Shown: piece after piece, positions 1 to 64,000 of the stretch
How the letters are laid out: every line of letters starts with the position of its first letter
How positions within the stretch are numbered: position 1 is the stretch's first letter
DNA from: a virus
Virus record (IMG/VR): IMGVR_UViG_3300025438_000014
Location: 1 to 64,000 of that record
DNA: 64,000 nt
Direction: 5' to 3' (one strand)
The notes under the pieces: model-generated
Seen by the model: the letters and a program-made list of their open reading frames with translations, nothing else
The model's database searches: none
Told to the model about the DNA's origin: nothing
Translations under genes and position numbers: made by a program

Positions 1-889
1 TGATAGGTGTATCAGCGCTATAGTTAAACTGGTTAGTTATTTTCTCACTAGAACAATAGGCATTTTTAACTTCTCTAGGTCTTCCCTTAAAGAACTCTAA
101 ATTTAAGTCTTTCTCGCACTTATAGCTTACTAGCTTAGCTAGATCGAGAATTGATAACTCGTTGTCTTCTGGACCTATATTAAATACTTCGCCACATAAG
201 TCTCTATCTGATAAGATAATTTGCTCTACTGCTCGGATACAATCAGTAACGTCTGAAAAAGAACGTTTCTGTGTACCATCACCATATACGATTATTCGTT
301 TACCTTGTAAAGTTCTATTAATCATAATACCTGCAACGTTTCTAAATGGATCAAAATATCTCTGACCTACCCCAATTACGTTGTGAGGTACTAAGGTAAC
401 ATAGTTTAACCCGTGTATATCAGAAAGCATAGCTAGGTGTTCTTCTGCTTGTACTTTAGCTAGACCATAAGGATCTACAGGTTTAGTAGGCATATCCTCA
501 GTAAATGGCGGAACTTGGTCCCCATATCTAGCCATAGAGCTACAATTAATAAATAAATGTACTTTATTATGAAGTGCTGCAATCGCAGTAGATAGTGTAC
601 CAGATACAATACTAGTTGCTGTTACTGTAGGGGAGAAAACACTTAACCCTTCATAGGGTAAGGCAGCTGCGTGAAAAACTACGTCGCAACCGTACATATA
701 CTCTTTTAATAATTCTGTATTTAGGATATCTCCCTGATGATAAGTAACTCCATCTGGAACATTACCTTCTACACCTCCGATACCGTTATCAATGCCTACA
801 ATCTCATAACCGCCCTTAGCTAATAAAAATCTTGCTAAGTTACTTCCTAGCAACCCTGCTATTCCTGTTATAAATACTTTAGTTACCAT
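1..889 (-). CDS. NAD-dependent sugar epimerase (SDR), 3' end outside window
   Basis: Translating the minus strand from the ATG at 889 gives an open frame that runs off the left edge. It starts with a Rossmann motif (ITGIAGLLGSNLAR) and has the SDR catalytic YGLAK further on, as in UDP-glucose 4-epimerase-like extended SDRs. It acts on a nucleotide sugar in the cytoplasm. It overlaps the stop of the upstream dehydratase by 7 nt, so the two are translationally coupled in the glycan cassette. The exact substrate cannot be told. Confidence 0.8.
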   Translation of the reverse strand, partial: MVTKVFITGIAGLLGSNLARFLLAKGGYEIVGIDNGIGGVEGNVPDGVTYHQGDILNTELLKEYMYGCDVVFHAAALPYEGLSVFSPTVTATSIVSGTLSTAIAALHNKVHLFINCSSMARYGDQVPPFTEDMPTKPVDPYGLAKVQAEEHLAMLSDIHGLNYVTLVPHNVIGVGQRYFDPFRNVAGIMINRTLQGKRIIVYGDGTQKRSFSDVTDCIRAVEQIILSDRDLCGEVFNIGPEDNELSILDLAKLVSYKCEKDLNLEFFKGRPREVKNAYCSSEKITNQFNYSADTPI

Positions 890-1845
890 TTTACATTCTC
901 TTTATAATGAGCTACTACATCCATTAAAGATATAGCTAGTTTATGTTGAGGCTTCCAGCCAAGTTGTCTAATTTTATCACTACATATTGAATAGTGCATA
1001 TCCTGCCCAGGTCTATCGTACCTATAGTTTATATACTTAGAATAATCAAGGTTTATACCTAGATAATAAAGGTCTATAATAACTTTAACCATCTCTTCAT
1101 TAGTTCTTTCTTCGTTTGAAGAGATATTATACGTTTCTTTATTAACACCTTTGGTAGTTGCTAACAAAATTCCATCTATAACATCCTGTGCATGAGTCCA
1201 TGTTCTAACAGGTAGACCCATATTATGAAGATTAATTTTCTTATCTCTACATAGATTTTTAACTACTAAAGGTATTAGCTTTTCTGGGAACTGCCTAAGA
1301 CCGTAAGTATTTGAAGGTCTAATAATTTTATAATCTAACCCATGTGTAGCATCCCAACTCTCGATTAAAAGGTCAGCCCCTGCTTTAGAAGCAGCATAAG
1401 GATTACAAGGTTTTAGCCTCTGTGTCTCGTTATAAGGAGTAGCAGAGGTATGATTCCCATAAACCTCGTCTGTAGATATTTGTATAAATATAGGTGGGTC
1501 AACTTTGATTGTTGCTCTTTTTCTTGTTAGTGCAAGTAGGTTTTCAACACCTGCAATATTTGTCTGAATGAAGTCACGTGAATTATTATTACTACTGTCT
1601 ACATCTGACTCTGCTGCAAAGTTAAAAAGAATATCGCAGTCTGGTATTTCTTCAATAGTTACTATATTATCAACTATAATATTGAAGTGCTTTGGGTAGC
1701 GTCTTTTAAGCCCCCACATAAAAGTTTTATCTGCAACTCTAGTTAAGCTATCAATACCATGAACGTAATAACCGAGAGATAGTAGTCTTTCCGTGAATGC
1801 TCCGCCTATAAATCCAGCACAACCTGTTACTGTAACGATTTTCAT
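883..1845 (-). CDS. dTDP-glucose 4,6-dehydratase-like SDR (RmlB-like)
   Basis: This 320-residue protein has an N-terminal NAD-binding motif TGCAGFIG, the STDEVYG motif typical of RmlB-type dehydratases near residue 125, and catalytic YAASK near residue 151. Family members oxidise and dehydrate an NDP-glucose to a 4-keto-6-deoxy sugar. The aminotransferase, glycosyltransferase and acyltransferase genes just upstream in the same unit would process such a product, so a decorated amino-deoxy sugar is the likely output (inference). Length is normal for the family. Confidence 0.85.
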   Translation of the reverse strand: MKIVTVTGCAGFIGGAFTERLLSLGYYVHGIDSLTRVADKTFMWGLKRRYPKHFNIIVDNIVTIEEIPDCDILFNFAAESDVDSSNNNSRDFIQTNIAGVENLLALTRKRATIKVDPPIFIQISTDEVYGNHTSATPYNETQRLKPCNPYAASKAGADLLIESWDATHGLDYKIIRPSNTYGLRQFPEKLIPLVVKNLCRDKKINLHNMGLPVRTWTHAQDVIDGILLATTKGVNKETYNISSNEERTNEEMVKVIIDLYYLGINLDYSKYINYRYDRPGQDMHYSICSDKIRQLGWKPQHKLAISLMDVVAHYKENVKW

Positions 1846-1846
1846 G

Positions 1847-2803
1847 CTAATGTCCTAAAGGAAAACACAATATATTATTATATAGTGTTTGGGAATGTGG
1901 TAAACCTTTTAAAGGGGTATAGTATTTCTTAACCTCTGGGTTTGTAGACTCTATATAATGATTACTAATTGCGGGCATACATGAGGGAAACCATTTATCA
2001 CGATCACCATAATGCGTCATTTTAAAAGGTTCTTGATAATCTTCATAGTTATCTACATATTCTTGAGCCATAGCTGTAATACTAAAGTTAGTCCACCACT
2101 GTAGAATAGCTGAAGCGCTAATCTCACTCATTTTATAGTTACTTCCGTATTTCGTACCTTTACCGTTTACAAGACCAAAAGCTATAGCTGCACGTACAGC
2201 TTTTTCATACTTTCTATCTACGATAGCTAGACCACCTTCACCAAACCCAATAGGTTTAGTGTGATGTAGCGAAACAAAAGAAGCATTACCGTAGTTACAC
2301 GAGTTAATCCCTTTATAAAACGAATAAGGAGTTGCTGCATTATCAAAAATTACTCTAAGATTATTAGCTTTTGCAGCTGCAAGAATAGTGTCTAGCTCCT
2401 GTACATGACCAAAACAGTTAGTTACAAGAAGTATATTTCCTTGCTTTAAGTTCATTAAATCAATAACGTGAGGTAAATTAATATCACTATTAAAATCAAC
2501 GATAATAGGATTTCTACATTCACCTTGAAAGGCTGGGTAGAACGTGAAGTCTTGTGTTATAACTCTAGGATATATGTTTTCAACTACAGCAATACCGTTT
2601 ATAATAGCATTAAGAGCTGCGGAACCGTTAACTACAGCGATTACAGCTTTACTATCACATATCTCAAGAATATTTCTTGCAGTTCTCTCAAGTAACTCTA
2701 CTGTACTACCTCCATTAGTATATTGATTAGAATCAATAGCTGGTTGAAGGTATAACATAAAGCTAGTTTCATCAAAAGTCTTAGTATGTACGAATTTTTT
2801 CAT
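1847..2803 (-). CDS. DegT/DnrJ/EryC1/StrS-like aminotransferase
   Basis: This is a 318-residue PLP-dependent fold type I protein. The segment around SLHHTKPIGFGEGG carries the expected Schiff-base lysine, and FDNAATPY has the cofactor-contacting aspartate. Such enzymes transfer an amino group to keto sugars made by RmlB-type dehydratases. It sits between the dehydratase and the glycosyltransferase-like gene with 1-nt gaps. It is somewhat shorter than the roughly 370 residues usual for the family. Confidence 0.8.
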   Translation of the reverse strand: MKKFVHTKTFDETSFMLYLQPAIDSNQYTNGGSTVELLERTARNILEICDSKAVIAVVNGSAALNAIINGIAVVENIYPRVITQDFTFYPAFQGECRNPIIVDFNSDINLPHVIDLMNLKQGNILLVTNCFGHVQELDTILAAAKANNLRVIFDNAATPYSFYKGINSCNYGNASFVSLHHTKPIGFGEGGLAIVDRKYEKAVRAAIAFGLVNGKGTKYGSNYKMSEISASAILQWWTNFSITAMAQEYVDNYEDYQEPFKMTHYGDRDKWFPSCMPAISNHYIESTNPEVKKYYTPLKGLPHSQTLYNNILCFPLGH

Positions 2804-2804
2804 T

Positions 2805-3572
2805 CTAAATTTCTATAGCAGAATATACAGTTTCCCAGTCTACATAGGGAGAGATACAGTATTCTTGTAAATGAGTAGCGTGACTTGGGATCGGGCATAC
2901 AGCTCCTGCTTGTGCAAAAGCTTTCCAAGTCCAGGAGTCATCAGCAAAAGCGCCTGCTCTTAGTAGCTCATATTTAAATTTAAGCCATGTATGTCCGTAG
3001 GCAGCTACAGTTAACGTAGCGCTCGGAATACTTCTGAGGTGCCCATAAGGCCCTGCATGAATTTCTGCAAGTTTAGAATTATCAAGCGTATATCTATCAG
3101 GATAATCATAAGGAGCGTAAAAACCTTGATAACCTTTAGCATACACGCCTTTCATCGCAGTAATTGCGTGTGGAAGGTGCAGGTAATCATCTTCACAAAT
3201 ATAAATTACTTCATCAGGATTATTTTCTGCAATCTTAATTAAAGCTTCCATTAGGTCTGGGCATGAGTTAGGTAACACAGGGTGGTATGTAGGGTAAGGA
3301 TGACTCGCTCTAAGCTCTTCCAAAGAGGTAATATCTATTTCTTCATATTGAGCAACCGTGTTATTACTGAACCAGTCAAGAGTATCAGGAGAGGTTCTAT
3401 CATTGATAATAAATATAGTATCATCAGGAGTAAGACCATTTTGTATAGACATATAGGACTTACGCAAAATCTCTAATTTACCTTTACCCATCCAACGCGG
3501 TTTATCTTCATAACCATCTCCTAGAGATCCTGGAGACAAGTTTGCTTCACAGCTTCTAAATAATACTATCAT
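2805..3572 (-). CDS. probable glycosyltransferase (GT-A-like)
   Basis: The 255-residue protein contains FIINDRTSPDTLDWF early and YICEDDYLHLP near residue 125, an acidic DxD-like site as in GT-A glycosyltransferases. Its gene lies inside the sugar cassette and overlaps the acyltransferase stop as ATGA. The family assignment rests on this motif and on context; the donor and acceptor are unknown. Confidence 0.55.
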   Translation of the reverse strand: MIVLFRSCEANLSPGSLGDGYEDKPRWMGKGKLEILRKSYMSIQNGLTPDDTIFIINDRTSPDTLDWFSNNTVAQYEEIDITSLEELRASHPYPTYHPVLPNSCPDLMEALIKIAENNPDEVIYICEDDYLHLPHAITAMKGVYAKGYQGFYAPYDYPDRYTLDNSKLAEIHAGPYGHLRSIPSATLTVAAYGHTWLKFKYELLRAGAFADDSWTWKAFAQAGAVCPIPSHATHLQEYCISPYVDWETVYSAIEI

Positions 3573-4174
3573 TTCTTTTTTACTATCATCCCTGATCTAA
3601 ATAATTCACTATTCTCCATATCGTCGAATACGTACTCACCTGCACTAACAGTATTATTGTTACCCAAGCTTACAAGAGGTACTACTGTAGCTCCTGCGCC
3701 AAAAAAGTTTTTATTACCAATTCTTACATTACCTAGTAAGGTTGCATAAGGAGAAAGGACATTATCATCACCTAACACACTATCGTGGTGCGTTGAAACA
3801 TAAGCATTAAAACAGTTGAAGTTACCTAAAACAGCGTTTGCATTGACTAGACTAAACTCACAGAATACATTTCCGTAACCCATTACAGACGTCTGTGAGA
3901 TACGAGACGTAGCTGCAAAGTAGTTAGGAAAATGCTTAATACCTAGTGGATACTGCTTACTTAATATAGAGATAAACATATCCCTATGTTTCTTTATACC
4001 TGTACCTAAAATAAACTTATCAGAACTAGATTTAGTGATTTCTTTTTTATTTGCTATGAGTTTGCCTTCATCATAACTTACAAAACCTGCAAAATCTGTA
4101 CAGTCTGAGTTTACAATCATTTGTTCAAAGATTTCTTTAGTAAAGCCACCTTGGCCTAAAATATATGTGCTCAT
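3569..4174 (-). CDS. NeuD/PglD-like sugar acyltransferase
   Basis: The N-terminus YILGQGGFTKEI resembles the nucleotide-sugar-binding Rossmann part of NeuD/PglD proteins. The C-terminal half is a hexapeptide-repeat left-handed beta helix (VNANAVLGNF, NVLSPYATLLG, NFFGAGATVV) with the usual catalytic histidines at THHD. Members acetylate amino sugars. The ATG at 4174 is preferred to the upstream TTG two codons earlier. It is the first gene of the glycan cassette. Confidence 0.75.
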   Translation of the reverse strand: MSTYILGQGGFTKEIFEQMIVNSDCTDFAGFVSYDEGKLIANKKEITKSSSDKFILGTGIKKHRDMFISILSKQYPLGIKHFPNYFAATSRISQTSVMGYGNVFCEFSLVNANAVLGNFNCFNAYVSTHHDSVLGDDNVLSPYATLLGNVRIGNKNFFGAGATVVPLVSLGNNNTVSAGEYVFDDMENSELFRSGMIVKKK

Positions 4175-4196
4175 TATCAATCTCTACTTATGGTTA

Positions 4197-4219
4197 GAGG
4201 GGCCACTAAGTGACCCCTC
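4197..4219 (-). terminator. strong hairpin between vWA operon and glycan cassette
   Basis: GAGGGG pairs with CCCCTC and CACT with AGTG, giving a near-perfect 23-nt hairpin. There is no T-run on the minus strand, so it may be a processing or stability element rather than an intrinsic terminator. Confidence 0.5.
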
Positions 4220-4223
4220 ATTG

Positions 4224-4478
4224 TTATTTTATGTTTTTACTAGGAGCGCTTCTATCAGTAACAAAAGAATACATAGCTTCAGCTTTAGTTTTAACATCTG
4301 CATCTGTATACTGTGCTCTAGACTGAGCAGCAGACATTTCATCATTATTAAAATGTACTTCACTATTTAGCATATGGTTATAGGTTACTGAGGCTCGTTG
4401 ACGCTCTGCTTCTAGCATATTTTGTGCTAAAATTAAAACATCCAGCCTTACTTCATACGGGGTCTTTGTCATTATCAT
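4224..4478 (-). CDS. unknown small protein
   Basis: About 84 residues, mostly charged and helical in composition (LDVLILAQNMLEAERQRASV). No family is recognised. It overlaps the end of the vWA gene by about 25 nt and is followed by the hairpin at 4197. The start could be the ATG at 4478 or the one at 4472. Confidence 0.6.
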   Translation of the reverse strand: MIMTKTPYEVRLDVLILAQNMLEAERQRASVTYNHMLNSEVHFNNDEMSAAQSRAQYTDADVKTKAEAMYSFVTDRSAPSKNIK

Positions 4479-5262
4479 CACCTACTGCTGTTGCACGCTC
4501 ATCATCTGTAAAAGCACTACTAGCATATAGAGATTGAGTACTAGTACCCTCACTACGTGCTTGTCTCATAGCTGAGACTTTATTAGACGCAATAGACATA
4601 GTACCTGCCATAGCACCCTTACTAAACTGAATTGTGTTATGCTCCTGAAAACCATAAACACTTGATGCTGCGAAAGCATCAATGTCTGCACCCATAAAAG
4701 TGAATACCCAGTCTTTAGCTTCTGCTTTGGCGATCATCTGCTTAATATCAATACTTCCAAAAGTACTAGAAGCATTTTCATAGCCGTCAGTAAGAATATT
4801 AATAATAATAGAATCTCTATCAGCTTTCTTAGTTTCAGCAAACAGATTATTTACAGTAAGCATAACGGAACCTATTGCATCATTTAGATTTGTCATACCA
4901 GCTGGATTATAATCTCTACGAGTAATATGCTCTACTTCTTTAATGTTTTTACGAGTTACAATACTAATCACATTATTACCATCAAACTTAACAATAGATA
5001 CAAAAGTCTTAATCTTTTGTGCTTTTGAATCCTTACGCTGGCTGTCTAAAAACTCATTACAGCTACTAATCGTAGCGTCTGTTGAGCCGTTCATTGAGGA
5101 TGATTCATCTAGAATCATTACTACATGCGATGTTTTCGTTCCTGCACGTTTTGGTTTAAAAGCCTCGGCAAGAGTAAGTGGTTTTGGTGCCTTTATTGCT
5201 CCTGCAAGTGCTTCACCAATCAGTGACGATGTAACTGGTGCGTATGTTTTAATTCTTCTCAT
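4453..5262 (-). CDS. von Willebrand factor A domain protein
   Basis: The 269-residue protein has a vWA domain from about residue 45: VVMILDESSSMNGS supplies the MIDAS DxSxS motif (D52) and AGMTNLNDAI the MIDAS threonine. vWA domains bind a divalent metal and a protein partner. The gene lies downstream of the tmRNA in the same minus-strand unit. The partner is unknown; a second vWA protein, the Ro-like one, is far away at 56745. Confidence 0.8.
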   Translation of the reverse strand: MRRIKTYAPVTSSLIGEALAGAIKAPKPLTLAEAFKPKRAGTKTSHVVMILDESSSMNGSTDATISSCNEFLDSQRKDSKAQKIKTFVSIVKFDGNNVISIVTRKNIKEVEHITRRDYNPAGMTNLNDAIGSVMLTVNNLFAETKKADRDSIIINILTDGYENASSTFGSIDIKQMIAKAEAKDWVFTFMGADIDAFAASSVYGFQEHNTIQFSKGAMAGTMSIASNKVSAMRQARSEGTSTQSLYASSAFTDDERATAVGDDNDKDPV

Positions 5263-5295
5263 TTATTATTTCTCTTTTTCTGTGCTGTGTGTGAT

Positions 5296-5317
5296 GCTAT
5301 AATAACCTTGTTATAGC
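5296..5317. promoter_or_regulatory. palindrome upstream of vWA gene
   Basis: GCTATAA and its near-perfect inverse repeat flank a 5-nt centre about 35 nt before the vWA start. It could be an operator or a leader hairpin; no promoter consensus is seen beside it. Confidence 0.35.
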
Positions 5318-5336
5318 TCGGATATATTTATGGGTA

Positions 5337-5540
5337 TCACCCCAATTTATACAGCAAGTGACCAACTTCGTCAGTAACTCTTTGTTTAAACTCTGGAAAG
5401 GATATAGTATCTTCACTTTTACAAAATTGTAGATTAAGAGGATGCTCAACACCATCAATATATGTAAATAGGAAAATATCATCATTGGGGAAACAACGCA
5501 TAGAAACATTGTATGCTACTTTGTTTATTGTTATACGCAT
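5337..5540 (-). CDS. unknown small protein
   Basis: 67 residues beginning MRITINKVAYNVSMRC. The ATG at 5540 is chosen because a good GGAGAG ribosome site lies just upstream; the longer reading frame would run into the tmRNA coding piece. No family is recognised. Confidence 0.65.
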   Translation of the reverse strand: MRITINKVAYNVSMRCFPNDDIFLFTYIDGVEHPLNLQFCKSEDTISFPEFKQRVTDEVGHLLYKLG

Positions 5541-5551
5541 GACTCTCCAAT

Positions 5552-5862
5552 AAAAATAGGCCCGTTCTGTTGCAAGGTGGAGCCCATACCCCATGTCGTT
5601 ACGCTGCTAGAGCGTAACCCATAGGTGCACTATTTTTGTTTGCATCTATAAAGTTTCTTGCGGTTACAGTCGCTTGCGCACTGGCTTCTAGCTTACTCTT
5701 TGATACCTGTCGATCCTATTTCGACCCCATCATCTACCTACTAAGTTCATTCTTTATCGTTACTAAGCGCTTAGCATGAATATAACGAGTTATCGTAGTA
5801 GGTAGGTGGTGGAGTCGCTGGGTACTGCCCCCAGGTCCAGAATATCTCCAATTCACATAATT
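5552..5862 (-). ncRNA. ssrA: circularly permuted two-piece tmRNA
   Basis: Read on the minus strand, the acceptor piece comes first: a T-stem-loop CTGGG/CCCAG with loop GGCAGTA, then CGACTCC, A and CCA ending at 5807. After a 78-nt intervening segment whose ends pair (CCTACCTACTA with TAGTAGGTAG), the coding piece starts at 5728 with GGGGTCG. GGGGTCG pairs with CGACTCC over all 7 positions, forming the acceptor stem with discriminator A. P2 (GGTATC/GATATT) also pairs across the two pieces. The coding piece holds a resume codon GCA and the tag ANKNSAPMGYALAA with a TAA stop (5643-5599). This is the gene order of alphaproteobacterial tmRNA, which is known to be processed into two RNAs and to rescue stalled ribosomes with SmpB. 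Outer ends are approximate. Confidence 0.92.
5599..5643 (-). other. tmRNA proteolysis-tag reading frame
   Basis: Fourteen codons from resume codon GCA to TAA encode ANKNSAPMGYALAA. The hydrophobic ALAA end is what ClpXP-type proteases recognise on tagged proteins; this is family knowledge. It lies inside the coding piece of the permuted tmRNA. Confidence 0.9.
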
Positions 5863-5877
5863 GAAGCGATGATTTTA

Positions 5878-6039
5878 TTATACTTCGTTTCTTAGTAGCT
5901 TTTCTAAATCTTTTTCATGTGGCTCATACTCTACCCATAGATCAGGACCAGAGATTTCCCCATGTTGTGGAATGTTACGAGCAGCTATTACACCTGATAA
6001 AAAGGCGTGTTTTAGCATACGTGCAATTAGCAGTGTCAT
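5878..6039 (-). CDS. unknown small protein
   Basis: 53 residues (MTLLIARMLKHAFLSG...LRNEV) with its start 1 nt from the stop of the ATP-grasp gene and an AAAGG ribosome site inside that gene. It ends just before the tmRNA. No family is recognised. Confidence 0.6.
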   Translation of the reverse strand: MTLLIARMLKHAFLSGVIAARNIPQHGEISGPDLWVEYEPHEKDLEKLLRNEV

Positions 6040-6040
6040 G

Positions 6041-6841
6041 TTAAGTACCTTTAGTTAAAAAATCGTTAATAGCGTCTACAATGTTATTAACATCACAAGC
6101 ATATAAACCTGCTGAGTTAAAACCATTATACTCTACTACAGCTAACCCTTTATCTGTTTGAGCAATATCAATAGTATATACGTCGCCAGGATTATGTATA
6201 TTAATACAATCATGAGCAAAGTCTAATACTTCTTGGTAAATTTCTCTACTAGACATTATAGTTTGCCATTGCTTATATATAGTATATTCGACAATCTTAG
6301 AATCTACTACTATTAGTCTCCACTCTATATTAGTGTTTTTTACAGAACTTACAACTACCTCAAAGTCTCTAGGTATCCACTCTTGTGCAAACACTCCTTC
6401 AATAAAGTAACTATATCGTTTAGTATCAAATACAGTACCAGCAAACTCTTTATTATCTGTATTAGGCTTAGCAAAAAAGAGCTCCCAGCCTTGTTGTTCT
6501 GCTATATTGTCTGCCTCTTCGGCCTTACAGATAATCATATCTGAGTTAAGATACTTATTACCTAGGGCTGCACTAACAACACTTTCTTTGACACCTGAAT
6601 AATCCCACACAAGAGGTTCCGCAGTCATCTGCTTAGCTACTGCTCTAATATTTGTACTTCCGTACATAACAGCAGGGCTAACAACTTCTGGAAGTCCTCC
6701 AACAACTTCATGAGAAAAAGGTATAATGTCTAGTTCTAACCACGTATGATTAGTTTCTTTACATCTTTTTCTAATAGCTTCGGATACTTCACTACATCTA
6801 TCTGCAAATAAGCCGCTACTTTGAGTAATCCAAGTTACCAT
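6041..6841 (-). CDS. ATP-grasp domain protein (R2K-like)
   Basis: About 266 residues. The C-terminal part has the ATP-grasp metal and ligand pattern: YTIDIAQTDKGLAVVEYNGF followed by NSAGLY, as in the short R2K clade common in phages. Such enzymes ligate a carboxylate to an amine through an acyl-phosphate. The ATG at 6841 is chosen over a GTG 33 nt upstream because GGAGG lies 8 nt before it. Substrate unknown. Confidence 0.7.
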   Translation of the reverse strand: MVTWITQSSGLFADRCSEVSEAIRKRCKETNHTWLELDIIPFSHEVVGGLPEVVSPAVMYGSTNIRAVAKQMTAEPLVWDYSGVKESVVSAALGNKYLNSDMIICKAEEADNIAEQQGWELFFAKPNTDNKEFAGTVFDTKRYSYFIEGVFAQEWIPRDFEVVVSSVKNTNIEWRLIVVDSKIVEYTIYKQWQTIMSSREIYQEVLDFAHDCINIHNPGDVYTIDIAQTDKGLAVVEYNGFNSAGLYACDVNNIVDAINDFLTKGT

Positions 6842-6842
6842 A

Positions 6843-7016
6843 TTATCGACCTCCGCAGTAGATACAAGGATCACTTGTACTTGTTGTGTTACTCAAAGTT
6901 ATATTATTACCAGTACCTGAGGTAACAGCTACTTGGCTATTAGTAGAGAATAAGTAGTAACAAATAATTACCGTTAATACTATACTCAGTACCCATAAGC
7001 TAATAAACAGGTTCAT
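6843..7016 (-). CDS. small membrane protein with C-terminal CxxC
   Basis: 57 residues: an N-terminal transmembrane segment (FISLWVLSIVLTVIICYYLF), a polar Thr/Asn/Ser stretch and a C-terminal CIYCGGR. It overlaps its upstream neighbour by ATGA and its stop nearly touches the ATP-grasp start. Function unknown. Confidence 0.65.
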   Translation of the reverse strand: MNLFISLWVLSIVLTVIICYYLFSTNSQVAVTSGTGNNITLSNTTSTSDPCIYCGGR

Positions 7017-7138
7017 ACTTCAATTCTTTTACATTTATTACAGCGCCAAGCAGTGTCACCCTCTAACCAGATAATAGTACCACCTCCATGTGTTTTGCTA
7101 CATATAAAGTTACTTAACCAGTTCTTAAACTTAATCAT
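7013..7138 (-). CDS. very small cysteine protein
   Basis: 41 residues ending WRCNKCKRIEV, a half zinc-ribbon CxxC. It is joined by ATGA overlaps to both neighbours, which supports real translation. Function unknown. Confidence 0.6.
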   Translation of the reverse strand: MIKFKNWLSNFICSKTHGGGTIIWLEGDTAWRCNKCKRIEV

Positions 7139-7779
7139 AGGTTTGGCCATAGCTGTTTACAAATGCTTTCACACTTATTAATATCAAGCCAATCATCTGT
7201 ACGAATACCACTTTCCATATCTAAGTAGTAAGGTCCGCGAGCTTTAACCTTACGATTAATCTCTAGTACATTTTCTGGGTTAATACCACCAGCGTACCCC
7301 ATAAGGAACTCTGTTCTAAAGTCAGGGTAGTCGCCCTCAATTACTGTTCCTCGCCCACCAGAAGTATCGTAAAGAGCAGTAAATTGATGAGTAGGATTTT
7401 TCTCACTACGATGCTGAATAATAAAGCTAGTTTCAGCAAATATATTAGACATAACACCAAGTTTAGGAAAGTCATAACGCTTATCTAACAGGTTAATCTG
7501 AATACGATCAAAGTAGTCATACCAAGTCTCTACTCTACCTTCTTGAAAGTCTGTAGCTTTACTACCGCATACGTGTAAAGCACAGTCTAAGCTCATTAAG
7601 TCTGAACAATCTACAAAATCCATAATCACACCTTCATCTGGGTATCTAGATTTTGATCCAGGATTGGTACCGTATAGCACACCCCATTCAATAGGGAAGC
7701 GATTAGATAGATCAATACAATCGTCAGTATCAGTATTTTCGTCAATACCAATAAAAGATACAAATTCAGGAGTTCTCAT
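7135..7779 (-). CDS. TrpF-like (beta/alpha)8 barrel protein
   Basis: About 214 residues. The C-terminal half matches phosphoribosylanthranilate isomerase landmarks: ALYDTSGGRGT (phosphate and substrate loop), YAGGINPENV, and YLDMESGIRTDDWLD in place of the usual DxSSGVE. TrpF isomerises phosphoribosylanthranilate in tryptophan synthesis. No other trp gene is present, so the real substrate may differ. The ATG at 7779 is preferred to a TTG four codons upstream. Confidence 0.65.
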   Translation of the reverse strand: MRTPEFVSFIGIDENTDTDDCIDLSNRFPIEWGVLYGTNPGSKSRYPDEGVIMDFVDCSDLMSLDCALHVCGSKATDFQEGRVETWYDYFDRIQINLLDKRYDFPKLGVMSNIFAETSFIIQHRSEKNPTHQFTALYDTSGGRGTVIEGDYPDFRTEFLMGYAGGINPENVLEINRKVKARGPYYLDMESGIRTDDWLDINKCESICKQLWPNL

Positions 7780-7795
7780 TTTAGTTTCCAATAAT

Positions 7796-8284
7796 TTAGG
7801 GTGCTAGAGGTTTCCACATTTTAGCGTATACCAACACGTTAGGACGATCATCATTTTCACAAGGTGGTGGAATCGCACATGATTTTTTACCTCCTAGAGT
7901 GGTGTTCTCATGCCCCAAGTAAACATCAGGAATCTGACAAATCTTAATAAACTCTTTACTGTTTACTCTGAGCACCACTTTGCGAAAGTGATTTTGGAAC
8001 CAATTGATGTAGTCCGGGAATTTGTAAGCACCATGGTCAGCAATATCTTGAATATTGTTAGCTTTTAGGAAGTGCTCATGTGCCGACAGAACAGAATGGG
8101 CTACAAGTGTAGGAACCATAAAGTCTGGAACTTGATCCAATACTGCGATATACATTTTCATAGCTTTTGTAGCCTTAAGCTCTGGCTGTCCCAGTTCTTC
8201 ATAAGGCACACCGTTGATCTCAGAGAACCCAATTGTTCCAATGTTCATATGCGGTTTGTTTTGAATATAAATGGTAGAATTCAT
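7796..8284 (-). CDS. PTH2-like protein (possible peptidyl-tRNA hydrolase)
   Basis: 162 residues. MKMYIAVLDQVPDFMVPTLV then AHSVLSAH resembles the first strand and helix of the PTH2 fold, FRKVVLRVNSKEFIKI its central strand, and the Pro-rich end (CENDDRPNVLVYAKMW) its last strand. PTH2 enzymes recycle peptidyl-tRNA dropped from stalled ribosomes, which would suit the neighbouring tmRNA. Homology is weak by eye. Confidence 0.4.
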   Translation of the reverse strand: MNSTIYIQNKPHMNIGTIGFSEINGVPYEELGQPELKATKAMKMYIAVLDQVPDFMVPTLVAHSVLSAHEHFLKANNIQDIADHGAYKFPDYINWFQNHFRKVVLRVNSKEFIKICQIPDVYLGHENTTLGGKKSCAIPPPCENDDRPNVLVYAKMWKPLAP

Positions 8285-8391
8285 TATATAACTCCTAAAA
8301 TACCTACTAGAATAAAATTGCCTAGGATTACGACAAGAGCAGCGACTACGATAGCTACAATAGCTGTTTCAATCTTTTCAAATTTACTCAT
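8284..8391 (-). CDS. 35-residue membrane protein
   Basis: MSKFEKIETA followed by one hydrophobic segment (IVAIVVAALVVILGNFILVG). The stop overlaps the next start as TAATG. Function unknown. Confidence 0.55.
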   Translation of the reverse strand: MSKFEKIETAIVAIVVAALVVILGNFILVGILGVI

Positions 8392-8524
8392 CTATTGTTT
8401 CTTGTAGTCTAGCTTTAAACTCTGTCAGGGATATTTCTAAAGGAAAGTATACTACATAACCATTATCAACTAACTTAGCAATCTGGGCTAACTGTACGGA
8501 TAAACTTGGTTGTATTTTTGACAT
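8384..8524 (-). CDS. unknown small protein
   Basis: 46 residues, MSKIQPSLSVQLAQIAKLV onward, overlapping the next gene by 8 nt. No family recognised. Confidence 0.5.
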   Translation of the reverse strand: MSKIQPSLSVQLAQIAKLVDNGYVVYFPLEISLTEFKARLQETIDE

Positions 8525-8548
8525 AACCTATTCTTCCTCGAATATGAA

Positions 8549-8731
8549 CTATGACATAGTGCTTACTACAGCATAGATAAGACCGTACCAAAAACCAATA
8601 ACAAATAAAAGAAACGCTGTAATACAAAGACTATAATAAAGTACACGTTTTAGTGTATAAGGCGCATATACGCTTTTAAGCACTTTGAATGTTTCTTTTA
8701 CAGATCTATCTTTTGCTACATATAAAGTCAT
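8549..8731 (-). CDS. small membrane protein
   Basis: 60 residues with a basic N-terminal half and one strong transmembrane segment near residues 33-55. Function unknown. Confidence 0.6.
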   Translation of the reverse strand: MTLYVAKDRSVKETFKVLKSVYAPYTLKRVLYYSLCITAFLLFVIGFWYGLIYAVVSTMS

Positions 8732-8743
8732 AATTTATTCTTT

Positions 8744-9196
8744 CTATTTTTGACAAGAAGCCACAATAGCTTCAAGTTTAGATACCATTTCACGGCCAGA
8801 AGAGTCAGCACGACACTGTGAGTAATAAGGTTCCATCATATATAGAGCACCTTCTAGTTCCTCAATAATATCTAATATAAAGGCCCCTGACAGATCATGT
8901 TTACGATGTTTTCTAGCTTCCATCTCAAGTTTATAAGCTCTATCAGATGCTTTTTGTACTGCTAAAGCCTCTCTTTGTAACTTACGTGAGCCATTGTAAG
9001 CACTCCGTATCATAGGCATTAGATCAACACCGTTAGGGTAATTACCTGGATTTTGATCACGAAAGCTTTTACATTTTTTACTGAAATAGTGCTGCCATAG
9101 ACCTGTTCTATCAGGCTCTTTACATAGGATACTACGAGGTAAACCACATGCAGGGCATTCCGCATGATTAGCGCCAGATAATTTCAAGGTTTCCAT
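8744..9196 (-). CDS. unknown zinc-binding protein
   Basis: 150 residues. The N-terminus has CPACGLPRSILC and later HYFSKKC, a possible zinc site; the C-terminal half is helical. It is followed two bases on from the 9198 gene in the same unit. No family recognised. Confidence 0.6.
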   Translation of the reverse strand: METLKLSGANHAECPACGLPRSILCKEPDRTGLWQHYFSKKCKSFRDQNPGNYPNGVDLMPMIRSAYNGSRKLQREALAVQKASDRAYKLEMEARKHRKHDLSGAFILDIIEELEGALYMMEPYYSQCRADSSGREMVSKLEAIVASCQK

Positions 9197-9197
9197 T

Positions 9198-9383
9198 TTA
9201 CTTATCCCTGTTTACAACTATACCGGATACTGTTGCATAAGTATAATCTCCGGAGTCATCCCCACGAGTAACACGTATAGTAACACTAAAGTGGTCAGTA
9301 TCCCTATAACCAATACTATTAACATAGTTTTTGATAGCTTGAGTGATTTCATCGTCTGTAAGTGATAGTGTTATATCAGCCAT
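9198..9383 (-). CDS. unknown small protein
   Basis: 61 residues (MADITLSLTDDEITQAI...) with a C-terminal beta-rich part. It overlaps the next gene by one base. Confidence 0.6.
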   Translation of the reverse strand: MADITLSLTDDEITQAIKNYVNSIGYRDTDHFSVTIRVTRGDDSGDYTYATVSGIVVNRDK

Positions 9384-9613
9384 TAGTAATCAATCTGTTC
9401 TGGAGTAACCATTACTGCATTAAAATTAAAGATTCTAAAGTTGTCTTCTTCTAAGTCCCACACAAGCTTCATACCTGGAGCATATGTTTTCTCAGGTCCA
9501 GAACCGATAATCTTATCTTCAAGATAGTCTTCTGGTAAATCTTCAATATACGCAAAGATCATTTCTCTTACGTCACCATTTTTCTTAATAAACGAGCCTT
9601 GAAAAGCTTTCAT
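9383..9613 (-). CDS. unknown acidic protein
   Basis: 76 residues, rich in Glu and Asp (IEDLPEDYLEDKIIG). It is the first gene after its own minus-strand promoter at 9638-9667. Confidence 0.6.
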   Translation of the reverse strand: MKAFQGSFIKKNGDVREMIFAYIEDLPEDYLEDKIIGSGPEKTYAPGMKLVWDLEEDNFRIFNFNAVMVTPEQIDY

Positions 9614-9637
9614 GTGTCATTCCTTATTTATACATTA

Positions 9638-9667
9638 AATATAACATACAAATAAGGAACGAGCAAA
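9638..9667 (-). promoter_or_regulatory. phage promoter, minus strand
   Basis: TTTGCT, 18-nt spacer with CCTT, TATATT. Same motif as the plus-strand copies; drives the 9613 gene. Confidence 0.75.
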
Positions 9668-9961
9668 TTATTTATTATATCGCTTTGCTTGTCTTGCTAA
9701 ACGCTCGGCACGTTCTTTCTGCGCACGACGTCTATTTTGTTTAATCAACTGTTGTTCGCGTTTCTCAATGTTATCAACAAAGGCTGCTCGCGTCTTGCGC
9801 CAACGTCTTTCCCCTGCTTTCTTATCTAAACGCCTTGTTTCTCCTGCGGAAACAAAGTGTTGTTTACCTCTGAGCAAATTCAAATCGCCTTCTGTCTGAA
9901 GTTTTTTCTTCAAAACACGTAGGGCTTTTGAAATGTCATTATTCTTAACAAATATTTTCAT
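9668..9961 (-). CDS. rpsU: ribosomal protein bS21 homologue
   Basis: 97 residues. MKIFVKNNDISKALRVLKKK and the following LRGKQHF match the bS21 fold, followed by a long Arg/Lys/Ala helix (RREKER-type). bS21 sits on the 30S head-platform near the anti-Shine-Dalgarno. Phage copies are known and are thought to bias initiation towards phage mRNA. A longer start at 10009 is possible but the ATG at 9961 matches the usual N-terminus. Confidence 0.85.
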   Translation of the reverse strand: MKIFVKNNDISKALRVLKKKLQTEGDLNLLRGKQHFVSAGETRRLDKKAGERRWRKTRAAFVDNIEKREQQLIKQNRRRAQKERAERLARQAKRYNK

Positions 9962-10152
9962 TCTTTTATAATACACATTATTTAAGATTTGTCTACTGTA
10001 AAATAACATACAGTAGTGTAGTGTGACCAGATAAATTCATTTTATAATGTAACTGGTACGTTTACAGTTGCTAAAAGCATACACTAAAAAGCAGTGGGGC
10101 AACGAAAGTAATTTTCAAGTTGCCTAATGCAAAAATCCGTGCTAGTATTTAT

Positions 10153-10422
10153 TTAACCAATAGTTCTAACTACCCAGTCTAGTAATTCTTCTTTTGTTAC
10201 TTTACCATAAAGAACTGCTTTCCTAGAGTTATTCTTTAGAACAAGAAAACAAGGAAATCTACCTTGTTTCATTATAAACTTTGTATATCTAGAGTCATTA
10301 CTATTAACAATCTCAGTTGATATATCACTAATATTAGAATTAACAAATGATACATACTCTGTTACTTCAGGAGTAATAGTATCATTATTTACGTCTGTAA
10401 AAGCGATTAGCTCATGACTCAT
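10153..10422 (-). CDS. unknown, possibly thioredoxin-like
   Basis: 89 residues. GRFPCFLVLKNNSRKAVLYG resembles the cis-Pro strand region of thioredoxin folds but there is no CxxC. Start overlaps the previous stop as ATGA. Confidence 0.5.
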   Translation of the reverse strand: MSHELIAFTDVNNDTITPEVTEYVSFVNSNISDISTEIVNSNDSRYTKFIMKQGRFPCFLVLKNNSRKAVLYGKVTKEELLDWVVRTIG

Positions 10423-10598
10423 GGCTGGGACTCCGTTAAAAATATAATCTGTTCATTTAGCAGTTTTTGATCTGCCTGTAAAGAAGTAATCATTTGGTGT
10501 AGGGTTTTTATATCATCCCCTAGATCACTAGCCACGTTATTAATATTCTCATTTACGTGGCGTATCTGGAATTTAAGTTCTTTTTCTGTTGCATACAT
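10419..10598 (-). CDS. unknown coiled-coil protein
   Basis: 59 residues, MYATEKELKFQIRHVNENIN onward, helical heptad pattern. First gene of the long minus-strand unit, 7 nt after the promoter -10 element. Confidence 0.55.
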   Translation of the reverse strand: MYATEKELKFQIRHVNENINNVASDLGDDIKTLHQMITSLQADQKLLNEQIIFLTESQP

Positions 10599-10604
10599 GT
10601 CTAA

Positions 10605-10633
10605 ACTATACTATAATAAATTAACAGTGTCAA
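10605..10633 (-). promoter_or_regulatory. consensus sigma70 promoter, leftward
   Basis: TTGACA, 17-nt spacer, TATAGT. Closest to the bacterial consensus in the window, so likely an early promoter for the whole minus unit. Confidence 0.75.
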
Positions 10634-10641
10634 TTAGAATG

Positions 10642-10670
10642 TTAATTAATACTGTTGTGAGCTTTATAAT
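10642..10670 (+). promoter_or_regulatory. divergent promoter, rightward
   Basis: TATAAT with a weak TTAATT -35 at 17 nt, just before the 10683 gene. Forms a divergent pair with the leftward promoter. Confidence 0.5.
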
Positions 10671-10682
10671 ATAGGAATTTAA

Positions 10683-10889
10683 ATGAGTAATAGGCCATCT
10701 GTTAAAGAATCCCTACAGTTTCTTAATAAATACACAGAGTATGATTCATCTATTGCAAGTGCGGTAGAAGAATATCATAGACTAAAAGCTTCTGGTCAAG
10801 AGTTTTTAGCTTCCCGTATGATTGTAGAAATCGTACATACATATAACGAGGATAATATCGACAATGGCAAAAAGACGAGCGCTTCCTGA
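10683..10889 (+). CDS. unknown small protein
   Basis: 68 residues, MSNRPSVKESLQFLNKYTEY onward, helical. First rightward gene, with an AGGA site before the ATG. Confidence 0.6.
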   Translation: MSNRPSVKESLQFLNKYTEYDSSIASAVEEYHRLKASGQEFLASRMIVEIVHTYNEDNIDNGKKTSAS

Positions 10890-11169
10890 TAGGCATATCG
10901 GCTCTGGTTATTCTAACTGGGATATTCGACGTACAATTCGTGAAGCAGAAAATATTTCTAGGTGGAATCCGTGGCTTACGCATGAGTGGATTGAAGAAGC
11001 TCGTAATGCAATGACTCTTGATAAACCTTTCTATAGTGAGTTTAACCAAGCAGCTTCTCGGATCAATCACAATTGGGTTTGGATGAGACAGTATACATGG
11101 TTTGATGAGACAGAGTTCTGGTCAATGCATGGAGAGTCTCGTGGTATTACCCTGATTGAGCTAATTTAA
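10864..11169 (+). CDS. unknown protein
   Basis: 101 residues, rich in Trp and Arg (YSNWDIRRTIREAENISRWN). Starts inside the end of the previous gene. No family recognised. Confidence 0.6.
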   Translation: MAKRRALPDRHIGSGYSNWDIRRTIREAENISRWNPWLTHEWIEEARNAMTLDKPFYSEFNQAASRINHNWVWMRQYTWFDETEFWSMHGESRGITLIELI

Positions 11170-11180
11170 ATAAAATAATA

Positions 11181-11210
11181 CTTCCTATCTACCGATAAAT
11201 ATGCTATTAT
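11181..11210 (+). promoter_or_regulatory. phage promoter
   Basis: CTTCCT, 18 nt, TATTAT; a weaker member of the family, before the 11226 gene. Confidence 0.55.
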
Positions 11211-11225
11211 AAGGAACAAATAAGC

Positions 11226-11609
11226 ATGTACTTTAAAATTACTGGCCGTAACCCGTATCGTGACCTAGTTCGCAACGCTCGTAAGATTTGTCTGGAAGAC
11301 ATTAGCGATGATGAACGTATGACAGAGTTTCGCAATTTATACAAACTCTTGAAACCACGTATGAGGGAAACAGAAGTGTTTTTGAACTCTCACCCTGCGT
11401 TTAATGCGCGGTGTGAACACTGGAACCAGCTTGATGTACGGTCTATTAAACCTATGACCAACATTAAAAACCCTTGGTTGGCTTTTAAGCGTACCTTTGA
11501 ACGGGCTATCGCCCATAAACAAAAAACTTCAGTGGGAGATCTTGTGTCACGCGAACTAGCGTGGCTAAACGCAGATAACCACCGTAATGACTGGATTAAT
11601 GACAAGTAA
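11226..11609 (+). CDS. unknown basic protein
   Basis: 127 residues, helical, Arg/Lys-rich, with RDLVRNARKICLEDISDDER. Preceded by its own promoter. No family recognised. Confidence 0.6.
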   Translation: MYFKITGRNPYRDLVRNARKICLEDISDDERMTEFRNLYKLLKPRMRETEVFLNSHPAFNARCEHWNQLDVRSIKPMTNIKNPWLAFKRTFERAIAHKQKTSVGDLVSRELAWLNADNHRNDWINDK

Positions 11610-11940
11610 CTGTATAAAGTCTGACGTAAGCAATATACTACAGAACAATCCCTTTGAGGTTGTAGACGATGATACTAATCACGTCTACTCCTCATTGGTA
11701 TGGGAACTGTGTGAATTAAGAAGTACTGGTGATTGTAAAGGTATGAGAATTATCGGTAGCGGTAATCTTATGACTGCCCTAAACGTAGTATATACTGAGT
11801 GTATAGACGCCGACAAAAGTAAAGAAGATACTATGGCAGAAGCGTCTACTATGTTTAAAACTATCTTAAAAGATCTATCTGATGAAAAAACTATCAGACA
11901 TAAACCTGAACAAATCAGAAAAACATTTAGAGCTGTATAA
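11587..11940 (+). CDS. unknown protein
   Basis: 117 residues, mixed helix. The start may instead be the ATG at 11599. Overlaps both neighbours. Confidence 0.55.
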   Translation: MTGLMTSNCIKSDVSNILQNNPFEVVDDDTNHVYSSLVWELCELRSTGDCKGMRIIGSGNLMTALNVVYTECIDADKSKEDTMAEASTMFKTILKDLSDEKTIRHKPEQIRKTFRAV

Positions 11941-12164
11941 TGGAAAAAGAACTTAAACAAGACATGAGTCGTTTAGTAGACCTTATGATTACTGCTGAGG
12001 CTGCACGTGACGCTATCGCAGAGCAAAAGAAACATATTAAATCAGAGTATGAGATTGCTATTCCTCTAATCACTAAGATTGCTACTATTTTGCGTAAAGA
12101 TGCGTTAGACGAAGAAGAAGAAAAGTGGAATGAAATTAAAAATCTAGTAACAGAGTGTAAGTAG
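11940..12164 (+). CDS. unknown helical protein
   Basis: 74 residues of charged helix (DLMITAEAARDAIAEQKKHI). Overlaps the previous stop by one base (TAATG). Confidence 0.55.
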   Translation: MEKELKQDMSRLVDLMITAEAARDAIAEQKKHIKSEYEIAIPLITKIATILRKDALDEEEEKWNEIKNLVTECK

Positions 12165-12167
12165 CCT

Positions 12168-12434
12168 ATGGAAGATCTTTGTATGTCTGAGATCATGATG
12201 ATTACTTATAACGATCATGATACTTATGTAGTAGTAAAAGAACAGTTTGATAGACACTCTAGATGGAGCATTTTATCTCACTGTATTGTAATAAATAAAG
12301 AAACTGACATGTACTATAGAATTGACTATAGTGATCCTGCAACGGAGTTGCAACATGGTGGGCGTACAATCGAAGATTGTTATGAAGTAGCGCCTGTAGC
12401 TAAATCTGTAATTACCTATGTTAAAGTTGAGTAG
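12168..12434 (+). CDS. unknown small protein
   Basis: 88 residues with beta-rich composition (MITYNDHDTYVVVKEQFD). No family recognised. Confidence 0.5.
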   Translation: MEDLCMSEIMMITYNDHDTYVVVKEQFDRHSRWSILSHCIVINKETDMYYRIDYSDPATELQHGGRTIEDCYEVAPVAKSVITYVKVE

Positions 12435-12764
12435 ATGTGTAACTGTATATCTTATAACAGGCCTGAGATCTCTGGTGGTACTATAGCGGAAGTAGTATTA
12501 GATAAGCCTATATGGATGTCTAAAGAGCGTAAAACAGTTTGTATTGATTCCTGTATTGTAGAATATATACTACTTTTATGGGCTAATAAAATAGAAACTT
12601 TAGGTTGTTGCTGTGGTCATAATAACTTGTTTGATAGAAACGTAATAGTTAACTCTATAGATCACTTAGAAGCAGAAACTTTACTAAAAAATACAGATTT
12701 ACAGGTAGTATCATGGCAACTATGTTTACAAGCCCCGATAGTACAAGGTATTAAAACATGTTAG
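12435..12764 (+). CDS. cysteine-rich phage protein
   Basis: 109 residues. GCCCGHN in the middle and CNCISYNRPE at the start suggest a metal-binding site; the GCCxGHN pattern recurs in small phage proteins. Starts directly after the previous stop. Confidence 0.55.
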   Translation: MCNCISYNRPEISGGTIAEVVLDKPIWMSKERKTVCIDSCIVEYILLLWANKIETLGCCCGHNNLFDRNVIVNSIDHLEAETLLKNTDLQVVSWQLCLQAPIVQGIKTC

Positions 12765-13081
12765 AGCTATTCGCACTTATGGTTTTTGCACACGCATTAG
12801 CTGACTACCCTTTACAGGGAGACTTTCTATCTAAAGCTAAAAACCATAAAGATCCTATTCCTGGAATACCCTTTTATCATGCCCTAGGGGCACATAGCAT
12901 AATTCAGGCTGGTTTTGTAGGTATAATTACAGGAATGATATGGTTAGCTATAGCTGAATTTTTTATACACGTAGCTACCGACTATGCTAAATGTGATGGT
13001 CGTATATCTTATAACACAGATCAAGCTATTCATATTGGTTGTAAAGCCTTGTGGGCAGTATTAGCTGTACTAATTATTTAA
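12758..13081 (+). CDS. DUF3307-like membrane protein
   Basis: 107 residues with several transmembrane helices. MVFAHALADYPLQGDFLSK matches the conserved HxxxDYPLQ start of DUF3307 proteins, and HVATDYAKC their second polar motif. Function unknown; inner-membrane location expected. Confidence 0.7.
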   Translation: MLELFALMVFAHALADYPLQGDFLSKAKNHKDPIPGIPFYHALGAHSIIQAGFVGIITGMIWLAIAEFFIHVATDYAKCDGRISYNTDQAIHIGCKALWAVLAVLII

Positions 13082-13094
13082 ATAAGGATATAAT

Positions 13095-13289
13095 ATGTCA
13101 AGGTATTTTGCTAGATCTGCTAGTGATAAAACTGATGATTGGCCATATTGGTATGTAGCAGATAGTGATAAAGGCAGCATGAATGTGACTAGCAGTCTTG
13201 AGCCAAACCTAAAAGGTAAACTTCCTTTTCTAAACCCTTGGGATTGTGTAAAGCTTGCTATGAAATCTAATACAGAAGGTAAAAAATGA
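13095..13289 (+). CDS. unknown small protein
   Basis: 64 residues, Trp- and Ser-rich, good AAGGA site. No family recognised. Confidence 0.5.
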   Translation: MSRYFARSASDKTDDWPYWYVADSDKGSMNVTSSLEPNLKGKLPFLNPWDCVKLAMKSNTEGKK

Positions 13290-13657
13290 GTCACGATCGA
13301 GGCTGTTATTGCGGTAAAGAACGCTGGGACTACCCAGAGTGTAAAGACCCTACTTGTTGGAAGCAACCAAGAGTAATATCTACAAAAGAGGTAGTATCAC
13401 TAAAAGATATTGAACAATTACAACAGGAAACCAAAATGAAGTCTTCTAAAGAGATTGCAGATATGCAAGCAGAAATTAATGAATTACAAAAGCAAGTTGC
13501 TAAGATTATAGAAACTATTGAAAAGATGAATGAGCCAGCTGTAGATACAGATGCTATTCGTGCAAATATGGCACTATTATCTGATAAAATTACAGATAAG
13601 ACTTCAAGTGCAGCAGCATCAGTGATGCGTTTTAAAGATCGTTTTACTGGGAAGTAG
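13286..13657 (+). CDS. zinc-site plus coiled-coil protein
   Basis: 123 residues. N-terminus has CYCGKERWDYPECKDPTC, a four-Cys candidate zinc site; residues 45-85 form a coiled coil. Unknown role. Confidence 0.6.
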   Translation: MSHDRGCYCGKERWDYPECKDPTCWKQPRVISTKEVVSLKDIEQLQQETKMKSSKEIADMQAEINELQKQVAKIIETIEKMNEPAVDTDAIRANMALLSDKITDKTSSAAASVMRFKDRFTGK

Positions 13658-13661
13658 CTTA

Positions 13662-13850
13662 ATGAGCAAAGTTCAAAATTCTAAAGATATTAGAGATCCT
13701 TGGACAGGAGAGAGTGGTATTTATGCAGATGAGGCTCATGTCTATGAAAGAGCTATTCATTCCCGTCTTTTAGGTCCAAATGGTAAGCCTCTACTATATA
13801 AACAACCACCTCCTGTAGGTTTTGATTTAAGTAATCGTAATAAGGACTAA
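13662..13850 (+). CDS. unknown small protein
   Basis: 62 residues, no recognised motif, evenly spaced in the operon. Confidence 0.5.
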   Translation: MSKVQNSKDIRDPWTGESGIYADEAHVYERAIHSRLLGPNGKPLLYKQPPPVGFDLSNRNKD

Positions 13851-13853
13851 ACT

Positions 13854-14057
13854 ATGTCTGAGTTTGTAAAGAAAATTGCTTGTGACCACGTAGTAGCTTC
13901 ATGCTTATGTGATACCTGTAATTTATACTGTGAGTGCAAAGTATCAGAATTACTATTTGGCGATGGTGATACTTTTAACTGTTTCAAGTGTAAAACTGTT
14001 TTATTATATAACGAGGATATACTTCGTGATCTTTTCATAGAAATGTTTATTAAATGA
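13854..14057 (+). CDS. small cysteine-rich protein
   Basis: 67 residues with CLCDTCNLYCEC and later CFKC, probably zinc-binding. Stop overlaps the carbamoyltransferase start (ATGA). Confidence 0.55.
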   Translation: MSEFVKKIACDHVVASCLCDTCNLYCECKVSELLFGDGDTFNCFKCKTVLLYNEDILRDLFIEMFIK

Positions 14058-15319
14058 GAACTCTAGGTGTAAGCTATGGTGAACCTTATAGTGCTGTAGC
14101 TGTTTTAAACGATAGTAAAGTTACTGACGCTTATATGGAGTGTCAATTTAACAACTATACTGATACTTCTACTTTCCCAGAAAAAGCTATTAAATATCTA
14201 AAAAAAGACTATAGAACTTATGGTTACGCAGCTTTTACTAATCCTAAACTATTTTCTGATTTTAAAAAGCGCATTGGTACTTTAGTAGACGCATATCCTG
14301 TATTAGTCGATGAACGCGAAGCTTTAGCTATGTCTTCTATCATCACTAAGCAATGGGATAATTGCGCTGTTATTGTGTCTGATTATAAGCATACTAGTCT
14401 AGGTTATTATGTTGCTGGTAAATTTTACTGGATTAAAGAATTTAAATATCCTAATTCGTTAGCACTTTTCTTTTCTAGCTCTATGGCTATGTTAGGGAAT
14501 AAACCTGTTTATGGCGAGCAAAACGCGATATGGAATTCAATTAACTTCGGAGATATTAACGATACTCTTGAGCAGCTTATGCTTAATGATATTATACGTC
14601 TTACAGAAGATGGCTATTCTCTATTAGGTGATTATGAAAACTTCTTAGGCCCTTATAAAAACGATCATAACTTAGGAGCAACTATTAATTCTGTGTATAC
14701 AAAAGCTATTTCACACTTAGCAACATGGTTACAGACAAAGATTGATTCTCCTAACCTAGCTTTTGCAGGTATTGGTGCTAATAACTTTACTGTTACGCAT
14801 TCTTTAAATAAAGTTTACGAGAATGTAGCTGTACATACAGCTCCTAGTGGTGCTGCTAAAGCACTTGGAGCAGCTGCCCTAGTTGACTACCCTCTATACG
14901 AAAACGCCTACCTAGGCAAAGACGCTAAATCGGGTCTTAGTATAGAGAGAATTGCTGAATTACTACTTAAAGGTAAAACTGTTTCTACTAATATAGGTAG
15001 AGAAGCCTTTTCTATAAACTCTTTAGGAGTTCGTAGTAAAATAGCTGTACCCTTCTTACCTATTTTAGATAGTCCTGACTTTGTTCAACATTCAGCATTT
15101 TGCCAAGAACGAGACTTTAATACCTATTTTAGCGGTAGACAATCCAAAGAAGATACTGGTTTTGTTAATGTAACTGCTGAATCAAATTATAAAAGAGCAA
15201 GTGCGCGTACTTTTGTTGTATCACCTTCTTCAAACCCTATTTTACATAGGATTTTAGAAATTACTAGAAGTCAGGGATACCCAGTACTTATGTGTGCAAA
15301 CAGGAAACTTATTGTATAA
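14054..15319 (+). CDS. carbamoyltransferase of the NodU/CmcH family, reduced
   Basis: 421 residues, against 540-600 for family members. The N-terminal half has the actin-like ASKHA start (RTLGVSYGEPYSAVAVLND), PSGAAKALGAAAL in the middle and a YrdC-like C-terminus (RTFVVSPSSN, GYPVLM). Members carbamoylate hydroxyls using carbamoyl phosphate and ATP. The usual HxxH iron-site histidines are not evident: the region reads VDEREALAMSS. It may be divergent, or modify nucleotides in phage DNA as proposed for other phage relatives (inference). Confidence 0.6.
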   Translation: MRTLGVSYGEPYSAVAVLNDSKVTDAYMECQFNNYTDTSTFPEKAIKYLKKDYRTYGYAAFTNPKLFSDFKKRIGTLVDAYPVLVDEREALAMSSIITKQWDNCAVIVSDYKHTSLGYYVAGKFYWIKEFKYPNSLALFFSSSMAMLGNKPVYGEQNAIWNSINFGDINDTLEQLMLNDIIRLTEDGYSLLGDYENFLGPYKNDHNLGATINSVYTKAISHLATWLQTKIDSPNLAFAGIGANNFTVTHSLNKVYENVAVHTAPSGAAKALGAAALVDYPLYENAYLGKDAKSGLSIERIAELLLKGKTVSTNIGREAFSINSLGVRSKIAVPFLPILDSPDFVQHSAFCQERDFNTYFSGRQSKEDTGFVNVTAESNYKRASARTFVVSPSSNPILHRILEITRSQGYPVLMCANRKLIV

Positions 15320-15332
15320 TTATACAACTAAA

Positions 15333-15962
15333 ATGTCTGTAGAAACCTTAACTACCGGCAGAACTTACCATACTCCTGAAGGGTCATTCCCTTCAATTAC
15401 TACTATCCTAGGTGCAACATCTAACAACGCTTGGCTACAGCGCTGGAAAGAGCGTGTCGGAGAAGAAGAAGCTGCTAGAATATCAAAAATAGCTACTGAT
15501 CGAGGAACTCTTATTCACGATTTTGCAGAGAGACATTTTAATGGTGAAGAAATATTTCTTGATAATCAACCCCCCGACGTAATACAAATGACTAACGACC
15601 TAATTAAGATAGTATCTTCAGGCGTAGAAGAGATATGGGGTCAAGAACAGATCCTATGGAGTAAAAAATATAAAGCAGCAGGTAGAACTGATATGGTAGG
15701 CACCTGGAAAGGTAAGCCTACCATTATTGATTTTAAGACCTCTAAAAAACGTAAATCTAGTAGTCAGATTAGAGACTATTTTTTACAGTGTTGTTTCTAT
15801 GCTATAGCTCATAATGAAATGTTCGGTACAGGTATTAAAGATTGTGTAATCGCAGTAACGGTGGATGGTGCCGCTCCTCAACTTTTTGAAAAAGCTGTAC
15901 CCCCTTTTCTATATGAATTTAAGAATAGAAGACTTGACTATACAAGATTGAAAGGTGTATAA
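15333..15962 (+). CDS. PD-(D/E)XK exonuclease (RecB/MGME1-like)
   Basis: About 209 residues from the ATG at 15333; a GTG at 15294 is possible. Motifs run in order: GTLIHDFAERHF, then AGRTDMVGTW, then IIDFKTSKKRK, the D...DxK metal site, then QCCFYAIAH (motif with Q). Such nucleases trim DNA ends in replication and recombination. The stop overlaps the next ATG by one base. Confidence 0.75.
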   Translation: MSVETLTTGRTYHTPEGSFPSITTILGATSNNAWLQRWKERVGEEEAARISKIATDRGTLIHDFAERHFNGEEIFLDNQPPDVIQMTNDLIKIVSSGVEEIWGQEQILWSKKYKAAGRTDMVGTWKGKPTIIDFKTSKKRKSSSQIRDYFLQCCFYAIAHNEMFGTGIKDCVIAVTVDGAAPQLFEKAVPPFLYEFKNRRLDYTRLKGV

Positions 15963-16045
15963 TGAAGAATATGATTATGAGCTTATTTAAAAGGAAAAAG
16001 GTTGTTAACAAAGAACAACTTGTGTATCCGTGGCTATATGACTAG
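15962..16045 (+). CDS. 27-residue basic peptide
   Basis: TAATG coupled to the nuclease: MKNMIMSLFKRKKVVNKEQL then VYPWLYD. Its stop overlaps the next start. Small but translationally linked. Confidence 0.4.
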   Translation: MKNMIMSLFKRKKVVNKEQLVYPWLYD

Positions 16046-16220
16046 ACGTTTAAAAAAAGATTTAATAAAGTTATTTGCTGATGCTTTGATGGATGAGAGA
16101 GATAGACGTTTTATTAACGGTTGTCTACGTTGTCAACAAAATCACCCTCAATTAACTGCTAATCAATGGAGTCTAGTTAAGCAGTTGGAAGAGAAATATA
16201 AAAATGGCAAAAGCAGCTAA
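16038..16220 (+). CDS. unknown small protein
   Basis: 60 residues, MTRRLKKDLIKLFADALMDE onward. The ATG overlapping the preceding stop is chosen over an upstream one at 16002. Confidence 0.5.
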   Translation: MTRRLKKDLIKLFADALMDERDRRFINGCLRCQQNHPQLTANQWSLVKQLEEKYKNGKSS

Positions 16221-16551
16221 CGTAAAAAGACTACCTTCTGGTAGAATTGAGTATAGAGGAGAGACTTTTTCGGGTTTTAATAAGCCTAAGAAAAATAGCT
16301 CATCCTCTAAACATAAGCAAGTAGTTCTAGCTAAAAAAGGTGATGAAGTTAAGCTAATTAGATTTGGTCATAAAGATTATGGACACAACTACTCTAAAGA
16401 AGCTAGAACTAGTTATCTCGCAAGAAGTGCAGGTATAAAAGACAAAAGTGGTAAGCTTACAAAAGATAATAAGTTTAGTGCTAACTATTGGGCTAGAAAA
16501 GAGCTATGGTCTGGGCCTTCTGGCGCTAAAAAATCACCTAAAAAAGGATAA
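16204..16551 (+). CDS. basic conserved phage protein
   Basis: 115 residues, Lys-rich. The pattern VKLIRFGHKDYG ... ANYWARKELW recalls a short phage family with an RFG start and a YWxxxxW end found in many myoviruses. Role not known. Confidence 0.5.
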   Translation: MAKAANVKRLPSGRIEYRGETFSGFNKPKKNSSSSKHKQVVLAKKGDEVKLIRFGHKDYGHNYSKEARTSYLARSAGIKDKSGKLTKDNKFSANYWARKELWSGPSGAKKSPKKG

Positions 16552-16556
16552 TTATT

Positions 16557-16832
16557 ATGATAAGAGATATTAAAAATATGGCTAATTGGGACGAAGCAGC
16601 TAGATGGTTAGCAAAACACGGACATGGTTTAGAGCAAATTCGACTTCAAAAGTTAGAATGGGAACTTATGCAAGCTCCTAGTACTCCAGAACCTGTTGAA
16701 AAAGTAGTAACATCTACTCCGGTAGCTAAAGTAATGCCTACCCCAACGGCTAAAGTAATGCCTACCTCAACAACTAAAATAGCACCAGCTAAAGGTACTA
16801 CTACTACCCCTGCACCTAATAGTAAAAAATGA
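16557..16832 (+). CDS. Pro/Thr-rich protein with short repeats
   Basis: 91 residues. A folded-looking start (NMANWDEAARWLAKHGHG) is followed by a low-complexity tail with tandem AKVMPTPT/AKVMPTST units. Unknown. Confidence 0.5.
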   Translation: MIRDIKNMANWDEAARWLAKHGHGLEQIRLQKLEWELMQAPSTPEPVEKVVTSTPVAKVMPTPTAKVMPTSTTKIAPAKGTTTTPAPNSKK

Positions 16833-17653
16833 AGATAGCAATTATTGGCTATGGTTTTGTAGGTAAAGCCGTTAGTTATGGGTTCTCAGATACAAGATTA
16901 AAGCAAACATTGATTGACCCTATTCTAGGTTTATCGCTAGCAGACGTGAATATCCATACTCACGGCTGTATTTTTGTTTGCCTACCTACTCCTATGGGAG
17001 ACGACGGTTCTATAGATTCTAGTATTTTAGATTCAGTACTAAATGAAGTACTAAATATACGCGGCTATAAAGGCTTAGTTATTATAAAATCTACTGTTAC
17101 TCCTGATATTATTCGTAAATATGAAAACTATAAGGTCGTTTATAATCCTGAGTTTCTAACAGAGAAAAAAGCAGAAGAACAGTTTGTAAATCCTGATTTT
17201 CATGTGTTTGGTGGTCGTAAAGCATACACTAATTTTGTAGAACAACTATATAAAAAGTATAGTTTATGCGCCCCCTGTCCTGTATTTCATACTAGCTTAT
17301 CAGAAGCTAGTATAATTAAATATGCAGTAAACTCTTACCTAGCTGTTAAAGTTACCTTCTTTAATCAGTTATACGATCTATGCGAAAAAGAAAACGATGC
17401 TAGCTTTAATACCATCGTAAACGCTGTAATAACTGATCCAAGAATTGGTAGCTCTCATACTAGGGTTCCAGGTTTTGATAGGAAACGCGGTTTTGGAGGC
17501 TCTTGTTTCCCAAAAGATACCTCTGCAATTTCTAACTATACAGACACTCTTTCTTTAGTAGAAGCAGTTATTAAAATTAACAACACTTATAGAGAAGGCT
17601 ATGATTTAGATGATAGAGAAAAAGAACAATCCATACGGTTTTCATCCAAATAG
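16829..17653 (+). CDS. UDP-glucose/GDP-mannose dehydrogenase-like
   Basis: 274 residues: Rossmann start IIGYGFVGKAVSYGF, the FVCLPTPMGDDGS loop, STVTPD, and the catalytic cysteine in GFGGSCFPKD. The enzyme oxidises an NDP-hexose to the uronic acid with NAD. It is short and lacks most of the C-terminal domain of cellular enzymes. It may feed the glycan cassette at the left of the window. Overlaps the next gene by 44 nt. Confidence 0.8.
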   Translation: MKIAIIGYGFVGKAVSYGFSDTRLKQTLIDPILGLSLADVNIHTHGCIFVCLPTPMGDDGSIDSSILDSVLNEVLNIRGYKGLVIIKSTVTPDIIRKYENYKVVYNPEFLTEKKAEEQFVNPDFHVFGGRKAYTNFVEQLYKKYSLCAPCPVFHTSLSEASIIKYAVNSYLAVKVTFFNQLYDLCEKENDASFNTIVNAVITDPRIGSSHTRVPGFDRKRGFGGSCFPKDTSAISNYTDTLSLVEAVIKINNTYREGYDLDDREKEQSIRFSSK

Positions 17654-18032
17654 TATATATATTAGTTATGTTGAGCCAGAATCGCATCGTATAATCGCGT
17701 CTGGTAGACGTTGTGGAAAAACAGCTATGATGACAGAGTACCTTAAAACAGTTATACATAATCTTCAAGAGGATCAAGATAATAAACCTGGGTACCATCT
17801 TACAGAGATTACGAAAGGTGAAATAGGCACTTTATCTAAGATTCAAGAAGAGCTTGATGAACTTAAAGACGCAGAAGAACAAGGCGTTGCTATACTTGCA
17901 CTCGTAGAGCTTTCTGATCTATATGGTGCTATTGACTCATATCTAGAAGTTAATTTTCCAGACACTTCTATGGAGGATCTATCTGATATGAGTAACGTAA
18001 CTAAGCGCGCATTTAAAAATGGAAGAAGATAA
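17610..18032 (+). CDS. MazG-like pyrophosphohydrolase with P-loop-like leader
   Basis: 140 residues. Residues 60-140 are MazG-like: SKIQEELDELKDAEEQG and ALVELSDLYGAI give the ExxE...ExxD metal site of NTP pyrophosphohydrolases. Residues 20-45 read HRIIASGRRCGKTAMMTEYL, which looks like a terminase or helicase Walker A remnant. It probably hydrolyses aberrant NTPs. Confidence 0.65.
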   Translation: MIEKKNNPYGFHPNSIYISYVEPESHRIIASGRRCGKTAMMTEYLKTVIHNLQEDQDNKPGYHLTEITKGEIGTLSKIQEELDELKDAEEQGVAILALVELSDLYGAIDSYLEVNFPDTSMEDLSDMSNVTKRAFKNGRR

Positions 18033-18586
18033 TGACACATATTGATTGGGTAAAGATTGGTGAAGCCGTAAGTTTTTATAAAGCTTGCGGCTATACTTAT
18101 ATAGATGTTCCTTGGAGAGTAGATATTGATTCAATTAAAGAAACCATAGATGAGCCTAGTATTATTAAAACCTCAAACGGCTTAGGGCTTATAGGTTCCG
18201 CAGAGCAATCGTTTATATACTTAACTCGTCAAGGGTTACTTAGACCTGGACGTTATGTAAGCTGTACTCCTTGCTTTAGAGTAGAGCCGGAGTATAATAA
18301 TCTCAGCAAACCTGAGTTTATGAAAGTAGAACTATTTGATTCCTCCTCTTTTGTACACTACGATCTAACAATGATGATCTCAAAAGCTGGGCAATTTTTC
18401 TCTATGTATACTAAAGATGTTGAACTAGTTAAAACATTAGAGGGTTATGATTATGTATTAAATGGTATAGAGATCGGTTCTTATGGTTTACGGTATTTTA
18501 GAGATACAGAAGGTGTAAATAACTTTTCTTGGAACTATGGCACAGGTTTAGCAGAACCTAGATTTTCAACGGCATTAGAGACATGA
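18032..18586 (+). CDS. class II aminoacyl-tRNA synthetase-like mini protein
   Basis: 184 residues. SAEQSFIYLTR and CFRVEPEY with EFMKVELFD a few residues on match motif 2 (FRxE, loop, F/E) of class II synthetases. YGTGLAEPRFSTALE at the end matches motif 3 (GxGxxxR). Only a minimal catalytic core is present, with no tRNA-binding domain. It could adenylate an amino acid or act on a non-tRNA substrate. It is linked by overlaps to MazG and the next gene. Confidence 0.55.
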   Translation: MTHIDWVKIGEAVSFYKACGYTYIDVPWRVDIDSIKETIDEPSIIKTSNGLGLIGSAEQSFIYLTRQGLLRPGRYVSCTPCFRVEPEYNNLSKPEFMKVELFDSSSFVHYDLTMMISKAGQFFSMYTKDVELVKTLEGYDYVLNGIEIGSYGLRYFRDTEGVNNFSWNYGTGLAEPRFSTALET

Positions 18587-19293
18587 AAAAAACTATAGAA
18601 TTTAAACTATTACATGACTTTCCGGGACTAGATATTACCCCTCCGCAACCTGCTAAGAAGCTAATGCCACAGTGGTTTAAGTCTATGCCTAGGGAAAATG
18701 AAGACGATGACACAGTAAAAAAATGTATCCCGTTTATTGACGCTATGACTGCGGGCTACATTATAACTACTCATATTGATATTATACTGAATCAAACACC
18801 TGACGGTAAGCTTCACTTAAAGTATCTTGGCGACTATCATAAAAAACTAATTGATAAATGGCCTCCTATTGAGACACACCCAGAACGACAAGTTCCTAAC
18901 TCTCCTCTCACTTCTTCAACTGTGCTAAAGTATATGAACCCTTGGAGAATTAGTACCCCTAAAAACTACTCTCTTATATTTACTCAACTAATGAATAGAT
19001 ATGAAAGTAAACTTATACCTATCAGTGGTTTAGTAGATACCGATATGTATAAAAACGTAGTTAATATTCCCTTTATTCATCTAGATGTATATCCAGGCGG
19101 TCCGGAAATTCATATTCCTGTAGGTACTCCTGTTTGTCAAATCATACCAGTAAAACGTGATGAATGGGCTGCTCAAACTCGTATCAATGACGGTGGTGAT
19201 ATTAAAGAGACGGTAAAACAACGAACTGAAATGACAGCAGATAGAGCTGAATGGTACAGACGTAAAATTCATCAGAAAAAATCTTTTAACTAG
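18583..19293 (+). CDS. conserved phage protein (DUF6065-like)
   Basis: 236 residues; PPQPAKKLMPQWFKSMP near the start and DVYPGGPEIHIPVGTPVCQI near the end are typical of a cupin-like phage family of unknown function. Last gene before the promoter at 19313. Confidence 0.5.
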   Translation: MKKTIEFKLLHDFPGLDITPPQPAKKLMPQWFKSMPRENEDDDTVKKCIPFIDAMTAGYIITTHIDIILNQTPDGKLHLKYLGDYHKKLIDKWPPIETHPERQVPNSPLTSSTVLKYMNPWRISTPKNYSLIFTQLMNRYESKLIPISGLVDTDMYKNVVNIPFIHLDVYPGGPEIHIPVGTPVCQIIPVKRDEWAAQTRINDGGDIKETVKQRTEMTADRAEWYRRKIHQKKSFN

Positions 19294-19312
19294 CTATAAA
19301 ACATATTTTCAT

Positions 19313-19342
19313 ATTGCCTGTACGTTAAATAGATGTTATTTT
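19313..19342 (+). promoter_or_regulatory. phage promoter
   Basis: ATTGCC, 18 nt, TATTTT, before the UV endonuclease. Confidence 0.55.
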
Positions 19343-19366
19343 ACATAAAAGTAATCAGGAGACTTT

Positions 19367-20434
19367 ATGGAATATTTTAACAAAACACAGACAGACTGGC
19401 GTATTTCTCAATGCTGTCAGTTTAATGATAAAGATTTGGCAAAACGCTATAATCTTGGTACTACTACTAAGACTTATGCTTTAAAAGACGGTGGTAAAGA
19501 GCGAGTACAACAAAAAGCTTTAGCTAACGTAGCTAAGCTAGAGGACATTATTACTAACTATTTTCCAACACAACCTCGTAACTTGCGTGCTTTTCGTATA
19601 TCGTCTGAGCTATTTCCTTGTTATACTCTTGACTTTACTACTGATTGGTATAAAGAAATCTGGGAAGATCTTAGTGTTATACTGGCACGAACTGGTGAGC
19701 AAGCTAAAAAACACGAAATCAGACTGAGTGTGCATCCAGGGCAGTTTACTGTTCTCGGATCAGACAAAGCTAATGTAGTAGAAAACTCAGTTGCAGACTT
19801 AGAATACCATGCACATTATGGTAAGCTGATGAATATACCTGCCGAAGACTTTGTAATGAATATTCACTTACAAGGTTTGTATGGAGGTAAACATATTGAT
19901 GGTATTAAACGCTTTGCTTCTAATTTTAGCTATTTATCAGACTATGCTCAGAAGTGTTTAGCAGTAGAAAACGAAGATAAGCCTAATGGTTATGACATTG
20001 AACATACTATAGAATTAGCACAACGTATTCCTACACGATGCACTCTTGATACTCATCATTATGCTTGCCACCGTATGTTGCATACTGAAAAAGTTCATGA
20101 AAACGGTAAGATTGTAAACCGTAAAATTCGTGATGTACAGCATATTACAGCTAATTCCGACTTTTTTAAAGAAGCAGTAAAAACTTGGAAAGGTAGACGA
20201 CCTTTATTCCACAAGTCTCAGTCACATCATCCAGATAATTCAGAGTATTGGATGAAAGTCAACGCCCATAGTAACGTATTTTGGGACGAAGAACTTATGG
20301 CTAACCATGTACCTATGTTAGAATATGCAGACTTCGATATTGAAGCTAAACATAAAGAGATTGCTGTTGCAGGTTTTTATAGCTTTATTAAAGAAGAACA
20401 AAATATGAGCGGTGAAAAGATTATATGTAAATGA
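19367..20434 (+). CDS. uvsE: UV damage endonuclease UvdE/UvsE
   Basis: 355 residues with the TIM-barrel UVDE pattern: FRISSELFP, LSVHPGQF, NIHLQGLYGGK, VENEDK and TLDTHHY, which supply the metal-binding His, Glu and Asp residues. The enzyme nicks DNA 5' to UV photoproducts and starts an alternative excision repair. It has its own promoter and an AGGAG site. Confidence 0.9.
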   Translation: MEYFNKTQTDWRISQCCQFNDKDLAKRYNLGTTTKTYALKDGGKERVQQKALANVAKLEDIITNYFPTQPRNLRAFRISSELFPCYTLDFTTDWYKEIWEDLSVILARTGEQAKKHEIRLSVHPGQFTVLGSDKANVVENSVADLEYHAHYGKLMNIPAEDFVMNIHLQGLYGGKHIDGIKRFASNFSYLSDYAQKCLAVENEDKPNGYDIEHTIELAQRIPTRCTLDTHHYACHRMLHTEKVHENGKIVNRKIRDVQHITANSDFFKEAVKTWKGRRPLFHKSQSHHPDNSEYWMKVNAHSNVFWDEELMANHVPMLEYADFDIEAKHKEIAVAGFYSFIKEEQNMSGEKIICK

Positions 20435-21156
20435 TAAATAAATACTTTTGTGAAGCAGTATCGTTATGCTCTCTAGCTTATGCTAAAAATAAAGTTATAG
20501 AAAGAGGACTATTTCATAAAGGTTACGTAGATATACATTTTATAGAAAAAAAACTATATAAAGGTTTTATAGCGTATAATCCTTCAGATAATAAGTGTTA
20601 CTTAGCCCTAAGCGGCGTACCTCCTGGAACTTTTCTACGATCTGGAGTACAATTATTAACTTGGAAGTTACAAAGCCATAACAATAGTAAAGTTTATAGC
20701 ACTTTTTTATACCATGCAGATAGCCTAAAAGATATACTAGATAGCTATATTGAGAAGTACCCTACTGCCTCATTTATGTACACAGGGCATTCTCTAGGCG
20801 CTGCTATATGTACCATTCTATGTTTACACAAAGCTCCTACTATGTTAGTTACTTATGGGTCACCAAAAGTAGGAGATAAGCATTTTGTTAGAAACCTAGA
20901 TAAGTTAAAAATAAATCATTTCAGATTCGTAGCTTGTAATGATGATGTAACTACGCTACCTTTATGGTGTTATGGGTTAAAACATCATGGAGCTGAAATA
21001 TACATTAATTTTTATGGACATATTAGAGATTCTACTAAGTTTCAAAAAAGTAAGGATAAGTTTAGAGCTAAGATCAGTATGAATAAGGCTCATTCTATAT
21101 ATAAAGCACATAATATAGATAACTACTACTATAAAATACTCAAAGCATATAGATAG
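20431..21156 (+). CDS. class 3 lipase-like alpha/beta hydrolase
   Basis: 241 residues. MYTGHSLGAAI holds the nucleophile serine (GHSLG), TYGSPKVGD is the typical next strand, and NDDVTTLPLW with a later His completes the triad pattern of fungal-type lipases. No signal peptide is seen, so it acts in the cytoplasm, perhaps on host membrane lipid at lysis (inference). Overlaps UvsE by ATGA. Confidence 0.75.
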   Translation: MINKYFCEAVSLCSLAYAKNKVIERGLFHKGYVDIHFIEKKLYKGFIAYNPSDNKCYLALSGVPPGTFLRSGVQLLTWKLQSHNNSKVYSTFLYHADSLKDILDSYIEKYPTASFMYTGHSLGAAICTILCLHKAPTMLVTYGSPKVGDKHFVRNLDKLKINHFRFVACNDDVTTLPLWCYGLKHHGAEIYINFYGHIRDSTKFQKSKDKFRAKISMNKAHSIYKAHNIDNYYYKILKAYR

Positions 21157-21191
21157 TTTTAGTATAAAACTGTAATGCTTTAAACTAAATA

Positions 21192-21221
21192 TTTGGTAAT
21201 CATAATAAAATAAAGTATAAT
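21192..21221 (+). promoter_or_regulatory. phage promoter
   Basis: TTTGGT, 18 nt, TATAAT. Transcription would start at the hairpin that follows. Confidence 0.6.
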
Positions 21222-21248
21222 GGGGGTAAGAAATTACCCTCATTTTTT
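21222..21248 (+). terminator. GGGTAA/TTACCC hairpin plus T-run
   Basis: Six-bp stem with GAAA loop followed by CATTTTTT. It lies right at the start of the new transcript, so it could terminate read-through or attenuate. Confidence 0.6.
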
Positions 21249-21264
21249 ATGGAAAGAAGTAACT

Positions 21265-21465
21265 ATGAATACATATAGAGCTATGAGTTGCTGCCCTACA
21301 TGCAGCTATGAACACGAAGTTTGGTTCCACAAAGGGAAGATTGAACCCACAGCGGTATTAGAGTGTGAGCGTTGTTCTCAGATATACCCACCAGAGCACT
21401 TTATTATGAGTTTACTAGAACTGCGAAAAGATGTTTCTATTTCTGCTATATTACTAGGGCGTTAG
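21265..21465 (+). CDS. zinc-ribbon protein
   Basis: 66 residues from the ATG at 21265, with CCPTCSYEHE and CERCSQIYP, two CxxC pairs. Likely a nucleic-acid or protein-binding zinc ribbon. Confidence 0.6.
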   Translation: MNTYRAMSCCPTCSYEHEVWFHKGKIEPTAVLECERCSQIYPPEHFIMSLLELRKDVSISAILLGR

Positions 21466-21476
21466 TTTTAATTCAA

Positions 21477-21506
21477 GTTGCTTATCGCTTATTTCAATGT
21501 TATATT
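21477..21506 (+). promoter_or_regulatory. phage promoter
   Basis: GTTGCT, 18 nt with CGCTT, TATATT; strong match. Confidence 0.75.
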
Positions 21507-21539
21507 AGTTTATACAACAAATTAAAAAAGGTTTCTATC

Positions 21540-21800
21540 ATGGGTGTTAAAAAAGGCGGTAAGTCTAAAGGTGTACGTTCAAATGGTGAACGTCCTAACG
21601 TCGCTAAGAAAATCTCTAATGCAGTGCGTTTGGATTATGTAGGTACAGCCGATCAGCTGATTAATCAGCTACGTGCGCATCGCAAGGGTCGGCGGGTGTC
21701 TGTAACTATTGGAAACCCCAATAAAGCAGAGACTAATAAGCGTTTTATCAAGGTTCCTGGGAGTGTAGCATTTAAAAATGCCGAAAAACCGAAGAAGTAA
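21540..21800 (+). CDS. basic small protein
   Basis: 86 residues, MGVKKGGKSKGVRSNGERPN onward, Lys/Arg-rich and probably nucleic-acid binding. Follows its own promoter. Confidence 0.6.
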   Translation: MGVKKGGKSKGVRSNGERPNVAKKISNAVRLDYVGTADQLINQLRAHRKGRRVSVTIGNPNKAETNKRFIKVPGSVAFKNAEKPKK

Positions 21801-22089
21801 GAGTGAGCGCCTACTGCAAGCTACACAAAACCATAATAAATGGTTAAAATCAATGGGGGTTAGCGATGCTAATCCCCCTTGTACTTCTACAGAGCCTTAT
21901 AAACTACCTAGACATAACGCAGTAGTTGTAAATAGTTCAGAATCAGTAGGTAACGGATCAAAAAAACCTAATTCAGTGTATACAGGAACTCAGAAACATC
22001 ACGTAGGGCTACTATATAACAAAGGTAACTATGGAGTTATATCTGCCGAGGACGCTAAAGACCCAGCAACAGGAAAGAGACGCACATGA
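21778..22089 (+). CDS. basic small protein
   Basis: 103 residues, MPKNRRSKSERLLQATQNHN onward. Overlaps both neighbours. No family recognised. Confidence 0.5.
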   Translation: MPKNRRSKSERLLQATQNHNKWLKSMGVSDANPPCTSTEPYKLPRHNAVVVNSSESVGNGSKKPNSVYTGTQKHHVGLLYNKGNYGVISAEDAKDPATGKRRT

Positions 22090-22577
22090 TTGCTATTGAT
22101 AAAATTGCATATAATGAGTATACTAGAACCGTTGCATATAGCATGTCTAAGTATATTAGAACATATGACGATGCTTTTACTTTAGAGAGTGTACTCTGTG
22201 ACTGGTCTACTACTAGGAGATCTCATATAGGTGGTTGGTACAAGAACGGCCCTGGCATTAACCTAGCAATGACATATCTAACCAAAACTACAGGTGTTTA
22301 TAAGTTTCATGAGTACCCCTCGTTTGCTAAGAGAGCTGACATTGGTAGCTTTTATTATAACAACTATAAGCATAAGGTCGTAGCAACTATTGCTCATGAG
22401 GTAGCTCATGCTTGGCAGTTCTATGATATGAAACATAATAAAATCAAAACAAAACCTCATGGTATCGAGTTTAAACGCTATTATAAAATTCTACGTGAGC
22501 AGTTTGTAAATCCTTACCTAGCAGATCAAGCCGTTCTATCTTATTTGTACTATAAAGATGTTGTTACTAGCAGCTAA
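22086..22577 (+). CDS. SprT-like zinc metallopeptidase
   Basis: 163 residues. ATIAHEVAHAWQF is an HExxH zincin motif, followed 20 residues later by PHGIEFKRYYKIL, where His could be the third ligand, as in SprT/Spartan proteins that cut DNA-protein crosslinks. Start overlaps previous stop. Confidence 0.65.
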   Translation: MIAIDKIAYNEYTRTVAYSMSKYIRTYDDAFTLESVLCDWSTTRRSHIGGWYKNGPGINLAMTYLTKTTGVYKFHEYPSFAKRADIGSFYYNNYKHKVVATIAHEVAHAWQFYDMKHNKIKTKPHGIEFKRYYKILREQFVNPYLADQAVLSYLYYKDVVTSS

Positions 22578-22595
22578 AGGTACTTTCACATTTTT

Positions 22596-22625
22596 CTTGC
22601 ACAAACTCTAACTTAGTGTTAATCT
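22596..22625 (+). promoter_or_regulatory. phage promoter
   Basis: CTTGCA, 18 nt, TAATCT. Confidence 0.55.
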
Positions 22626-22639
22626 AAAAGGATAGAACT

Positions 22640-22879
22640 ATGGCAGAATACCTAGTTAGAAAGGTTTTAAATGAAATTGAGGTTACAAAATTTGAAGAAT
22701 ATACTCACCCGATTGCAAGTTATCGTATTAACTCAAGAGGTTGTAATTGTCCCTCTCGCTACCGTAGCTGCAAACATGTTACGATAGTTAAAGCTTGGAG
22801 AAAGCATGGAGAGATTATCGGGCAAGTGTTAGATGATGTAGGCAATGAAGTAACAATTCTTCCTGTTACTTTGCAGTAA
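22640..22879 (+). CDS. SWIM-type zinc finger protein
   Basis: 79 residues. GCNCPSRYRSCKHV is a CxC-x7-CxH SWIM motif, used for DNA or protein contact. Has its own promoter and an AGGA site. Confidence 0.65.
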   Translation: MAEYLVRKVLNEIEVTKFEEYTHPIASYRINSRGCNCPSRYRSCKHVTIVKAWRKHGEIIGQVLDDVGNEVTILPVTLQ

Positions 22880-22895
22880 AAAAATTAAGTTTATT

Positions 22896-22925
22896 CTTGC
22901 TCACTGCTTAAATATATGTTAAATT
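22896..22925 (+). promoter_or_regulatory. phage promoter
   Basis: CTTGCT, 18 nt with TGCTT, TAAATT. Confidence 0.65.
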
Positions 22926-22990
22926 TATTATTATGAGTGCGGAATTTTCCGGCTTATAGTAACTCTTGCTTTTTTAAAAGGAGATAATAC

Positions 22991-23431
22991 ATGAAAGAAA
23001 CATTCCCAAAAGCTTCTTTCATTGGCTTTGAGTCAATGCTAGAGAGTTTACGGTATACTAGTGAGCACGCTCACGATCATTACCCCCCACATAATGTGGT
23101 ACAGACTAATGAGACAGATTACTTTATCGAGATTGCAGTCGCTGGTTTTACTATGAGCGAGCTTACTGTAGAAGAAAAAAGTAGAACTCTTATTGTTTTA
23201 GGAAATCATGTATCAAAAGGTAGAACAGTTATCCACAGAGGTATCTCTACTAAAGGCTTTAAAAAAGAATTCAGATTGTCTGAATACGTTAAAGTCCTCG
23301 GAGCAAATCTAAAGGATGGAATCCTTGCAGTTCAGCTGAAGGTAGTAGTCCCCCAAGAAACGCGTCCTCGTAATATCATAATTGAAAACGAGGAAAATAA
23401 CAATGGAACTAACACAAAACGTCACTTATAA
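22991..23431 (+). CDS. small heat shock protein (Hsp20/IbpA)
   Basis: 146 residues. An alpha-crystallin domain spans residues 35-125: ETDYFIEIAVAGFTMSELTV, then IHRGISTKGFKKEFRLSEYV, which is the IbpA-like RGIAxRxFxRxFxLxDxV motif. It holds unfolding proteins. Phage copies are known, notably in marine myoviruses. It has a long 5' leader after its promoter. Confidence 0.85.
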   Translation: MKETFPKASFIGFESMLESLRYTSEHAHDHYPPHNVVQTNETDYFIEIAVAGFTMSELTVEEKSRTLIVLGNHVSKGRTVIHRGISTKGFKKEFRLSEYVKVLGANLKDGILAVQLKVVVPQETRPRNIIIENEENNNGTNTKRHL

Positions 23432-23609
23432 TGTCTCAGGATATGTACTAACTAAAATTCGCGCATTTTTTAATGCTATTACTGAAAGCAGACAACGCTC
23501 TGTAAATGTAGAAGTAGCACGAATTTTGCACAGAGTTGAATACCGTAATTACGATTTTGAAACGGTACTCGAAGCTGTAAATCAGGGAGAACTACATGAC
23601 CTTCCTTAA
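23403..23609 (+). CDS. unknown small protein
   Basis: 68 residues, MELTQNVTYNVSGYVLTKIR onward, with GAGGA before the ATG inside the Hsp20 end. C-terminal half resembles short helical proteins of alphaproteobacteria. Confidence 0.55.
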   Translation: MELTQNVTYNVSGYVLTKIRAFFNAITESRQRSVNVEVARILHRVEYRNYDFETVLEAVNQGELHDLP

Positions 23610-23748
23610 TAAGCTTTTTAGTTATCTACCTAAGCCTAAGACAAATGAACAACTAGTCGAAGAATATCTTTCTAAGTCTATCGATCTAGTTGATTTAGAA
23701 CGTAGACAGCGGTTAATTGACCGCAGACCAAATCTACGCGCATGGTAA
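23596..23748 (+). CDS. DUF3563-like small protein
   Basis: 50 residues: MTFLNKLFSYLPKPKTNEQL then EEYLSKSIDLVDLERRQRLI and RRPNLRAW. The layout matches the short DUF3563 proteins common in Alphaproteobacteria. Function unknown. Ends at a terminator. Confidence 0.6.
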   Translation: MTFLNKLFSYLPKPKTNEQLVEEYLSKSIDLVDLERRQRLIDRRPNLRAW

Positions 23749-23753
23749 ACTCA

Positions 23754-23782
23754 GTGAAGCTCTTCGGAGCTTCACTTTTCTC
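23754..23782 (+). terminator. intrinsic terminator
   Basis: GTGAAGCTC-TTCG-GAGCTTCAC followed by TTTTC; stable UUCG loop. Confidence 0.9.
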
Positions 23783-23810
23783 CTTAAGTAGCAATCAATA
23801 TAACTTTAAT

Positions 23811-23840
23811 ATTGCTAAACGCTTATTTTTACGTTATATT
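23811..23840 (+). promoter_or_regulatory. phage promoter for ncRNA
   Basis: ATTGCT, 18 nt with CGCTT, TATATT, less than 10 nt before the ncRNA stem. Confidence 0.75.
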
Positions 23841-23847
23841 AAATTAT

Positions 23848-24025
23848 AGACGATATAAAAGAATTAACTGCTATCACTTTTGAAAAATTCTATTACTCGG
23901 GATTGTGGGTCACCACCTTTCTAGGTAATAGGTAAAGACTCTAATAAGCGGCTTCCCTGTTTCGCAATAAGCGGTGCCCAGATTAGAATTGTGATAGAAG
24001 CGACAGTTAATTCTTTTATATAGTA
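23848..24025 (+). ncRNA. structured ncRNA with long terminal stem
   Basis: The ends form a perfect 18-bp helix (23853-23870 with 24004-24021). Inside it, CTATCAC pairs GTGATAG, AATTCTA pairs TAGAATT and GGG-CACC pairs GGTGCCC, leading to two small apical hairpins (CTTT/AAAG, GCTT/AAGC). It has its own promoter and no open frame. It resembles no family I can name; rod-like 6S RNA was considered but the central bubble is missing. Confidence 0.65.
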
Positions 24026-24029
24026 TAAC

Positions 24030-24113
24030 GCTTCCTGCCCCACCCCTCGCCTTCTAAGCGAGACCTTAACGGTGGAAGGACGGTCCGGGGTTCGATTCCT
24101 CCAGGGAGTACCA
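24030..24113 (+). tRNA. tRNA-Arg(TCT), D-arm missing
   Basis: Acceptor GCTTCCT/AGGGAGT with ACCA, anticodon arm CTCGC-CTTCTAA-GCGAG and T-loop TTCGATT are clear. Only about 9 nt stand where the D-arm should be, and a 23-nt GACC/GGTC hairpin replaces the variable loop. An HNH gene starts 4 nt downstream. It may be degenerate; a canonical Arg(TCT) exists at 56129. Confidence 0.55.
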
Positions 24114-24117
24114 ATTT

Positions 24118-24723
24118 ATGAATAATATAAGTAAGAAAAAATGTATAGAATTAGCTAAAATCTATATAAGTAAATATGACTGTTATCCGGCAGCAAAAGG
24201 GTGGACTATTGATTCAGCTGGTTGTAGCAAAGATAGAATATACGCAAATTGGGGTAATTGGTCAGATTTTATTACAGAACTTAATATATATACAAAAGTA
24301 CCTAACAAGCCTTGTAGTACTGTACATAAGATTACTATTAAAAAAAGTAATAAATGTATTTACTGTATGGCAGTTATTAAAGACATAAATACTTACTGTA
24401 GTAATAAGTGCCAAAAGGCATATGAGCGTATATTATTAATACAAAACTTTTTAAATAATGAGTATGTAGGAAAACCTCTAACTACTGGTAGCAATTCTTG
24501 GGTTAGAGAGTACTTATATACTATTAAAGGAAAAAGTTGTGAACAGTGTGGTGTAGGAGCTATTTACAATAATAAGAAGTTACTATTAGAGATTGACCAT
24601 ATTGATGGTAAATGTTATAATAATACTATTGATAATATGCGTTTTTTATGCCCTAACTGTCACTCACAAACCAGTACGTACAAGAATAAAAATAAAATTA
24701 GTGATAATATAAAAAGGTATTGA
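24118..24723 (+). CDS. HNH homing-type endonuclease
   Basis: 201 residues. Zinc-site cysteines CIYCMAVI, CSNKCQKAYE and CEQCGVGAIY lead to the HNH core LLEIDHIDGKCYNNTIDN, then LCPNCHSQ. Free-standing HNH enzymes cut DNA and spread by recombination. It is inserted between two tRNA genes. Confidence 0.85.
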   Translation: MNNISKKKCIELAKIYISKYDCYPAAKGWTIDSAGCSKDRIYANWGNWSDFITELNIYTKVPNKPCSTVHKITIKKSNKCIYCMAVIKDINTYCSNKCQKAYERILLIQNFLNNEYVGKPLTTGSNSWVREYLYTIKGKSCEQCGVGAIYNNKKLLLEIDHIDGKCYNNTIDNMRFLCPNCHSQTSTYKNKNKISDNIKRY

Positions 24724-24767
24724 GTACCCTAAATGCTCGATTTTAAAGCCGATTACCAGAATTACAC

Positions 24768-24852
24768 GGCCCTGTGGCGGAATAGGTAGACGTACCAGAC
24801 TTAAAATCTGTTGCCTTCGGGCGTCCCGGTTCAAGTCCGGGCAGGGCTACCA
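24768..24852 (+). tRNA. tRNA-Leu(TAA)
   Basis: Acceptor GGCCCTG/CAGGGCT, anticodon loop CTTAAAA, long variable arm TGCCTTCGGGCG, T-loop TTCAAGT, encoded ACCA. Confidence 0.95.
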
Positions 24853-24885
24853 AACACACTACCAACTTTCGGAGTATTTAACATT

Positions 24886-25083
24886 ATGTTTGCTACTACA
24901 ATTGATATGATTCAGGTAAAAACATTTGAACCTGATGAAGTACTTGGATGGAAACAAAGAGATGTTGTAGAGTCTGAATGTTGGTTTACAGCTTTAGCTT
25001 TTGTTAAAGATGCTTCACAATGTGACTTAGGATTAAAATGTGAGATACTAAGTTGGGAAGTAACTATACAACGAGATAAGTAA
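24886..25083 (+). CDS. unknown small protein
   Basis: 65 residues from the ATG at 24886, MFATTIDMIQVKTFEPDEVL onward; the longer frame would start in the tRNA. No family recognised. Confidence 0.55.
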   Translation: MFATTIDMIQVKTFEPDEVLGWKQRDVVESECWFTALAFVKDASQCDLGLKCEILSWEVTIQRDK

Positions 25084-25106
25084 TATATAAAACAAGGAAT
25101 AGCTCT

Positions 25107-25475
25107 ATGGATATTTGTGAAATTAGTGAGTATGGTCAGGGCGATAAACTATTCTTGATTGTGCATAATCCAGATGCTAAACCAGAAATGCTCACTATGA
25201 CGGGTGATGATGGTTATACGTGGTCTAGAGAAGAAATGGCTAAGTTCTCGACTGTAGAGGAGATTATTTGTGTAGGCTACTCCAATATTGTTGTAGAAGG
25301 TGCTCAGAGTCTCGAAACTCAGCTTGAAGAAGATCCTACTTATTATTTCAAATATGGTTATAATCGTACATATGTTATCGGCCCCCATAAAGGGGAAGAA
25401 GAAGATGTATTTGCTACATACTCTGACGCACAAGAAGAAGCTGATGATAGAAATGAGGGTCAACACCCTTACTAA
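25107..25475 (+). CDS. unknown acidic protein
   Basis: 122 residues, strongly acidic C-terminus (EEEDVFATYSDAQEEADDRN). AAGGA site before the ATG. Confidence 0.55.
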   Translation: MDICEISEYGQGDKLFLIVHNPDAKPEMLTMTGDDGYTWSREEMAKFSTVEEIICVGYSNIVVEGAQSLETQLEEDPTYYFKYGYNRTYVIGPHKGEEEDVFATYSDAQEEADDRNEGQHPY

Positions 25476-25489
25476 GAAAAGAGATTGCT

Positions 25490-25678
25490 ATGTTTACAGG
25501 CTACCCCAACGGTTTATATACTGACGAAGAAATTGTTTTGCTAAGACAAGAGCTTGTAGAAATGAATAGATTAGCAAGAATAGCTCGCGATGAAATCGGC
25601 GGTAGAGGGATGCACCCAAGAGTAGCTGCGATTAAAGATAAAATAAAAAAAGCAAAAGATAATGTTCCTGTAGCTTAG
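25490..25678 (+). CDS. unknown small protein ending in a tRNA
   Basis: 62 residues, helical and basic at the end. Its TAG stop is positions 8-10 of the tRNA-Met that overlaps its last 15 nt. Confidence 0.55.
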   Translation: MFTGYPNGLYTDEEIVLLRQELVEMNRLARIARDEIGGRGMHPRVAAIKDKIKKAKDNVPVA

Positions 25679-25741
25679 TTGGCCTAAAGCAACCCGCTCA
25701 TAACGGGCAGACCGTAGGTTCGAATCCTACCGGGAACACCA
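25664..25741 (+). tRNA. tRNA-Met(CAT)
   Basis: Acceptor GTTCCTG/CGGGAAC, CCCG-CTCATAA-CGGG, T-loop TTCGAAT, encoded ACCA. Elongator type, or Ile if the C34 is lysidylated. Confidence 0.9.
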
Positions 25742-25757
25742 AAGAAAGAAATATACT

Positions 25758-25928
25758 ATGGAATTTATGTTTATAGGCGCTATTATTGGGCTTCTTACAG
25801 GTATTATAATGGGTGCTTTTGAGGCTCTAACTGCGAGAGACGGTATTTGGCCTGAGGTGTGGGCATTTATGATTATGGTCTGCACCGCTATCGGAATGGT
25901 TGTAGGTCTTCTAGCTAACCTTATCTAA
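25758..25928 (+). CDS. 56-residue membrane protein
   Basis: Two hydrophobic segments (MFIGAIIGLLTGIIMGAF and MVCTAIGMVVGLLANLI) around a polar loop. Function unknown. Confidence 0.6.
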   Translation: MEFMFIGAIIGLLTGIIMGAFEALTARDGIWPEVWAFMIMVCTAIGMVVGLLANLI

Positions 25929-25938
25929 AGGCTGTATT

Positions 25939-26121
25939 ATGACTAAAAATTATTTTTCAAAGTTACGTAACAGTATGACTCCAGAAGCACAGCTTCGCTC
26001 AGCTGAAAAAAGCAAAGTACTAGCAGAAGCACCTGTATGTCAGAAATGCTATGTAAATATAGCAGACGTAGGAAGCAATACTTGTGTAGGGTGTGATGCC
26101 TACAATGAACATAACCAGTAA
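25939..26121 (+). CDS. small zinc-site protein
   Basis: 60 residues with CQKCYVNIADVGSNTCVGC, a four-Cys zinc site. Unknown role. Confidence 0.6.
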   Translation: MTKNYFSKLRNSMTPEAQLRSAEKSKVLAEAPVCQKCYVNIADVGSNTCVGCDAYNEHNQ

Positions 26122-26131
26122 TGGATAAAAT

Positions 26132-26494
26132 ATGAGTGATACAGATAAAGCGTTAGCAGAAGCAATTAAAACAGTTGCTCAAGCAAAAATAGCAGAAGCA
26201 CTTGGCGGTGATGTTCTAGGTTCTATTATCGAGTCGGTAATGAACCATAAAGAACGTACCTACAATGGTGGCAAACAAGAAAAAACTGTTTTTGAAACTA
26301 TGGTCGAAAATCAATTACGGCGAGCAGTTGAAGAAGCTGTTAGAGAATATCTAGTAACATCTAGTGTACAGATTAAAGAAGCTGTTGCAAAAGCTATGGA
26401 AGCAAGGACGCAAGACTTCGCTACTACTATTGTAGACTCTTTTGCTAGTGACGATTGGCGAGCTGAGCTAAAAGTCAGTATTGATCGCGATTAA
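26132..26494 (+). CDS. unknown helical protein
   Basis: 120 residues, Ala/Glu-rich helices, no recognised motif. Confidence 0.55.
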   Translation: MSDTDKALAEAIKTVAQAKIAEALGGDVLGSIIESVMNHKERTYNGGKQEKTVFETMVENQLRRAVEEAVREYLVTSSVQIKEAVAKAMEARTQDFATTIVDSFASDDWRAELKVSIDRD

Positions 26495-26499
26495 AGAAT

Positions 26500-26662
26500 T
26501 AGCTAGGGATGAAATCTAGCTATTGCGCTAAGTAAGTGTGGTGTGAACATGTGTACTTAGTTTGTGGTTTCGGCTACCCAGTAAAGTCCGACATATCACA
26601 TCGTCAATTTCTCAAGCTGTTACCACGTAAGAGTAACGCCAGGTGTAGCAACTGGCAATTTA
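26500..26662 (+). ncRNA. candidate multi-hairpin RNA or leader
   Basis: Four consecutive hairpins: TAGCTAG/CTAGCTA, CTAAGTA/TACTTAG, GTTAC/GTAAC and GCCAG/CTGGC. No open frame. It may be the leader of the next gene or a free RNA. Confidence 0.4.
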
Positions 26663-26676
26663 TAAAGTGATGTATT

Positions 26677-26910
26677 ATGAAGATTGCTGTTAGTACCAAA
26701 AATATAGAGTTAGGTATAGAACTGAACCAGTGGAAACGCTGTAGAGCAGAACGATATGTAGACTCATATATCGCGGTATTTGGTCCTCTGTTTTTTACTA
26801 GAACTAACCTACCTTTTTGTAAAAAAGCATGTAGTAGACTTTTTGATAAACTAAATGACCCAAACAGACCACTAAGAAAACTATCAGACTTATATAGTCG
26901 GTACGGTTAA
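26677..26910 (+). CDS. unknown basic protein
   Basis: 77 residues, Arg/Lys-rich, no recognised motif. Confidence 0.5.
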   Translation: MKIAVSTKNIELGIELNQWKRCRAERYVDSYIAVFGPLFFTRTNLPFCKKACSRLFDKLNDPNRPLRKLSDLYSRYG

Positions 26911-26965
26911 ATAAAATACTAGTAATGCTTCTTTAGCTTACTACTTACAAAGGAAATATAAATTA

Positions 26966-27760
26966 ATGAAATCTATTCTACTCTCAACCGCAGCTATTTT
27001 TACACTAGCTACGGCAAGTCTTGCACAAGGTGCTAACTTTTCTGTTGATGCTTTTGCACAAGGAAGTAATACTGTTGACGCCACAATCGCTGGTGTAGCT
27101 ACTGCCGAGGTTGACGTACCTCTTTCTGGTCAACTTTCTGCTACTGGCGGACTACGTTTTAATATTGCTACAGAAGCTGTAGACGGCTTCTACGTTGGTG
27201 TCGAAAGTGGCCTATTCGCCGCTACTTATGGTGACTGGAATGATATTTTTATTGTTACTTCCCATATGCGCTCAGTAAACGGTAATCCTGTTACTATGAC
27301 TAGCCTTGCAAACCCTGCACTTGCTGATACTCAGCTTACTCTAGGATATGCAAATTATGCTGCTATGGTCGGCTTTCAAAACAGCGCAGTAAATACTGAT
27401 ATTCAGAATGTACAGGTAGCTGCTACCTTTAACCTACCTTACTCCGTAAGTGCGGCTGTAGCAGTAGATTATAACAATGTCACTAACACTACTATCTACG
27501 GCGTTTCTGCCGAAGGTTCTGTAAATGTAGTTGATGTATTTGCTGCTGTTACTTATGACACTCAATCTGCTTATGAGCTAGGTGTTGGTTACGCAGGCTT
27601 TGATGCTTATGTATCAGGCAGTGAAGCACAGACTGTAAACTTTGTAGGCGTAGGTTATAGCTATGCAGTAGCAGATACTGCTGACTTGTGGACTACTGTT
27701 TCCTATAATACCGTGACAGAGGTTCCACAGTATGCAGCCGGTTTTAGTGTAGACTTTTAA
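26966..27760 (+). CDS. outer-membrane beta-barrel protein with signal peptide
   Basis: 264 residues. A Sec signal peptide (MKSILLSTAAIFTLATASLA then QG) is followed by alternating strands and a C-terminus ending in aromatic residue (AAGFSVDF), as in porin-like outer-membrane proteins. Base composition is richer in GC-rich codons (GCT, GGT) than its neighbours, suggesting selection or host origin. It may alter host surface or block superinfection (inference). Confidence 0.7.
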   Translation: MKSILLSTAAIFTLATASLAQGANFSVDAFAQGSNTVDATIAGVATAEVDVPLSGQLSATGGLRFNIATEAVDGFYVGVESGLFAATYGDWNDIFIVTSHMRSVNGNPVTMTSLANPALADTQLTLGYANYAAMVGFQNSAVNTDIQNVQVAATFNLPYSVSAAVAVDYNNVTNTTIYGVSAEGSVNVVDVFAAVTYDTQSAYELGVGYAGFDAYVSGSEAQTVNFVGVGYSYAVADTADLWTTVSYNTVTEVPQYAAGFSVDF

Positions 27761-27767
27761 TCACTAA

Positions 27768-27841
27768 GGGAGTGTAGTTCAATGGTAGAACATGGGTCTC
27801 CAAAACTTATGACGAGGGTTCGATTCCTTCCACTCCTGCCA
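27768..27841 (+). tRNA. tRNA-Trp(CCA)
   Basis: Acceptor GGGAGTG/CACTCCT, discriminator G, loop CTCCAAA, T-loop TTCGATT, CCA encoded. Confidence 0.9.
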
Positions 27842-27855
27842 CTAAAGGACAAGAT

Positions 27856-28050
27856 ATGATTATATATTCACTAGGGTTTGTTATTGCTTTTATTTTGGGA
27901 GCAACCATGATGGAAAGAGTTGACGGGCGTATTTGTACTGGAGAGCCTGACTTTTTTGCAGCTTTCGTTGCTGCGTTGCTTTGGCCCTTTATATTTTTTA
28001 TTATTGTCTTATTGTTTGTACATGATTACTTTGAGAAAAAAGTTTCGTAA
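27856..28050 (+). CDS. small membrane protein
   Basis: 64 residues with two hydrophobic segments (residues 2-20 and 34-58). Unknown. Confidence 0.6.
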   Translation: MIIYSLGFVIAFILGATMMERVDGRICTGEPDFFAAFVAALLWPFIFFIIVLLFVHDYFEKKVS

Positions 28051-28051
28051 T

Positions 28052-28321
28052 ATGACTATTAAGATCATTTCAGAAGGTGGGTTCTGTCCTGTACAAATTG
28101 AAGGTACAGTAGATGGGTTGCCTTTTTACTTTAGAGCACGAGGATCAGCGTGGTCTCTAAGCATTGCAGATACAGCAACAGGTGATCCTCTAGATAGTGG
28201 CTGGTACTATACTCAGTCTTACAGCGATTTACCTTTCTCTGCTGGTTGGATGACCTTAGCTGAGGCTCGTACATTTCTTGAACAAGCTGTGCTTATTTGG
28301 AGAACACAAAATACTTTTTAA
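28052..28321 (+). CDS. unknown protein
   Basis: 89 residues from ATG 28052, MTIKIISEGGFCPVQIEGTV onward, beta-rich start. Unknown. Confidence 0.55.
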   Translation: MTIKIISEGGFCPVQIEGTVDGLPFYFRARGSAWSLSIADTATGDPLDSGWYYTQSYSDLPFSAGWMTLAEARTFLEQAVLIWRTQNTF

Positions 28322-28328
28322 GATTTTC

Positions 28329-28470
28329 GGGGAGTTAGCTCAGAGGTAGAGTACCTGGTACGCGATATCAGGAGGTCGGAACTGTAACATGCGCGGCATT
28401 TACAAATATCAGCTGTAACTTTTGTAAATGTGATATAACAGTAAGGGTTCGAATCCCCCACTTCTCACCA
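28329..28470 (+). tRNA. interrupted tRNA-like gene with about 65-nt insert
   Basis: Acceptor GGGGAGT/ACTTCTC with ACCA, a canonical D-arm (GCTC/GAGT) and T-loop TTCGAAT are present. Between them lie about 65 extra nt, folding as CATTTACAAA/TTTGTAAATG inside ACTGT/ACAGT. CCTG/CAGG could be the anticodon stem with an 11-nt loop around TACG. The anticodon cannot be assigned. Confidence 0.5.
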
Positions 28471-28485
28471 TAAAGATTAATAAAA

Positions 28486-28668
28486 ATGAATTGTTTATAC
28501 TGTAACCATATGCTAACTTCAAGATACGAATGGTTTGTGAGCGATACTGATAAAGATAATTGTATTCAGTGTCCTAACTGTAACCATTTCTTAGAAGTAT
28601 ACCACGAGTGTGGAGTGTTAGATAATTACGACTGTCTAGAAATAATAAGTAAATATAAGGAAAGCTAA
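28486..28668 (+). CDS. zinc-ribbon small protein
   Basis: 60 residues with MNCLYCNHML and CIQCPNCNHF, a two-CxxC zinc ribbon. Stop overlaps the next start. Confidence 0.6.
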   Translation: MNCLYCNHMLTSRYEWFVSDTDKDNCIQCPNCNHFLEVYHECGVLDNYDCLEIISKYKES

Positions 28669-29249
28669 TGCTACCTAGAACAATTTTGACTGACGTTGAT
28701 GGAGTGCTTCTTAAGTGGGAAGCCCGTTTTCATGAATGGATGGCTTACAATAACTTTAATAGGGTTCATTCTTTAGACTACTTAATTCACGAACATTACT
28801 ATGATGTATCACAAGAGCAAGCAAATAACCTAGTAAGACAGTTTAATTCATCTGGCTGGGTAAGTGATCTAACACCTATGCGGGATGCTCGCTCTGGTGT
28901 AGCTACTCTCGTAGAAGAAGGTTATGAATTTGTAGCTATTTCAGCTATGGGTACACAGCCTTATTGCAAGATGCTAAGAACTATGAACTTAGAAGCTGTT
29001 TTTGGAAAAAACGTATTTAAGGATATAATCTTAACTTCTGATTCCGAAGATAAGCGTGATGCACTTAGCGTATATAAAGACTCTGGTTGTGTATGGCTCG
29101 AAGATACTTTCTCTAACGCTAAGACAGGTGTAGAGCTTGGATTGAACTGCTACTTGTTTACACAAAAATATAATAAACAGCATAGTGACCCAAATATCAA
29201 ACGTATTTACTATTGGCAGGATCTGTTTCCTGATTTGCTTAATGGTTAA
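28668..29249 (+). CDS. HAD-family phosphatase
   Basis: 193 residues. ILTDVDGVLLKW is HAD motif I, AISAMG motif II, and SGCVWLEDTFSNA the acidic motif IV. Likely a phosphatase on a nucleotide or similar small substrate. Substrate unknown. Confidence 0.7.
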   Translation: MLPRTILTDVDGVLLKWEARFHEWMAYNNFNRVHSLDYLIHEHYYDVSQEQANNLVRQFNSSGWVSDLTPMRDARSGVATLVEEGYEFVAISAMGTQPYCKMLRTMNLEAVFGKNVFKDIILTSDSEDKRDALSVYKDSGCVWLEDTFSNAKTGVELGLNCYLFTQKYNKQHSDPNIKRIYYWQDLFPDLLNG

Positions 29250-29379
29250 GTATTTATTTTTAACTAGCTTAATTGCTTGTCTAGTGTTTGCATTTTGTAA
29301 TGCTTTCACTTTTGAACTAATCGGCATATGTATGTGCCTAAGTCTAATTACAGTGGCAGAATTTGTAGATAATGATTAA
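29242..29379 (+). CDS. 45-residue membrane protein
   Basis: MVKYLFLTSLIACLVFAFCN plus a second hydrophobic stretch. Overlaps the HAD stop. Confidence 0.5.
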   Translation: MVKYLFLTSLIACLVFAFCNAFTFELIGICMCLSLITVAEFVDND

Positions 29380-29542
29380 AGTAGAAGAAATCTTAGCAGC
29401 CCTAGAATACTATGTAGGTTTAGGTACCTATGAGAATATTCAATCTACAACACGATTGAGAACCTTACGAGCAGCCGTAGCACAAGATAGAGAGCTAGGC
29501 GTAGCAACAGCTAAAGCATTGGGCTACACTGATATTAATTAA
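29372..29542 (+). CDS. unknown 56-residue protein
   Basis: MIKVEEILAALEYYVGLGTY onward, helical; overlaps the previous gene by 8 nt. Confidence 0.5.
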   Translation: MIKVEEILAALEYYVGLGTYENIQSTTRLRTLRAAVAQDRELGVATAKALGYTDIN

Positions 29543-29572
29543 CACTACCTACTAAAAGTTTTTAAAATTGTT

Positions 29573-29602
29573 CTTGCATGACGGTTATTTTTGCGTTATA
29601 TT
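29573..29602 (+). promoter_or_regulatory. phage promoter
   Basis: CTTGCA, 18 nt, TATATT, before tRNA-Leu(TAG). Confidence 0.75.
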
Positions 29603-29632
29603 AAATTATAGAAAGACAATTAAGAGAACTAT

Positions 29633-29716
29633 GCGGATGTGGCGGAATGGTAGACGCACCAGATTTAGGTTCTGGCGCCTTCGGGCGTGGAGGTTCGAGT
29701 CCTCTCATCCGTACCA
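29633..29716 (+). tRNA. tRNA-Leu(TAG)
   Basis: Acceptor GCGGATG/CATCCGT, CCAGA-TTTAGGT-TCTGG, long variable arm, ACCA. Confidence 0.95.
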
Positions 29717-29722
29717 ACTAAG

Positions 29723-29811
29723 GTTATTTTAAAGAGTGCTGTCTGGGTGTCTCCGCACCCAACACCTCCTGTGTACGTTTCCTTTCAATAGGCAGCACTC
29801 CTTTAAATAAC
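29723..29811 (+). ncRNA. long hairpin between tRNA-Leu and tRNA-Pro
   Basis: A 19-bp near-perfect stem (29723-29741 with 29793-29811) encloses a GGGTG/CACCC hairpin. Its last base is the first of tRNA-Pro. A processing spacer or small RNA. Confidence 0.5.
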
Positions 29812-29887
29812 TCGGTATAGCGTAGTCTGGCAGCGCATCTGCTTTGGGAGCAGAGGGTCGTAGGTTCGAATCCTACTATCGAGACCA
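29811..29887 (+). tRNA. tRNA-Pro(TGG)
   Basis: Acceptor CTCGGTA/TATCGAG, CTGC-TTTGGGA-GCAG, T-loop TTCGAAT, ACCA. Confidence 0.93.
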
Positions 29888-29891
29888 ATTA

Positions 29892-29940
29892 AAGGGTCAG
29901 TTCAGCATACCTTTTCATCGTTCTATGAAAAATGACCCTG
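29892..29940 (+). ncRNA. hairpin spacer
   Basis: AGGGTCA/TGACCCT with an inner TTTTCAT/ATGAAAA stem; lies between two tRNAs. Confidence 0.45.
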
Positions 29941-29951
29941 ATTTATAAAAC

Positions 29952-30026
29952 GCCTGTATAGCATTGTGGCAATGCAGCAGCCTTCAAAACTGACGTAAGT
30001 GGGTTCGACACCCTCTACAGGCACCA
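29952..30026 (+). tRNA. tRNA with TCA anticodon (opal-reading)
   Basis: Perfect acceptor GCCTGTA/TACAGGC with ACCA, D-stem GCAT/ATGC, T-loop TTCGACA. The seven-nt loop CTTCAAA gives anticodon TCA, which reads UGA. The anticodon stem has only three good pairs, so the reading is less certain. Genes here do end in TGA. Confidence 0.6.
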
Positions 30027-30072
30027 ATTTTTAACCAAGGAGAACTTACTTATGTTGTGAGTATACGCGCCA

Positions 30073-30124
30073 CCTTAATATATATAACAGTCTAACTATA
30101 TCTACTGTTTAACATATATTAAGG
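30073..30124 (+). promoter_or_regulatory. hairpin that sequesters the RBS
   Basis: CCTTAATATAT pairs with ATATATTAAGG, whose AAGG is the ribosome site of the next gene; AACAGT/ACTGTT extends the stem. A thermometer-like or repressor-controlled leader. Confidence 0.55.
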
Positions 30125-30134
30125 AAAAAAACAA

Positions 30135-30548
30135 ATGTCACTTAAACTAAAAATTAAATCTAAACATCTTAGCCTAGAAGCTAAAGTAATCCGTTTTGAA
30201 GAACGTAAATTGCTTAAACAGCTACGCTCTAATATAGAGCATCATGTTAGTCAGGCTCATAACTCTGAGTATGACTATTTTAACGATCATAGCTATAGAA
30301 GCTACTACTCGTTAAATAAGCATAGACGTTATAATGTTAGAAATGAAAACAGAGCTACGTTTCTAGCTAGAGCATATCTAGCAGGTAAACCATATAGTTC
30401 TGTAGAGACATCGCGAAAACACGACAAAGAATATACTTTTACTTATATCATCTTACCACGAGTTATCTCAATGGTTAAGAAATATAGACCAAAAGTAGAG
30501 TTTGATGTAGATACCTCAGCTGAGATTAAGGCTTGGGTACTTACATAA
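30135..30548 (+). CDS. unknown basic protein
   Basis: 137 residues, Lys/His/Tyr-rich (MSLKLKIKSKHLSLEAKVIR). Translation start lies just after the RBS hairpin. No family recognised. Confidence 0.55.
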   Translation: MSLKLKIKSKHLSLEAKVIRFEERKLLKQLRSNIEHHVSQAHNSEYDYFNDHSYRSYYSLNKHRRYNVRNENRATFLARAYLAGKPYSSVETSRKHDKEYTFTYIILPRVISMVKKYRPKVEFDVDTSAEIKAWVLT

Positions 30549-30550
30549 AA

Positions 30551-30840
30551 CTAAGGAGGGGGAGGATAAACATCGGCAGCGTGTGAAATAATCATGACGG
30601 ATACTTCCCCCATAGCATTACTAGCAGAGCGCGATTGAAATGCCTCGCTCTATAAATATCAGAAGCAGACCGCGTAGCGCCGCATGGCCAGATCGTAAAG
30701 ATCAAGTAATGCACGATAGGCAGCGGCTATCAGCTTTAAATTGTAGAATATCCCCAATGGTCATTGCTGAGAGTTTGATCTAACTCGTAGATGCGACTAT
30801 GCGATATCTACCTGCTAGAGGGTTTGATCTCCTTTAGTTA
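30551..30840 (+). ncRNA. structured non-coding region
   Basis: No gene. GGGGGA/TTCCCCC, GAGCG/CGCTC and other stems are visible, and GTTTGATCT occurs twice. Probably a structured RNA ending at tRNA-Gly. Confidence 0.4.
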
Positions 30841-30844
30841 GATT

Positions 30845-30927
30845 GCGCGCATAACTTCGTGGAGATTGGTATCTTCAGCAGCCTTCCAAGCTGTGAGTAA
30901 GGAGTTCGATTCTCCATGCCCGCTCCA
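30845..30927 (+). tRNA. tRNA-Gly(TCC), enlarged D region
   Basis: Acceptor GCGCGCA/TGCCCGC (one mismatch), GCAGC-CTTCCAA-GCTGT, T-loop TTCGATT, CCA. The D region is about 7 nt too long. Confidence 0.75.
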
Positions 30928-30929
30928 AT

Positions 30930-31004
30930 ATTGGTGTAGCTCAGTGGTAGAGCAGCGGATTCCAAACCCGCGTGTCGGGGGTTCGATTCCCTCCACCTTT
31001 GCCA
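30930..31004 (+). tRNA. tRNA-Trp-like(CCA), weak acceptor
   Basis: D-arm and T-arm canonical; loop TTCCAAA gives CCA. Only GGTG/CACC of the acceptor pairs. May be degenerate. Confidence 0.6.
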
Positions 31005-31009
31005 ATAAT

Positions 31010-31445
31010 AAACTATATAGTAGCATGGACCCGTGGGTGGGATATGTCGTTAAATGCGGAATTGGGCCTCCTAGTTAGTCGGTTGCGACTTGCTAACTTC
31101 ATGTTAAATCATGCCCCATCTACTAACCCACACTAATAATATTGGCAAAATGCACTAGTGAAGGCTATTAGAGCTTGTACTAGACCCACTAAGGGCAGTC
31201 TAAACATTGGGCCAATTTAATAAGATAGGTATACGCTATAGTAAAGTGTAAGAAATAGGTTGTTGATTCGACGCAGCAGCCGCCACACTTCCCTTGTGGT
31301 CCTTAAGAAGGATAGACTTACCACCTAACTAATTCAGAGATCGGGGTTCCGAGTTGATCAACGCCTAATTAGCGAACCTTGAGAGTTAGTTGCCTTTAAA
31401 AGCTCAGCTATGAAACGGAATAACGTAGCAAAAAGCATCACCCAT
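31010..31445 (+). ncRNA. structured non-coding region
   Basis: About 435 nt without a gene between two tRNAs. Short stems such as CCACA/TGTGG are present. Likely structured RNA; no family named. Confidence 0.35.
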
Positions 31446-31447
31446 TC

Positions 31448-31525
31448 GCCCTTATAGCTCAGTCCGGCCAGAGCACCTCACTTGTAATGAGGAAGTCCTG
31501 GGTTCAAATCCTAGTGGGGGCACCA
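31448..31525 (+). tRNA. tRNA-Thr(TGT)
   Basis: Acceptor GCCCTTA/TGGGGGC, CCTCA-CTTGTAA-TGAGG, T-loop TTCAAAT, ACCA. Confidence 0.95.
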
Positions 31526-31605
31526 TTAATATCTATACGACTCCTAATATCTAAATACAACTATATGGTTGCCGCTATATAGTAACATATCAAACAGGAA
31601 AACCA

Positions 31606-31860
31606 ATGAAAAAATCTATGTTCGCACTCGGTCTTACAGCACTAACTCTTGTGTTTATGTCATATCCTACTGATACAGCTTACGCACTATTTGGTAGTAG
31701 CGTTCGTGATCTACCTACGCAGGAAAGTACTGGATATAAAGTTGAAGCTCGCGGCTATGATCTACGTGTGTATGAGTGCCAACTAGCTGCACAACCTGAG
31801 GTCACGTGTGTAGCAGTTTTTGCAGAGTCTGGTCCTGTCGGTTTGCAGTGTCTTAACTAA
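31606..31860 (+). CDS. small secreted protein
   Basis: 84 residues with a Sec signal (MKKSMFALGLTALTLVFMSY ending TAYA) and three cysteines that could pair in the periplasm. Unknown role. Confidence 0.6.
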   Translation: MKKSMFALGLTALTLVFMSYPTDTAYALFGSSVRDLPTQESTGYKVEARGYDLRVYECQLAAQPEVTCVAVFAESGPVGLQCLN

Positions 31861-31863
31861 TAA

Positions 31864-32118
31864 ATGAACTACGTTCATAATAAGTATCACAATACAGCAC
31901 CTACCAATGCTGTTTATATTGGTAGAGGTTCACCTTATGGAAATCCTTACGTGATAGGTAAAGATGGTGATAGAGATGATGTGTGCGATCTTTTTGAGAA
32001 ACATGTCCTTCCTACGTTAGACCTAACCGCTCTTAAAGGTAAAGATTTAGTTTGTTTTTGTAAGCCTGCTAGGTGTCACGGAGATTCAATAATTGCTAGG
32101 CTTAGCAAGTTATTATAA
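31864..32118 (+). CDS. DUF4326 protein
   Basis: 84 residues. YIGRGSPYGNPY near residue 20 and LVCFCKPARCHGD near the end are the DUF4326 signatures, common in phages. Function unknown. Confidence 0.8.
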   Translation: MNYVHNKYHNTAPTNAVYIGRGSPYGNPYVIGKDGDRDDVCDLFEKHVLPTLDLTALKGKDLVCFCKPARCHGDSIIARLSKLL

Positions 32119-32142
32119 CAATTAAAGCCCTTATTACAATAA

Positions 32143-32228
32143 GCTCTAGTGGCGGAATGGTAGACGCAGCAGTCTCAAAAATTGTCCGAAGATAGTAGGT
32201 GCAGGTTCGACTCCTGTCTAGAGCACCA
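32143..32228 (+). tRNA. tRNA-Leu(CAA)
   Basis: Acceptor GCTCTAG/CTAGAGC, loop CTCAAAA, long variable arm, T-loop TTCGACT, ACCA. Confidence 0.93.
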
Positions 32229-32230
32229 AT

Positions 32231-32398
32231 ACTCCCGTAGCTCAGATGGTAGAGCAGCCTTTAGTAGCTTAGTTATTATGTACAGGAAAGTTAACAAGAA
32301 TGTACACAAGATCTTAGTGAACACGGTGTGTCGCAGCAAACTTAGCAAATCTGTGCACAGATAGCTAAACTTAGGTTCGAGTCCTGCCGGGGGTTCCA
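32231..32398 (+). tRNA. interrupted tRNA-like gene with about 92-nt insert
   Basis: Acceptor ACTCCCG/CGGGGGT with CCA, canonical D-arm and T-loop TTCGAGT. The anticodon region holds about 92 extra nt with TGTACA repeats and the palindrome TCTGTGCACAGA; TTTAG/CTAAA closes it. Anticodon unassigned. Confidence 0.5.
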
Positions 32399-32455
32399 AA
32401 TAGCAGTTTAGATTACTAGATGTTTATATAGTATTCTAAACTATAAAGGATTTAC

Positions 32456-32671
32456 ATGAGTAAAAATCACGAATATGATTCAAGTAACTTTCCAATCTCT
32501 GATTATGAGTCTATAGCTTCTACTATTGGTATGGCCTTTTTCGACGAGTTTACATTAGAAGATGTTTGGATGTGTATAATGCTCTCAGATACTTCTGAGC
32601 AATTTGATGTAGCTGTAGAATCTCAACTATGGTTAGAAGATTTAGTTAGGCGACATTATGGGGAAACGTAG
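32456..32671 (+). CDS. unknown acidic protein
   Basis: 71 residues. AGTTTAGA/TCTAAACT forms an inverted repeat in its leader (32404-32445). No family recognised. Confidence 0.55.
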   Translation: MSKNHEYDSSNFPISDYESIASTIGMAFFDEFTLEDVWMCIMLSDTSEQFDVAVESQLWLEDLVRRHYGET

Positions 32672-33206
32672 CGATTTCGAGAGGGTTGGTAAAGATTTTT
32701 ATCCAACACCTCTTAAAGCGGTAGCACCTCTTATACCTTATCTTCCTGAATCTTTTACTTTTATAGAGCCTTGTGCAGGTGATTTTAGACTTGTCAACCA
32801 TATAGAAACTCTAGCACCTCTCAGTGAGTGTTATGAGGCTTATGATATTGATCCACAAGCAGATGAAGTTAGAGAATATGATGCGTTACAGCTTACCTCT
32901 GAGCATGTGTACGGCGCTGACTTCATAATCACAAACCCTCCGTGGAGTAGAGGTAAAAAAGATGATTACCTACTCCATAACCTAATTACTCATTTTACTT
33001 CTTTAGCTCCTACGTGGTTGCTATTTGATGCAGACTGGGCACATACTGTTCAAGCTACTCCTTATTTAGTGCGTTGCGAAAAAATCGTATCTATAGGTAG
33101 AGTAAAATGGATAGAAGATAGCCCTCATAGTGGTAAAGATAACGCTGCTTGGTACTATTTTGATACTAATTGGAATGAGGGGTATACTAAATTCTATGGT
33201 AGATAG
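32658..33206 (+). CDS. DNA adenine methyltransferase-like protein
   Basis: 182 residues. YPTPLKAV, FIEPCAGDF (SAM-binding motif I) and FIITNPPWSRG (catalytic NPPW) are clear; the target-recognition part is minimal. Likely N6-adenine methylation of phage DNA, or a conserved MTase-fold protein. Confidence 0.7.
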   Translation: MGKRSDFERVGKDFYPTPLKAVAPLIPYLPESFTFIEPCAGDFRLVNHIETLAPLSECYEAYDIDPQADEVREYDALQLTSEHVYGADFIITNPPWSRGKKDDYLLHNLITHFTSLAPTWLLFDADWAHTVQATPYLVRCEKIVSIGRVKWIEDSPHSGKDNAAWYYFDTNWNEGYTKFYGR

Positions 33207-33447
33207 CATAATCCCTTGTATTCATTGCAATAAAAAACCTGTACCACTATGCTATACAAAATTCTGGATAATTGAGCATTCTTGTAGAAAACAGCATATT
33301 AACTTTGGTGCAGCATCAGAAGAAAAAGTTGTTAACCTTTATAATATTTATATGACTAAAAGTAAGAAACAAAAAAGTCAAAATAAGCTATTATTTATAG
33401 CGCTTATAATACTAATAATGGGTGTTGTGGGGTTATTAATATACTAA
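33196..33447 (+). CDS. zinc-site membrane protein
   Basis: 83 residues: N-terminal CIHCNKKP with later Cys/His, and C-terminal transmembrane LLFIALIILIMGVVGLLIY. Overlaps the methyltransferase. Confidence 0.55.
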   Translation: MVDSIIPCIHCNKKPVPLCYTKFWIIEHSCRKQHINFGAASEEKVVNLYNIYMTKSKKQKSQNKLLFIALIILIMGVVGLLIY

Positions 33448-33452
33448 ATAAT

Positions 33453-33482
33453 CTTGCTAATCGCTAATTTTTAATATATACT
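33453..33482 (+). promoter_or_regulatory. phage promoter
   Basis: CTTGCT, 18 nt, TATACT, for the NAD operon. Confidence 0.7.
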
Positions 33483-33515
33483 TTAAATATAAGTTGATAG
33501 AAACTTATATTAACC

Positions 33516-33534
33516 GCTAAAAGGAGTTTTTAGC
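33516..33534 (+). promoter_or_regulatory. RBS in hairpin loop
   Basis: GCTAAAA-GGAG-TTTTTAGC presents the ribosome site in a loop 2 nt before the ATG. Confidence 0.65.
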
Positions 33535-33536
33535 AC

Positions 33537-34574
33537 ATGCACGACACTGTAGTATTTATTGGCAGGTTCCAGCCTTTACATTTGGGACACGAAGCTGTTA
33601 TTCGCGCAGCTTTAGAAAAGGGTAAACAAGTTATTGTAGCCGTTGGCTCTAGCTTTGCTTCCCGCACGACGCGAAACCCCTTTACATTTGAAGAACGCAA
33701 GCATATGCTTGAAACCGTGTTTTGTGATGAACCACGGTTAAAAGTCGTGCCTATTGCGGACTATCCTTACGACGATAATAAATGGGTTAATGCTGTTCGC
33801 AAGCAAGTAGCTAAGCATACTAAGCCTACAGACTCTATTGCTCTTATTGGCTATGCAAAAGATGAAACATCCTACTATTTAAACATCTTTCGTGATTGGG
33901 ATTCTATTAATGTTCCGGGACATGAAAAACTCAACGCGACAGATCTTAGAGTTGAGTTATTTAGTATTGTTCTTGAATGGGAACTTTATAATAACGAGCT
34001 GTTATGTAATGGTAAAACTCTATCCAGTAGGATGATATCAATACTAGATAAACTAGTTGTGAAACCAGAATTTGTACAACTATCTAAAGAGTATGCGCTT
34101 ATCCAAACCTACAAAGAAGCTTGGTCTGTTGCACCTTATGAGCCTACTTTTCATACAGTAGATGCTCTTGTTGTTCAGTCTGGTCATGTTCTTCTTGTTA
34201 AACGTAAAGCTGCTCCTGGCATAGGGTTGTGGGCGCTTCCTGGAGGGTTTCTAAACCCTAAAGAAACTACAAAAGACGGAGCACTTCGTGAGCTTCGAGA
34301 AGAAACTAAAATTAAAGTATCTCAGACTATCTTAGAAAGCTCAATCAAAGGCAAGCAAGTCTTTGATGAACCTAACCGCTCTACTCGCGGTCGAACAATT
34401 ACTACTGCTTTTCACTTTCAACTATCTGATAAGTTTGATTTCCCTAAAGTTAAAGGTTCAGATGATGCAGAAAAAGCTAAATGGGTTCCTTTCGAGCGTA
34501 TTCGTTCACAGGATATGTTTGAAGATCACTATCACATTATTGACTACTTTCTTAATATCGCAGGTGATGCATGA
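33537..34574 (+). CDS. nadM: bifunctional NMN adenylyltransferase/Nudix hydrolase
   Basis: 345 residues. Domain 1 (1-180) has GRFQPLHLGHEAVI, the HxGH nucleotidyltransferase motif that makes NAD from NMN and ATP. Domain 2 (200-345) has the Nudix box GGFLNPKETTKDGALRELRE then ET, which can cleave ADP-ribose or NAD derivatives. With NAMPT downstream it forms a two-enzyme NAD salvage route known from several large phages. Confidence 0.92.
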   Translation: MHDTVVFIGRFQPLHLGHEAVIRAALEKGKQVIVAVGSSFASRTTRNPFTFEERKHMLETVFCDEPRLKVVPIADYPYDDNKWVNAVRKQVAKHTKPTDSIALIGYAKDETSYYLNIFRDWDSINVPGHEKLNATDLRVELFSIVLEWELYNNELLCNGKTLSSRMISILDKLVVKPEFVQLSKEYALIQTYKEAWSVAPYEPTFHTVDALVVQSGHVLLVKRKAAPGIGLWALPGGFLNPKETTKDGALRELREETKIKVSQTILESSIKGKQVFDEPNRSTRGRTITTAFHFQLSDKFDFPKVKGSDDAEKAKWVPFERIRSQDMFEDHYHIIDYFLNIAGDA

Positions 34575-34735
34575 AACGTAGAGTAATAACATATAAGTAC
34601 AAGCCAGGCTGGTGGGGTATTATGGATTATAAAACCTATGACACTACAGAAGCTAAGGTTGATGCTTTTATTAAAGTCTTTACTAAAACATTACCAAAAT
34701 ACTACCACGTAACAGTAATAACTTTAGACGGATAG
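34571..34735 (+). CDS. unknown 54-residue protein
   Basis: MKRRVITYKYKPGWWGIMDY onward, ATGA-coupled to nadM and lying before the NAMPT gene. Unknown. Confidence 0.55.
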   Translation: MKRRVITYKYKPGWWGIMDYKTYDTTEAKVDAFIKVFTKTLPKYYHVTVITLDG

Positions 34736-34751
34736 ACCGTCGAACAGAACA

Positions 34752-34768
34752 GCAAAAGGAGTTTTTGC
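34752..34768 (+). promoter_or_regulatory. RBS in hairpin loop
   Basis: GCAAAA-GGAG-TTTTTGC, the same design as before nadM. Confidence 0.65.
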
Positions 34769-34769
34769 A

Positions 34770-36275
34770 ATGAAAAATATTCTATCAGTACTAACCGCTA
34801 TCCTACGAGTTGATGGCTATAAGCCTTCCCAATGGGTACAAACACCTACTAACACTACGGGAATCAGTTCTTATATTGAGTCCCGTGGCGGAGCAGCAAA
34901 AAGTGTCTTCTTCGGCCCACAAGCCTTTATTAAAGAGTATCTACTAGTACCTATTACAGTAAGCGATGTTAAGTTTGCAAAAGCTGTATTTGCGATTTAT
35001 GGCGCACCCTTCAATGAAGAAGGTTGGATGACTATTGTAAACGAGTATGGCGGCTTTCTACCTCTTGAGATTGAGGCAGTACCAGAAGGTACTTATATGG
35101 AGACACGCAACGTACAGGTACAGGTTACTGCTACTGATGATCGTCTAGCATGGTTGACCTCGTATGTTGAAACCGCGCTTCTACGAGGTGTATGGTATCC
35201 TTCTACCGTTGCTAGTGAGTCAAGAGAATACAAAGTTATGTTGTTAAAAGGTCTGTATGCAACCTCTGATATTCCTATAGATGTTCTACGTGATGTAGTA
35301 GTAAAGTTCTCGCTGCATGACTTTGGTGCTCGGGGCGCTTCTTCTTCAGAAACAGCTGTATTAGGTGGTATGTCACACCTTGTTAACTTCTGGGGAACAG
35401 ATACTGTTGAAGGACTTATCGGAGCGTATAGCTTCTATAATGCTGATATTACGAGTGCAGATGCTCCACCAGTCGGTAGGACTGTTCCTGCCTCTGAGCA
35501 TAGTGCTATCACTTCTTGGGGCCGTGCTAATGAAGCTGCTGCTTTTGAAAATATGATTGATCAGTTTAGTGAGCCAGGTTCTATCTATGCTTGCGTTTCT
35601 GATAGTTTTGATATTTACAACGCAACTTCAAATATCTGGGGAACTCAACTAAAAGATAAGGTAATTGCTTCTGGGGGTACCCTAGTTGTACGCCCTGACT
35701 CAGGTGATCCACTTACTATGCCTATCAAAGTACTTGAAATGTTAGCTGAAAAGTTTGGCTATACTGTAAATAGCAAAGGGTATAAGGTACTTGCAGTACG
35801 TAAGAGCGATGGAAGCCCTATTGTTAAAGTAATTCAGGGGGATGGTCTAGATAAGAAATCACTTCCTATTCTTATTGCCAATATCATAAGTGCTGGTTTT
35901 AGTCTTGAAAACATTGCTTTTGGTATGGGCGGTGGTCTACTTCAAAATGTTAATCGTGACACCTTGAAATATGCAATGAAAGCTTCTGCAATCCGTGTAG
36001 GAGAAGGTGACTGGGTAGGTTTCTCTAAAGACCCTGTTACTGATCCAGGTAAAAAGTCTAAAGAAGGACGCCTTGGCCTTATCTATACTTGCGGTATTGG
36101 TAGCTGTAGCTTTAAGACTGTACCTAAGCATATTGCTGACGAAAAAGGCAAAAATGTTATGCGAGTCGTATATAGAAACGGTAAGCTGCTAGTAGATGAT
36201 AACTTTGAGACTGTTCGCGCGCGCGCAGAGGTTCAAGAGATTGAGTTTACTAACGAGCCTGTAGAAAGATACTAA
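34770..36275 (+). CDS. nadV: nicotinamide phosphoribosyltransferase (NAMPT)
   Basis: 501 residues, full length. Landmarks: SRGGAAKSVFFGPQAF, FSLHDFGARGASS, SDSFDIYNATSNIWG and VVRPDSGDP, the phosphoribosyl and nicotinamide site. The enzyme joins nicotinamide to PRPP to make NMN for NadM. It ends at a strong terminator. Confidence 0.95.
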   Translation: MKNILSVLTAILRVDGYKPSQWVQTPTNTTGISSYIESRGGAAKSVFFGPQAFIKEYLLVPITVSDVKFAKAVFAIYGAPFNEEGWMTIVNEYGGFLPLEIEAVPEGTYMETRNVQVQVTATDDRLAWLTSYVETALLRGVWYPSTVASESREYKVMLLKGLYATSDIPIDVLRDVVVKFSLHDFGARGASSSETAVLGGMSHLVNFWGTDTVEGLIGAYSFYNADITSADAPPVGRTVPASEHSAITSWGRANEAAAFENMIDQFSEPGSIYACVSDSFDIYNATSNIWGTQLKDKVIASGGTLVVRPDSGDPLTMPIKVLEMLAEKFGYTVNSKGYKVLAVRKSDGSPIVKVIQGDGLDKKSLPILIANIISAGFSLENIAFGMGGGLLQNVNRDTLKYAMKASAIRVGEGDWVGFSKDPVTDPGKKSKEGRLGLIYTCGIGSCSFKTVPKHIADEKGKNVMRVVYRNGKLLVDDNFETVRARAEVQEIEFTNEPVERY

Positions 36276-36280
36276 ACGCT

Positions 36281-36312
36281 ATAGAGAGGGGCTAACGCTC
36301 CTCTCTATTTCT
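36281..36312 (+). terminator. intrinsic terminator
   Basis: ATAGAGAGG/CCTCTCTAT stem, then TTTCTGTTTT. Confidence 0.8.
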
Positions 36313-36319
36313 GTTTTAT

Positions 36320-36349
36320 ATTGCTAATATTGTCAAACAGTGTTATATT
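36320..36349 (+). promoter_or_regulatory. phage promoter
   Basis: ATTGCT, 18 nt, TATATT. Confidence 0.7.
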
Positions 36350-36373
36350 AAATTAACATATAAAGGAAATATT

Positions 36374-36787
36374 ATGCAAGAACTAATCCAAGAAGCAGGC
36401 TATCGTCTTACCGTAGATTCGTGGGAGAATGATGGTGACGCAAATTGTACCGTACACAAAACTTATAAAGATAGAACAAATGCTTATTCTATTTTCACGT
36501 TCTTTAATACAATAAAAGAACAAGACTTAATGAATTCTGTAGACCAGCTTACTTTAAAGCACTGTCATATTGCTAGAAAAGAGCTTATGCTAATACTACC
36601 ACAAGAAGCTTTAGAGGAGCCTACAATGACTGACGAAGATTTAGAAAAAGATACTTGCCTAATGTCGTGTATTCAAGATCTGCTATACGAGTTTGGCCTA
36701 ACCTCTGAGTACTTTTCTATTAGGTATATTGAAAAAGTAAGCTTACATTACTTCTCAGACCCTGTATATGCAGAGGTTATTACATAA
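36374..36787 (+). CDS. unknown acidic protein
   Basis: 137 residues, Glu/Asp-rich helices; first gene of the phosphoesterase-macro unit. Confidence 0.55.
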   Translation: MQELIQEAGYRLTVDSWENDGDANCTVHKTYKDRTNAYSIFTFFNTIKEQDLMNSVDQLTLKHCHIARKELMLILPQEALEEPTMTDEDLEKDTCLMSCIQDLLYEFGLTSEYFSIRYIEKVSLHYFSDPVYAEVIT

Positions 36788-36799
36788 GAAAGATGTATT

Positions 36800-37471
36800 A
36801 TGCACTATATTGGAGACGTTCACGGTAATTTCAGTGCTTACAAACACCTACTTAGTACCCTACCTGAGAGTGTTCAGATAGGGGATATGGGTGTCGGCTT
36901 TGGTCGCTGGGATGAAGATCCTTTAGAACAAGCACGTGTTGATATGCTTGAGGTAGCTCAAGGAGCTAATCATAAGTTTATTCGTGGTAATCACGATAAT
37001 CCAGCTGTTTGCAAGTCTATGAACTCGTATATTGCTGACGGTACTGTAGTAGGTAATACTATGCATATCGGCGGGGCACTTTCTATTGATGCTAACATGC
37101 GTACTGCTGCTTGGGATTATTGGGAAGATGAAGAGCTTTCTTATGATGAACTTTTTAACCTAATTGATGTATATGAGAAGGTAAAACCTGAAATTATGGT
37201 TACTCATGAATGCCCAGAAAGTGTGGTTGGGCACCTTTTTAATTGGTATGCTAAAGAGCAATGGCCTTCTAGAACTAGGCAGGCTTTTGATTCTATGTTT
37301 GCTATTCATAAGCCTAAGATTTGGGTTTTTGGTCACTGGCATTATAGCGTATTTAGCACACAATTAGGTACTACGTTTATTTGTCTGAACGAGCTGAGCA
37401 CAATCGAAATCACAGATACTTATATCAGTGATATTAAACCTTTTAACCAAGGATGGTTACTAAAACCATGA
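36800..37471 (+). CDS. calcineurin-like metallophosphoesterase
   Basis: 223 residues. IGDVHGNFSAY, IGDMGVG, IRGNHDNP, THECPE and FGHWHYS are the five metal-binding motifs. Could hydrolyse phosphodiesters or nucleotides. Overlaps the macro-domain gene, which suggests joint action. Confidence 0.85.
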   Translation: MHYIGDVHGNFSAYKHLLSTLPESVQIGDMGVGFGRWDEDPLEQARVDMLEVAQGANHKFIRGNHDNPAVCKSMNSYIADGTVVGNTMHIGGALSIDANMRTAAWDYWEDEELSYDELFNLIDVYEKVKPEIMVTHECPESVVGHLFNWYAKEQWPSRTRQAFDSMFAIHKPKIWVFGHWHYSVFSTQLGTTFICLNELSTIEITDTYISDIKPFNQGWLLKP

Positions 37472-37905
37472 AGATACGTTACGTAAATTCAGATCTAACT
37501 ACCGCCCGTGAGCGTTTTATCGCTCACGGGTGTAATGCTCAAGGAGTTATGGGTTCAGGAGTAGCTAAAGCTATTAGAGCAAAGTGGCCTAGAGCATATA
37601 AAGAGTACAATGAACGATACAAGATTGCAGGCTTAGGTACAGGTGAAGTTATACCTGTGTTTTATGATGATAAGACTATCCTTAACTGTATCACCCAAGA
37701 ACGGTATGGCCGAAGCGGTGAACAATATGTAAGCTACGAAGCTGTTCGATTATGTATGAAGCTTATTAATAATAACTTCTCTATTGATAGCCGTGTTGCT
37801 ATGTCTAAGATCGGATCGTCTTTAGGCGGTGGAGATTGGTCAATTATCTCTGAGATTATCGAGGCAGAATCTACAAATTTTATACCCATTGTCTACGAAA
37901 TATAG
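37468..37905 (+). CDS. macro domain (ADP-ribose-binding) protein
   Basis: 145 residues. GCNAQGVMGSGVAKAI is the ADP-ribose loop and ITQERYGRSGEQ and MSKIGSSLGGGDW are the later conserved loops of Poa1p/Appr-1''-pase macro domains. It may remove ADP-ribose made by host defence or detoxify Appr-1''-p. Lies one unit after NAD salvage. Confidence 0.85.
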   Translation: MKIRYVNSDLTTARERFIAHGCNAQGVMGSGVAKAIRAKWPRAYKEYNERYKIAGLGTGEVIPVFYDDKTILNCITQERYGRSGEQYVSYEAVRLCMKLINNNFSIDSRVAMSKIGSSLGGGDWSIISEIIEAESTNFIPIVYEI

Positions 37906-37915
37906 AATGCTTTAT

Positions 37916-37945
37916 CTTGCTTGATGCTGTTTCTTATGCTATATT
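37916..37945 (+). promoter_or_regulatory. phage promoter
   Basis: CTTGCT, 18 nt, TATATT. Confidence 0.75.
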
Positions 37946-37969
37946 TAATTGTAATATAGGAGATAGTCT

Positions 37970-38264
37970 ATGAAGATTATTGAGTACGGCGAAAAAATGC
38001 AATACCGTTGCTCAGGTAATGGTAATGGTGGAAACGGTTGTAAGGCTCTTCTTGAGGTTGAGCGTTCTGACATGCGTTATCTTGATGGGATCAGTGGTGA
38101 TTCTTGGGGGTAGTCGTGATGCTTCGGTTTCCTTCAAATGTCCTTGTTGTAAACAGCTAACAGATATACCTATATCAAAATGGCCTCAAGGGGCATCTTC
38201 ATCACTTACGCGCTCAACATCACACTGGAGAAATGACTTGCCAGACCCTGATGAGCGACGATAA
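37970..38264 (+). CDS. zinc-finger protein split by a +1 frameshift
   Basis: The ATG frame gives 47 residues with CSGNGNGGNGC and stops at TAG (38113) just after a GGGGG run. Skipping one base continues as SRDASVSFKCPCCKQLTDI to 38264. The joined product has four cysteines in two pairs, so both halves are needed for a zinc site. One G fewer would make a single frame: programmed +1 shift, recent mutation or read error. Confidence 0.6.
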
Positions 38265-38514
38265 TTATAAACAAATAAGAAAGAAGATAATGAAAGGTTG
38301 GAGAACAATCAATCACAATAACAAGCTATTTTGGTGGAGAGTATCTACTGATTTCGTACTAGTACGAAAACACAATGGGCCTGTGATTGTAAGAAAGACT
38401 CTGTATGATGTTACTGGTATGAGTCCTGATGATAGAGAGAGAGCAGCATGGAAGGGATCTCCCTTACCCGCTATTACACCTTCTATGATTATTGGGTACA
38501 TTGATGAAGCATAA
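38251..38514 (+). CDS. unknown basic protein
   Basis: 87 residues from MSDDNYKQIRKKIMKGWRTI; ATG at 38233 with a too-close GGAG is the alternative. No family recognised. Confidence 0.5.
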   Translation: MSDDNYKQIRKKIMKGWRTINHNNKLFWWRVSTDFVLVRKHNGPVIVRKTLYDVTGMSPDDRERAAWKGSPLPAITPSMIIGYIDEA

Positions 38515-38896
38515 CATTCCGAGTTTTCTCAGTAAACCAGTTCTTGTTGGTAGTAGGACTGTGCCTTGTGCTATTAGTAGAGACTCTGATTATGACTATC
38601 TTTGTCTTAAGCCTTGGTATATTTTTAATGTTAGTAACCGTTTACAAGCATTAGGTTATGAAAACGAATCTAAGTTTGCTGTACAAGACACTTGGTCTTA
38701 TCCTACGAATCAGTTTACTTCGTATCGTTATAATTCTGAGCATAATGTTGATGTAAACTTAATTGTAGCTCACAGTCATAGCTTTTATACTAATTTTTTA
38801 AAAGCAGCTAGAGTATGCACTGCCTTGAATATTAAAAGTAGAGATACTAGAGTTAAAGTACACCAACTTATTATATATAACAACAATACTTTTTAG
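38504..38896 (+). CDS. nucleotidyltransferase-like protein
   Basis: 130 residues. VLVGSRTVPC then SRDSDYDYLCL is the GSR...DSDxD pattern of minimal nucleotidyltransferases seen in phages, and NVDVNLIVAHS the third acidic strand. Substrate unknown. Confidence 0.6.
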   Translation: MKHNIPSFLSKPVLVGSRTVPCAISRDSDYDYLCLKPWYIFNVSNRLQALGYENESKFAVQDTWSYPTNQFTSYRYNSEHNVDVNLIVAHSHSFYTNFLKAARVCTALNIKSRDTRVKVHQLIIYNNNTF

Positions 38897-38925
38897 ACCT
38901 TACACCTAAAAAATTACATTTTTAA

Positions 38926-38956
38926 TTTGCTAAACCGCTAAAATATGAGGTATATT
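38926..38956 (+). promoter_or_regulatory. phage promoter
   Basis: TTTGCT, 19 nt, TATATT. Confidence 0.55.
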
Positions 38957-38964
38957 ATTATTAT

Positions 38965-39159
38965 ATGTTCAAAGTTAAACACGAATATGTAGACAAAGCT
39001 CCCTCTGTTGAAGGCGGTAGCACAGCTTCTACAATAGTTGACAGCTTAGAGGAAGCAGAGGAACATTTTGCTCTCAAAGTTGGGACACAAGTGTTTGACA
39101 AACGAGTAATTACACTTCTAGATGCTAATGATAACATCTTAAAGCAGCAGATTGTATAG
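38965..39159 (+). CDS. unknown small protein
   Basis: 64 residues, MFKVKHEYVDKAPSVEGGST onward. Leads into tRNA-Gly. Confidence 0.5.
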   Translation: MFKVKHEYVDKAPSVEGGSTASTIVDSLEEAEEHFALKVGTQVFDKRVITLLDANDNILKQQIV

Positions 39160-39166
39160 TAATAAT

Positions 39167-39241
39167 GCGGGCGTAGCTCAGAGGTAGAGCATTTCGTTGC
39201 CAACGAAAATGTCGTGGGTTCGATTCCCATCGCCCGCTCCC
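39167..39241 (+). tRNA. tRNA-Gly(GCC)
   Basis: Acceptor GCGGGCG/CGCCCGC, loop TTGCCAA, T-loop TTCGATT. The 3' end reads TCCC, so CCA is not fully encoded, unlike most here. Confidence 0.92.
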
Positions 39242-39857
39242 TAGCTGGTAACTCAACCAGTAAAAACAAATGAGAAGGCGAAAAGGGTAGCTCCCCTGTA
39301 TTAGTTCTCTTAGCTAATTCTAGCCTAACTTTAAGAAAGATAAGATTAAAATAAACAAAGAACTTAATAGGCACTGTTTATTTATTAGTACTAAAGATGT
39401 ATACAAGGCAAAAGCAATAGATTGCTTTTTAGATAAATAAAAAACCTGCACAATGACCTTGAAACCTATGTGCAATAATAACTACAAAGGTGACAGTCTG
39501 GAGAGTGACAGACATTACAGAAGACCCTGCATACGGTCCAGGGTCTATAAACATAAAATACAGGTTACTCTGTAGGACTCTGAGCCGCGCTAGATATGGC
39601 CCGAACGTAAGGTTCAAGAAGTATCAGGCTAGGGAACAGCTAGCCAACTAATTAAGCAGGGTTCAATTCCCTCGCTGATACCATACAGAAGACCCTGTAT
39701 CAACCTGAGGGTCGTTAAATATGAAGAGAAGGTAACTTCTCAGGTCTATGCTAGCACCGTGTTCCGAGGTCATACTCATAAGGAGAGAGTATCGGAAAGC
39801 TATGGAGTAGATAGCAAACTAATTAATACTTAACTATGATAATAAATCTTCTTTTAA
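39242..39857 (+). ncRNA. structured non-coding region with repeats
   Basis: About 615 nt without a gene. ACAGAAGACCCTG occurs at 39514 and 39684, each starting a GACCCTG/CAGGGTC-type hairpin, flanking the tRNA-like element at 39621. Probably one or more structured RNAs. Confidence 0.4.
39621..39683 (+). other. tRNA-like element without anticodon arm
   Basis: GTATCAG/CTGATAC pair at the ends, T-loop TTCAATT with AGGG/CCCT, and a GCTAG/CTAGC hairpin, ending in ACCA. Too short for a cloverleaf. Confidence 0.4.
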
Positions 39858-39887
39858 CTTGCCTATTCCTTAATTTTGTTGTAATAT
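39858..39887 (+). promoter_or_regulatory. phage promoter
   Basis: CTTGCC, 18 nt, TAATAT. Confidence 0.65.
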
Positions 39888-39919
39888 AATTTATAGACGG
39901 AATTTAAAAGGATTATACA

Positions 39920-40207
39920 ATGCGTACAGGCAAAAAAAGTAGTAATCATCCCAGCTATATAACTCTTTACGAGTTAGTTATAAAATTAGCAAACTCTCGT
40001 GAGTTTTATCATGGGTACACTGATTATCGTGCAGGCAAGCCTTTTGCTTATGATATGAATATTGGTATACCTTACGAACGAGGACGGTTATTTGCGTTAT
40101 ATATATCTCAATCTCTAGGACCAAAAGCTGTCTGGCGTAAAGGTGTTCTAGCAAAAACTACGCAACAGATACTAAATAATGCTTTTGTGTTACGTAGAAT
40201 ACTTTAA
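39920..40207 (+). CDS. unknown basic protein
   Basis: 95 residues, Tyr/Arg-rich, no recognised family. Last gene before 2.1 kb of RNA-only sequence. Confidence 0.6.
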   Translation: MRTGKKSSNHPSYITLYELVIKLANSREFYHGYTDYRAGKPFAYDMNIGIPYERGRLFALYISQSLGPKAVWRKGVLAKTTQQILNNAFVLRRIL

Positions 40208-40221
40208 AATGTATCTTTTAG

Positions 40222-40251
40222 TTTGCATATTGCTTGCGAATCAGATATATT
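40222..40251 (+). promoter_or_regulatory. phage promoter for ncRNA
   Basis: TTTGCA, 18 nt with TGCTT, TATATT. Confidence 0.7.
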
Positions 40252-40255
40252 AAGA

Positions 40256-40436
40256 ATATATTACTATTGTTGGGAGAATAAAGGTCCGCCTTAATGACCA
40301 AAGAATTGACAAGCTCTTTATCACTCTTAATAAACCTTGTCGGTTATCTGCTTTCTGTGATAAGAGATTGAAAGCTCAAATAAGCATTCTCTAGGTTAGC
40401 TACTTGAGAATGATCTTAACAACAATAGTAGTATGT
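40256..40436 (+). ncRNA. structured ncRNA with closing stem
   Basis: TACTATTGTTG at the start pairs with CAACAATAGTA at the end (11 bp). Inside are GGTC/GACC, GACAAG/CTTGTC and ATTCTC/GAGAAT hairpins. It follows directly on a promoter. No open frame. Confidence 0.6.
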
Positions 40437-40496
40437 TACCAAGTAACTATATCCTTAATTACTTGATAGCATACTAGATAAAAAATCTGTTTTAAA

Positions 40497-40526
40497 CTTG
40501 CTAATTGCTTAAATTATTGATATTAT
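40497..40526 (+). promoter_or_regulatory. phage promoter for ncRNA
   Basis: CTTGCT, 18 nt with TGCTT, TATTAT. Confidence 0.7.
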
Positions 40527-40529
40527 GAG

Positions 40530-40599
40530 ATATAAGAACTTCTTGACGTATTATCTACGTACTAATTATGTATTCCTTATATAGTGAAGTTCTTATAAT
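40530..40599 (+). ncRNA. 70-nt hairpin RNA
   Basis: Outer stem ATATAAGAACTTC with GAAGTTCTTATA directly after a promoter; inner part folds as ACGTA repeats. Followed by an AGCTTGC/GCAAGCT hairpin (40661-40686). Confidence 0.5.
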
Positions 40600-40706
40600 T
40601 TGCTTACTGTTCAGTAACTCACTCAGCGTTGGGGGATGACGTCGTTTAATAGCAAACACAGCTTGCAATACCGTGAGGCAAGCTACTAAAAAAAATTAAT
40701 TTTAAT

Positions 40707-40736
40707 CTTGCTCTATGCTTGATTTTGGTTTATATT
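40707..40736 (+). promoter_or_regulatory. phage promoter for large ncRNA
   Basis: CTTGCT, 18 nt with TGCTT, TATATT. Confidence 0.75.
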
Positions 40737-40739
40737 AAG

Positions 40740-41765
40740 ATAATAAGAATTGGCGGTATAGCGTCATTAAGGATACCATATAGCAATATATGCAAAGAGG
40801 TGATTTCTACATAACCTCACTACTCTAGTAGTAGCCTATCTATAAAACCCTAAGTTAGTTGTAACCGTGTATGCATGAAGTGCAACGCTTCATTAATGGA
40901 GCTAGGTAAGAAGTTAAGTATATAGTCCGAAAGGATAAGTCCAGGCCAACGGTGAGGACGAATACGGTGGGAGCTGTAACTACGTAATTCCAACTTAACG
41001 ATTACTAAATACTAATAGGAGATTACGTTATAGTCTGACTATTCGCGTAGAAAGGCGACGTAATAACACAAACGGTGAGGGCTTTAACGAGCCAAAGTCG
41101 TGAAGTGTGGTTGAGTATCCCGCAAGGAGAAAAACAGGAGGTGTGTTGCATTTTGTATCTAACAAGGTATGAAGCAACTGGAACAGCACATCTTAGTAGA
41201 TTAACTTAGTCCAATGGTTAGGACGTCTGATCCCACATCAGAAGTTAAGAGTTCGAGTCTCTTAGTTTTTATGAAAAAAGCGAAAGACTGTTCCGGTATA
41301 TTGTTAAAAGTGCTTAATGCCTTAGTCGAAAGACAATAAGGCTCATGATAGCTCGCAAGGCAGGATTGATTGTTCGGAAAGAAGACGTAATAGTTTAGCG
41401 ACTATGAACTGCCCGACGAAGGTAGACGGAAGATTGAAAGACGAGTAGCAATATGCGACAGGAGAACCGCCTCTCCTCAAAAAAGGCAGCACTGAGAGAT
41501 ACTAGGATAGCTTCGGCACTTAGTGGATACGAATTAACGCTCCATAGCAACGGATACGGTACGGTTCTAAGGCTCTCACTCGATGGTGTAATCTCAGCCA
41601 ATCTACAAAAAAACTTTGATGTTAGATAAAGCTAACACGACCAGAGATAACACTGGGTGCTAAAGTGATACTAGCAAAACACAATCCGTGTCAGTTGCGT
41701 TACCCGCTGGCTAATGGTGGTATGCTGTGCCCACTAACTATAATTATTTTAATGATACATAGAAT
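40740..41765 (+). ncRNA. large ornate ncRNA, GOLLD-like
   Basis: About 1 kb without a gene, starting right after a promoter. It is full of short stems closed by GNRA loops (TCC-GAAA-GGA, GTC-GAAA-GAC, CC-GCAA-GG) and has a tRNA-like domain embedded at 41200. Size, phage location, tRNA neighbourhood and embedded tRNA fit GOLLD RNA, a family known from phages and lake metagenomes. I cannot align it to the GOLLD consensus here, so it could be a new RNA of the same style. Confidence 0.55.
41200..41271 (+). tRNA. tRNA-like domain inside the large ncRNA
   Basis: D-arm GTCC/GGAC, perfect anticodon stem TCTGA/TCAGA with loop TCCCACA, perfect T-arm AAGAG-TTCGAGT-CTCTT. Position 33 is C instead of T, the acceptor pairs only 5 of 7 and no CCA is encoded, so it is probably not a working tRNA. 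Confidence 0.55.
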
Positions 41766-41773
41766 ACCAATAT

Positions 41774-41847
41774 ACCTTGTGGACCCTTTTGATATGGGTA
41801 TGGGCGCGAGTTCAATGTTCTAGGTTCGAATCCTGGACAAGGTACCA
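41774..41847 (+). tRNA. tRNA-like, perfect acceptor but no normal anticodon arm
   Basis: ACCTTGT/ACAAGGT acceptor with ACCA, ACCC/GGGT arm and T-arm CTAGG-TTCGAAT-CCTGG. The middle does not fold into an anticodon arm. TTTTGAT in the first arm would read TTG if that arm is used. Confidence 0.45.
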
Positions 41848-42150
41848 AGATAATATGCTGACGATGACTCACATAGCCCTATGAATGAGAAACGTAATAT
41901 TAGTCTTTAGAGCTAAGCAGTATATTTAATCATTAGTCGTATGAGAAGTGCGGGCAATTTAGTTATTATCATTAACTAAGCTAATGTTTACTAATTTAAG
42001 AGATAATATGCACTAATCTGTATAATTGTTATTATGTTGCTTACTTCACCCAAGTGATATGATATTTACCCCCTTCTTGCCTTGTGAAGAAGCTAGGAAG
42101 TAAAGTAGTTATAAGTGTTTCTACATTATACAGTTTAGTCTATATTATAT
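41848..42150 (+). other. non-coding spacer
   Basis: About 300 nt without a gene. A weak promoter-family match (GTTGCT, 18 nt, TGATAT at 42036-42065) precedes tRNA-Met. Nothing else clear. Confidence 0.3.
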
Positions 42151-42227
42151 TGCGAGGTAGGGGAGCGGTCGTCCCCACTGGGCTCATAACTCAGAAATCG
42201 TAGGTTCGAATCCTACCCACGCAACCA
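42151..42227 (+). tRNA. tRNA-Met(CAT)
   Basis: Acceptor TGCGAGG/CCACGCA (one mismatch), CTGGG-CTCATAA-CTCAG, T-loop TTCGAAT, ACCA. Confidence 0.88.
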
Positions 42228-42235
42228 AACTTTAT

Positions 42236-42303
42236 TGCAGGATAGCCTTAAGCTAGATAAGTTGTGAAACTTATTGTGAGTTAAACCCTCTCTCCTGCAA
42301 CCA
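42236..42303 (+). tRNA. tRNA-His-like(GTG), degenerate T-loop
   Basis: Perfect acceptor TGCAGGA/TCCTGCA, ACCA, anticodon stem ATAAG/CTTAT with TTGTGAAA, T-loop TTAAACC instead of TTCRANY. A canonical His tRNA is at 45774. Confidence 0.5.
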
Positions 42304-42324
42304 TATTCAAAGAAAGATTATACA

Positions 42325-42435
42325 ATGAACATTCAGAAGTCCCTCCAGCATCTACAGAATAGCGTCGCTTCTTTTAGCGCGGTGTCGGCTGATGAAGCGG
42401 ATTCTAATGACTTGCAGGCTTTTGGTATGCTCTAA
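42325..42435 (+). CDS. 36-residue peptide
   Basis: MNIQKSLQHLQNSVASFSAV onward, followed by a terminator. AAAGA before the ATG. Unknown; similar peptide-terminator layout at 49194. Confidence 0.45.
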   Translation: MNIQKSLQHLQNSVASFSAVSADEADSNDLQAFGML

Positions 42436-42460
42436 ACATAGAGCAAAAGCATAATATACC

Positions 42461-42490
42461 AAAAGCCGCTCCTACTAGAGCGGCTTTTTT
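42461..42490 (+). terminator. intrinsic terminator
   Basis: GCCGCTC/GAGCGGC stem then TTTTTTG. Confidence 0.9.
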
Positions 42491-42503
42491 GTTTTTAAAA
42501 GTT

Positions 42504-42533
42504 CTTGCATATCATCTAATTATATGTTATCTT
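42504..42533 (+). promoter_or_regulatory. phage promoter
   Basis: CTTGCA, 18 nt, TATCTT. Confidence 0.65.
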
Positions 42534-42578
42534 AAATTAAGAAATAAAGGACACACTAACAACTAGGGAGATTAAACC

Positions 42579-43115
42579 GTGTCAAATATTAAATATCCGG
42601 CACTTGTTTTAAATGCTGATTACAGTCCTATTAGTGTGTTTCCGCTATCTACTTGGGGTTTTGAAAGAACTTTACGAAACTTCTTAAAAGGAAGAATTAC
42701 ACCACTAGAGCACTATGATGTTACGCTACGTTCTCCGTCTTTTGAGTACCAGCCGCCTTCGGTTATTGCTTTAAAGAAATACGTAAAACGACCACAGAAT
42801 GTTGTATTCAATAGAGTAAACATTTTCAGACGAGATAACTTTACTTGTCAGTATTGTGGTGATGTTCACTTGCCAAGAGATCTAACTTTTGACCATGTTG
42901 TTCCTCGCGCTAATGGCGGTCCAACTTCGTATGAAAACATTGTAGCATGTTGTGTTCCTTGTAATACTCGTAAAGGTTCATCTACTCACATGAAACCTGT
43001 GAGAACACCTAAAGTACCTTCTGTTAGAGATCTAGCACGAGCTAGTCCTCCAAAAGAAAAACTTCACGCTTCTTGGATAGACTATCTATACTGGAGCGGT
43101 GTATTAGAACAGTAA
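42579..43115 (+). CDS. HNH endonuclease
   Basis: 178 residues. FTCQYCGDVH, LTFDHVVPRANGG and ENIVACCVPCNTRKG form the zinc-anchored HNH core. The N-terminal half (NADYSPISVFPLSTWGFERT) matches the stand-alone HNH proteins of alphaproteobacteria and their phages, which may be host-like rather than homing enzymes. Confidence 0.85.
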   Translation: MSNIKYPALVLNADYSPISVFPLSTWGFERTLRNFLKGRITPLEHYDVTLRSPSFEYQPPSVIALKKYVKRPQNVVFNRVNIFRRDNFTCQYCGDVHLPRDLTFDHVVPRANGGPTSYENIVACCVPCNTRKGSSTHMKPVRTPKVPSVRDLARASPPKEKLHASWIDYLYWSGVLEQ

Positions 43116-43142
43116 CGGCGGACTAATTATCTGGCGTTACTA

Positions 43143-43201
43143 GTAGGGGGGCCATTAATCCTATAGGTATTCGGCTCATTACCGTATTTCCCCTACGACC
43201 A
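43143..43201 (+). other. truncated tRNA-like element
   Basis: GTAGGGG/CCCCTAC pair at the ends, followed by G and ACCA; an arm CGG-CTCATTA-CCG would read CAT. No T-arm. Confidence 0.35.
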
Positions 43202-43228
43202 ATTACCTTATATAACTTAGGATATAAA

Positions 43229-43537
43229 ATGCCATCTAAATATATTGACTTTGAACGAGTAGATAAACTCTCAGCTTTTGAGTCTGATAAACTTTTGTAC
43301 CGTAAAATTCTTAAGGTATCAGAAGAATCTGGTGAACTAGCACAAGCGTTTCTAGGATATGACGGCGCAAGTAATGCGAGTAGCTCTGCTAATCCGAGTA
43401 GAGAAGCTATCTTAGAAGAAGCCTGTGATGTGATTAACTGTGCTATGTCTGTTATCTCAGTAATGCAATTTACTGATGAAGAGACTAAGACAATGTTTGA
43501 TAAGAAACTTGATAAATGGCAATCTAAATACGAATAA
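43229..43537 (+). CDS. MazG-like pyrophosphohydrolase
   Basis: 102 residues. KVSEESGELAQAFL and LEEACDVINCAMSVI supply the ExxE...ExxD metal site. Second MazG-like gene of the window; likely acts on NTPs or alarmone. Confidence 0.7.
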   Translation: MPSKYIDFERVDKLSAFESDKLLYRKILKVSEESGELAQAFLGYDGASNASSSANPSREAILEEACDVINCAMSVISVMQFTDEETKTMFDKKLDKWQSKYE

Positions 43538-43540
43538 CAT

Positions 43541-43630
43541 GGATAGACAAGCCAATGGGCGGTGGCCGCTGCCTTGAAAGCAGTTAGGACTTTAAGTGTC
43601 GTGAGGGTTCGACTCCCTCTCTATCCGCCA
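43541..43630 (+). tRNA. tRNA-Ser(TGA)
   Basis: Acceptor GGATAGA/TCTATCC, CTGC-CTTGAAA-GCAG, long variable arm, GCCA. Confidence 0.93.
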
Positions 43631-43664
43631 ATATGACCCTACAGTTACTTAGGAAGAGAACGTG

Positions 43665-43766
43665 ATGAAACATAAAAAACAAATACTACAACGTACTCTT
43701 CGAAATGATTTCGTACCAGTATATGCAATATCTCCAGGAATATATAGTGTTAAATACGCAAAATGA
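43665..43766 (+). CDS. 33-residue peptide
   Basis: MKHKKQILQRTLRNDFVPVY onward, AGGAAGAG site upstream. Between two tRNAs; unknown. Confidence 0.35.
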   Translation: MKHKKQILQRTLRNDFVPVYAISPGIYSVKYAK

Positions 43767-43817
43767 GCATGTTGCATCTTACTGCGTTAGGCAGTACACT
43801 TATTAAATAATAACAAT

Positions 43818-43900
43818 GCGGGCGTGGCGAAATGGTTATACGCGCAAGACTTAAAATTTTGTTCTTCGGAGTGTGGGTTCGAGTCCCATCGCCCGCACCA
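43818..43900 (+). tRNA. tRNA-Leu(TAA), second copy
   Basis: Acceptor GCGGGCG/CGCCCGC, CAAGA-CTTAAAA-TTTTG, long variable arm, ACCA. Confidence 0.92.
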
Positions 43901-43921
43901 ATTTAACAAAGGATAGCTGTT

Positions 43922-44092
43922 ATGTTAGAAGACTATATTCCTACTACTTATAGAGTCTATTATGAGGATGCTACTGCCGACCCTAATGACCCACCTTTTA
44001 CTGAAGTGTTGGCTATAAACGAGGACGACGCACTCTCTAAAGCTACTTCGCATGACAATAAATCTTGGACACATGCAGAGTACTACGGATAA
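43922..44092 (+). CDS. unknown acidic protein
   Basis: 56 residues, MLEDYIPTTYRVYYEDATAD onward. Unknown. Confidence 0.5.
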   Translation: MLEDYIPTTYRVYYEDATADPNDPPFTEVLAINEDDALSKATSHDNKSWTHAEYYG

Positions 44093-44108
44093 TAATAACT
44101 TAAAGAAT

Positions 44109-44227
44109 AAGCTGTCGTCTAATAGGAGGACACCTCGACGTTGGAAATTATGTTCAAATCCTACTAGTCGTCTAACATGGCAGGACACCGAGACCGAGGA
44201 GATGCAGCCTACAAATGCTGCCAGCTT
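44109..44227 (+). ncRNA. candidate tRNA-like structured element
   Basis: AAGCTG/CAGCTT close the element; a D-arm-like GTC/GAC and TTCAAAT are inside, and AGGACACC occurs twice. Weak. Confidence 0.3.
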
Positions 44228-44247
44228 TTAACAAACAAAGGTATATT

Positions 44248-44568
44248 ATGAATAAGATTAGTATTAATGGTGTTACTTATAGCTCAACCAGTGGTGATAT
44301 TTCAGTACAAGGTAATGTATTATCAATTAGTGGTCAAGAAATCGAAGCAACAGGTATTGTTGAAATTCGAGTACTTGAAGGCTCTATTGGCGAGTTGACC
44401 TCTACTGCCTCTGTTAGCTGTAATGATGTTACAGGTAACGTCAACGCTAAGGGTAGCGTTAATTGTGAAAATGTTGATGGGAATGTTAAGGCTGGTGGTA
44501 GCGTTAATTGTGCTAATGTTAGTGGTGACGTCAAAGCTGGTGGTAGTATTAACCATAGAAAGAAATAA
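44248..44568 (+). CDS. beta-helix repeat protein
   Basis: 106 residues. The last half is made of 10-residue repeats (SVNCENVDGNVKAGG, SVNCANVSGDVKAGG), like bactofilin or polymer-forming beta-helix proteins. Could be a virion fibre or scaffold piece. Unknown. Confidence 0.65.
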   Translation: MNKISINGVTYSSTSGDISVQGNVLSISGQEIEATGIVEIRVLEGSIGELTSTASVSCNDVTGNVNAKGSVNCENVDGNVKAGGSVNCANVSGDVKAGGSINHRKK

Positions 44569-44569
44569 T

Positions 44570-44941
44570 ATGATTGATGTACTGAATGCCGACGTTCTAA
44601 TTATGCGTAAAGCTAAAGATCCTTTGGCAAAAACTATGGTATTCCACCTTGCTGAAATACGCAAGATTGGTAAAAACGATAGCAACCGCGATACAACTAT
44701 AGATGAAGCTGTACAATATATTAAAAAAGCTGTACAAAAACTAAAAGACAATACTCATGCTAACCCTATAGAGATTGAGGTTCTAACTAAGTATTTGCCT
44801 GTAATGGCTACTAAAGACGAAATTCTTGCTATTATCAACCCTATCCTTGCTTCTGGTGGAGGAAAAGGCGACGTTATGAAAGCAGTGAAAACTAAATTCG
44901 GCGTAAATGTTGATATGAAACTTGTATCAACTTTGCTTTAA
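44570..44941 (+). CDS. GatB/YqeY-domain protein
   Basis: 123 residues. EIEVLTKYLPVMATKDEILA and DVMKAVKTKFGVNVDMKLVS then TLL match the YqeY domain, related to the tRNA-binding tail of amidotransferase GatB. Suggests tRNA contact, which fits the tRNA cluster. Confidence 0.75.
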   Translation: MIDVLNADVLIMRKAKDPLAKTMVFHLAEIRKIGKNDSNRDTTIDEAVQYIKKAVQKLKDNTHANPIEIEVLTKYLPVMATKDEILAIINPILASGGGKGDVMKAVKTKFGVNVDMKLVSTLL

Positions 44942-45078
44942 TGATTTGGAGAGCTATAATGGGGATTTTTATTTTCGGAGTACTAGCTGCCGCCTATCTT
45001 ATTTGGGGTCGAGACACAGGACAAAGTAATGAATACTCTAATAGAGGCAAGCCAGTTACATTTACTTTTAGGTCTTAA
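44941..45078 (+). CDS. 45-residue membrane protein
   Basis: MIWRAIMGIFIFGVLAAAYL then polar tail; TAATG coupled to YqeY. Confidence 0.5.
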   Translation: MIWRAIMGIFIFGVLAAAYLIWGRDTGQSNEYSNRGKPVTFTFRS

Positions 45079-45083
45079 ATAAT

Positions 45084-45299
45084 ATGGAAAAATATACAGA
45101 TAACTATTATATGTATTCTAATAAAGAAGATACTAGAGACGCTTTTGAAGAAGCAGTACCTAATGCTACTAGAAATGCAGCCGAAAGAGCTTCTTATGCT
45201 GCTTACGAAGTAATGTTTACAGGTTACTGGACAATGCAGGGTGAGTTTTATGCTACTCACGTAAATGATATAGCATTAGAAGAATCAGTTAAACTATAG
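45084..45299 (+). CDS. unknown acidic protein
   Basis: 71 residues, MEKYTDNYYMYSNKEDTRDA onward. Ends one base before tRNA-Ser. Confidence 0.55.
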   Translation: MEKYTDNYYMYSNKEDTRDAFEEAVPNATRNAAERASYAAYEVMFTGYWTMQGEFYATHVNDIALEESVKL

Positions 45300-45300
45300 C

Positions 45301-45384
45301 GGAGAGTACCGGCAAGGTGTCAAAGTGGGATGGAATTCCATGGGCACGGCAACGTGCGGGTTTCGATTACTCTACTCTCCGCCA
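45301..45384 (+). tRNA. tRNA-Ser(GGA)
   Basis: Acceptor GGAGAGT/ACTCTCC, GTGGG-ATGGAAT-TCCAT, variable arm GCACG-GCAA-CGTGC, T-loop TTCGATT, GCCA. Confidence 0.85.
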
Positions 45385-45499
45385 CTTGTCCGATCCGGCG
45401 GCAATCAATAATTTCCGGCTGACATTAAGAATTCTCTTTGTTATATATTGCACGATTTATGGCAAGGGACGGGAGGGGGTGCAACCCTCCCTAGAGATT

Positions 45500-45575
45500 G
45501 GGGTCGCATGTTCCAAGGGGGCGACGGCGCTTTGCAAGCACTGTGTGAAGGGTTCGATTCCCTTCGATTCCACCA
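45500..45575 (+). tRNA. tRNA-Ala(TGC)
   Basis: Acceptor GGGGTCG/CGATTCC, GGCGC-TTTGCAA-GCACT, perfect T-arm AAGGG/CCCTT, ACCA. The 115 nt before it hold a GGGAGGG/CCCTCCC hairpin. Cys(GCA) is a less likely reading. Confidence 0.75.
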
Positions 45576-45682
45576 ATATAACACTAATTCTAGACTGCAA
45601 AGATAGAATCAGCTAAACCAGCCTCGCTAGGCACGGTAAACTTGAGACAAGAAAAGCTGCTCAATATAGTGTTAGTTACTAT

Positions 45683-45767
45683 GGGGATAATAGAAATGAC
45701 TATCTGTAAGGGTATTCTATATAGTGAGAACACTATAGAATCGTACCACGGGTTCTTATCTCCACCA
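45683..45767 (+). other. tRNA-like element with a single long hairpin
   Basis: Acceptor GGGGATA/TATCTCC with ACCA, a small TAG/CTA arm, then TTCTATA-TAGTG-AGAA-CACTA-TAGAA instead of anticodon and T arms. Confidence 0.45.
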
Positions 45768-45773
45768 AATTAT

Positions 45774-45849
45774 GCTGACTGAGTGTTGCAGGTGTACACA
45801 ATAGATTGTGGATCTATAGTATTCGGTTCGAGTCCGAAAGTCAGTTCCA
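45774..45849 (+). tRNA. tRNA-His(GTG)
   Basis: Acceptor GCTGACT/AGTCAGT, ATAGA-TTGTGGA-TCTAT, T-arm TTCGG-TTCGAGT-CCGAA, CCA. Confidence 0.92.
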
Positions 45850-45864
45850 ACAAGAAAGAAACGT

Positions 45865-46326
45865 ATGTTATATAATAAACCAAGTAATGATAAAGCTTTT
45901 AACGATAATTATGTACGTGCTGTAGATGCGCTTTTTGATAGCTTATATTATCTTGAGCCTAGTTACTTTTATCATTCGCTATCTAGAAGAGAATATATCA
46001 AAGAACATAGAACCGTATTGGTTAAATTACCTAGACAGACAGGTAAAAGCACTTATATACAGTCTTTACAAGCTACTTTAGTACGTAAGAATAGTAAAAG
46101 ATTCTTACTTGTATCTTCTAGCCCTAAATCTCTATCTCCTTACCCTATAACTCCTTATCAGTTTTACAGATCATCTAGTATACGTGCCTTGGTAGGTAGA
46201 AACTTTGATGGTATTTTATTTGATGAATTTAGTAAAAAAGAAATAGATGAGTTTATGGATTCTGATGTTATTCAAAATACCTTAATTTCCACAGCTAATC
46301 CTATCATATTTGGATTAACTACATAA
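45865..46326 (+). CDS. small P-loop ATPase, terminase-like
   Basis: 153 residues. LVKLPRQTGKSTYIQSL is a Walker A as in large terminases and FDGILFDEFSKKE a Walker B. No nuclease domain follows, so it is either a stand-alone ATPase or a fragment of a terminase ATPase domain. Confidence 0.6.
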   Translation: MLYNKPSNDKAFNDNYVRAVDALFDSLYYLEPSYFYHSLSRREYIKEHRTVLVKLPRQTGKSTYIQSLQATLVRKNSKRFLLVSSSPKSLSPYPITPYQFYRSSSIRALVGRNFDGILFDEFSKKEIDEFMDSDVIQNTLISTANPIIFGLTT

Positions 46327-46331
46327 CAACT

Positions 46332-46406
46332 GCCTTATTAGTATATGGGTTATTATACCGGCTTGTCACGCCGACGAAACGAGTTCGAGTCTCGTATAGG
46401 GCGCCA
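46332..46406 (+). tRNA. tRNA-Asp(GTC)
   Basis: Acceptor GCCTTAT/ATAGGGC, CGGC-TTGTCAC-GCCG, T-loop TTCGAGT, GCCA. Confidence 0.93.
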
Positions 46407-46425
46407 TAAATAAAATTACAATAAT

Positions 46426-46501
46426 GGTCGGTTAGCTCAGATGGTAGAGCGCTGTCTTTACACGGCAGATGTCACTGGTTCGATCCCAGTACCGACTACC
46501 A
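46426..46501 (+). tRNA. tRNA-Val(TAC)
   Basis: Acceptor GGTCGGT/ACCGACT, CTGTC-TTTACAC-GGCAG, ACCA. Confidence 0.95.
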
Positions 46502-46507
46502 AATTAT

Positions 46508-46585
46508 TGGAGGACGTAGCAGAATGGTGATGCATCAGATTTTGGTTCTGATTTTTGGTAGGTTCGATTCCTACTCCTCCAACCA
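46508..46585 (+). tRNA. tRNA-Gln(TTG)
   Basis: Acceptor TGGAGGA/TCCTCCA, ATCAGA-TTTTGGT-TCTGAT, T-loop TTCGATT, ACCA. Confidence 0.93.
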
Positions 46586-46628
46586 AAAATAAAATACTAC
46601 GATAAGTAGAAACGACAATAACATTAAC

Positions 46629-46658
46629 CTTGCCTAACGGCTGAATATCCGCTATATT
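46629..46658 (+). promoter_or_regulatory. phage promoter
   Basis: CTTGCC, 18 nt, TATATT. Confidence 0.75.
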
Positions 46659-46690
46659 ATATATACAAACAACTTATATTAGGATTAATA

Positions 46691-47506
46691 ATGAAAACTC
46701 TACTTTTGACTACTTGTGCCGCTCTTACGCTCGTAATGACACCTGCTATGGCCCAAGAAACTTCGGACACTTTGGTAATCGCAGGCGCAAGCGCTACAGG
46801 TGGTTACTTCTCTAAAGCACAGACTGCTGCTGAACGTCTTTCGCAGCGTGGTCATGTTGCAGAAGCTGTAACTACTAACGGTTCTCAGGAGATTACTCTT
46901 GGTATTTGTAGCGGTCAATTCACTGCTGGTTATACGCAGATTGACGCAATGTTTGCTCGTGCTAAAGAAGGCTGTGCTCTAATGCCAGTCGCTACCTACG
47001 GTGTTGAATATGCAATCATGCTGGTTCCTGGGGATTCTGATATTGGTCAGTTGTCTGATCTAGGTTCTGATAATACTGTTCTTATTAATTCCGAAGGTTC
47101 GGGTGCTAATCTGTTCTGGAATACTATTGTAAGTATCGAACAAGGCGAAGAAGGTAGTGACGACGACTGGGCAAAAGCTCAGACAGAAGCAGAATCTTTT
47201 GATATGGCTAATACTCTAGCAGAGTTTGGTAGTGTAGACGCGGTTGTTGTTGTTGCAAGCCTTAATAGCCCTGTGTTTACAAACCTAGTATCTGTAGGGT
47301 GGGAAGCAATCGAGCTTTGGGACAAAGATATTAACGACCAAGAGTTTAACGGTGAATCTCTTTATGCTTCTGAAAAGATCAAAGGCACTATCGGAGGTTC
47401 CTCAATTAATGAGTGGGGCTATGAAGTTCGTAGCTTTGGTGTAGTAACTGTTGAAACTCGTCAAAACCGTGATTTGTTCAGTGATCTAGCCGCCGCTCTT
47501 CGCTAA
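46691..47506 (+). CDS. periplasmic substrate-binding protein (TAXI/NMT1-like)
   Basis: 271 residues with a Sec signal (MKTLLLTTCAALTLVMTPAM then AQ). IAGASATGGYFSKAQTAAER and INSEGSGANLFWNTI resemble the two ligand loops of TAXI-type TRAP solute-binding proteins. It would be exported to the periplasm. An unusual cargo for a phage; codon use is richer than in neighbours, hinting at host origin. Confidence 0.65.
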   Translation: MKTLLLTTCAALTLVMTPAMAQETSDTLVIAGASATGGYFSKAQTAAERLSQRGHVAEAVTTNGSQEITLGICSGQFTAGYTQIDAMFARAKEGCALMPVATYGVEYAIMLVPGDSDIGQLSDLGSDNTVLINSEGSGANLFWNTIVSIEQGEEGSDDDWAKAQTEAESFDMANTLAEFGSVDAVVVVASLNSPVFTNLVSVGWEAIELWDKDINDQEFNGESLYASEKIKGTIGGSSINEWGYEVRSFGVVTVETRQNRDLFSDLAAALR

Positions 47507-47507
47507 T

Positions 47508-47747
47508 ATGAAAGATACTATATTGATCCGGCTGTCCTTATGGATAGCCGGAGGTATCGCAGCCCTACTAGGTTTTATCTCTTGGGCAGATTTACTTATT
47601 AATACCTTCTTTTTTGATGAGTTGATTGTTATGCTGGGTGCAGGAGCTGTTGTATGGTTAGTAAAACGTATGAAAGCAATCTTTGCAGTAACAGAAGATA
47701 AAATGAAAGCTCTTCAAGACGAACTTGCTGCTTTAAAGAGTAAATAA
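47508..47747 (+). CDS. membrane protein with coiled-coil tail
   Basis: 79 residues: two transmembrane stretches then EDKMKALQDELAALKSK. It starts 2 nt after the periplasmic protein, so the two may act together. Confidence 0.6.
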   Translation: MKDTILIRLSLWIAGGIAALLGFISWADLLINTFFFDELIVMLGAGAVVWLVKRMKAIFAVTEDKMKALQDELAALKSK

Positions 47748-47753
47748 AAAAGT

Positions 47754-47783
47754 TGTTGCTCACTCACAAAATATCTGTTATGC
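47754..47783 (+). promoter_or_regulatory. phage promoter
   Basis: GTTGCT, 18 nt, TATGCT. Confidence 0.55.
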
Positions 47784-47814
47784 TAATAAAAATAGATAAA
47801 GTGAGCAACAAAAC

Positions 47815-48756
47815 ATGAAACATGAAGAAAAGTCTTTAAGCCCTTATAGATATATAACTCGTCCAGATTTAGCTATGCCTGAGTGGAGTGCAGACTCAAC
47901 AGGAAGCCATTGGCAGCCTGGAGGTTATGGTAAAAACAGCATTCCTGCTGGTGTATACGATTATCAAGCTCCTTGGGGTTCTGCTCCTTTTCTACGTCGT
48001 GTAGACTTCGTTGGAGACTCAATGGTAGAGCTACCTGATGATCCTACCTCAGAAGTACTCGCACATATTAAAGACTTTTGGTCTAAAGAACGCGCCTTTA
48101 GAGACCTTGGTATAACCTTTAAAAGAGGTATTATACTATATGGACCTCCAGGCGGTGGTAAAACTGCAACAGTATTCAGACTTGCAAAAGAGCTAGAAGC
48201 TAACGATGCTATTATGTTAGTTGCTCAGAGTGCCGGTGAAGCGACCGCAGGTATTCAAATGATTAAAGTTCTAGAACCTAAACGTAAAATCGTTGTAATT
48301 CTAGAAGACTTAGATGGTATCGTAAGACATGGTGATGAATCTCTAACACACTTGCTAGATGGTGGAACAGATGTAGATAGTGTACTATTCTTAGCTACTA
48401 CTAACTACCCTGAACGTCTACCTAACCGTATTCTAAATAGACCAAGCCGTTTTGATGTGCGTATGCGTATCGGAATGCCTTCCGAAGCAGCAAGACGTGT
48501 TTATATTGAACATGTTGTTAGCGGTAATCTACTTGTAAATATTGACGAGCTAGTTGCAAAAACTTCTGGTTTAGGTATTGCAGTAATTAAAGAAGTAATT
48601 ATCCTTACTCAGATCTTTGAGCATACTATTGATGAAGCTATCTCTAAAGTTAAGAATACTACACTAATTTCTGATGAAGAAATTGATAACGACGATCAAA
48701 TTGATAACGACGATCAAATAGAGCGGGGGCTGGACGGTAAGGCAACGCACTGCTAA
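47815..48756 (+). CDS. AAA+ ATPase
   Basis: 313 residues. YGPPGGGKTATVFRLAKEL is Walker A (about residue 110), VVILEDLDGIV Walker B, FLATTNYPERL sensor 1 and NRPSRFDVRM the arginine-finger region, close to the FtsH/BCS1 type. The C-terminus has a tandem IDNDDQ repeat and then reads 37 nt into tRNA-Ser before stopping, so the tail may be recent. Confidence 0.85.
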   Translation: MKHEEKSLSPYRYITRPDLAMPEWSADSTGSHWQPGGYGKNSIPAGVYDYQAPWGSAPFLRRVDFVGDSMVELPDDPTSEVLAHIKDFWSKERAFRDLGITFKRGIILYGPPGGGKTATVFRLAKELEANDAIMLVAQSAGEATAGIQMIKVLEPKRKIVVILEDLDGIVRHGDESLTHLLDGGTDVDSVLFLATTNYPERLPNRILNRPSRFDVRMRIGMPSEAARRVYIEHVVSGNLLVNIDELVAKTSGLGIAVIKEVIILTQIFEHTIDEAISKVKNTTLISDEEIDNDDQIDNDDQIERGLDGKATHC

Positions 48757-48810
48757 TGCGCAGGACACCTAATACGTGTTCACTGGGTTCGACTCCCAGT
48801 CGCTCTGCCA
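48720..48810 (+). tRNA. tRNA-Ser(GCT)
   Basis: Acceptor AGAGCGG/TCGCTCT, CGCA-CTGCTAA-TGCG, long variable arm, T-arm CTGGG/CCCAG, GCCA. Overlaps the AAA+ gene end. Confidence 0.92.
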
Positions 48811-48832
48811 ATTACATTTATAAGGATATGAT

Positions 48833-49087
48833 ATGAGTATACCTACAACAGACCACTGGGCTGTGATTACTACTAGATATACTCATATACCTGCTGATGC
48901 TAGATCAATATCTCATCCCGGACATGGATACCCCGAGCATACTGAAGAAAGTATTGATTATAGCTCTTTTACTTCAGAAGCTGGTATGTTAGCCTACATA
49001 GATCAACGTAATTTAGCAGGAAAATGTGTAATAATTAAGGCACAGCCACTTAAACTAACTGTTACAACTACTGTAGCTGTTAAGTAA
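48833..49087 (+). CDS. unknown small protein
   Basis: 84 residues, His/Tyr-rich first half. AAGGA site. Unknown. Confidence 0.55.
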   Translation: MSIPTTDHWAVITTRYTHIPADARSISHPGHGYPEHTEESIDYSSFTSEAGMLAYIDQRNLAGKCVIIKAQPLKLTVTTTVAVK

Positions 49088-49103
49088 AAAAGTTAAAAAA
49101 CAT

Positions 49104-49133
49104 CTTGCTATACGGTTAATTTTCCGTTATATT
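49104..49133 (+). promoter_or_regulatory. phage promoter
   Basis: CTTGCT, 18 nt, TATATT. Confidence 0.75.
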
Positions 49134-49193
49134 TAAATTAAGAAATCAAACAGACCGCACACGCGGCACACCATTTAACAAAGGACTTCAATT

Positions 49194-49259
49194 ATGACTA
49201 CTTCATGTATGTTTAAGAATTATGAAAATCGTATTAAAACTCCTTGGAGTGCTATGTAA
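49194..49259 (+). CDS. 21-residue peptide
   Basis: MTTSCMFKNYENRIKTPWSA then M, with AAAGGA site, own promoter and terminator: a mono-peptide transcript. Confidence 0.4.
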   Translation: MTTSCMFKNYENRIKTPWSAM

Positions 49260-49290
49260 ACGCGTCTGTAAACAAACAGAAGTTTTTATA

Positions 49291-49322
49291 GCCCTCCCAG
49301 TTTTACTGCGGAGGGTTTTTTA
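49291..49322 (+). terminator. intrinsic terminator
   Basis: CCCTCC/GGAGGG stem then TTTTTTATT. Confidence 0.85.
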
Positions 49323-49324
49323 TT

Positions 49325-49399
49325 GGTGCGGGAGCAAGATGGTTATGCGTCGGATTGCAACCCCGATTTAAGTCGGTTCGATTCCGACCCGTACTTCCA
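49325..49399 (+). tRNA. tRNA-Cys(GCA)
   Basis: Acceptor GGTGCGG/CCGTACT, loop TTGCAAC, T-loop TTCGATT, CCA. Confidence 0.9.
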
Positions 49400-49406
49400 A
49401 ATTTAT

Positions 49407-49481
49407 GACGCTGTAACTCAGTGGAAGAGTACTCCCATCATAAGGGATTAGCCGTGAGTTCGAATCTCACCAGCGTTACCA
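49407..49481 (+). tRNA. tRNA-Met(CAT), third copy
   Basis: Acceptor GACGCTG/CAGCGTT, TCCC-ATCATAA-GGGA, T-loop TTCGAAT, ACCA. Could be Ile with lysidine. Confidence 0.88.
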
Positions 49482-49497
49482 ACTTAAGGACAATACA

Positions 49498-49707
49498 ATG
49501 CTTAATCTCAAAGATATGGTAAAAGGTGACAAACAAGTTACTTTTACGCGCGCTTTTGACGATGCTCTCTGGTATAAAACGGATTGCGGTTTTGAATTTC
49601 CTGTATCTTATGCAGAGACTAAAGGTGCTACCTTTAAGGCAGTAGATAAGGCTATGTTTTTTATGCGGTACATTAGAAAACACATAGCGATTGTGCAACT
49701 TACATAA
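49498..49707 (+). CDS. unknown small protein
   Basis: 69 residues, MLNLKDMVKGDKQVTFTRAF onward, AAGGA site. Unknown. Confidence 0.55.
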   Translation: MLNLKDMVKGDKQVTFTRAFDDALWYKTDCGFEFPVSYAETKGATFKAVDKAMFFMRYIRKHIAIVQLT

Positions 49708-49715
49708 ACATTAAC

Positions 49716-49745
49716 CTTGCTAATCGGCCTGTTTTAATGTTATTG
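49716..49745 (+). promoter_or_regulatory. phage promoter cut off from its target
   Basis: CTTGCT, 18 nt, TTATTG. Immediately downstream is the antisense HNH gene; the next plus feature is tRNA-Lys 700 nt away. Confidence 0.5.
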
Positions 49746-49771
49746 TAAGTAACAAAGAATAATATCTTATC

Positions 49772-50353
49772 TTAATATTTATTACCTTTTTGTAAATTTT
49801 CTGAAATAGTGAGGTATTGTAAATTACTTAATACGTGCAACCCGCAGACATTTTTACCTTTTAAAGGTATTATATGATCTACGTGATAACCTTTCGGACA
49901 TTCTAAATAGAAATTTTTTATACCTTTCTGGTCCCAAGATACAGACCTATTAATAAGTAAAGACCTACGTTCGGCAGTATAGCTTCTAAATAACTCTGAA
50001 TTGTTAGTTTGGTATCTTCTATAACAAAAAATACACCACGAATTTACTCCGTCATAGCGTTTCTTGTTATAAGTAAAGTTTTTTATATCAAGCACGTTAT
50101 CACAGTTACAACATATTTTTTTATTAATCTTACTTAATAAGAAGGAGCAAGGCTTAGCATTATTAACTACTCTATCAGGAAAAGTTCTTTTTAGCAGCTT
50201 ACTAACACTTTGAGCGCTAATACCTAACTCTATTTTTAGATTATAATTCTTCATACTTAGCACTTCTATAAACTTCTCATAAGTAACTTTTCTACTTGTA
50301 AAAGAGTATCCACTCTCATTAAAAGCCTTATTTATCCAGTATTTTTTATTCAT
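49772..50353 (-). CDS. HNH homing endonuclease, antisense
   Basis: 193 residues. CCNCDNVL and WCIFCYRRYQ zinc cysteines, then YHVDHIIPLKGKNVCGLHVL is the HNH core. It is the only minus-strand gene right of 10600 and lies between a promoter and a tRNA, as expected for a mobile insertion. Confidence 0.85.
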   Translation of the reverse strand: MNKKYWINKAFNESGYSFTSRKVTYEKFIEVLSMKNYNLKIELGISAQSVSKLLKRTFPDRVVNNAKPCSFLLSKINKKICCNCDNVLDIKNFTYNKKRYDGVNSWCIFCYRRYQTNNSELFRSYTAERRSLLINRSVSWDQKGIKNFYLECPKGYHVDHIIPLKGKNVCGLHVLSNLQYLTISENLQKGNKY

Positions 50354-50439
50354 TAGTTTCTCCTATATAACTATAGTATACAAACTTTCAAGGTTTAGCA
50401 ACTGGTTTTTTAATATAATTTACTTTTTTACTTAACAAC

Positions 50440-50515
50440 GAACCGGTAGCTCAGGGGTTAGAGCACGAGTCTTTTAAACTTGGTGTCCTGGGTTCGATTC
50501 CCAGTCGGTTCTCCA
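50440..50515 (+). tRNA. tRNA-Lys(TTT)
   Basis: Acceptor GAACCGG/TCGGTTC, CGAGT-CTTTTAA-ACTTG, T-arm CTGGG/CCCAG, CCA. Confidence 0.95.
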
Positions 50516-50532
50516 AAATCTAGGAACATTAG

Positions 50533-50802
50533 ATGCAGTGGTATAAATTAGCTGACGTTCTACCAAACAAAGAAGAGTACGCAGTGTTACTATTTCCCTG
50601 TAAAAGCTCTATTGGTATACTTTACACTGCCTCTAATACTCCTTATGCTATTAAACATGGTTTGTCTTCTGGTTATACTCATTGGGCTTATATAAAAGAA
50701 GCGCCGGGTCATGGAGACATGATTACTTGGCAAGATAGTATAACAGTAGAAGAAGAGCAAGAAAGTTTAAAAGATAGTATCAAGCTTTTAAAATCATTAT
50801 AA
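50533..50802 (+). CDS. DUF551-like protein
   Basis: 89 residues. MQWYKLADVLPNKEEYAVLL and THWAYIKEAP match the small DUF551 fold (WxxxxxxLPxxxxxVL ... HWxxxPxPP). Function unknown. Confidence 0.6.
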   Translation: MQWYKLADVLPNKEEYAVLLFPCKSSIGILYTASNTPYAIKHGLSSGYTHWAYIKEAPGHGDMITWQDSITVEEEQESLKDSIKLLKSL

Positions 50803-50811
50803 ACAATATAT

Positions 50812-50886
50812 GCGTTGGTAGCTCAGTGGTAGAGCACTTGGTTGAAGCCCAGGGTGTCAGGAGTTCGATTCTCCTCCTTCGCACCA
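50812..50886 (+). tRNA. tRNA-Phe(GAA)
   Basis: CTTGG-TTGAAGC-CCAGG, T-loop TTCGATT, ACCA; acceptor GCGTTGG/CCTTCGC has two mismatches. Confidence 0.88.
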
Positions 50887-50903
50887 AATATAGGTATAAA
50901 GCT

Positions 50904-51443
50904 ATGCACGAACCTAATCACTTTACTTCTGCTAAGTATTTAGTATTCCTAGATATTGACGGTGTTTTTACCTCAAACAGAGTTGAGATAACCGAAAACA
51001 CTGTAGGATTACTATGGTCTAAGTTTGATCCTATTGCTATGAATTTTATGAACCGTATTCACGATAGTCATGAAAAAGTTGAGTTTGTTTTAATCTCTAC
51101 TTGGCGTGATGGAGTTCTGTTAAATGATGCACACGCAAACCTTTGGATTGTAACAGCTTTACGTAATGCTGGTTTTAGAGGCGATCTAGCTTATCCTCTG
51201 TGGAAGGTTAACCCTTATGAAGATGCTGAGCTGTATCAACTAAAACGTGCGCATGAAACTAAGCACTATCTAGATAACTTCGCCCCTTATCACAAAGACT
51301 TTATTATCTTTGATGATACTGACTATGATTTCGAGGGAGTACTAGGTAAACGTCGTTTGATTAAGACTGATTCTAACGATGGGCTACTATTTAAACATAT
51401 GAAAAACGCACTATCTATAATGGGTACTTGGGATAAAAAATGA
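50904..51443 (+). CDS. HAD-like hydrolase
   Basis: 179 residues from the ATG at 50904. YLVFLDIDGVFTSNR is HAD motif I, FVLISTWRDG motif II, FIIFDDTDYDFEG motif IV. Resembles phage HAD proteins with a STWR motif. Substrate unknown. Confidence 0.75.
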   Translation: MHEPNHFTSAKYLVFLDIDGVFTSNRVEITENTVGLLWSKFDPIAMNFMNRIHDSHEKVEFVLISTWRDGVLLNDAHANLWIVTALRNAGFRGDLAYPLWKVNPYEDAELYQLKRAHETKHYLDNFAPYHKDFIIFDDTDYDFEGVLGKRRLIKTDSNDGLLFKHMKNALSIMGTWDKK

Positions 51444-51772
51444 GTTATAAACCTTTGCCACCTAAGCAGCGAAGACCTGTAGCTGACGAAGGTTCCCTTC
51501 GTGCGTTTGAATACTACGCAGCTAAACTAAAAAAGTTAGGATACAAACCTATCAACCAGACAGAGAGTGTAGACGGGGACACTACAGACCCTACCCATCT
51601 ACTATGGATGTGCACTTTCTGTCAAACTCAAGTTCGTGATGATGGTCTAGGTATGAACGTAGCTAAATATAGTCGTTGGCTAGGATACATACAAGGCTGT
51701 TTAATTTCGCAAAAAATAACCACAGTAGAAGCAGAGAGAAATAGGACACGTCCTTGGTTTTCTGACCATTAG
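51440..51772 (+). CDS. unknown protein with CxxC
   Basis: 110 residues; WMCTFCQTQV may bind metal. ATGA overlap with the HAD gene. Confidence 0.5.
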   Translation: MSYKPLPPKQRRPVADEGSLRAFEYYAAKLKKLGYKPINQTESVDGDTTDPTHLLWMCTFCQTQVRDDGLGMNVAKYSRWLGYIQGCLISQKITTVEAERNRTRPWFSDH

Positions 51773-51782
51773 GAAAAGTCTT

Positions 51783-51851
51783 ATGAAACTTAACAGTATA
51801 TTACAAGTAGTAAAAACTGCTAAAGAAGTTAAACCACGTAAAAAGAAATAG
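51783..51851 (+). CDS. 22-residue basic peptide
   Basis: MKLNSILQVVKTAKEVKPRK then KK. Regular spacing supports translation; unknown. Confidence 0.3.
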   Translation: MKLNSILQVVKTAKEVKPRKKK

Positions 51852-51861
51852 GGGATATACT

Positions 51862-51960
51862 ATGGAAGACTATGTAGAGGTACTTTGGTTTTATGATGAA
51901 GACTCTGATCTGCAATGTGAGGAGAGTGACGACTTTTTAGAACAAGACGACGGTGCTTAG
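51862..51960 (+). CDS. 32-residue acidic peptide
   Basis: MEDYVEVLWFYDEDSDLQCE onward, extremely acidic; GGGGATA upstream. Unknown. Confidence 0.35.
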   Translation: MEDYVEVLWFYDEDSDLQCEESDDFLEQDDGA

Positions 51961-51974
51961 TATTCTTCTTTTAA

Positions 51975-52004
51975 TTTGGCTAACGCTTTGAAATATCCTA
52001 ATAT
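51975..52004 (+). promoter_or_regulatory. phage promoter
   Basis: TTTGGC, 18 nt with CGCTT, TAATAT. Confidence 0.6.
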
Positions 52005-52043
52005 AAGATATAAAGAAAAAACTTTTATAGTGGAGAAGTAGTT

Positions 52044-52700
52044 TTGCTGATTATTAGAGGAAACGATTACTACGATGGTTGTGGTTATGGGGTAGATAAA
52101 GCTTACGTATTTACAAGAACCAATGAGTTCTTTAAAGATATCAAGCTACCTTTTGCATTACCTCTTTCTATGTACGGTTATGTACCTAATCTTAGCTATC
52201 AGTACCTAACTAAAAGTATTTTTGGTAAGCATCTAACCACTGAGATTTTTAATGTTAAGTTTGGGTACGTAACAGTAGCTACTAAATGCTACCCCTTTAT
52301 TAAAACACATCACGACTATCACTATTCTATGGACGCTAAACTTACAAAAATTCTTTATAAGTTTAAAAGAGATCAGTTTCCTACGGTCGAACAGTTTTTT
52401 GCAATCCCTAGAGAGACTTACAAAGACTATCTAATTAGTCGTAGAATTGTAACTAGTTTTTCAATCCTTAATAATAGAGATAAGTGGGAGCAGACTATTA
52501 ACTGTGATGGCCTTGTTGATAAAGGTTTTGCAAGCATACTAGACGCTTTTAGTTGTCATCAAGAGATTTTCCAATACGTTTCTGGTGTAATTGCTAACAA
52601 TCCAGATATTATTGTCCTTAGTGATAAAGATAAAATCCGCAAAGCAGGTTTTGATACTGTGACAAGTTTTCGTAAAGGAATAAGAGCAGATGAACACTAG
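52044..52700 (+). CDS. unknown protein, TTG start
   Basis: 218 residues, MLIIRGNDYYDGCGYGVDKA onward. GGAGAAG lies 9 nt before a TTG. Tyr/Phe/Lys-rich, no motif recognised. Confidence 0.6.
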   Translation: MLIIRGNDYYDGCGYGVDKAYVFTRTNEFFKDIKLPFALPLSMYGYVPNLSYQYLTKSIFGKHLTTEIFNVKFGYVTVATKCYPFIKTHHDYHYSMDAKLTKILYKFKRDQFPTVEQFFAIPRETYKDYLISRRIVTSFSILNNRDKWEQTINCDGLVDKGFASILDAFSCHQEIFQYVSGVIANNPDIIVLSDKDKIRKAGFDTVTSFRKGIRADEH

Positions 52701-52986
52701 TATAGAAATGCTACTCCTATCTATAAAGGAAGATTCGTCCGATGAGGAAAAGCAGAAAGTACGTGATTATAATATTAAATATGCTTTAGTTCGTTATCTA
52801 TATGCAGAGGTAATGAGTATGGAAGCTAAAGAAGGCGAACCTAAATTAGTTGACTTTCATTTTACACCGGGAAAAACCTTTATGGAAACTCCTGTAATAA
52901 GGATTGTAAATGACTTGATGAATATCGACTTTAGCAAAGCTAAACCGATGCTATGGGACGATCTCCCTAAGAATAAGAGCACATGA
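52690..52986 (+). CDS. unknown protein
   Basis: 98 residues, helical, Glu/Lys-rich. Overlaps both neighbours. Confidence 0.55.
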   Translation: MNTSIEMLLLSIKEDSSDEEKQKVRDYNIKYALVRYLYAEVMSMEAKEGEPKLVDFHFTPGKTFMETPVIRIVNDLMNIDFSKAKPMLWDDLPKNKST

Positions 52987-53180
52987 ACATACCTGCTATA
53001 CAATGTGCTAAGTGCCAAAAAGTTGTTGATAAGACAGTAATTAACACAAATGAAGAGAAAAGATTGTATGAAATAACAGTACATTGTCACGGTGAAACAG
53101 ATTACTGTGAACTAACTGCTCAATTTTTACAACAAGAACCTTTTAACTTCGTAAAAGCCTTAGCCTTTCAACCAAACTAA
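52983..53180 (+). CDS. unknown zinc-site protein
   Basis: 65 residues with CAKCQKV and later CHGETDYC, a possible zinc site. Confidence 0.5.
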   Translation: MNIPAIQCAKCQKVVDKTVINTNEEKRLYEITVHCHGETDYCELTAQFLQQEPFNFVKALAFQPN

Positions 53181-53192
53181 AGTATCTTTTAA

Positions 53193-53222
53193 TTTGCTAA
53201 ACGCTTTAAAATAAACTATTAT
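53193..53222 (+). promoter_or_regulatory. phage promoter
   Basis: TTTGCT, 18 nt with CGCTT, TATTAT, before tRNA-Glu. Confidence 0.7.
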
Positions 53223-53242
53223 AAGATATACAAAGAAACAAT

Positions 53243-53321
53243 GGACCCTTCGTCTACATTGGTATTAGGATTTCCGGCTTTCAACCGGGGGAAGTCGGTT
53301 CGATTCCGACAGGGTCTACCA
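53243..53321 (+). tRNA. tRNA-Glu(TTC)
   Basis: Acceptor GGACCCT/AGGGTCT, CCGG-CTTTCAA-CCGG, T-loop TTCGATT, ACCA. Confidence 0.93.
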
Positions 53322-53336
53322 TAATGAAAGTAAGTA

Positions 53337-53444
53337 ATGTGTGATTGGAAAGTCTTAGGTAAAGTTTGGTACTGCTCAGTTTGCTCTTGTAGCAAGCCAG
53401 TATCAGAAAATAGACCTAAAGCATGTCCACTACTTACTATGTAA
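53337..53444 (+). CDS. 35-residue zinc-site peptide
   Basis: MCDWKVLGKVWYCSVCSCSK onward: several cysteines. The following 180 nt hold no clear gene. Confidence 0.4.
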   Translation: MCDWKVLGKVWYCSVCSCSKPVSENRPKACPLLTM

Positions 53445-53630
53445 TTTTCTTATTTAGTCAATAAGAACTTCAAGGACCGGTCACAGTACCTTGTAAAAAA
53501 CCGACGACAAAGGAGATCCATCTCTGCGTAGAAGTATAAAATGGAATAAGGCTATATGGAAGTCTTAACTACAGTACAAATCGCATATGTAGTAAAAGAG
53601 TAGTGACTTACTCTAGCCATAGTTTTTTAA

Positions 53631-53706
53631 TTCCCAGTAGCTCAGATGGTAGAGTGTCTGACTGTTAATCAGGTTGTCGTAGGTTCGAGCCCTACCTGGG
53701 GAGCCA
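53631..53706 (+). tRNA. tRNA-Asn(GTT)
   Basis: Acceptor TTCCCAG/CTGGGGA, TCTGA-CTGTTAA-TCAGG, T-loop TTCGAGC, GCCA. Confidence 0.93.
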
Positions 53707-53892
53707 ATTATCCACCGAAATTCATAGGTGGAAAGACCGAGCAAGTATAACATGAAGGGAACGCTTGTGAATACGGGATTGCTGACTTCTTGAGCGCAAA
53801 AGGCTTAACCCGTTAGGTGTAATGAATAAGAGGTACTACTCAAGCTTGAAGTGTAGCTAAGTCGCCCTAATACGTGGGTTGAACCATTCACT

Positions 53893-54186
53893 AACTATTA
53901 TATTTTCGTCAGTATCTAGTAACAGAGTCGACTATGTTAAAAAAGCTTAACTGATGTATAGAGTATTTAAACTGTCACACCGTGCGGAATGGGATGTTAG
54001 AGCGACCGGAGCTTAGTTCTGGAGTCAATTTGGCTGACTGGCGTAGTAGAAGCGGGTGAATCAACAGTGATGGTACTACAGCATACCAACCCCTAGTATG
54101 GACTAATTTGCCGGAGATTACTTCATATGGTGATACCAGAAAAGGGTAGGAAGAGAAGAGATTAGGTATTGACGAAAATATAGTTA
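53893..54186 (+). ncRNA. structured ncRNA with about 20-bp terminal stem
   Basis: AACTAT then ATATTTTCGTCA near 53893-53911 pair with TGACGAAAATAT and ATAGTT at 54169-54186. The 250 nt between have several short stems and no gene. It ends 2 nt before tRNA-Tyr. The 185 nt before it (53707-53892) also lack a gene and show a TCCACC/GGTGGA hairpin. Confidence 0.55.
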
Positions 54187-54188
54187 AA

Positions 54189-54277
54189 GGGTTCTGCAAT
54201 AAGGCTTCCGTGGGGGGCGACGGGTTGTAGCCCCGTTCCGGAAACGGCACGAGGTTCGACTCCTCCGGAACCCACCA
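54189..54277 (+). tRNA. tRNA-Tyr(GTA)
   Basis: Acceptor GGGTTCT/GGAACCC, ACGGG-TTGTAGC-CCCGT, variable arm CCG-GAAA-CGG, ACCA. Confidence 0.92.
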
Positions 54278-54289
54278 AATATAGTTAAT

Positions 54290-54373
54290 GGGTAGATAAA
54301 GCTAGGGGTTCTAGCACGCGGACTGTAAATCCGTTCTTTGACCGGGAGAGGTTCGAGTCCTCATCTGCCCACC
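54290..54373 (+). tRNA. tRNA-Tyr(GTA), second copy
   Basis: Acceptor GGGTAGA/TCTGCCC, GCGGA-CTGTAAA-TCCGT, T-loop TTCGAGT, ACCA. Confidence 0.92.
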
Positions 54374-54378
54374 AAATA

Positions 54379-54454
54379 TGGTCCTATAGCTCAGGGGTAG
54401 AGCGAAGAGCTGATAACTCTTAGGTCAGTGGTTCGAGACCACTTAGGACTACCA
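54379..54454 (+). tRNA. tRNA-Ile(GAT)
   Basis: Acceptor GGTCCTA/TAGGACT, AAGAG-CTGATAA-CTCTT, T-loop TTCGAGA, ACCA. Confidence 0.95.
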
Positions 54455-54463
54455 AAAATACAC

Positions 54464-54535
54464 GCGGTATGGTACTAGTATATTTGCACTTTCTGTAAGT
54501 ATGCTGAATGTGGTTCGATCCCACGCCCTGCTCCA
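54464..54535 (+). tRNA. tRNA-Gln-like(CTG)
   Basis: T-arm TGTGG-TTCGATC-CCACG and CCA are clear; ACT-TTCTGTA-AGT gives CTG. The acceptor pairs about 5 of 7, so it may be degenerate. Confidence 0.5.
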
Positions 54536-54540
54536 ATATT

Positions 54541-54711
54541 ACTTAGATGTGCTTAGTCAGTTGTGCTCAGTTTTTATCCGAACGGATGGCGAACATGCTT
54601 AAATCGACTCTAGCAGCAACCAGGTTTGGCCACCTAAATGCAAAATACGTCAGCAATAATAGTCGGCAATCCTAGGAACTTGCTGATGTTTATGACTAAG
54701 TGCTTCTAAGT
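54541..54711 (+). ncRNA. structured ncRNA with closing stem
   Basis: ACTTAGA/TCTAAGT and CTTAGTCA/TGACTAAG close the element; ATCCGAACGGAT and GTCAGCAA/TTGCTGAT are inner hairpins. No gene. Confidence 0.55.
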
Positions 54712-54740
54712 AATAAAATAAAGTAGTTTAAAGGAAACAA

Positions 54741-55007
54741 ATGCACTATAGAGTAAAAAGTTGGAATCACTTCTTTGAAGCTATTAAGCGTGGTGATAAA
54801 ACACATGATCTTAGAGACCTAAAAGATAGAGACTATAAGATTGGTGATGTATTAACACTGCGCGATTATGACCCTTTTACAGGAACATACTCAGGTGACG
54901 AAGTTAATGTTGAAATAACTTATATCACTTCCGCTACGACTCCTTGCGCATTTTCTTCTGCTGCCCTTGCTTCTGGATATGCGATTTTATCAATTAAGCT
55001 GCTATAG
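54741..55007 (+). CDS. DUF3850/ASCH-like protein
   Basis: 88 residues. HFFEAIKRGDKTHDLRDLKD and YKIGDVLTLRDYDPFTGTYS match DUF3850, an ASCH/PUA-related RNA-binding fold. Its TAG stop is positions 8-10 of the overlapping tRNA-Thr. Confidence 0.75.
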   Translation: MHYRVKSWNHFFEAIKRGDKTHDLRDLKDRDYKIGDVLTLRDYDPFTGTYSGDEVNVEITYITSATTPCAFSSAALASGYAILSIKLL

Positions 55008-55072
55008 CTCAGCGGGAGAGCAACGTCCTGGTACGACGTAGGCCGTCAGTTCAATTCTGACTAGCAGCACCA
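54998..55072 (+). tRNA. tRNA-Thr(GGT)
   Basis: Acceptor GCTGCTA/TAGCAGC, ACGTC-CTGGTAC-GACGT, T-loop TTCAATT, ACCA. Confidence 0.94.
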
Positions 55073-55076
55073 TTAT

Positions 55077-55158
55077 GAGGGATTAGCCGAGGTGTCTCGG
55101 GGCTAGCTGTACACTAGTCAAGGTAACTTCTAGGTTAACAGCCTAAAATCTCTCACCA
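55077..55158 (+). tRNA. tRNA-Tyr-like(GTA), degenerate T-loop
   Basis: Perfect acceptor GAGGGAT/ATCTCTC with ACCA, GCTAG-CTGTACA-CTAGT, variable hairpin AAG-GTAA-CTT, T-loop TTAACAG. Third Tyr-type element. Confidence 0.55.
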
Positions 55159-55173
55159 TATATAAGGTATAAT

Positions 55174-55401
55174 ATGAAACATACTATACTAGGAAAGAGC
55201 CGTATCTGGGTAGGCGCACTTAGCCAACCTCGACCCTATCATGATATTACACAGCGCGACCCAAACGATGTTTGTTTTTATAAAACTAAGTACTGGGCAC
55301 TTTATGTAGGTTTTTATGAATCAATAAAAGACGATTACTCAACAGATTTCACTGGAGGTTGTTACGCAGGTAATGAAGAACCTAAGAGAAATCATTTTTA
55401 A
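55174..55401 (+). CDS. unknown small protein
   Basis: 75 residues, MKHTILGKSRIWVGALSQPR onward. Ends 2 nt before tRNA-Arg. Confidence 0.5.
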   Translation: MKHTILGKSRIWVGALSQPRPYHDITQRDPNDVCFYKTKYWALYVGFYESIKDDYSTDFTGGCYAGNEEPKRNHF

Positions 55402-55402
55402 C

Positions 55403-55479
55403 GCTTCTGTAGCTCAACTGGACAGAGCACTGCACTACGAATGCAATGGTTAGAGGTTCGAGTCCTCTCAGAAGCACCA
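55403..55479 (+). tRNA. tRNA-Arg(ACG)
   Basis: Acceptor GCTTCTG/CAGAAGC, TGCA-CTACGAA-TGCA, T-loop TTCGAGT, ACCA. Confidence 0.95.
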
Positions 55480-55552
55480 AACATCTAGGAAATATAATGA
55501 ACTATTACGAGAACGACATTAACGCTTAAGCTATTTAGCTTAGGAGAAAACA

Positions 55553-56041
55553 ATGTCAAGAACATACCGTAAAACTACTATAACCGATGAAGAAAGTAAA
55601 GCTCGCTACATCGAGCGACATATTACTGAAATCTATCGTACCTATAAACGTACTTACTATATGACGCCCAGCGGTCAAACAGCTTATGACGCAGCTATGG
55701 CAGAGTACAATCAAGAATATCGTGCTTGGTCTAAAGGACTAATCAGAAATCATCCTCGCCAACCTTACGAACATAACTTTAAAACCTATTGTGATGTTAA
55801 AATTGAGTATAACTATGAGGTAGAAGCAGCTAAACTAAGCATAGAGTATGATAAGTTCAAACGTGATGGAGAGCTTTCTGAAAACGGTTTAAACGCTGCT
55901 TATAAGTCCTCCTGCTCAAAAGAATTACGACTAGCCAACAAACGCCTCGTTACCAAAATTAAACGAGACGTTGACGACTGGGATACAAAATCTTTTCCAG
56001 ATACTTATCTCGGAAAACAACGTCTCTGGGACTTCTGGTAA
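55553..56041 (+). CDS. unknown basic protein
   Basis: 162 residues, Tyr/Lys/Arg-rich helices. A 9-codon open frame (55497) and a TAAGCTA/TAGCTTA hairpin precede the AGGAG site. No family recognised. Confidence 0.6.
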   Translation: MSRTYRKTTITDEESKARYIERHITEIYRTYKRTYYMTPSGQTAYDAAMAEYNQEYRAWSKGLIRNHPRQPYEHNFKTYCDVKIEYNYEVEAAKLSIEYDKFKRDGELSENGLNAAYKSSCSKELRLANKRLVTKIKRDVDDWDTKSFPDTYLGKQRLWDFW

Positions 56042-56057
56042 AATACGAAATAATAAT

Positions 56058-56087
56058 CTTGCTTAATGCTTGATTTTATCGTATTAT
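56058..56087 (+). promoter_or_regulatory. phage promoter of Y-RNA-like array
   Basis: CTTGCT, 18 nt with TGCTT, TATTAT, about 20 nt before module 1. Confidence 0.75.
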
Positions 56088-56110
56088 AAATTATAGAGAA
56101 ATAAGAATAT

Positions 56111-56210
56111 AGGATTGTTTCAGCAAACCATTGCTTAGCTCATTGGTAGAGCTTTTGACTTCTAATCAAACTGTAGCTGGTTCAAATCCAGCAGCAAATC
56201 CCCAATCCTG
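56111..56210 (+). ncRNA. Y-RNA-like module 1 (contains tRNA-Arg)
   Basis: AGGATTG at the 5' end pairs with CAATCCT at the 3' end; TTTCAGCAAAC follows the 5' strand, a variant of the motif shared by all five modules. The interior is a tRNA-Arg(TCT) cloverleaf. AGCAA-ACCA-TTGCT can also close the acceptor as a hairpin. Confidence 0.6.
56129..56200 (+). tRNA. tRNA-Arg(TCT)
   Basis: D-arm GCTC/GAGC, TTTGA-CTTCTAA-TCAAA, T-arm GCTGG-TTCAAAT-CCAGC. Acceptor TTGCT/AGCAA only 5 bp and no CCA at the end, consistent with a domain of a larger RNA. Confidence 0.65.
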
Positions 56211-56226
56211 ATATATTCAATAATTT

Positions 56227-56321
56227 AGGTTAGTTACAGCAAAACAAAAAATGATAGGTTCAATCCCTATATTTTCCGCCAACCTGGAAAATGTCTTTGG
56301 TGACAAAACAATACTAACCTG
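56227..56321 (+). ncRNA. Y-RNA-like module 2 with permuted tRNA fold
   Basis: Closing stem AGGTTAGT/ACTAACCT, then TACAGCAAAAC, T-arm ATAGG-TTCAATC-CCTAT, ATTTTCC-G-CCA, 4 nt, GGAAAAT (perfect 7-bp acceptor capped by a loop), D-arm GTC-TTTGGT-GAC. This is tRNA in circularly permuted order with the closing stem where the anticodon arm would be, exactly the architecture of bacterial YrlA RNA. Confidence 0.75.
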
Positions 56322-56341
56322 TTTAATTTAAGAGAGATCAT

Positions 56342-56527
56342 ATGCAAATTACTTTAGAAGATCAAGATAGTGAAGACAAATATATTTTAAATGAGCATAA
56401 GGTGCTAGAGATCACAGCAAAAGCTTTTAACTCTAGAAACTATATTATTACTATGAGAAGCATTTCTGAGAATCTTAGCATTACTGTAAATAAACAAGAC
56501 TTAAAAAGAGCGCTAGACGCTCTTTAA
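56342..56527 (+). CDS. unknown small protein inside the RNA array
   Basis: 61 residues, MQITLEDQDSEDKYILNEHK onward; GAGAGA site. Lies between modules 2 and 3. No family recognised. Confidence 0.55.
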   Translation: MQITLEDQDSEDKYILNEHKVLEITAKAFNSRNYIITMRSISENLSITVNKQDLKRALDAL

Positions 56528-56533
56528 GAATAT

Positions 56534-56598
56534 AGGACAGTTACAGCAAAATTAAAAACCAACAACAATGAATGTCTTGGTTGACAACGCTGTCCTGA
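56534..56598 (+). ncRNA. Y-RNA-like module 3
   Basis: AGGACAG/CTGTCCT closing stem, TTACAGCAAAA, and GTC-TTGGTT-GAC as in module 2; AACCAA/TTGGTT is an alternative pairing. Confidence 0.6.
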
Positions 56599-56609
56599 AA
56601 AAATAACAT

Positions 56610-56671
56610 AGGATGATTACAGCAAAACTTTTCGCTAACCATCGGAGCCTAGCGGCACAAGTTCATCCTGA
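56610..56671 (+). ncRNA. Y-RNA-like module 4
   Basis: AGGATGA/TCATCCT closing stem, TTACAGCAAAA, then AACTT/AAGTT and CGCTA/TAGCG extend a single rod. Confidence 0.6.
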
Positions 56672-56678
56672 TAAAATC

Positions 56679-56732
56679 GGTTTGTTACAGCAAAGTAACA
56701 TATAGGTTCATACCCTAATTAACACAAACCTG
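56679..56732 (+). ncRNA. Y-RNA-like module 5 in the leader of the Ro-like gene
   Basis: GGTTTGT/ACAAACC closing stem, TACAGCAAAG, T-arm-like TAGG-TTCATAC-CCTA. Its 3' strand abuts the TGGAG ribosome site of the next gene, so binding could control translation. Confidence 0.6.
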
Positions 56733-56744
56733 GAGTACAATACA

Positions 56745-58286
56745 ATGCCATTTGAATATCAAGGGACTAAAACACGTCGTTTTCCTGCTAATTCCCCTCG
56801 CAAATCTAACCCACCACGCCAAGGTAACTCCTTTGCCGATGCAGTTCGCGCTGCTATCGTTGATGAAAAAGTACTTACCACAAACGGTATGACCGCTCGT
56901 AAAACTACTGGCGATGCAGTACTTGACTTCTTCACTAAAGCTGGAGCAAGCCGTGGTAAACTTCTAACTGATTCTTTCAGTGCAGCACTTGCAGAAGATG
57001 AAACTCTTGCAATCCGCGCGCTTCTATGGACCCGAGATATTACCGAAGGTGCTGGAGAGCGTAAGCAGTTCCGTGATATGCTTCAAGTACTAGAGCGTCA
57101 TAATGCTTACACTGCTGGACAGATTATGACTCGCATCCCAGAACTTGGGCGTTGGGACGACCTATTCTCGTACCGAGACCCAGTTAACGCACGTCGTGCT
57201 GTTGAACTATTCGCTAATGCACTTCGTGCAGGCAATGGTCTAGCCTTCAAATGGGCACCTCGTGAAAAGTCTGCTCGTCGTAGCGAAGCTCGTGTACTAA
57301 TGCAAGCGCTTGGAATGACCCCAGGTAACTATCGTCGTTTCCTATCTCGCGGCACTTCTGTTGTAGAAAGCCAAATGGCTTCTAAAGAGTGGGAAGCTAT
57401 TAACTTCTCGCACGTTCCTTCTGTTGCTTCTTCACGCTATCAAAAAGCGTTTGGACGTAACGCCGGAGAAGCTTATAGCGCATATCTACAAGAGCTTAAA
57501 AAGCCACAAGCACAACGTGATCCACGCGTTAAGATCAATGCAGCTGCGATTCACCCATACGAAATTGTTAAAGCAGTCCGTACAGGTGTACCCTCCGCAG
57601 CAGATGCACAATGGGAGGCACTACCTGACTTTATGAACGGTACTTCTGTTCTTCCTATGATTGATACTAGTGGGTCTATGCGTGGTGGAAATCCAAGTGC
57701 TATCGATGTTGCACTTTCCCTTGGTCTATATGTTAGTGAGCGTAATAAGTCCGCGTTCAAAGATATGTTCCTTAACTTTAGCGGTGTATCAGACTTCCAA
57801 ACTACCAAAGGAACTCTAACACAGCGTCTACGCCAAGTTGATACTGATAAGTGGCACATGAACACTAACATCGGTGGAGCCTTTGCTAACATCTTAAATG
57901 TTGCTACACATAATAATGTACCAGCAGAAGACATGCCAGAAGTTCTACTAATTCTTTCTGACATGCAGTTTGATAACGCAAATCGTAGTATAGATTATAG
58001 TGCAAATCGTAGCCCTCGCTATGGTAGCTTTAAACCTTGGAATCCTTCTGCGGTAGAACTTGCTACACGCATGTATCACCGTGCAGGATACGAACTTCCA
58101 AAGCTAGTATTTTGGAACATTCGAGGAGATGCAAATAGCCCTGTTCGTTTCGATGAACTTGGTACTGCGATGATTTCTGGGTACTCACCAGCTATCATGA
58201 AATCTGTTCTTTCTAACGATCTGGAACATTTTACTCCTTACAGTGTTATGCGTAAGACCCTAGACAATGTACGTTATGATTTTTAA
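56745..58286 (+). CDS. Ro60/TROVE-like ring protein with vWA domain (DUF2828 type)
   Basis: 513 residues. Residues 50-290 are helical repeats (LDFFTKAGASRGKL, RALLWTRDITEGAGERKQFR, FKWAPREKSARRSEARVLMQ, RFLSRGTSVVESQM) as in DUF2828/TROVE proteins. Residues 295-500 are a vWA domain with DTSGSM (D307), TNIGGAF and LILSDMQFD forming the MIDAS. Ro60 and its bacterial relative Rsr are rings that bind Y RNAs and misfolded RNAs and work with exonucleases. Five Y-RNA-like modules lie just upstream, one in its leader. Ro identity versus DUF2828 proper needs a profile search. Confidence 0.8.
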   Translation: MPFEYQGTKTRRFPANSPRKSNPPRQGNSFADAVRAAIVDEKVLTTNGMTARKTTGDAVLDFFTKAGASRGKLLTDSFSAALAEDETLAIRALLWTRDITEGAGERKQFRDMLQVLERHNAYTAGQIMTRIPELGRWDDLFSYRDPVNARRAVELFANALRAGNGLAFKWAPREKSARRSEARVLMQALGMTPGNYRRFLSRGTSVVESQMASKEWEAINFSHVPSVASSRYQKAFGRNAGEAYSAYLQELKKPQAQRDPRVKINAAAIHPYEIVKAVRTGVPSAADAQWEALPDFMNGTSVLPMIDTSGSMRGGNPSAIDVALSLGLYVSERNKSAFKDMFLNFSGVSDFQTTKGTLTQRLRQVDTDKWHMNTNIGGAFANILNVATHNNVPAEDMPEVLLILSDMQFDNANRSIDYSANRSPRYGSFKPWNPSAVELATRMYHRAGYELPKLVFWNIRGDANSPVRFDELGTAMISGYSPAIMKSVLSNDLEHFTPYSVMRKTLDNVRYDF

Positions 58287-58317
58287 TTGGACGTAAGCTA
58301 AAATTTATAGTAAACTT

Positions 58318-58352
58318 TAAAGAGGGTGTTCTAACGAGCATCCTCTTTTTTC
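58318..58352 (+). terminator. intrinsic terminator
   Basis: AAAGAGG/CCTCTTT stem then TTTTTC, after the Ro-like gene. Confidence 0.85.
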
Positions 58353-58380
58353 TTGCTTCGGCAATGAGAGGTTAATTATA

Positions 58381-58680
58381 ATGGAAAAACCAGTGACTAC
58401 AGCAGAACAACTAGAGCTAGAAGAACGTATAGCAAAACTTGAAGCAGATCGAGTAAATCTAGAAAACTCAGACAAAAAAGCAGACCAGCGAAGAACTATG
58501 GCCTGGTTAGCTATGGGATCAATAGTTGCGCTTACTATACTTCTGTTAACTCCTCTAATCGGAGCCGAAAGAGTTGCAGCGCTATCTGACCTTCTAACCA
58601 TGTTTTATATAGCACAGGCAGGAATTGTCTCAGTATTTTTTGGTTCAGATGTTTATATGAGTGTTAACAAAGAATCATAA
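58381..58680 (+). CDS. coiled-coil membrane protein, holin candidate
   Basis: 99 residues: coiled coil (8-35), transmembrane 42-62 and a second hydrophobic segment FYIAQAGIVSVFFGSDVY. The end resembles 3TM holins of GTA type. It lies 1.3 kb before endolysin and spanins. Confidence 0.5.
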   Translation: MEKPVTTAEQLELEERIAKLEADRVNLENSDKKADQRRTMAWLAMGSIVALTILLLTPLIGAERVAALSDLLTMFYIAQAGIVSVFFGSDVYMSVNKES

Positions 58681-58688
58681 ATTTATTA

Positions 58689-58718
58689 CTTGCTAGCATG
58701 CTTAAAACGTGCTATTAT
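58689..58718 (+). promoter_or_regulatory. phage promoter
   Basis: CTTGCT, 18 nt with TGCTT, TATTAT. Confidence 0.7.
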
Positions 58719-58855
58719 ATTGCTATAACGCTTTCTAAATTACATTAACCTACGGAACAACTGCGGAATAGTTATCGAACAACGTATTTGCTTTATCGTA
58801 TAAACGGAGTTTATTAATGTATGTGGGCGTATTGTACCTATAAATAAGAGGCAAT

Positions 58856-59062
58856 ATGAAAAAAAGAGAAGACTACGGAGACTGTACAGGTAAGTGTGCT
58901 ATATGCACAGTTAACTTATGGTCATCCTCAGCAGATAAACCGGTTATATGGCCTTGTAATATAGAAGGTTGTCCTTATGAACACCCTTCGCAGCAAAATA
59001 GAAGAGCTAGCATATTTGAAACATCGCAAACAGGGTCAGGACTAGCTCAGATAGATTTTTAA
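58856..59062 (+). CDS. small cysteine-rich protein
   Basis: 68 residues with CTGKCAIC and later CNIEGC. Probably zinc-binding. Long leader after its promoter. Confidence 0.55.
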   Translation: MKKREDYGDCTGKCAICTVNLWSSSADKPVIWPCNIEGCPYEHPSQQNRRASIFETSQTGSGLAQIDF

Positions 59063-59072
59063 GGAGACTACG

Positions 59073-59213
59073 ATGCACTCAGGTTATCTTTCCAGACAAC
59101 ACCATGAAGAGATTTTAGCAATTAAAGAAGGAGAGCTTGATTTTTTAAGAAAAACTATTGTAGACCTTAAAAAACAAGTCGCTACGTCAAACATGTTAGA
59201 AATAGCAAGCTAA
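59073..59213 (+). CDS. 46-residue helical protein
   Basis: MHSGYLSRQHHEEILAIKEG onward, coiled-coil-like; AAGGAGA site. Confidence 0.5.
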   Translation: MHSGYLSRQHHEEILAIKEGELDFLRKTIVDLKKQVATSNMLEIAS

Positions 59214-59227
59214 CAAGCTTTAAAAGT

Positions 59228-59266
59228 AACATTATTCTTGCTATATTGGTAAGAATAATGTTATAG
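59228..59266 (+). promoter_or_regulatory. phage promoter overlapped by a 12-bp palindrome
   Basis: CTTGCT, 18 nt, TTATAG. AACATTATTCTT and AAGAATAATGTT form a perfect inverted repeat spanning -35 to -10, a candidate operator. Confidence 0.65.
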
Positions 59267-59412
59267 TTAATGATATTCAGTAATTTAGAGTAACGAGTGA
59301 AGGTAAGAACTGTTCTATATTTAATATAAGGGTTGTTGTATAACAGCGCTGAGACAGTTTTCTAGGCGGCGAGGGATGGGGCTATGCTTAGATCTATTAC
59401 TAAAGGTAATAT

Positions 59413-59733
59413 ATGATTGAACAAACAAAGATAAAACCAACACCAAATTATTCTCCTGAGCTATGTGCTAGACTTCAACTACTATATGAAGAGCTAGGCA
59501 ATGAGGGAATAGAGGAAATAGCTAAAGAACTAGATAAGACTGTAAAATCTGTAAGATCAAAACTTGTAAATGCAGGGATATATAACAGAAACAGCTTACC
59601 TGCTACGATTAAAACAGAAATGTCTAAAAAAGAGATATTGCGAGAGTTAGAAAAGCTAAAATTTAATACGCAAGGTTTTGAGGGAGCAACACGTTCTGCT
59701 CTATATAGGCTTTTAGGAGTAGTTAGAAATTAA
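59413..59733 (+). CDS. HTH-type DNA-binding protein
   Basis: 106 residues. ELGNEGIEEIAKELDKTVKS then VRSKLVNAGIY is a SANT/HTH-like trihelix as in small phage regulators. It is the first gene after the palindromic promoter, so it may bind it. Its 130-nt leader has no gene. Confidence 0.6.
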   Translation: MIEQTKIKPTPNYSPELCARLQLLYEELGNEGIEEIAKELDKTVKSVRSKLVNAGIYNRNSLPATIKTEMSKKEILRELEKLKFNTQGFEGATRSALYRLLGVVRN

Positions 59734-59734
59734 T

Positions 59735-59764
59735 AAAGACGGGATTCAGTTTTCGTCTTTTTTT
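59735..59764 (+). terminator. intrinsic terminator
   Basis: AAAGACG/CGTCTTT then TTTT. Confidence 0.85.
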
Positions 59765-59787
59765 CACGTTTAAGTAGAGAAAGTAAG

Positions 59788-59982
59788 ATGGAACAGAAAA
59801 TCCGCATCATAAGAGGTAGGTATGGAGGAAAAAATACTATATCTAACTCTATATTCACATTAAGAAAAAGTCTTGTAATTGATAATGGCAAAGTAACCGC
59901 AACAGTTAATGCAAGTGACCTATTAGGCCCAAAATACTCTACTCTAGTAGTAGAGGTAGAAGACTACAAACTTATAGATTAA
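59788..59982 (+). CDS. unknown small beta protein
   Basis: 64 residues, MEQKIRIIRGRYGGKNTISN onward. Unknown; just before the endolysin. Confidence 0.55.
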   Translation: MEQKIRIIRGRYGGKNTISNSIFTLRKSLVIDNGKVTATVNASDLLGPKYSTLVVEVEDYKLID

Positions 59983-60005
59983 GTCTTCTCGGAAAAGAGA
60001 CATAT

Positions 60006-60818
60006 TTGTCCTTTAAACTAACTAAAACTCAGCTTGATAAGCTAATTAATAATAAAGATAATGCTTTATGGCACGCAGAACTCTCTAAAATTCTTCCAAA
60101 ATATAATATTGATACTGTTGAGAGGGTAGCAGGCTTTATTGCTCAGACAGGCCACGAGTCTGGTGATTTTAGGATTATGTCTGAAAATCTAAACTACTCT
60201 GCTGGCGGACTAAATCGAGTGTTTTCTAAATACTTTAGACGAGCAGGTAGAGACGCTGCTGCTTATGCTAGACAACCAGAAAGAATTGCTAACATTGTTT
60301 ATGCTAATAGAATGTCTAATGGTGGAGCAGACTCTAATGATGGTTGGACGTTTAGAGGTGCGGGTATCCTACAATTAACAGGTAGAGATAACCATACTCG
60401 TTTTGGTAGTAGCATTAATATTACTGCTGAAGAAGCGGCTGACTACTCTAGAACAGTTGCTGGAGCTATCGAGTCAGCTTGCTGGTTCTGGAATAAGAAT
60501 AACCTAAACCGTCTATGTGATAGACGTGATATTGTTGGTATGTCTAAGCGTATTAACGGAGGTACTAATGGCCTAACAGATAGAGTTAACCGCTGGAATA
60601 AAGCTTTAAGCGTTCTAAATAACGAAAAAAACTTTGAATTAATTCGTTTAGGTTCTACAGGAGATTCTGTAAAAGTAGTACAAAAGAAGCTGGGGCTAGA
60701 AATTACTGGTATTTTTGATAAGGCTATGCTACTAACAGTAATTAAGTGGCAAAATGCTAACAAACTTGTAGACGATGGTATTGTAGGCCCTAATACTTAC
60801 AGAGTGATGTTCGGCTAA
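60006..60818 (+). CDS. endolysin: GH19 chitinase-like domain plus peptidoglycan-binding domain
   Basis: 270 residues, TTG start with GAGA upstream. Residues 1-200 are GH19-like: FIAQTGHESGDF holds a catalytic Glu, FRGAGILQLTGRDNH the conserved strand. Residues 205-270 are a PG_binding_1 repeat (LGSTGDSVKVVQKKLGLEIT, DGIVGPNTYRVMF). It cuts host peptidoglycan. Confidence 0.9.
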   Translation: MSFKLTKTQLDKLINNKDNALWHAELSKILPKYNIDTVERVAGFIAQTGHESGDFRIMSENLNYSAGGLNRVFSKYFRRAGRDAAAYARQPERIANIVYANRMSNGGADSNDGWTFRGAGILQLTGRDNHTRFGSSINITAEEAADYSRTVAGAIESACWFWNKNNLNRLCDRRDIVGMSKRINGGTNGLTDRVNRWNKALSVLNNEKNFELIRLGSTGDSVKVVQKKLGLEITGIFDKAMLLTVIKWQNANKLVDDGIVGPNTYRVMFG

Positions 60819-61273
60819 TGACTGCAAAGTTAATTATGTTGTTTTCTGCATTGCTTTTATTCGTAAGTGGTATTTTTTATTGGTATTATAAAGACAGTCA
60901 AGATACCATAAAGATTCTACAAGAGAATAATGCTACACTTAACATTGCCTCCCAACTTGTTGACGATACGAATAGAGAGTTAATAAGTGTTCAAATTAGG
61001 CAAAATTCTATAAATTCAAATTTAAATGCTTCGCTCGCAAACTCTCGACAAGAAAATAAAATTCTTGAACAGAAATTAGCGGAGCATGAACTAGCATTTT
61101 TAGCTATAAGTAGGCCTGGTTTGGTACAGGGTGTTGTTAATAGAGCCTCCAATAAAGCGACAAGGTGTTTTGAGATTATATCAGGAGCACCATTAACAAA
61201 TGCTGAAAGGAATGCAACTAATGCACAAAGTTTTAATAGCGAGTGTCCTAGTCTGTACTCTAGTAATCGTTAG
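60818..61273 (+). CDS. inner-membrane spanin (Rz-like)
   Basis: 151 residues: N-terminal membrane anchor (LIMLFSALLLFVSGIFYWYY) and a long coiled periplasmic part. Overlaps endolysin by one base and the o-spanin gene by 50 nt. Confidence 0.75.
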   Translation: MTAKLIMLFSALLLFVSGIFYWYYKDSQDTIKILQENNATLNIASQLVDDTNRELISVQIRQNSINSNLNASLANSRQENKILEQKLAEHELAFLAISRPGLVQGVVNRASNKATRCFEIISGAPLTNAERNATNAQSFNSECPSLYSSNR

Positions 61274-61571
61274 CGCATGTAGTAATCCTGCTGAAAAGCT
61301 AGAGATTACTACAATAACACAACCAAGACCTCCATTAGTGTTAGCAGACCCAGATGTGCTAACACTAAGAAGTGTTGGTTGGTTAGTATTAACTAAAGAT
61401 AACTTTGAAGAAGAAATGTTAAAGATGGAAGAAAAAGGCGTAACACCTGTTGTTTTTGCGCTTACAACAGGTGATTACGAAAACCTAGCCCTCAATCTAT
61501 CAGATCTTAGAACATACCTACAGCAGCAAAAAGCTATTATTGTATCTTATGCGGAGTATATAAATGAGTAA
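61221..61571 (+). CDS. outer-membrane spanin lipoprotein (Rz1-like)
   Basis: 116 residues from ATG 61221. MHKVLIASVLVCTLVIVSAC ends in a lipobox cysteine, followed by Pro-rich QPRPP. Start is nested in the i-spanin gene, as in Rz/Rz1 pairs. It is longer than usual Rz1. Confidence 0.75.
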   Translation: MHKVLIASVLVCTLVIVSACSNPAEKLEITTITQPRPPLVLADPDVLTLRSVGWLVLTKDNFEEEMLKMEEKGVTPVVFALTTGDYENLALNLSDLRTYLQQQKAIIVSYAEYINE

Positions 61572-61971
61572 ATTTAGAGTATTAGTAAGCGGTGGTCGAA
61601 GTTTTGGAGTACCTCAAAGAGATACTGAGGAAGAAAAAGATCAAGCAGATAAAGAACAAAGATTTATGTTTGATAAACTTAATGCGCTTTTGATCGAGCA
61701 CCCAGATTTTATTCTTATACACGGCGCTGCTCGTGGAGCTGATAGTTTATCCGCAAGCTGGGCTGAGTGGAAGAAGCTAGAGGTAATTCCTGTACCTGCT
61801 AATTGGAAAAAGTTTCAATCAGCAGCTGGGCCTCTACGCAATGAGCAAATGCTTGCTGAACAACATCCTGATCTTGTTCTCGCTTTTATGGGTAACTCAG
61901 GTACAAAGCATATGGTTTCTATTAGTCGTAGAGACGGTATTAGAACAATTCACTACCTAGATATAGAGTAA
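61564..61971 (+). CDS. SLOG-domain protein (YspA/DUF2493)
   Basis: 135 residues. VLVSGGRSFG and LIHGAARGADSLSASWAEWK are the nucleotide-binding motifs of the SLOG superfamily; DUF2493 type. May bind a NAD- or ADP-ribose-like ligand, which would link to the NAD genes. Confidence 0.8.
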   Translation: MSKFRVLVSGGRSFGVPQRDTEEEKDQADKEQRFMFDKLNALLIEHPDFILIHGAARGADSLSASWAEWKKLEVIPVPANWKKFQSAAGPLRNEQMLAEQHPDLVLAFMGNSGTKHMVSISRRDGIRTIHYLDIE

Positions 61972-62003
61972 TTTAATCAGACATAAGCTACCAAAAAATG
62001 AAA

Positions 62004-62032
62004 GAAGTTACTTAACAGTAGCTTCTTTTTTT
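62004..62032 (+). terminator. intrinsic terminator
   Basis: GAAG-TACT / AGTA-CTTC stem then TTTTTTTG. Confidence 0.7.
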
Positions 62033-62066
62033 GTTATTATAAATAGAAATATGGAGAAATAAACAA

Positions 62067-62264
62067 ATGCTACTTCCAATGTACCCTTTATGGTTAGAAA
62101 TATACTTATTTCTTGGACTGATTATCTCTTTGGTAGCTATCTGGGCTATGCAAGTTCAACAAGGTTCTATGAATATACGTAAACAGATAATGGTTATCTG
62201 TATAGTTACTACTTGGTGGCCTCTTCTCTTTCTATTTGCAACTATGAGTGATGATGATGATTGA
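62067..62264 (+). CDS. small membrane protein
   Basis: 65 residues, two transmembrane segments (residues 6-27 and 41-59). Confidence 0.6.
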   Translation: MLLPMYPLWLEIYLFLGLIISLVAIWAMQVQQGSMNIRKQIMVICIVTTWWPLLFLFATMSDDDD

Positions 62265-62478
62265 ACGGATCAGTATTAGCGCTAAGTGCAGTGACCTATG
62301 TTTTGTACAGCTGTATGATGAAGAAGGTAATAGTGTAGCAGTAGGAGAGGGTTATGCACCTTCTTTTATAGGAGGCGGTGACTATGTGGAACTTAGTATA
62401 GACATTAAAACTGGAAAAATTATAGGATGGGTTCCTCCTACAGACGAACAACTATTTGAAGAAATACGAAAGATGTAA
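62248..62478 (+). CDS. unknown small protein
   Basis: 76 residues; four consecutive ATG codons make the exact start unclear. Beta-rich, ends PPTDEQLFEEIRKM. Confidence 0.55.
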   Translation: MMMMIERISISAKCSDLCFVQLYDEEGNSVAVGEGYAPSFIGGGDYVELSIDIKTGKIIGWVPPTDEQLFEEIRKM

Positions 62479-62480
62479 AA

Positions 62481-63029
62481 ATGACAGGTAATATATGGGT
62501 AGTGTCCGACACTCACTTTTCACATTCTAATATCCTTAAGTTTAAACGTAGAGACGGCGTAACTCCTATTCGTCCCGGCTTTGATAGTTATAAGCATATG
62601 GACGAGCACATGATCCAACAATGGAATAAGGTAGTTCGACCCGGTGATAAAGTATACCATTTAGGCGATGTATTTTTTGGTGATAAAGAACGTTTTAAGA
62701 GTATATGGCCTAGACTTATGGGCAGTAAAAGACTTATTGTAGGTAACCATGATGATATTCCTTTCTTGTCTAGTGGTGGGTTCTTTCAAAAAGTACAAAT
62801 GTGGCGAGTATGGAAAGATCATAAAATCATAATGAGTCACGTACCTATTCATGATTCTGGTCTAGTTCGTGGAGCTACAACAACTCCTATGATGCTTAAC
62901 GTACATGGGCATATTCATCAGAATAAATCTCCAAAAGGTCCGTATTATAATGTATCTGTAGAGAACTTAGATGATTATACTCCGATTCACCTGGACACGT
63001 TAGCAGCTCATGCAAGAAAGGTACTATAA
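62481..63029 (+). CDS. calcineurin-like metallophosphoesterase
   Basis: 182 residues. VSDTHFSH, HLGDVFFGD, LIVGNHDD, MSHVPIH and VHGHIHQN are the metal-binding motifs of the short phage/bacterial phosphodiesterase type. Second such enzyme of the window. Confidence 0.88.
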   Translation: MTGNIWVVSDTHFSHSNILKFKRRDGVTPIRPGFDSYKHMDEHMIQQWNKVVRPGDKVYHLGDVFFGDKERFKSIWPRLMGSKRLIVGNHDDIPFLSSGGFFQKVQMWRVWKDHKIIMSHVPIHDSGLVRGATTTPMMLNVHGHIHQNKSPKGPYYNVSVENLDDYTPIHLDTLAAHARKVL

Positions 63030-63319
63030 TGGAAGATTATAGTTTAGCAAATCTTCGACCTTCTGATGTTAGCTGGCTAAATAAACGTATAGTAATTGAG
63101 AATGTTATGGAAACACTCAATATGCGTATCAGTAACTATTTATCTCACGATACTAAGAGTGTTGCTAGTCTTGATACTTTCTACAGTTCGGGCGTAGAAC
63201 TATCTAGTATTATACTAAATAACTTCTCAAAACAAGATATAGCTATCCTAAGAGCAATCCCAACTAACCCAGCAAAAGTATTTTTTGATGGTATAGACGG
63301 AAAGCCTTTTGACGTATGA
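63029..63319 (+). CDS. unknown protein
   Basis: 96 residues, MEDYSLANLRPSDVSWLNKR onward. Overlaps both neighbours. Confidence 0.55.
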   Translation: MEDYSLANLRPSDVSWLNKRIVIENVMETLNMRISNYLSHDTKSVASLDTFYSSGVELSSIILNNFSKQDIAILRAIPTNPAKVFFDGIDGKPFDV

Positions 63320-63645
63320 CTAATTTAGGCCGTATAGCTTCTGTTGCCTTGGAGGGTAGAAAAACAACTTTTGGGTTGTTTATTAGCCTAACAGGTAGAG
63401 ATTGGGGAACTGTTGATACTAGCATATGCTGTATCAACAGTTTTTCCAACCCTCTTCGCCCCGGTATATCAGTTAATAGCCAAGAAGATGTAGATAAATC
63501 GTTTATGACTGTATCAAAAGCTATCGCAGAACTACTACACAAAGCAAAGAAAACTAACATTAACGACTTAATCGGTGTACCTGTTGAGGTAACAATAGAA
63601 AATAGAACCCTCGTATCTTGGAGGGTACTAGAGGAGGTATTGTAG
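63316..63645 (+). CDS. unknown protein
   Basis: 109 residues, no recognised motif; GGAGG for the next gene lies in its end. Confidence 0.55.
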   Translation: MTNLGRIASVALEGRKTTFGLFISLTGRDWGTVDTSICCINSFSNPLRPGISVNSQEDVDKSFMTVSKAIAELLHKAKKTNINDLIGVPVEVTIENRTLVSWRVLEEVL

Positions 63646-64000
63646 TGTATAAACATTTAAAAGATAGACACTTAAACTTTGAACTACACCCGGTTTGGTA
63701 CACTGATGAAGTAGCTACCTTTCCTATGTACAATTTATCAGGCCAACTTACAGGTTATCATATATATAGGCCTGCTGGTTCTAAAAAGTTTAATAATAAT
63801 CCTTATGAGGGTAAGTACTTTACTAGAACATTTAATACCTTTGCTTGTTGGGGCTTAGAATCCTACTCACTATCAAATACGCTATTCGTTACAGAAGGTA
63901 TCTTTGATGCGGCACGAGTCACTTCTTTAGGGTATAGTGCTGTATGTTTGTTTAGCTCAGCTCTTAGTAAACCTCTTGTTAATTGGTTGTACATAATTCG
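63645..64000 (+). CDS. TOPRIM-domain protein, 3' end outside window
   Basis: A GTG start with GGAGG 9 nt upstream opens a frame to the window edge. TLFVTEGIFDAARVTSLGYS is the TOPRIM acidic motif of DnaG-type primases and related nucleases, followed by AVCLFSSALSK. A small primase-like or topoisomerase-like protein. Confidence 0.7.
   Translation, partial: MYKHLKDRHLNFELHPVWYTDEVATFPMYNLSGQLTGYHIYRPAGSKKFNNNPYEGKYFTRTFNTFACWGLESYSLSNTLFVTEGIFDAARVTSLGYSAVCLFSSALSKPLVNWLYII

Follow-up and report, generated by a model that had tools for sequence, protein, structure and literature searches.

The DNA analyzed here, referred to as the window, is a stretch of 64,000 nucleotides from a viral record that consists of a 64,409-base linear fragment with 37.4% GC and 29 tRNAs predicted by ARAGORN. 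The record encodes phage protein families, and its proteins show kinship to those of large phages, several of which infect Alphaproteobacteria. On the minus strand, at 5555-5880 (outer ends approximate), lies an ssrA gene of the alpha type, which encodes a permuted (two-piece) tmRNA. ARAGORN called a permuted tmRNA (tmRNA*) at 5508-5901(-) with the tag ANKNSAPMGYALAA, and an Rfam gathering search returned matches to RF01849 (alpha_tmRNA; 5910-5555(-); 114.4 bits against a gathering score of 50; E value of 1.9e-30) and RF04321 (tmRNA_permuted; 5867-5599(-); 108.1 bits against a gathering score of 47). Both scores are more than twice their thresholds and far beyond chance, so the covariance check proposed with the original prediction of a permuted tmRNA came out in its favor. 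Together, these results confirm that a virus of bacteria carries a permuted tmRNA gene that is complete and correctly built.

The Rfam matches and the sequence delimit an acceptor piece (the 5' RNA; 5807-5870, 5' end inferred), encoded before a coding piece (the 3' RNA; 5555-5728, 3' end approximate). Folding places an 8-bp hairpin, CTTCAATT-ATGTG-AATTGGAG, at the 5' side of the acceptor piece (5846-5866). This hairpin and a TATAAT at 5882-5877 probably mark the 5' end near 5870, so that the limits first given for the gene, 5552-5862, hold except on the acceptor side, where they are slightly short. The T arm (5834-5818) consists of a 5-bp stem with all five pairs formed and a 7-nt loop (CTGGG-GGCAGTA-CCCAG), and it shows compensatory changes among phages. 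It is followed by the 3' acceptor strand CGACTCC (5817-5811) and by ACCA, comprising A73 and the encoded CCA (5809-5807) that ends the acceptor piece. The coding piece begins at 5728 with GGGGTCG, which pairs with CGACTCC across the two pieces in 7 of 7 positions, including the G3-U70 alanine-identity pair. Between the pieces lies an intervening segment (ITS; 5806-5729) of exactly 78 nt, whose excision is expected and whose ends, CTACCTACTA and TAGTAGGTAG, pair over 10 bp. Such end pairing of at least 10 bp was reached by 21 of 5,000 sequences in a mononucleotide shuffle control, and the fold of a 78-nt stretch placed 5 nt off the exact ITS (5734-5811) surpassed all but 1 of 200 shuffles (z = -3.0). 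The tag reading frame, identified by ARAGORN and from the sequence, occupies 5643-5599, with the resume codon GCA, 14 codons ending in ALAA, and the stop codon TAA. Thus, the full acceptor stem, the ITS with self-pairing ends, and the 14-residue tag are all present as originally described.

The 3' hairpin region of the coding piece (5555-5590) carries the loop motif GCAACAGA, which is present in 28 of 32 cellular alpha tmRNA genes. The outer inter-piece helix of the cellular model and its UAUGGCGAUAAACG segment were not recovered in the window gene: in the RF01849 alignment, the outer pairs are flagged as nonstandard and the UAUGGCGAUAAACG segment is partly deleted. These elements are a sub-feature of the RF01849 model and no part of tmRNA function. 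The P2 helix rests on the Rfam alignment, since minimum free energy folding of the two pieces without pseudoknots did not reliably recover it.

We then compared the T arm and acceptor stem among 22 distinct phage sequences. All 264 pair cells held standard pairs (100%), a percentage that is biased upward because the exact 23-mer used to retrieve many of these loci leaves no variation in the 5' acceptor strand and because the extraction script demanded a minimum of 6 acceptor pairs and 4 T-stem pairs. The double changes are more telling: 40 of the 264 cells were changed on both sides in a compensatory manner, and the covariation score was reached by none of 500 shuffles and was far lower in slid controls. 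The U-G pair (G3-U70) was invariant in all 22 sequences.

Upstream of the gene, the TATAAT at 5877-5882(-) is a candidate -10 box. It is a perfect match at nearly the position seen in phage relatives, most of which have the arrangement TTGACA-N17-TATAAATA, and it is accompanied in the window by a weak -35 element (TAGAAA). A promoter-like sequence of the form TTGACA-N16-18-TATAAW, with at least 10 of 12 positions matching, was found in 67 of 87 phage genes, compared with 3 of 30 cellular genes and about 4% of shuffled controls, and in the phage relatives it sits mostly at one distance, in a nearly fixed place. The roseophage tmRNA genes scored had no recognizable TTGACA/TATAAA promoter. We also considered a T4-type late promoter, as TATAAATA is common in the relatives at a nearly fixed place, yet the window shows no enrichment of the motif (8 occurrences versus 11.9 expected). 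Given this lack of enrichment and the TTGACA located about 17 nt away in the relatives, a sigma70-type promoter is the simpler reading. The TATAATAAA motif was only weakly enriched in the window (8 versus 3.8). It is equally possible that the window tmRNA is cotranscribed from upstream genes.

The tmRNA gene sits within a phage, as first proposed, and the genes on both sides run in its direction. Downstream, all on the minus strand, a predicted 67-amino-acid (aa) ORF (5337-5540) starts about 15 nt past the tmRNA and is followed by a gene for a vWA-like protein (phrog_7371; 4453-5262), homologues of which lie directly after a tmRNA in viral contigs L003 and L004, and by a four-gene sugar cassette (883-4180) that encodes an epimerase, a DegT aminotransferase, a 255-aa protein, and a hexapeptide transferase. 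Homologues of all or some of these four genes lie downstream of a tmRNA in contigs L015, L021, L017, and L049. On the other side, a 76-aa ORF (9383-9613(-)) has homologues just upstream of the tmRNA in L015, L021, and L037, and the upstream R2K gene had no relative in viral contigs in a protein-based search. The tmRNA has been kept in place while its sequence diverged, so it is probably under selection.

Elsewhere in the window, a GOLLD RNA (RF02032, 167 bits) spans 41138-41600(+), and its 5' part contains a predicted tRNA-Trp(CCA) (41200-41271); a published study (PMC12286853) mentions tRNAs located in the GOLLD linker. There are three tRNA-Trp(CCA) genes in the window, and a 75-nt tRNA with anticodon UCA (29952-30026(+)), labeled SeC by ARAGORN, possibly reads opal codons, yet TGA still ends 9 of the 49 long ORFs counted. 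Adjacent genes for a cytidylyltransferase-NUDIX (NadM-like) protein and a nicotinamide phosphoribosyltransferase (NAMPT) at 33537-36275(+) are likely an NAD+ salvage pair, the NAMPT being about 54% identical to roseophage proteins. A UvdE-family UV-damage endonuclease is encoded at 19367-20434(+).

A nucleotide search with the whole locus against 50,697 phage records gave no match at an E value of 1e-5, and isolate phages were reached solely by a relaxed search with the tmRNA alone. The exact 23-mer, taken from the 5' coding end, was present in 114 viral-contig stretches. In genome contigs, a 26-mer had no match and a 22-mer matched three contigs of metagenome-assembled genomes, which are probably co-binned phage contigs. 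Among cultured phages, annotated tmRNA copies were found in Melnitz and DSS3_MAL1, and further copies were found in DSS3P8, V10, MD18, RcXuper, and Phosso, whose records list no tmRNA feature at the matching position. Two contigs, L003 (1955-2368) and L004 (5387-5770), carry phage tmRNAs with an unusual T loop, TTCGAA, seemingly of 6 nt, versus the GGCRGTA loop of alpha tmRNAs. The Rhodobacteraceae metagenome-assembled genome Water_Bin34 (G011; loci L128 and L131-L137) contained eight alpha_tmRNA matches, of which one is cell-like (284 bits) and about seven score lower and mostly resemble phage copies, a pattern suggestive of co-binned phage contigs.

A phage-encoded permuted tmRNA is no new phenomenon and has already been published. 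A 2022 study (PMC9004378) reported 402 tmRNA-bearing phages and 53 unique two-piece forms, most of them from marine or aquatic settings, described the Methylophilales phage Melnitz, and noted that phage copies are shared with host lineages; another study lists 79 phage tmRNA sequences (PMC11915505). Melnitz (MZ577097) and the pelagimyophages (PMC9004378) resemble the window in that they encode an alpha-type permuted tmRNA with a coding piece starting in GGGG and a G3-U70 pair. Their ssrA has a long ITS (142 nt) and a sigma70-like promoter with TATAAATA, and it groups with phage genes in both of our trees. The differences from the window lie in the acceptor stem (GGGGGCG/CGCCTCC), the tag (ANDNYVPVDYALAA versus ANKNSAPMGYALAA), and a reported glutamine riboswitch; no riboswitch was present among the Rfam matches of the window. 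The roseophages DSS3_MAL1, DSS3P8, V10, MD18, and RcXuper, in which the window's NAMPT also has some of its best matches, share with the window a permuted tmRNA and 14-aa tags. They have ITSs of 98-111 nt and differ in their acceptor stems (GGGGCCG/CGGCTCC; GGGGTCG/CGGCTCC in DSS3P8). Viral contigs L015, L021, L003, and L004, in which the tmRNA adjoins homologues of the same flanking genes, encode the tags ANENFAPKAYALAA, ANDNFVANEDYALAA, ANNNFAPKSFALAA, and ANTNAKPEVRLAA, respectively.

The chromosomal two-piece tmRNAs of Alphaproteobacteria (RF01849; Caulobacter type) resemble the window gene in gene order, tRNA-like domain, T-loop sequence, GCAACAGA motif, and AA-ending tag. However, they have a shorter ITS (median of 32-37 nt versus 78 nt) and tag (median of 12 aa versus 14 aa), and they usually contain the outer inter-piece helix and the UAUGGCGAUAAACG-like motif that the window gene lacks. 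In 115 alphaproteobacterial genomes, chromosomal copies mostly scored 143-313 bits with RF01849, compared with 114 bits for the window gene, and the phage records scored and the phage-like contigs in bins gave 46-145 bits. As a check on selection bias from the 23-mer, we examined 16 phage genes found by other routes, and these had a median ITS of 98 nt versus 32 nt in cells (P = 6e-7) and a median tag of 14 aa versus 12 aa (P = 2e-5).

Two trees were built in all, a full one and a trimmed one, with cellular rows that were the top and bottom scorers of one sample rather than all hosts. The full tree of 117 rows required 2 changes of the phage/cell label (shuffle average of 33; split support of 64/91), and one change was enough in 10% of the bootstrap trees. 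The trimmed tree omits five rows (L188, L127, L178, L174, and L172), which were picked once the first tree had been seen because they had long branches or an atypical tag. In this tree, 76 phage rows stood on one side of a branch and 36 alphaproteobacterial rows on the other, with a support (96/90) that is optimistic because two of the omitted rows were those crossing the divide in the full tree, where the cellular gene L178 was placed with the phages and the phage gene L127 with the cells. In both trees, the labels were strongly clustered and the window tmRNA stood among phage genes, its nearest row being 72% identical.

Altogether, we consider it very probable that the phage owns an ssrA gene whose product performs trans-translation with host SmpB and alanyl-tRNA synthetase, its function in infected cells being deduced from established tmRNA biology. 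On that basis, transcription, processing, charging, rescue, and tag degradation would proceed as follows. One precursor RNA would be transcribed, in which the acceptor stem and a P2-like helix would join the acceptor and coding pieces, and host tRNA-processing enzymes would excise the 78-nt ITS hairpin, yielding a two-piece tmRNA. The host alanyl-tRNA synthetase would charge this tmRNA via the G3-U70 pair, and host SmpB and EF-Tu would bring it to ribosomes that have stalled on broken mRNA, where translation would resume at GCA and add (A)ANKNSAPMGYALAA, a tag whose end resembles a ClpXP degron. The phage could thereby keep ribosomes free while host mRNA is destroyed, and control of ribosome rescue during infection, as originally suggested, is a reasonable expectation. 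We found no SmpB in the 64-kb record, a fragment of the phage genome, or in 18 other phage records with related tmRNAs, among which are nine isolate genomes that were deposited as complete; host SmpB would thus probably be needed.

The phage tmRNA might instead be specialized to compete with or replace that of the host, being charged and entering ribosomes yet writing a different tag (ANKNSAP versus the ANDN type) that alters adaptor binding and the fate of tagged proteins. The greater length of the phage tags found independently of the 23-mer and their variation at tag position 3 (K in the window, D in almost every cellular tag compared) point in this direction, but the window tag still has the usual ClpXP-type end, ALAA, and tags vary widely among cells too. 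We regard such specialization as improbable, though it is compatible with the main explanation.

The original prediction had also suggested capture from a host, and since ssrA is a known integration target, fragments of which are known in prophages (PMC9004378), the window gene could be a recently captured host ssrA or a fragment left at a prophage attachment site. Yet both pieces are complete, identity to any row is at most 72%, the gene groups with phage rather than cellular genes, its tandem neighbors recur in other contigs, and no integrase match was found among the window proteins scanned, which cover part of the ORFs. A recent capture is therefore very unlikely, and the idea of capture stands solely as an old event, as the gene, placed among phage tmRNAs and scoring below the main chromosomal range, is traceable to no sampled host. 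Still less credible is a decaying, nonfunctional copy: the covariance score is below those of cellular genes and the outer alpha-specific helix is unformed, but the acceptor stem, T stem, G3-U70 pair, CCA, tag frame, and stop codon are all intact, compensatory changes occur across phages, and low scores are common to other phage genes.

Returning to a phage-owned ssrA, the window copy lies in a branch found in viruses, apart from the sampled bacterial copies, and so has the appearance of a gene that viruses have carried for a long time, not of one newly taken from a host. A broader proposal, to which we give an even chance, is that a single, old lineage borne by viruses and evolving apart from host ssrA accounts for the permuted tmRNAs of alphaproteobacterial phages. 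This lineage would often have a sigma70-type promoter of its own, together with an acceptor piece that is shortened, a long ITS closed by a hairpin, and 13- to 14-aa tags, and large phages would keep it as a translation-rescue module. In the open-license literature, we found no description of the separation between phage and cell tmRNAs or of the shared promoter, ITS, and tag traits, which is weak evidence of absence.

Phage tmRNAs have so far mostly been treated as curiosities or host captures. Our comparison suggests a viral branch that is distinct and widespread and has a promoter and a processing segment of its own, and it revealed several unannotated tmRNA copies in cultured roseophages. 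It also carries a warning, as metagenome-assembled bacterial genomes can contain several phage ssrA genes. Why a phage should need ribosome rescue of its own can now be tested directly in non-pathogenic laboratory pairs, for example, Ruegeria pomeroyi DSS-3 and DSS3P8.

Follow-up and report, generated by a model that had tools for sequence, protein, structure and literature searches.

The closest described system is the GOLLD RNA of phages, which was found by cryo-EM to form a 14-mer RNA cage with a variable linker inside, and the same report also mentions tRNAs that are sometimes present in the linker and ribosomes that bind GOLLD in pull-downs (PMC12286853). A GOLLD of a Lactobacillus brevis prophage was reported to be dispensable (PMC7567579). 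A rise of expression during lysis counts among the traits of the family. The GOLLD of the Mycobacterium tRNA array contains a tRNA-like piece in its linker, as does the locus described here, and the piece is termed a "pseudo-tRNA" (PMC6582537). ROOL RNA is likewise an ornate phage RNA that builds a cage with an interior linker (PMC12286853), whereas its sequence and fold differ and no ROOL Rfam match was found in the window. The occasional presence of tRNAs within the GOLLD linker is already in print, and what is added here is the nature of that "tRNA"; no account of acceptor loss and loop variation in GOLLD linkers was found in searches of an open-access library for GOLLD.

The window, that is the whole stretch of 64,000 nucleotides analysed here, was taken from a virus record of 64.4 kb (IMGVR_UViG_3300025438_000014). 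The RF02032 (GOLLD) model was found by cmscan to match 41138-41600 with 167.2 bits (E 3.8e-45) over its complete length (model positions 1-416), against the Rfam curated cut-off of 150 bits. The sequence-only reading had suggested GOLLD and had proposed a search with the covariance model, and the search supported that interpretation. The score is low for the family (up to 328.7 bits in relatives), and the model of 416 positions spans the GOLLD 3′ region only. The element sits in a tRNA island, with 29 tRNA genes (28 besides the linker tRNA) and one tmRNA found in the window by ARAGORN. The features of the element are as follows.

40751..41137, plus strand: GOLLD 5′ domain, equivalent to the cap domain of the published cage (blastn, shared motif, alifold; exact 5′ end inferred)
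41138..41600, plus strand: GOLLD 3′ region with linker insertion (RF02032 full model, cmscan 167.2 bits)
41200..41271, plus strand: tRNA-like domain in the GOLLD linker (ARAGORN tRNA-Trp(cca); RF00005 49.2 bits)
41203..41206, plus strand: 5′ strand of the half acceptor stem, pairs 4-7, AACT with AGTT (parse; covariation in 87 linkers)
41231..41237, plus strand: anticodon loop TCCCACA with C33, anticodon CCA and C37 (sequence, cloverleaf parse)

On the evidence of the sequence, a phage GOLLD RNA of about 850 nt is encoded at approximately 40751-41600. It was found to contain the two-region layout of GOLLD, with a conserved 3′ region at 41138-41600 and a more divergent 5′ region, and a length of at least 800 nt; with RF02032 it shares the full-model match, the two domains, the phage tRNA island and the variable linker that holds a tRNA. 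The earlier observation of a structured, gene-free RNA with a tRNA-like domain was confirmed as real, the longest open reading frame on either strand being 68 amino acids with no convincing gene. Its length of about 1 kb had to be shortened, as the last 165 nt of 40740-41765 lie beyond the model. The stems capped by GNRA loops, described as abundant, were found to be enriched but few, with two of at least 4 bp against 0.18 expected. The dedicated promoter was not borne out by a sigma-70 scan, which gave no plus-strand site at 40555-41940, hence none ahead of GOLLD, and overall no excess of sites over shuffles (5 found against 4.1 expected).

The 5′ domain opens with the conserved motif GGCGGTATAGCG at 40752, which was found in 10 of the 152 loci searched, namely the window and nine others. 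Homology of this domain to other GOLLD loci was found by blastn, for example in L173, with 67.7% identity over 405 nt at window positions 40743-41132. The consensus fold of seven diverse 5′ domains was found by alifold to have −70.9 kcal/mol against a column-shuffle mean of −4.2, and contained 87 pairs, of which 57 were changed on both sides. Covariance in homologues, whose lack had been named as a ground for rejecting the reading, was found in this fold as well as in the linker stems. Judged by its NAD-synthesis protein (window 34770-36275), the virus is closest among cultured phages to roseophages, for instance Phaeobacter phage MD18 and DSS3_MAL1 (about 54% identity), and we infer a host among the Rhodobacterales. 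In these phages a GOLLD is present that encloses an annotated tRNA-Arg. At the DNA level the window element was found to align with cultured GOLLD-bearing roseophages and Caulobacter phages, and none of 14 control genomes contained a GOLLD match.

In the cmscan alignment, the tRNA match at 41200-41271 was found to fill the GOLLD linker that varies among members. The domain contained 4/4 pairs in the D-arm, 5/5 in the anticodon arm and 5/5 in the T-arm, together with GG in the D-loop and TTC in the T-loop; the perfect anticodon and T stems, the C33 and the poor acceptor noticed earlier were all found again. Acceptor pairs 2 and 3 were both U-U, so that a seven-pair acceptor is absent. The nucleotides after position 73 were TGA instead of CCA, whereas a check of the 28 remaining tRNA genes of the window showed CCA in 27. 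The loop contained C33 and C37 in place of U33 and a purine at 37. Enzymatic addition of CCA could occur in principle, but the acceptor is damaged. The core of this linker was closer to free tRNAs than to other linkers, one of 14 such cases among 87 linkers. The linker of the published GOLLD env-38 is a disordered stretch of 42 nt (PMC12286853), whereas the window linker holds a mimic with C33, C37, half an acceptor and no CCA.

Four further sequences of the window touch upon this subject. A tRNA-shaped sequence after GOLLD (41774-41849) contained a perfect 7-bp acceptor, ACCA, a D-arm and a T-arm but a poor anticodon arm (4/5 pairs, loop CGCGAGT), and neither ARAGORN nor Rfam made a call on it. 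The stretch 42235-42305 contained acceptor-like GCAGGA...TCCTGCAACCA with internal stems and a fold of −20 kcal/mol, and was not recognised as a tRNA. Besides tRNA-Trp genes at 27768 and 30930, ARAGORN found at 29952-30026 a tRNA with anticodon UCA, possibly a reader of UGA. The minus strand at 5508-5910 contained a phage permuted (alphaproteobacterial) tmRNA with the tag ANKNSAPMGYALAA.

Relatives were collected by a scan for the conserved 3′ motif, which gave at least 119 stretches. RF02032 was found at E <= 0.001 in 90 of the 123 records searched (28/40, 29/41 and 33/42 per batch), four of them cultured phages, and above the cut-off in 87 (26, 29 and 32). In one GOLLD subgroup ARAGORN located a tRNA 371-404 nt ahead of the 3′ motif, its anticodon varying widely between records; this tRNA-linker subgroup is named T-type here and was defined by an HMM of the part after the linker. 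In the other subgroup (L021, L024, L042 and others) a tRNA-Met often begins some 34 nt downstream of the point where the 3′ motif starts. One large virus record (G111:C1) contained two GOLLD matches, at 167864-168218 and 215867-216331, with 199.9 bits for a strong match and 40.2 bits for a highly divergent one. Among the T-type records sampled without regard to linker flanks, a linker tRNA was present in 27 of 29, the exceptions being L004 and L090; when L033 is counted, a weaker GOLLD without a linker tRNA that falls below the HMM threshold, the figure becomes 27 of 30. Later scans were keyed on the sequences flanking the linker and not on the tRNA.

The 152 T-type loci gave 108 unique linkers, and 98 of these satisfied a written cloverleaf rule that demands TTC in the T-loop and GG in the D-loop, as did 844 of the 1142 unique free tRNAs of the same loci. 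The ten that failed were L004, L090, L149, L151, L172, L175, L186, L188, L176 and L192; the same ten, which could not be parsed into regular cloverleaves, were set aside from 97 to give a set of 87 linkers, and eight of the ten were set aside for the sample used for U36 and clustering. Twenty loci were excluded because they scored low, matched in part only or had little sequence upstream, among them L033/L136, a GOLLD without a linker tRNA. No recognisable tRNA domain was found in the T-type linkers of L004 (DSS3P8), L090, L151 and L175, the linkers of L149, L152 and L186 (70-71 nt) contained D-like and anticodon-like arms without a T-arm, and those of L176, L188 and L192 contained odd T-arms. 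A prophage route through bacterial genomes was tried and given up: none of 53 pattern matches in bacterial genome contigs lay within a T-type GOLLD by the post-linker HMM, no GOLLD was found in four whole genomes searched, and only 1 of 397 Mycobacteriales genomes gave a weak GOLLD, below the cut-off at 144.5 bits, whose linker position holds a tRNA-like UCA domain that lacks CCA. The Mycobacterium GOLLD belongs to another phage or host lineage with little sequence similarity, and the post-linker HMM did not match it.

CCA was found to be encoded in 1 of the 98 linkers (L153), whereas 812 of the 844 free tRNAs encode it. Acceptor pairs 1 to 7 were formed in 54, 35, 49, 94, 94, 96 and 97% of the 98 linkers, whereas they were formed in 88-93% of the 844 free tRNAs. 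The position of the acceptor was set from the D-arm and the T-arm, and pairing itself was therefore no criterion of selection. Across the 87 linkers, two-sided changes were found throughout the D and anticodon stems, without exception of any pair, as well as at T1-T4 and at acceptor pairs 4-7. The pairs of acceptor 4-7, D, anticodon and T1-T3 were far above shuffles, with T4 and T5 nearly invariant, whereas acceptor pair 2 scored no better than shuffles and pairs 1 and 3 scarcely better. The elbow nucleotides U8, A14, G18G19, T54, T55, C56 and A58 were conserved in 99-100% of the 87, a value that is partly built in, as the parser rewards TTC and GG. A bulged outer acceptor helix was considered as a rescue of pairs 1-3 and rejected, its score of 4.80 against 4.49 in shuffles (7 of 300 shuffles reaching it) being at most weak; free tRNAs scored 8.55 against 4.90.

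When linkers were grouped at 85% identity on the GOLLD part, 46 clusters contained a tRNA-like domain and a single one of these had CCA, so one family was not counted repeatedly. The cores of 68 of the 87 linkers were closer to other linker cores than to any free tRNA, which indicates that the domain has long been kept, and the 14 cores nearer to free tRNAs suggest that replacement by a fresh tRNA may occur. This comparison of linkers shows selection on all three arms (D, anticodon and T), on the elbow and on the inner acceptor half; the outer acceptor half has been lost together with the CCA end, and the anticodon loop is free to change. The linker domains of T-type GOLLD are probably tRNA mimics, in which the fold is kept, the charging end is lost and the anticodon is unconstrained for codons. 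In tmRNA, too, a partial tRNA fold forms part of a larger RNA. tmRNA retains the upper half of the tRNA with the acceptor and CCA, and is charged, whereas the GOLLD linker retains the anticodon, D and T arms and has lost the acceptor end.

The anticodon loop of the linkers was found to be variable. Loops that were not of 7 nt were present in 17 of the 98 linkers against 17 of the 844 free tRNAs. Among close pairs (at most 6% difference outside the anticodon loop), the loop differed in 28 of 39 linker pairs against 3 of 92 free pairs, and when each sequence was used once, in 8 of 18 against 3 of 80. In these independent linker pairs the loop changed at a per-site rate of 0.168, compared with 0.023 in the scaffold and 0.120 in the outer acceptor. 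In the Caulobacter phages, the loop CTCTTAA was found in Ccr5, Karma, Magneto, Swift and RBC57, CGTCCTA in phiCbK, Ccr29 and Ccr32, and CATCCTA in BL57. Up to five of the seven loop bases differ among these phiCbK-like phages, and all else in the 105 nt that precede the post-linker motif is identical; between Karma and phiCbK, 22 differences were found in about 1596 sites, five of them within the 7-nt loop. The database labels of these domains are tRNA-Lys and tRNA-Gly, and the G33 and U37 of CGTCCTA are foreign to normal tRNA. The canonical loop CTCTTAA was found in 13 linkers, so decoding may persist in some. As judged from these comparisons, the linker loop is freed from decoding, and it may be either relaxed or driven to vary.

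The linker of L172 (IMGVR_UViG_3300009154_000117, 7600-7715) was found to contain a T-arm, ACTCCCC-ACCA, an AT-rich joint and GGGGAGT, followed by the presence of a D-arm and an anticodon arm. When the halves were placed in normal order, ARAGORN called a cloverleaf with a 7-bp acceptor and ACCA. The linker thus reads as a circularly permuted tRNA that connects to GOLLD by way of the variable loop instead of the acceptor; the arrangement is known from one contig and may be an assembly error. A pattern scan for permuted tRNAs gave at least 120 stretches; of 119 new loci among them, none matched the GOLLD HMM, and L172 was the sole GOLLD among the permuted-tRNA matches listed. The abstracts found in a search for permuted tRNAs of phages and bacteria name algae and archaea.

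That the GOLLD match is spurious, or that the RNA is an unrelated ornate one, is hardly credible: the 167.2 bits are near the cut-off, but the match is full-length with a very low E-value, and the alignment to GOLLDs of cultured phages and the clean control genomes argue against it. An ordinary working tRNA, excised from the GOLLD transcript and charged, is very unlikely. Both ARAGORN and Rfam call a tRNA, canonical loops (CTGTTAA, CTCTTAA) are present in many linkers, and a cut in the linker would be tolerated, given that the 5′ and 3′ domains are separate in the solved structure (PMC12286853). However, CCA is nearly always missing and the outer acceptor pairs are near random, the window loop contains C33 and C37, and the window has two other tRNA-Trp genes and CCA on almost all its other tRNAs. 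The pseudo-tRNA of the Mycobacterium GOLLD was also undetected by Northern blot (PMC6582537). A decaying pseudogene, carried as a neutral passenger in a linker that tolerates anything, would agree with the linkers that have no tRNA, with a loop rate per site about that of the outer acceptor (0.168 against 0.120), and with the term pseudo-tRNA chosen by the Mycobacterium authors (PMC6582537). It is nevertheless judged unlikely, as the stems covary with few broken pairs, the elbow bases are almost invariant, close pairs differ by 0.023 per scaffold site against a mean difference of 0.166 in the GOLLD 3′ region, and the kinship of most linker cores with one another speaks for long retention.

The variation of the loop bears on two further explanations. 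If the linker were bait for host anticodon nucleases, shown by the cages as tRNA mimics, the loops would track the nuclease target and the free tRNAs would be spared. The retention of the anticodon arm and elbow but not of the acceptor accords with this, as do the Caulobacter phages, in which five of the seven loop bases are changed and the rest of the domain is unchanged, and U36 was found in 55 of 74 linker loops against 329 of 986 free ones, mainly with Lys, Asn and Arg(UCU) anticodons, in counts that ignore shared descent. Phage tRNAs are known to counter anticodon nucleases (PMC10264068; PMC11555353). With these nuclease-resisting tRNAs the linker domains share phage encoding and changes in the anticodon loop (PMC10264068), whereas those tRNAs are taken as working and the linker domains have no charging end. 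Many linker loops are unlike any normal tRNA (8-nt loops, G33, U37), the rate in independent pairs fits relaxed as well as diversifying selection, and a closed cage may exclude proteins; bait is accordingly rated a rather improbable role. It is still less probable, indeed highly improbable, that the anticodon loop is a homing or recombination site whose variation reflects evasion of neighbouring HNH endonucleases. Shortly after GOLLD there is indeed an HNH gene (42579-43115), and HNH genes are frequent in tRNA islands, but the loops of the adjacent free tRNAs are stable (3 of 80 independent pairs) and no intron-like insertion was noticed in the linkers inspected by eye.

The reading preferred here, a GOLLD RNA that carries a tRNA mimic with no part in translation, is very probably correct as far as sequence comparison can tell. 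The best explanation overall, which we consider probable, is a GOLLD cage with tethered tRNA mimics for a partner. By analogy with GOLLD env-38, the window RNA would form a hollow 14-mer cage with the linker facing the lumen. The linker carries a domain of tRNA origin, probably retained for its L shape rather than for decoding. With its acceptor end lost, the domain would not be expected to serve as a normal substrate in CCA addition, in charging or for RNase P. Each cage would display the tethered mimics to a partner able to read the tRNA elbow or the anticodon arm, the candidates being the ribosome or a tRNA-acting host enzyme, which would be concentrated or sequestered during infection. This step, in which the mimics of the cage concentrate or sequester a reader of the elbow or anticodon arm, is put forward tentatively. 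A protein with DUF2828/DUF7788 (56745-58286) was considered as a general partner, as a Ro60-like protein might bind a tRNA-like RNA; it has a weak von Willebrand-like match and its relatives are RNA-binding in some phage annotations, but it was rejected, since of 41 records that contain a GOLLD-like RNA a single one encodes it.

An arms race, in which a fast-changing loop on a tRNA scaffold without a charging end is shown to a host factor, is a doubtful extension of the same reading. Within its lumen the cage might then trap or lure anticodon nucleases, or else further defence enzymes that act on tRNA, and phages would swap the loop, or in L172 even permute the whole tRNA, with the L shape kept. 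The Caulobacter phage phiCbK and its relatives, propagated on a common laboratory host, are natural loop-swap variants for a direct test. If the linker is a conserved mimic and not a passenger, the search for the function of GOLLD would narrow to the readers of the tRNA elbow and the anticodon arm.

Follow-up and report, generated by a model that had tools for sequence, protein, structure and literature searches.

The question raised by this locus is what the short repeated elements in front of a gene for a Ro-like protein are, and whether they are RNA partners of that protein. The DNA analysed, hereafter called the window, comprises 64,000 nucleotides (positions 1-64,000 of the IMG/VR virus record IMGVR_UViG_3300025438_000014). 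A sequence-only reading had described five tandem Y-RNA-like modules there, with covarying stems. The five modules are indeed present at 56110-56738 (+), immediately 5' of a 513-aa gene, and all of them score (E 3e-8 to 2e-4) with R1, a covariance model of 31 modules (three from the window, the others from loci that were also searched), which in addition detected a sixth module at 29892-29941. The features are listed below.

29892-29941 (+): module 6, with AA-GGGUCA, GUUCAGCAUA and UGACCC-UG; R1 25.3 bits, E 5e-4.
56110-56210 (+): module 1, with a UA-GGAUUG stem, the motif UUUCAGCAAA, a tRNA-Arg(UCU) loop and CAAUCC-UG; R1 26.7 bits, E 2e-4.
56226-56322 (+): module 2, with a GGUUAGU/ACUAACC stem, the motif GUUACAGCAAAA, a permuted-tRNA loop and UG; R1 36.1 bits, E 8e-7.
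56533-56598 (+): module 3, with a GGACAG/CUGUCC stem, the motif GUUACAGCAAAA, a hairpin loop and UG; R1 41.3 bits, E 3e-8.
56609-56671 (+): module 4, with a GGAUGA/UCAUCC stem, the motif AUUACAGCAAAA, a hairpin loop and UG; R1 35.2 bits, E 1e-6.
56677-56733 (+): module 5, with a GGUUUGU/ACAAACC stem, the motif GUUACAGCAAAG and a T-arm-like loop; R1 29.7 bits, E 4e-5.
56732-56747 (+): Shine-Dalgarno sequence of the Ro-like gene (GGAG, 56732-56735) and its start codon (56745-56747).
56745-58286 (+): DUF2828 + DUF7788 protein of 513 aa, with a predicted helical-repeat part and a vWA domain.

In each module, (A)G opens a terminal stem (6-7 bp); next come NUN-CAGC(A/U)A, a loop that varies, and the complement of the 5' strand, which ends in C and is followed by UG. 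In modules 1-5, whose stem G is at 56112, 56228, 56535, 56611 and 56679, respectively, an exact complement of 6-7 nt precedes TG, with one G-U pair in module 3. Two of the loops are as the sequence-only reading had proposed: (i) that of module 1 is a tRNA-Arg(UCU) body (56129-56202), and (ii) that of module 2 folds, in permuted order, into a T-arm, a capped acceptor-like hairpin and a D-arm-like hairpin. Modules 3-6 have short loops with hairpins. Module 6 (AAGGGTCA...TGACCCTG) is a remote copy, located 27 kb upstream of the gene that follows the array, within a tRNA array, with tRNA-Pro on one side and a tRNA called as SeC on the other. Five of the six modules fold better than their shuffled versions (z -2.1 to -2.9; -2.5 for module 6), and module 5 folds no better than its shuffles (z -0.24). 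A further candidate, ACAGCAAA near 56411 in a small ORF (56342-56527), was rejected, having the wrong stem (no AG stem) and no R1 match. Within 56112-56142, the motif AGCAA of module 1 can pair with UUGCU of its own tRNA acceptor strand, a pairing found in the minimum-energy fold that competes with the tRNA fold. The window also contains 29 predicted tRNAs, a GOLLD RNA at 41138-41600 (+) (RF02032, 167 bits) enclosing tRNA-Trp (41200-41271) and, at 5508-5910 (-), a permuted tmRNA of the alphaproteobacterial type (RF01849, 114 bits; tag ANKNSAPMGYALAA) in a phage contig.

The product of the adjacent gene had been described as a Ro/TROVE/DUF2828-like ring protein with a vWA domain, a description that holds for DUF2828 and for the predicted Ro60-like fold but not for TROVE. 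Indeed, the profile search that had been suggested matched DUF2828 (2e-19, 70.1 bits for a gathering threshold of 29) and DUF7788 (2e-39, 135.6 bits, gathering 27.1), both of which also exceed the cut-off in 20 of 20 homologues, whereas Pfam TROVE (PF05731) matched neither the window protein nor any of the 20 homologues. In PHROGs, the protein matches phrog_850, an RNA-binding protein (E 2e-125). A MIDAS-type DxSxS is present in the vWA domain, its D307, S309 and S311 being invariant in 20 sequences. An AlphaFold model built from 26 sequences (that of the window and IMG/VR rows) is of moderate confidence (pLDDT 73, pTM 0.66), and its top PDB matches in Foldseek are 9kop, a TROVE domain (E 6.5e-7), and 9l5y, the Ro60 of Thermus phage phiLo (E 1.2e-6), which has the same predicted fold. 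The TM score of the model to TROVE is about 0.5, and profile comparison with 1yvp gave only E 0.013. According to this model, the window protein is Ro60-like in fold, with a helical-repeat ring and a vWA domain, and it is not a TROVE member by sequence. Its relatives occur in 680 of 50,697 phage records.

Recurrence of the modules was sought in 103 loci around the protein gene, namely the window, 22 loci from phages and IMG/VR, and another 80 from IMG/VR. On the strand of the gene 207 modules were counted, against 5 on the opposite strand and 3 in reversed sequence; 27 of the 103 loci have no strict module nearby, some of them carrying visible variants. In 175 of 180 cases, the distance from the stem G to the start of CAGCAA is exactly 9 nt. 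AG is found in 98% of the modules, preceded more commonly by U than by A, and the base after the 3' CUG is U in 78%, CUG itself being present in all counted modules by selection. The covariance-model search near the DUF2828 genes of relatives, which had been set beforehand as a check, did find recurrence: R1 gave 140 matches (E<=0.01), which are spread over 76 loci and lie without exception on the strand of the gene. Among 24 whole DUF2828 records, 20 were matched by R1 (17 at E<=1e-4) and four were not, some of the latter carrying visible variants; in the comparison set of 35 virus records, R1 matched three at E<=1e-4, including the only two found to hold DUF2828.

The covariation of the stems claimed earlier is also confirmed: in the 31-module alignment both sides change in five of the six stem pairs, the modules behind this count and behind R1 having been preselected for possession of a stem. 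Cleaner evidence comes from swapped-stem tests on sites not chosen on the stem. Near DUF2828 genes, 163 of 201 AG-N6-TN-CAGCAA sites are followed by the exact 6-nt complement and TG (mean of 9.4 and maximum of 19 with swapped stems), compared with 0 of 6 motif sites on the opposite strand. A scan of IMG/VR with the pattern alone (TAGGNNNNTTACAGCAAA) retrieved the complement and TG at 41 of 119 sites (swapped stems: mean 3.1, maximum 10). Stem-bearing sites are enriched where the gene is present (21 of 54, compared with 6 of 189; Fisher p 6e-11). Chance is excluded as the source of the modules by these tests. A recurrent long loop of about 145-165 nt with CUGGAG...GUUGAAGG, perhaps another RNA domain, was also observed in modules lying approximately 200-450 nt 5' of DUF2828 (L269 4764, L270 3654, L299 1167, L318 4760, L341 4756).

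A bacterial chromosomal form was found as well. DUF7788 is encoded in 15 of 295 Oscillospirales genomes, three times on contigs longer than 2 Mb, and modules of the form AAAG-stem-CAGCA-...-UUG lie on the strand of the gene in 13 of 14 loci. The complement is present at 34 of 62 of these sites (3.4 with swapped stems; 0 on the opposite strand), with a spacing of 8 and the tail UUGU. RtcB is encoded nearby in 9 of the 14 loci, and one of them (L517) has the array, DUF2828 and RtcB in this order on a single strand; RtcB is not beside the protein gene in most phages, the window included. Modules are also present in bacterial-assembly loci of Roseiflexaceae, Endomicrobium, Rickettsiales and Spirochaetia, although some of these contigs may be phage.

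The module cap motif defines an RNA class of its own, which resembles the Class I RNAs of dictyostelids. As described in PMC7919456, Class I RNAs are 42-65 nt long, start with AAG, end with CUGU, have a variable loop and many genes, and carry a 6-bp covarying stem with an invariant G and an 11-nt motif, CCUUACAGCAA, beside the 5' strand; the same paper reports none outside Dictyostelia and names the RRM protein Rnp1A as their direct binding protein. The phage modules have the 6-bp covarying terminal stem with the invariant 5' G by which Class I is defined (PMC7919456), the 5' AAG and 3' CUGU ends (with U more often than A before AG), a CAGCAA-type motif just inside the 5' strand, a length of about 60 nt, many copies and a variable loop. 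Compared with the 11-nt motif, CAGCAA is fixed in the modules and the spacing is one base shorter. Class I further differs by its DUSE promoter and by Rnp1A as direct partner, and the tRNA-like loops of the phage modules go unmentioned for Class I in the passages of PMC7919456 consulted.

Two readings of this resemblance were weighed. The first is convergence on a short motif rather than a shared kind of particle, and we regard it as on balance somewhat probable. It agrees with the Rfam scores, as the curated cut-off of RF01414 (41.5 bits) is never reached in phage records, the best value being 34.7 bits; with the earlier position of CAGCAA; with Rnp1A being the reported partner; and with the Oscillospirales chromosomal modules, which gave no RF01414 match. 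The exact Class I spacing, AAG-N5-CCTTACAGCAA, was also tried in virus contigs and occurs there at chance level (1 vs 0.5). Against convergence stand the number of common traits and the specificity of the matches: RF01414 is the top sense-strand match among 4227 families for six modules of Aeromonas phage LAh_8, and at E<=1e-3 it is found in 17 of 48 DUF2828 phage records but in none of the 35 control records that bear the motif and in none of the 14 genomes used as controls. Module 2 of the window aligns weakly with RF01414 (17 bits). The second reading, which we put forward only tentatively as the less probable one, is that DUF2828/DUF7788 proteins and CAGCAA-capped RNAs could constitute a second RNP system of the Ro-Y type, separate from TROVE/YrlA, that occurs in phages, in bacterial chromosomes and in dictyostelids; in that case the Class I RNAs, an orphan class, would be its eukaryotic Y RNAs and a DUF2828-like protein their missing partner.

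As regards the position of the array, module 5 touches the ribosome site of the gene, as had been noted, since G56732 belongs both to its 3' CUG and to the Shine-Dalgarno GGAG. In 36 of the 73 loci with a module upstream of the gene, the 3' end of the last module is at the Shine-Dalgarno sequence, 14-29 nt from the ATG, the typical junction being CUG followed directly by AAAGGA or similar. This placement supports, without proving, autoregulation of the protein gene, which we hold to be slightly favoured: free protein could bind the leader of its own mRNA and switch translation off until enough free RNAs have been made. The same placement, together with the occurrence of modules among tRNA genes, would also suit modules acting solely in cis, as hairpins of the leader with a role in regulating the gene or in processing the tRNA transcript, and not as free RNAs. 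This is improbable, however, given that numerous copies are found at kilobases from the gene, downstream of it or in other parts of the genome, as module 6 is, and that the loops are often tRNA-like bodies. In Xanthomonas phage XaC1 (L346, 327,500-331,000), approximately five modules form an array some 200 kb from the DUF2828 gene of the phage, a distance that argues for action in trans.

Module 2 had further been assigned to the design of bacterial YrlA RNAs, but the modules are not YrlA RNAs. The Rsr/Ro60-YrlA system (RF02553) is similar in its ring-plus-vWA protein (predicted here) and in its adjacent small RNAs with a terminal stem, present in several copies. That the modules could be the usual YrlA RNAs that accompany a Ro60/Rsr gene is also suggested by the permuted-tRNA loops of some of them, by RF02553, which matches permuted modules of phages TJE1 and Snenia with 30-48 bits, and by a similar logic of gene neighbourhood, including RtcB next door in some genomes. 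However, most loops are not permuted tRNAs, a domain of this kind having been seen in module 2 of the window and in 22 of the 179 modules of a non-redundant set, and the protein is DUF2828/DUF7788 and not TROVE by Pfam. RF02553 has no match in the window, and its cut-off is reached in none of the five relatives scanned (best 47.9 vs 69 bits). Weak RF02553 matches are unspecific: 140 of 398 genomes have them, as do 6 of 14 controls, and they turn up even in E. coli and B. subtilis. They probably arise from neighbouring tRNAs that mimic the model; the matches of 30-48 bits were therefore given no weight. Strong YrlA arrays (up to 92 bits) have GGCGAAUGC...CUUGUCGCC caps in place of CAGCAA and CUG, and R1 found no match in these loci. 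Loci of relatives with a TROVE gene proved too few to serve as a contrast. Membership of YrlA was accordingly rejected and is very unlikely. Finally, debris of tRNA arrays or DNA repeats for recombination, an idea to which the location of modules in tRNA clusters and the tRNA-like pieces held by some could lend colour, is largely refuted and of negligible probability because the stems differ yet covary and the strand bias is 207 to 5, the loops differing as well and the spacing being fixed.

The array had moreover been thought to be new. Finding Y RNA arrays next to Ro genes is not in itself novel, but the cap does set a separate class apart. As cited in PMC12282133, Chen et al. (2014) reported Y RNAs near phage Ro genes. 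In the searchable literature, no report was found of the CAGCAA cap class, of the placement at the ribosome site or of the link to Class I. The Ro-like RNA-binding proteins of mycobacteriophages and of Listeria phage CKA15 belong to the same protein family as that of the window. For CKA15, PMC12282133 describes three strongly transcribed noncoding regions in the 2 kb that precede the homologous gene, detection of the homologous protein in purified virions, and a most transcribed region, at 26,236-26,727, that was suggested to be perhaps a Y RNA or a small regulatory RNA. The strong transcription and the presence of the protein in virions speak for an RNP. The modules of CKA15 are located at 25,291-25,551. 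Its main noncoding region (L021 4441-4932) was considered as a set of modules and rejected, as it overlies a ROOL RNA match instead (87 bits, below the cut-off, in the sister phage LP-124).

The reading retained is that the modules are very probably small noncoding RNAs partnering the adjacent Ro-like DUF2828/DUF7788 protein, the two forming a separate kind of Ro-Y-type RNP that has an RNA class to itself. This is well supported computationally, by recurrence, strand, covariation, fixed spacing, gene linkage, placement at the ribosome site, the Ro-like predicted fold and, in some genomes, linkage to RtcB; binding, expression in the window phage and function are inferred. The shared cap (AG and a 6-bp stem, NUN-CAGCAA, C-UG) would be the handle for the protein, whose ring could bind it as Ro60 binds the stem of Y RNA, and the variable loops, often tRNA-like, would be the functional ends. 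Loops mimicking tRNA, whole or permuted, may gate the ring or recruit tRNA-handling enzymes, candidates being RtcB or other RNA ligases, nucleotidyltransferase and modification enzymes. By analogy with Rsr/YrlA/RtcB, a role of the particle in quality control or repair of tRNA and other RNA during infection is fairly probable.

In summary, for a protein whose 680 phage records are mostly annotated as hypothetical or RNA-binding, a class of RNA partners is now proposed. Besides defining such a class, the analysis describes a site of probable autoregulation and, in bacterial chromosomes, a form accompanied by RtcB. It also gives a direct, testable lead on the partner of Class I RNAs, which are abundant developmental RNAs reported without relatives outside Dictyostelia.
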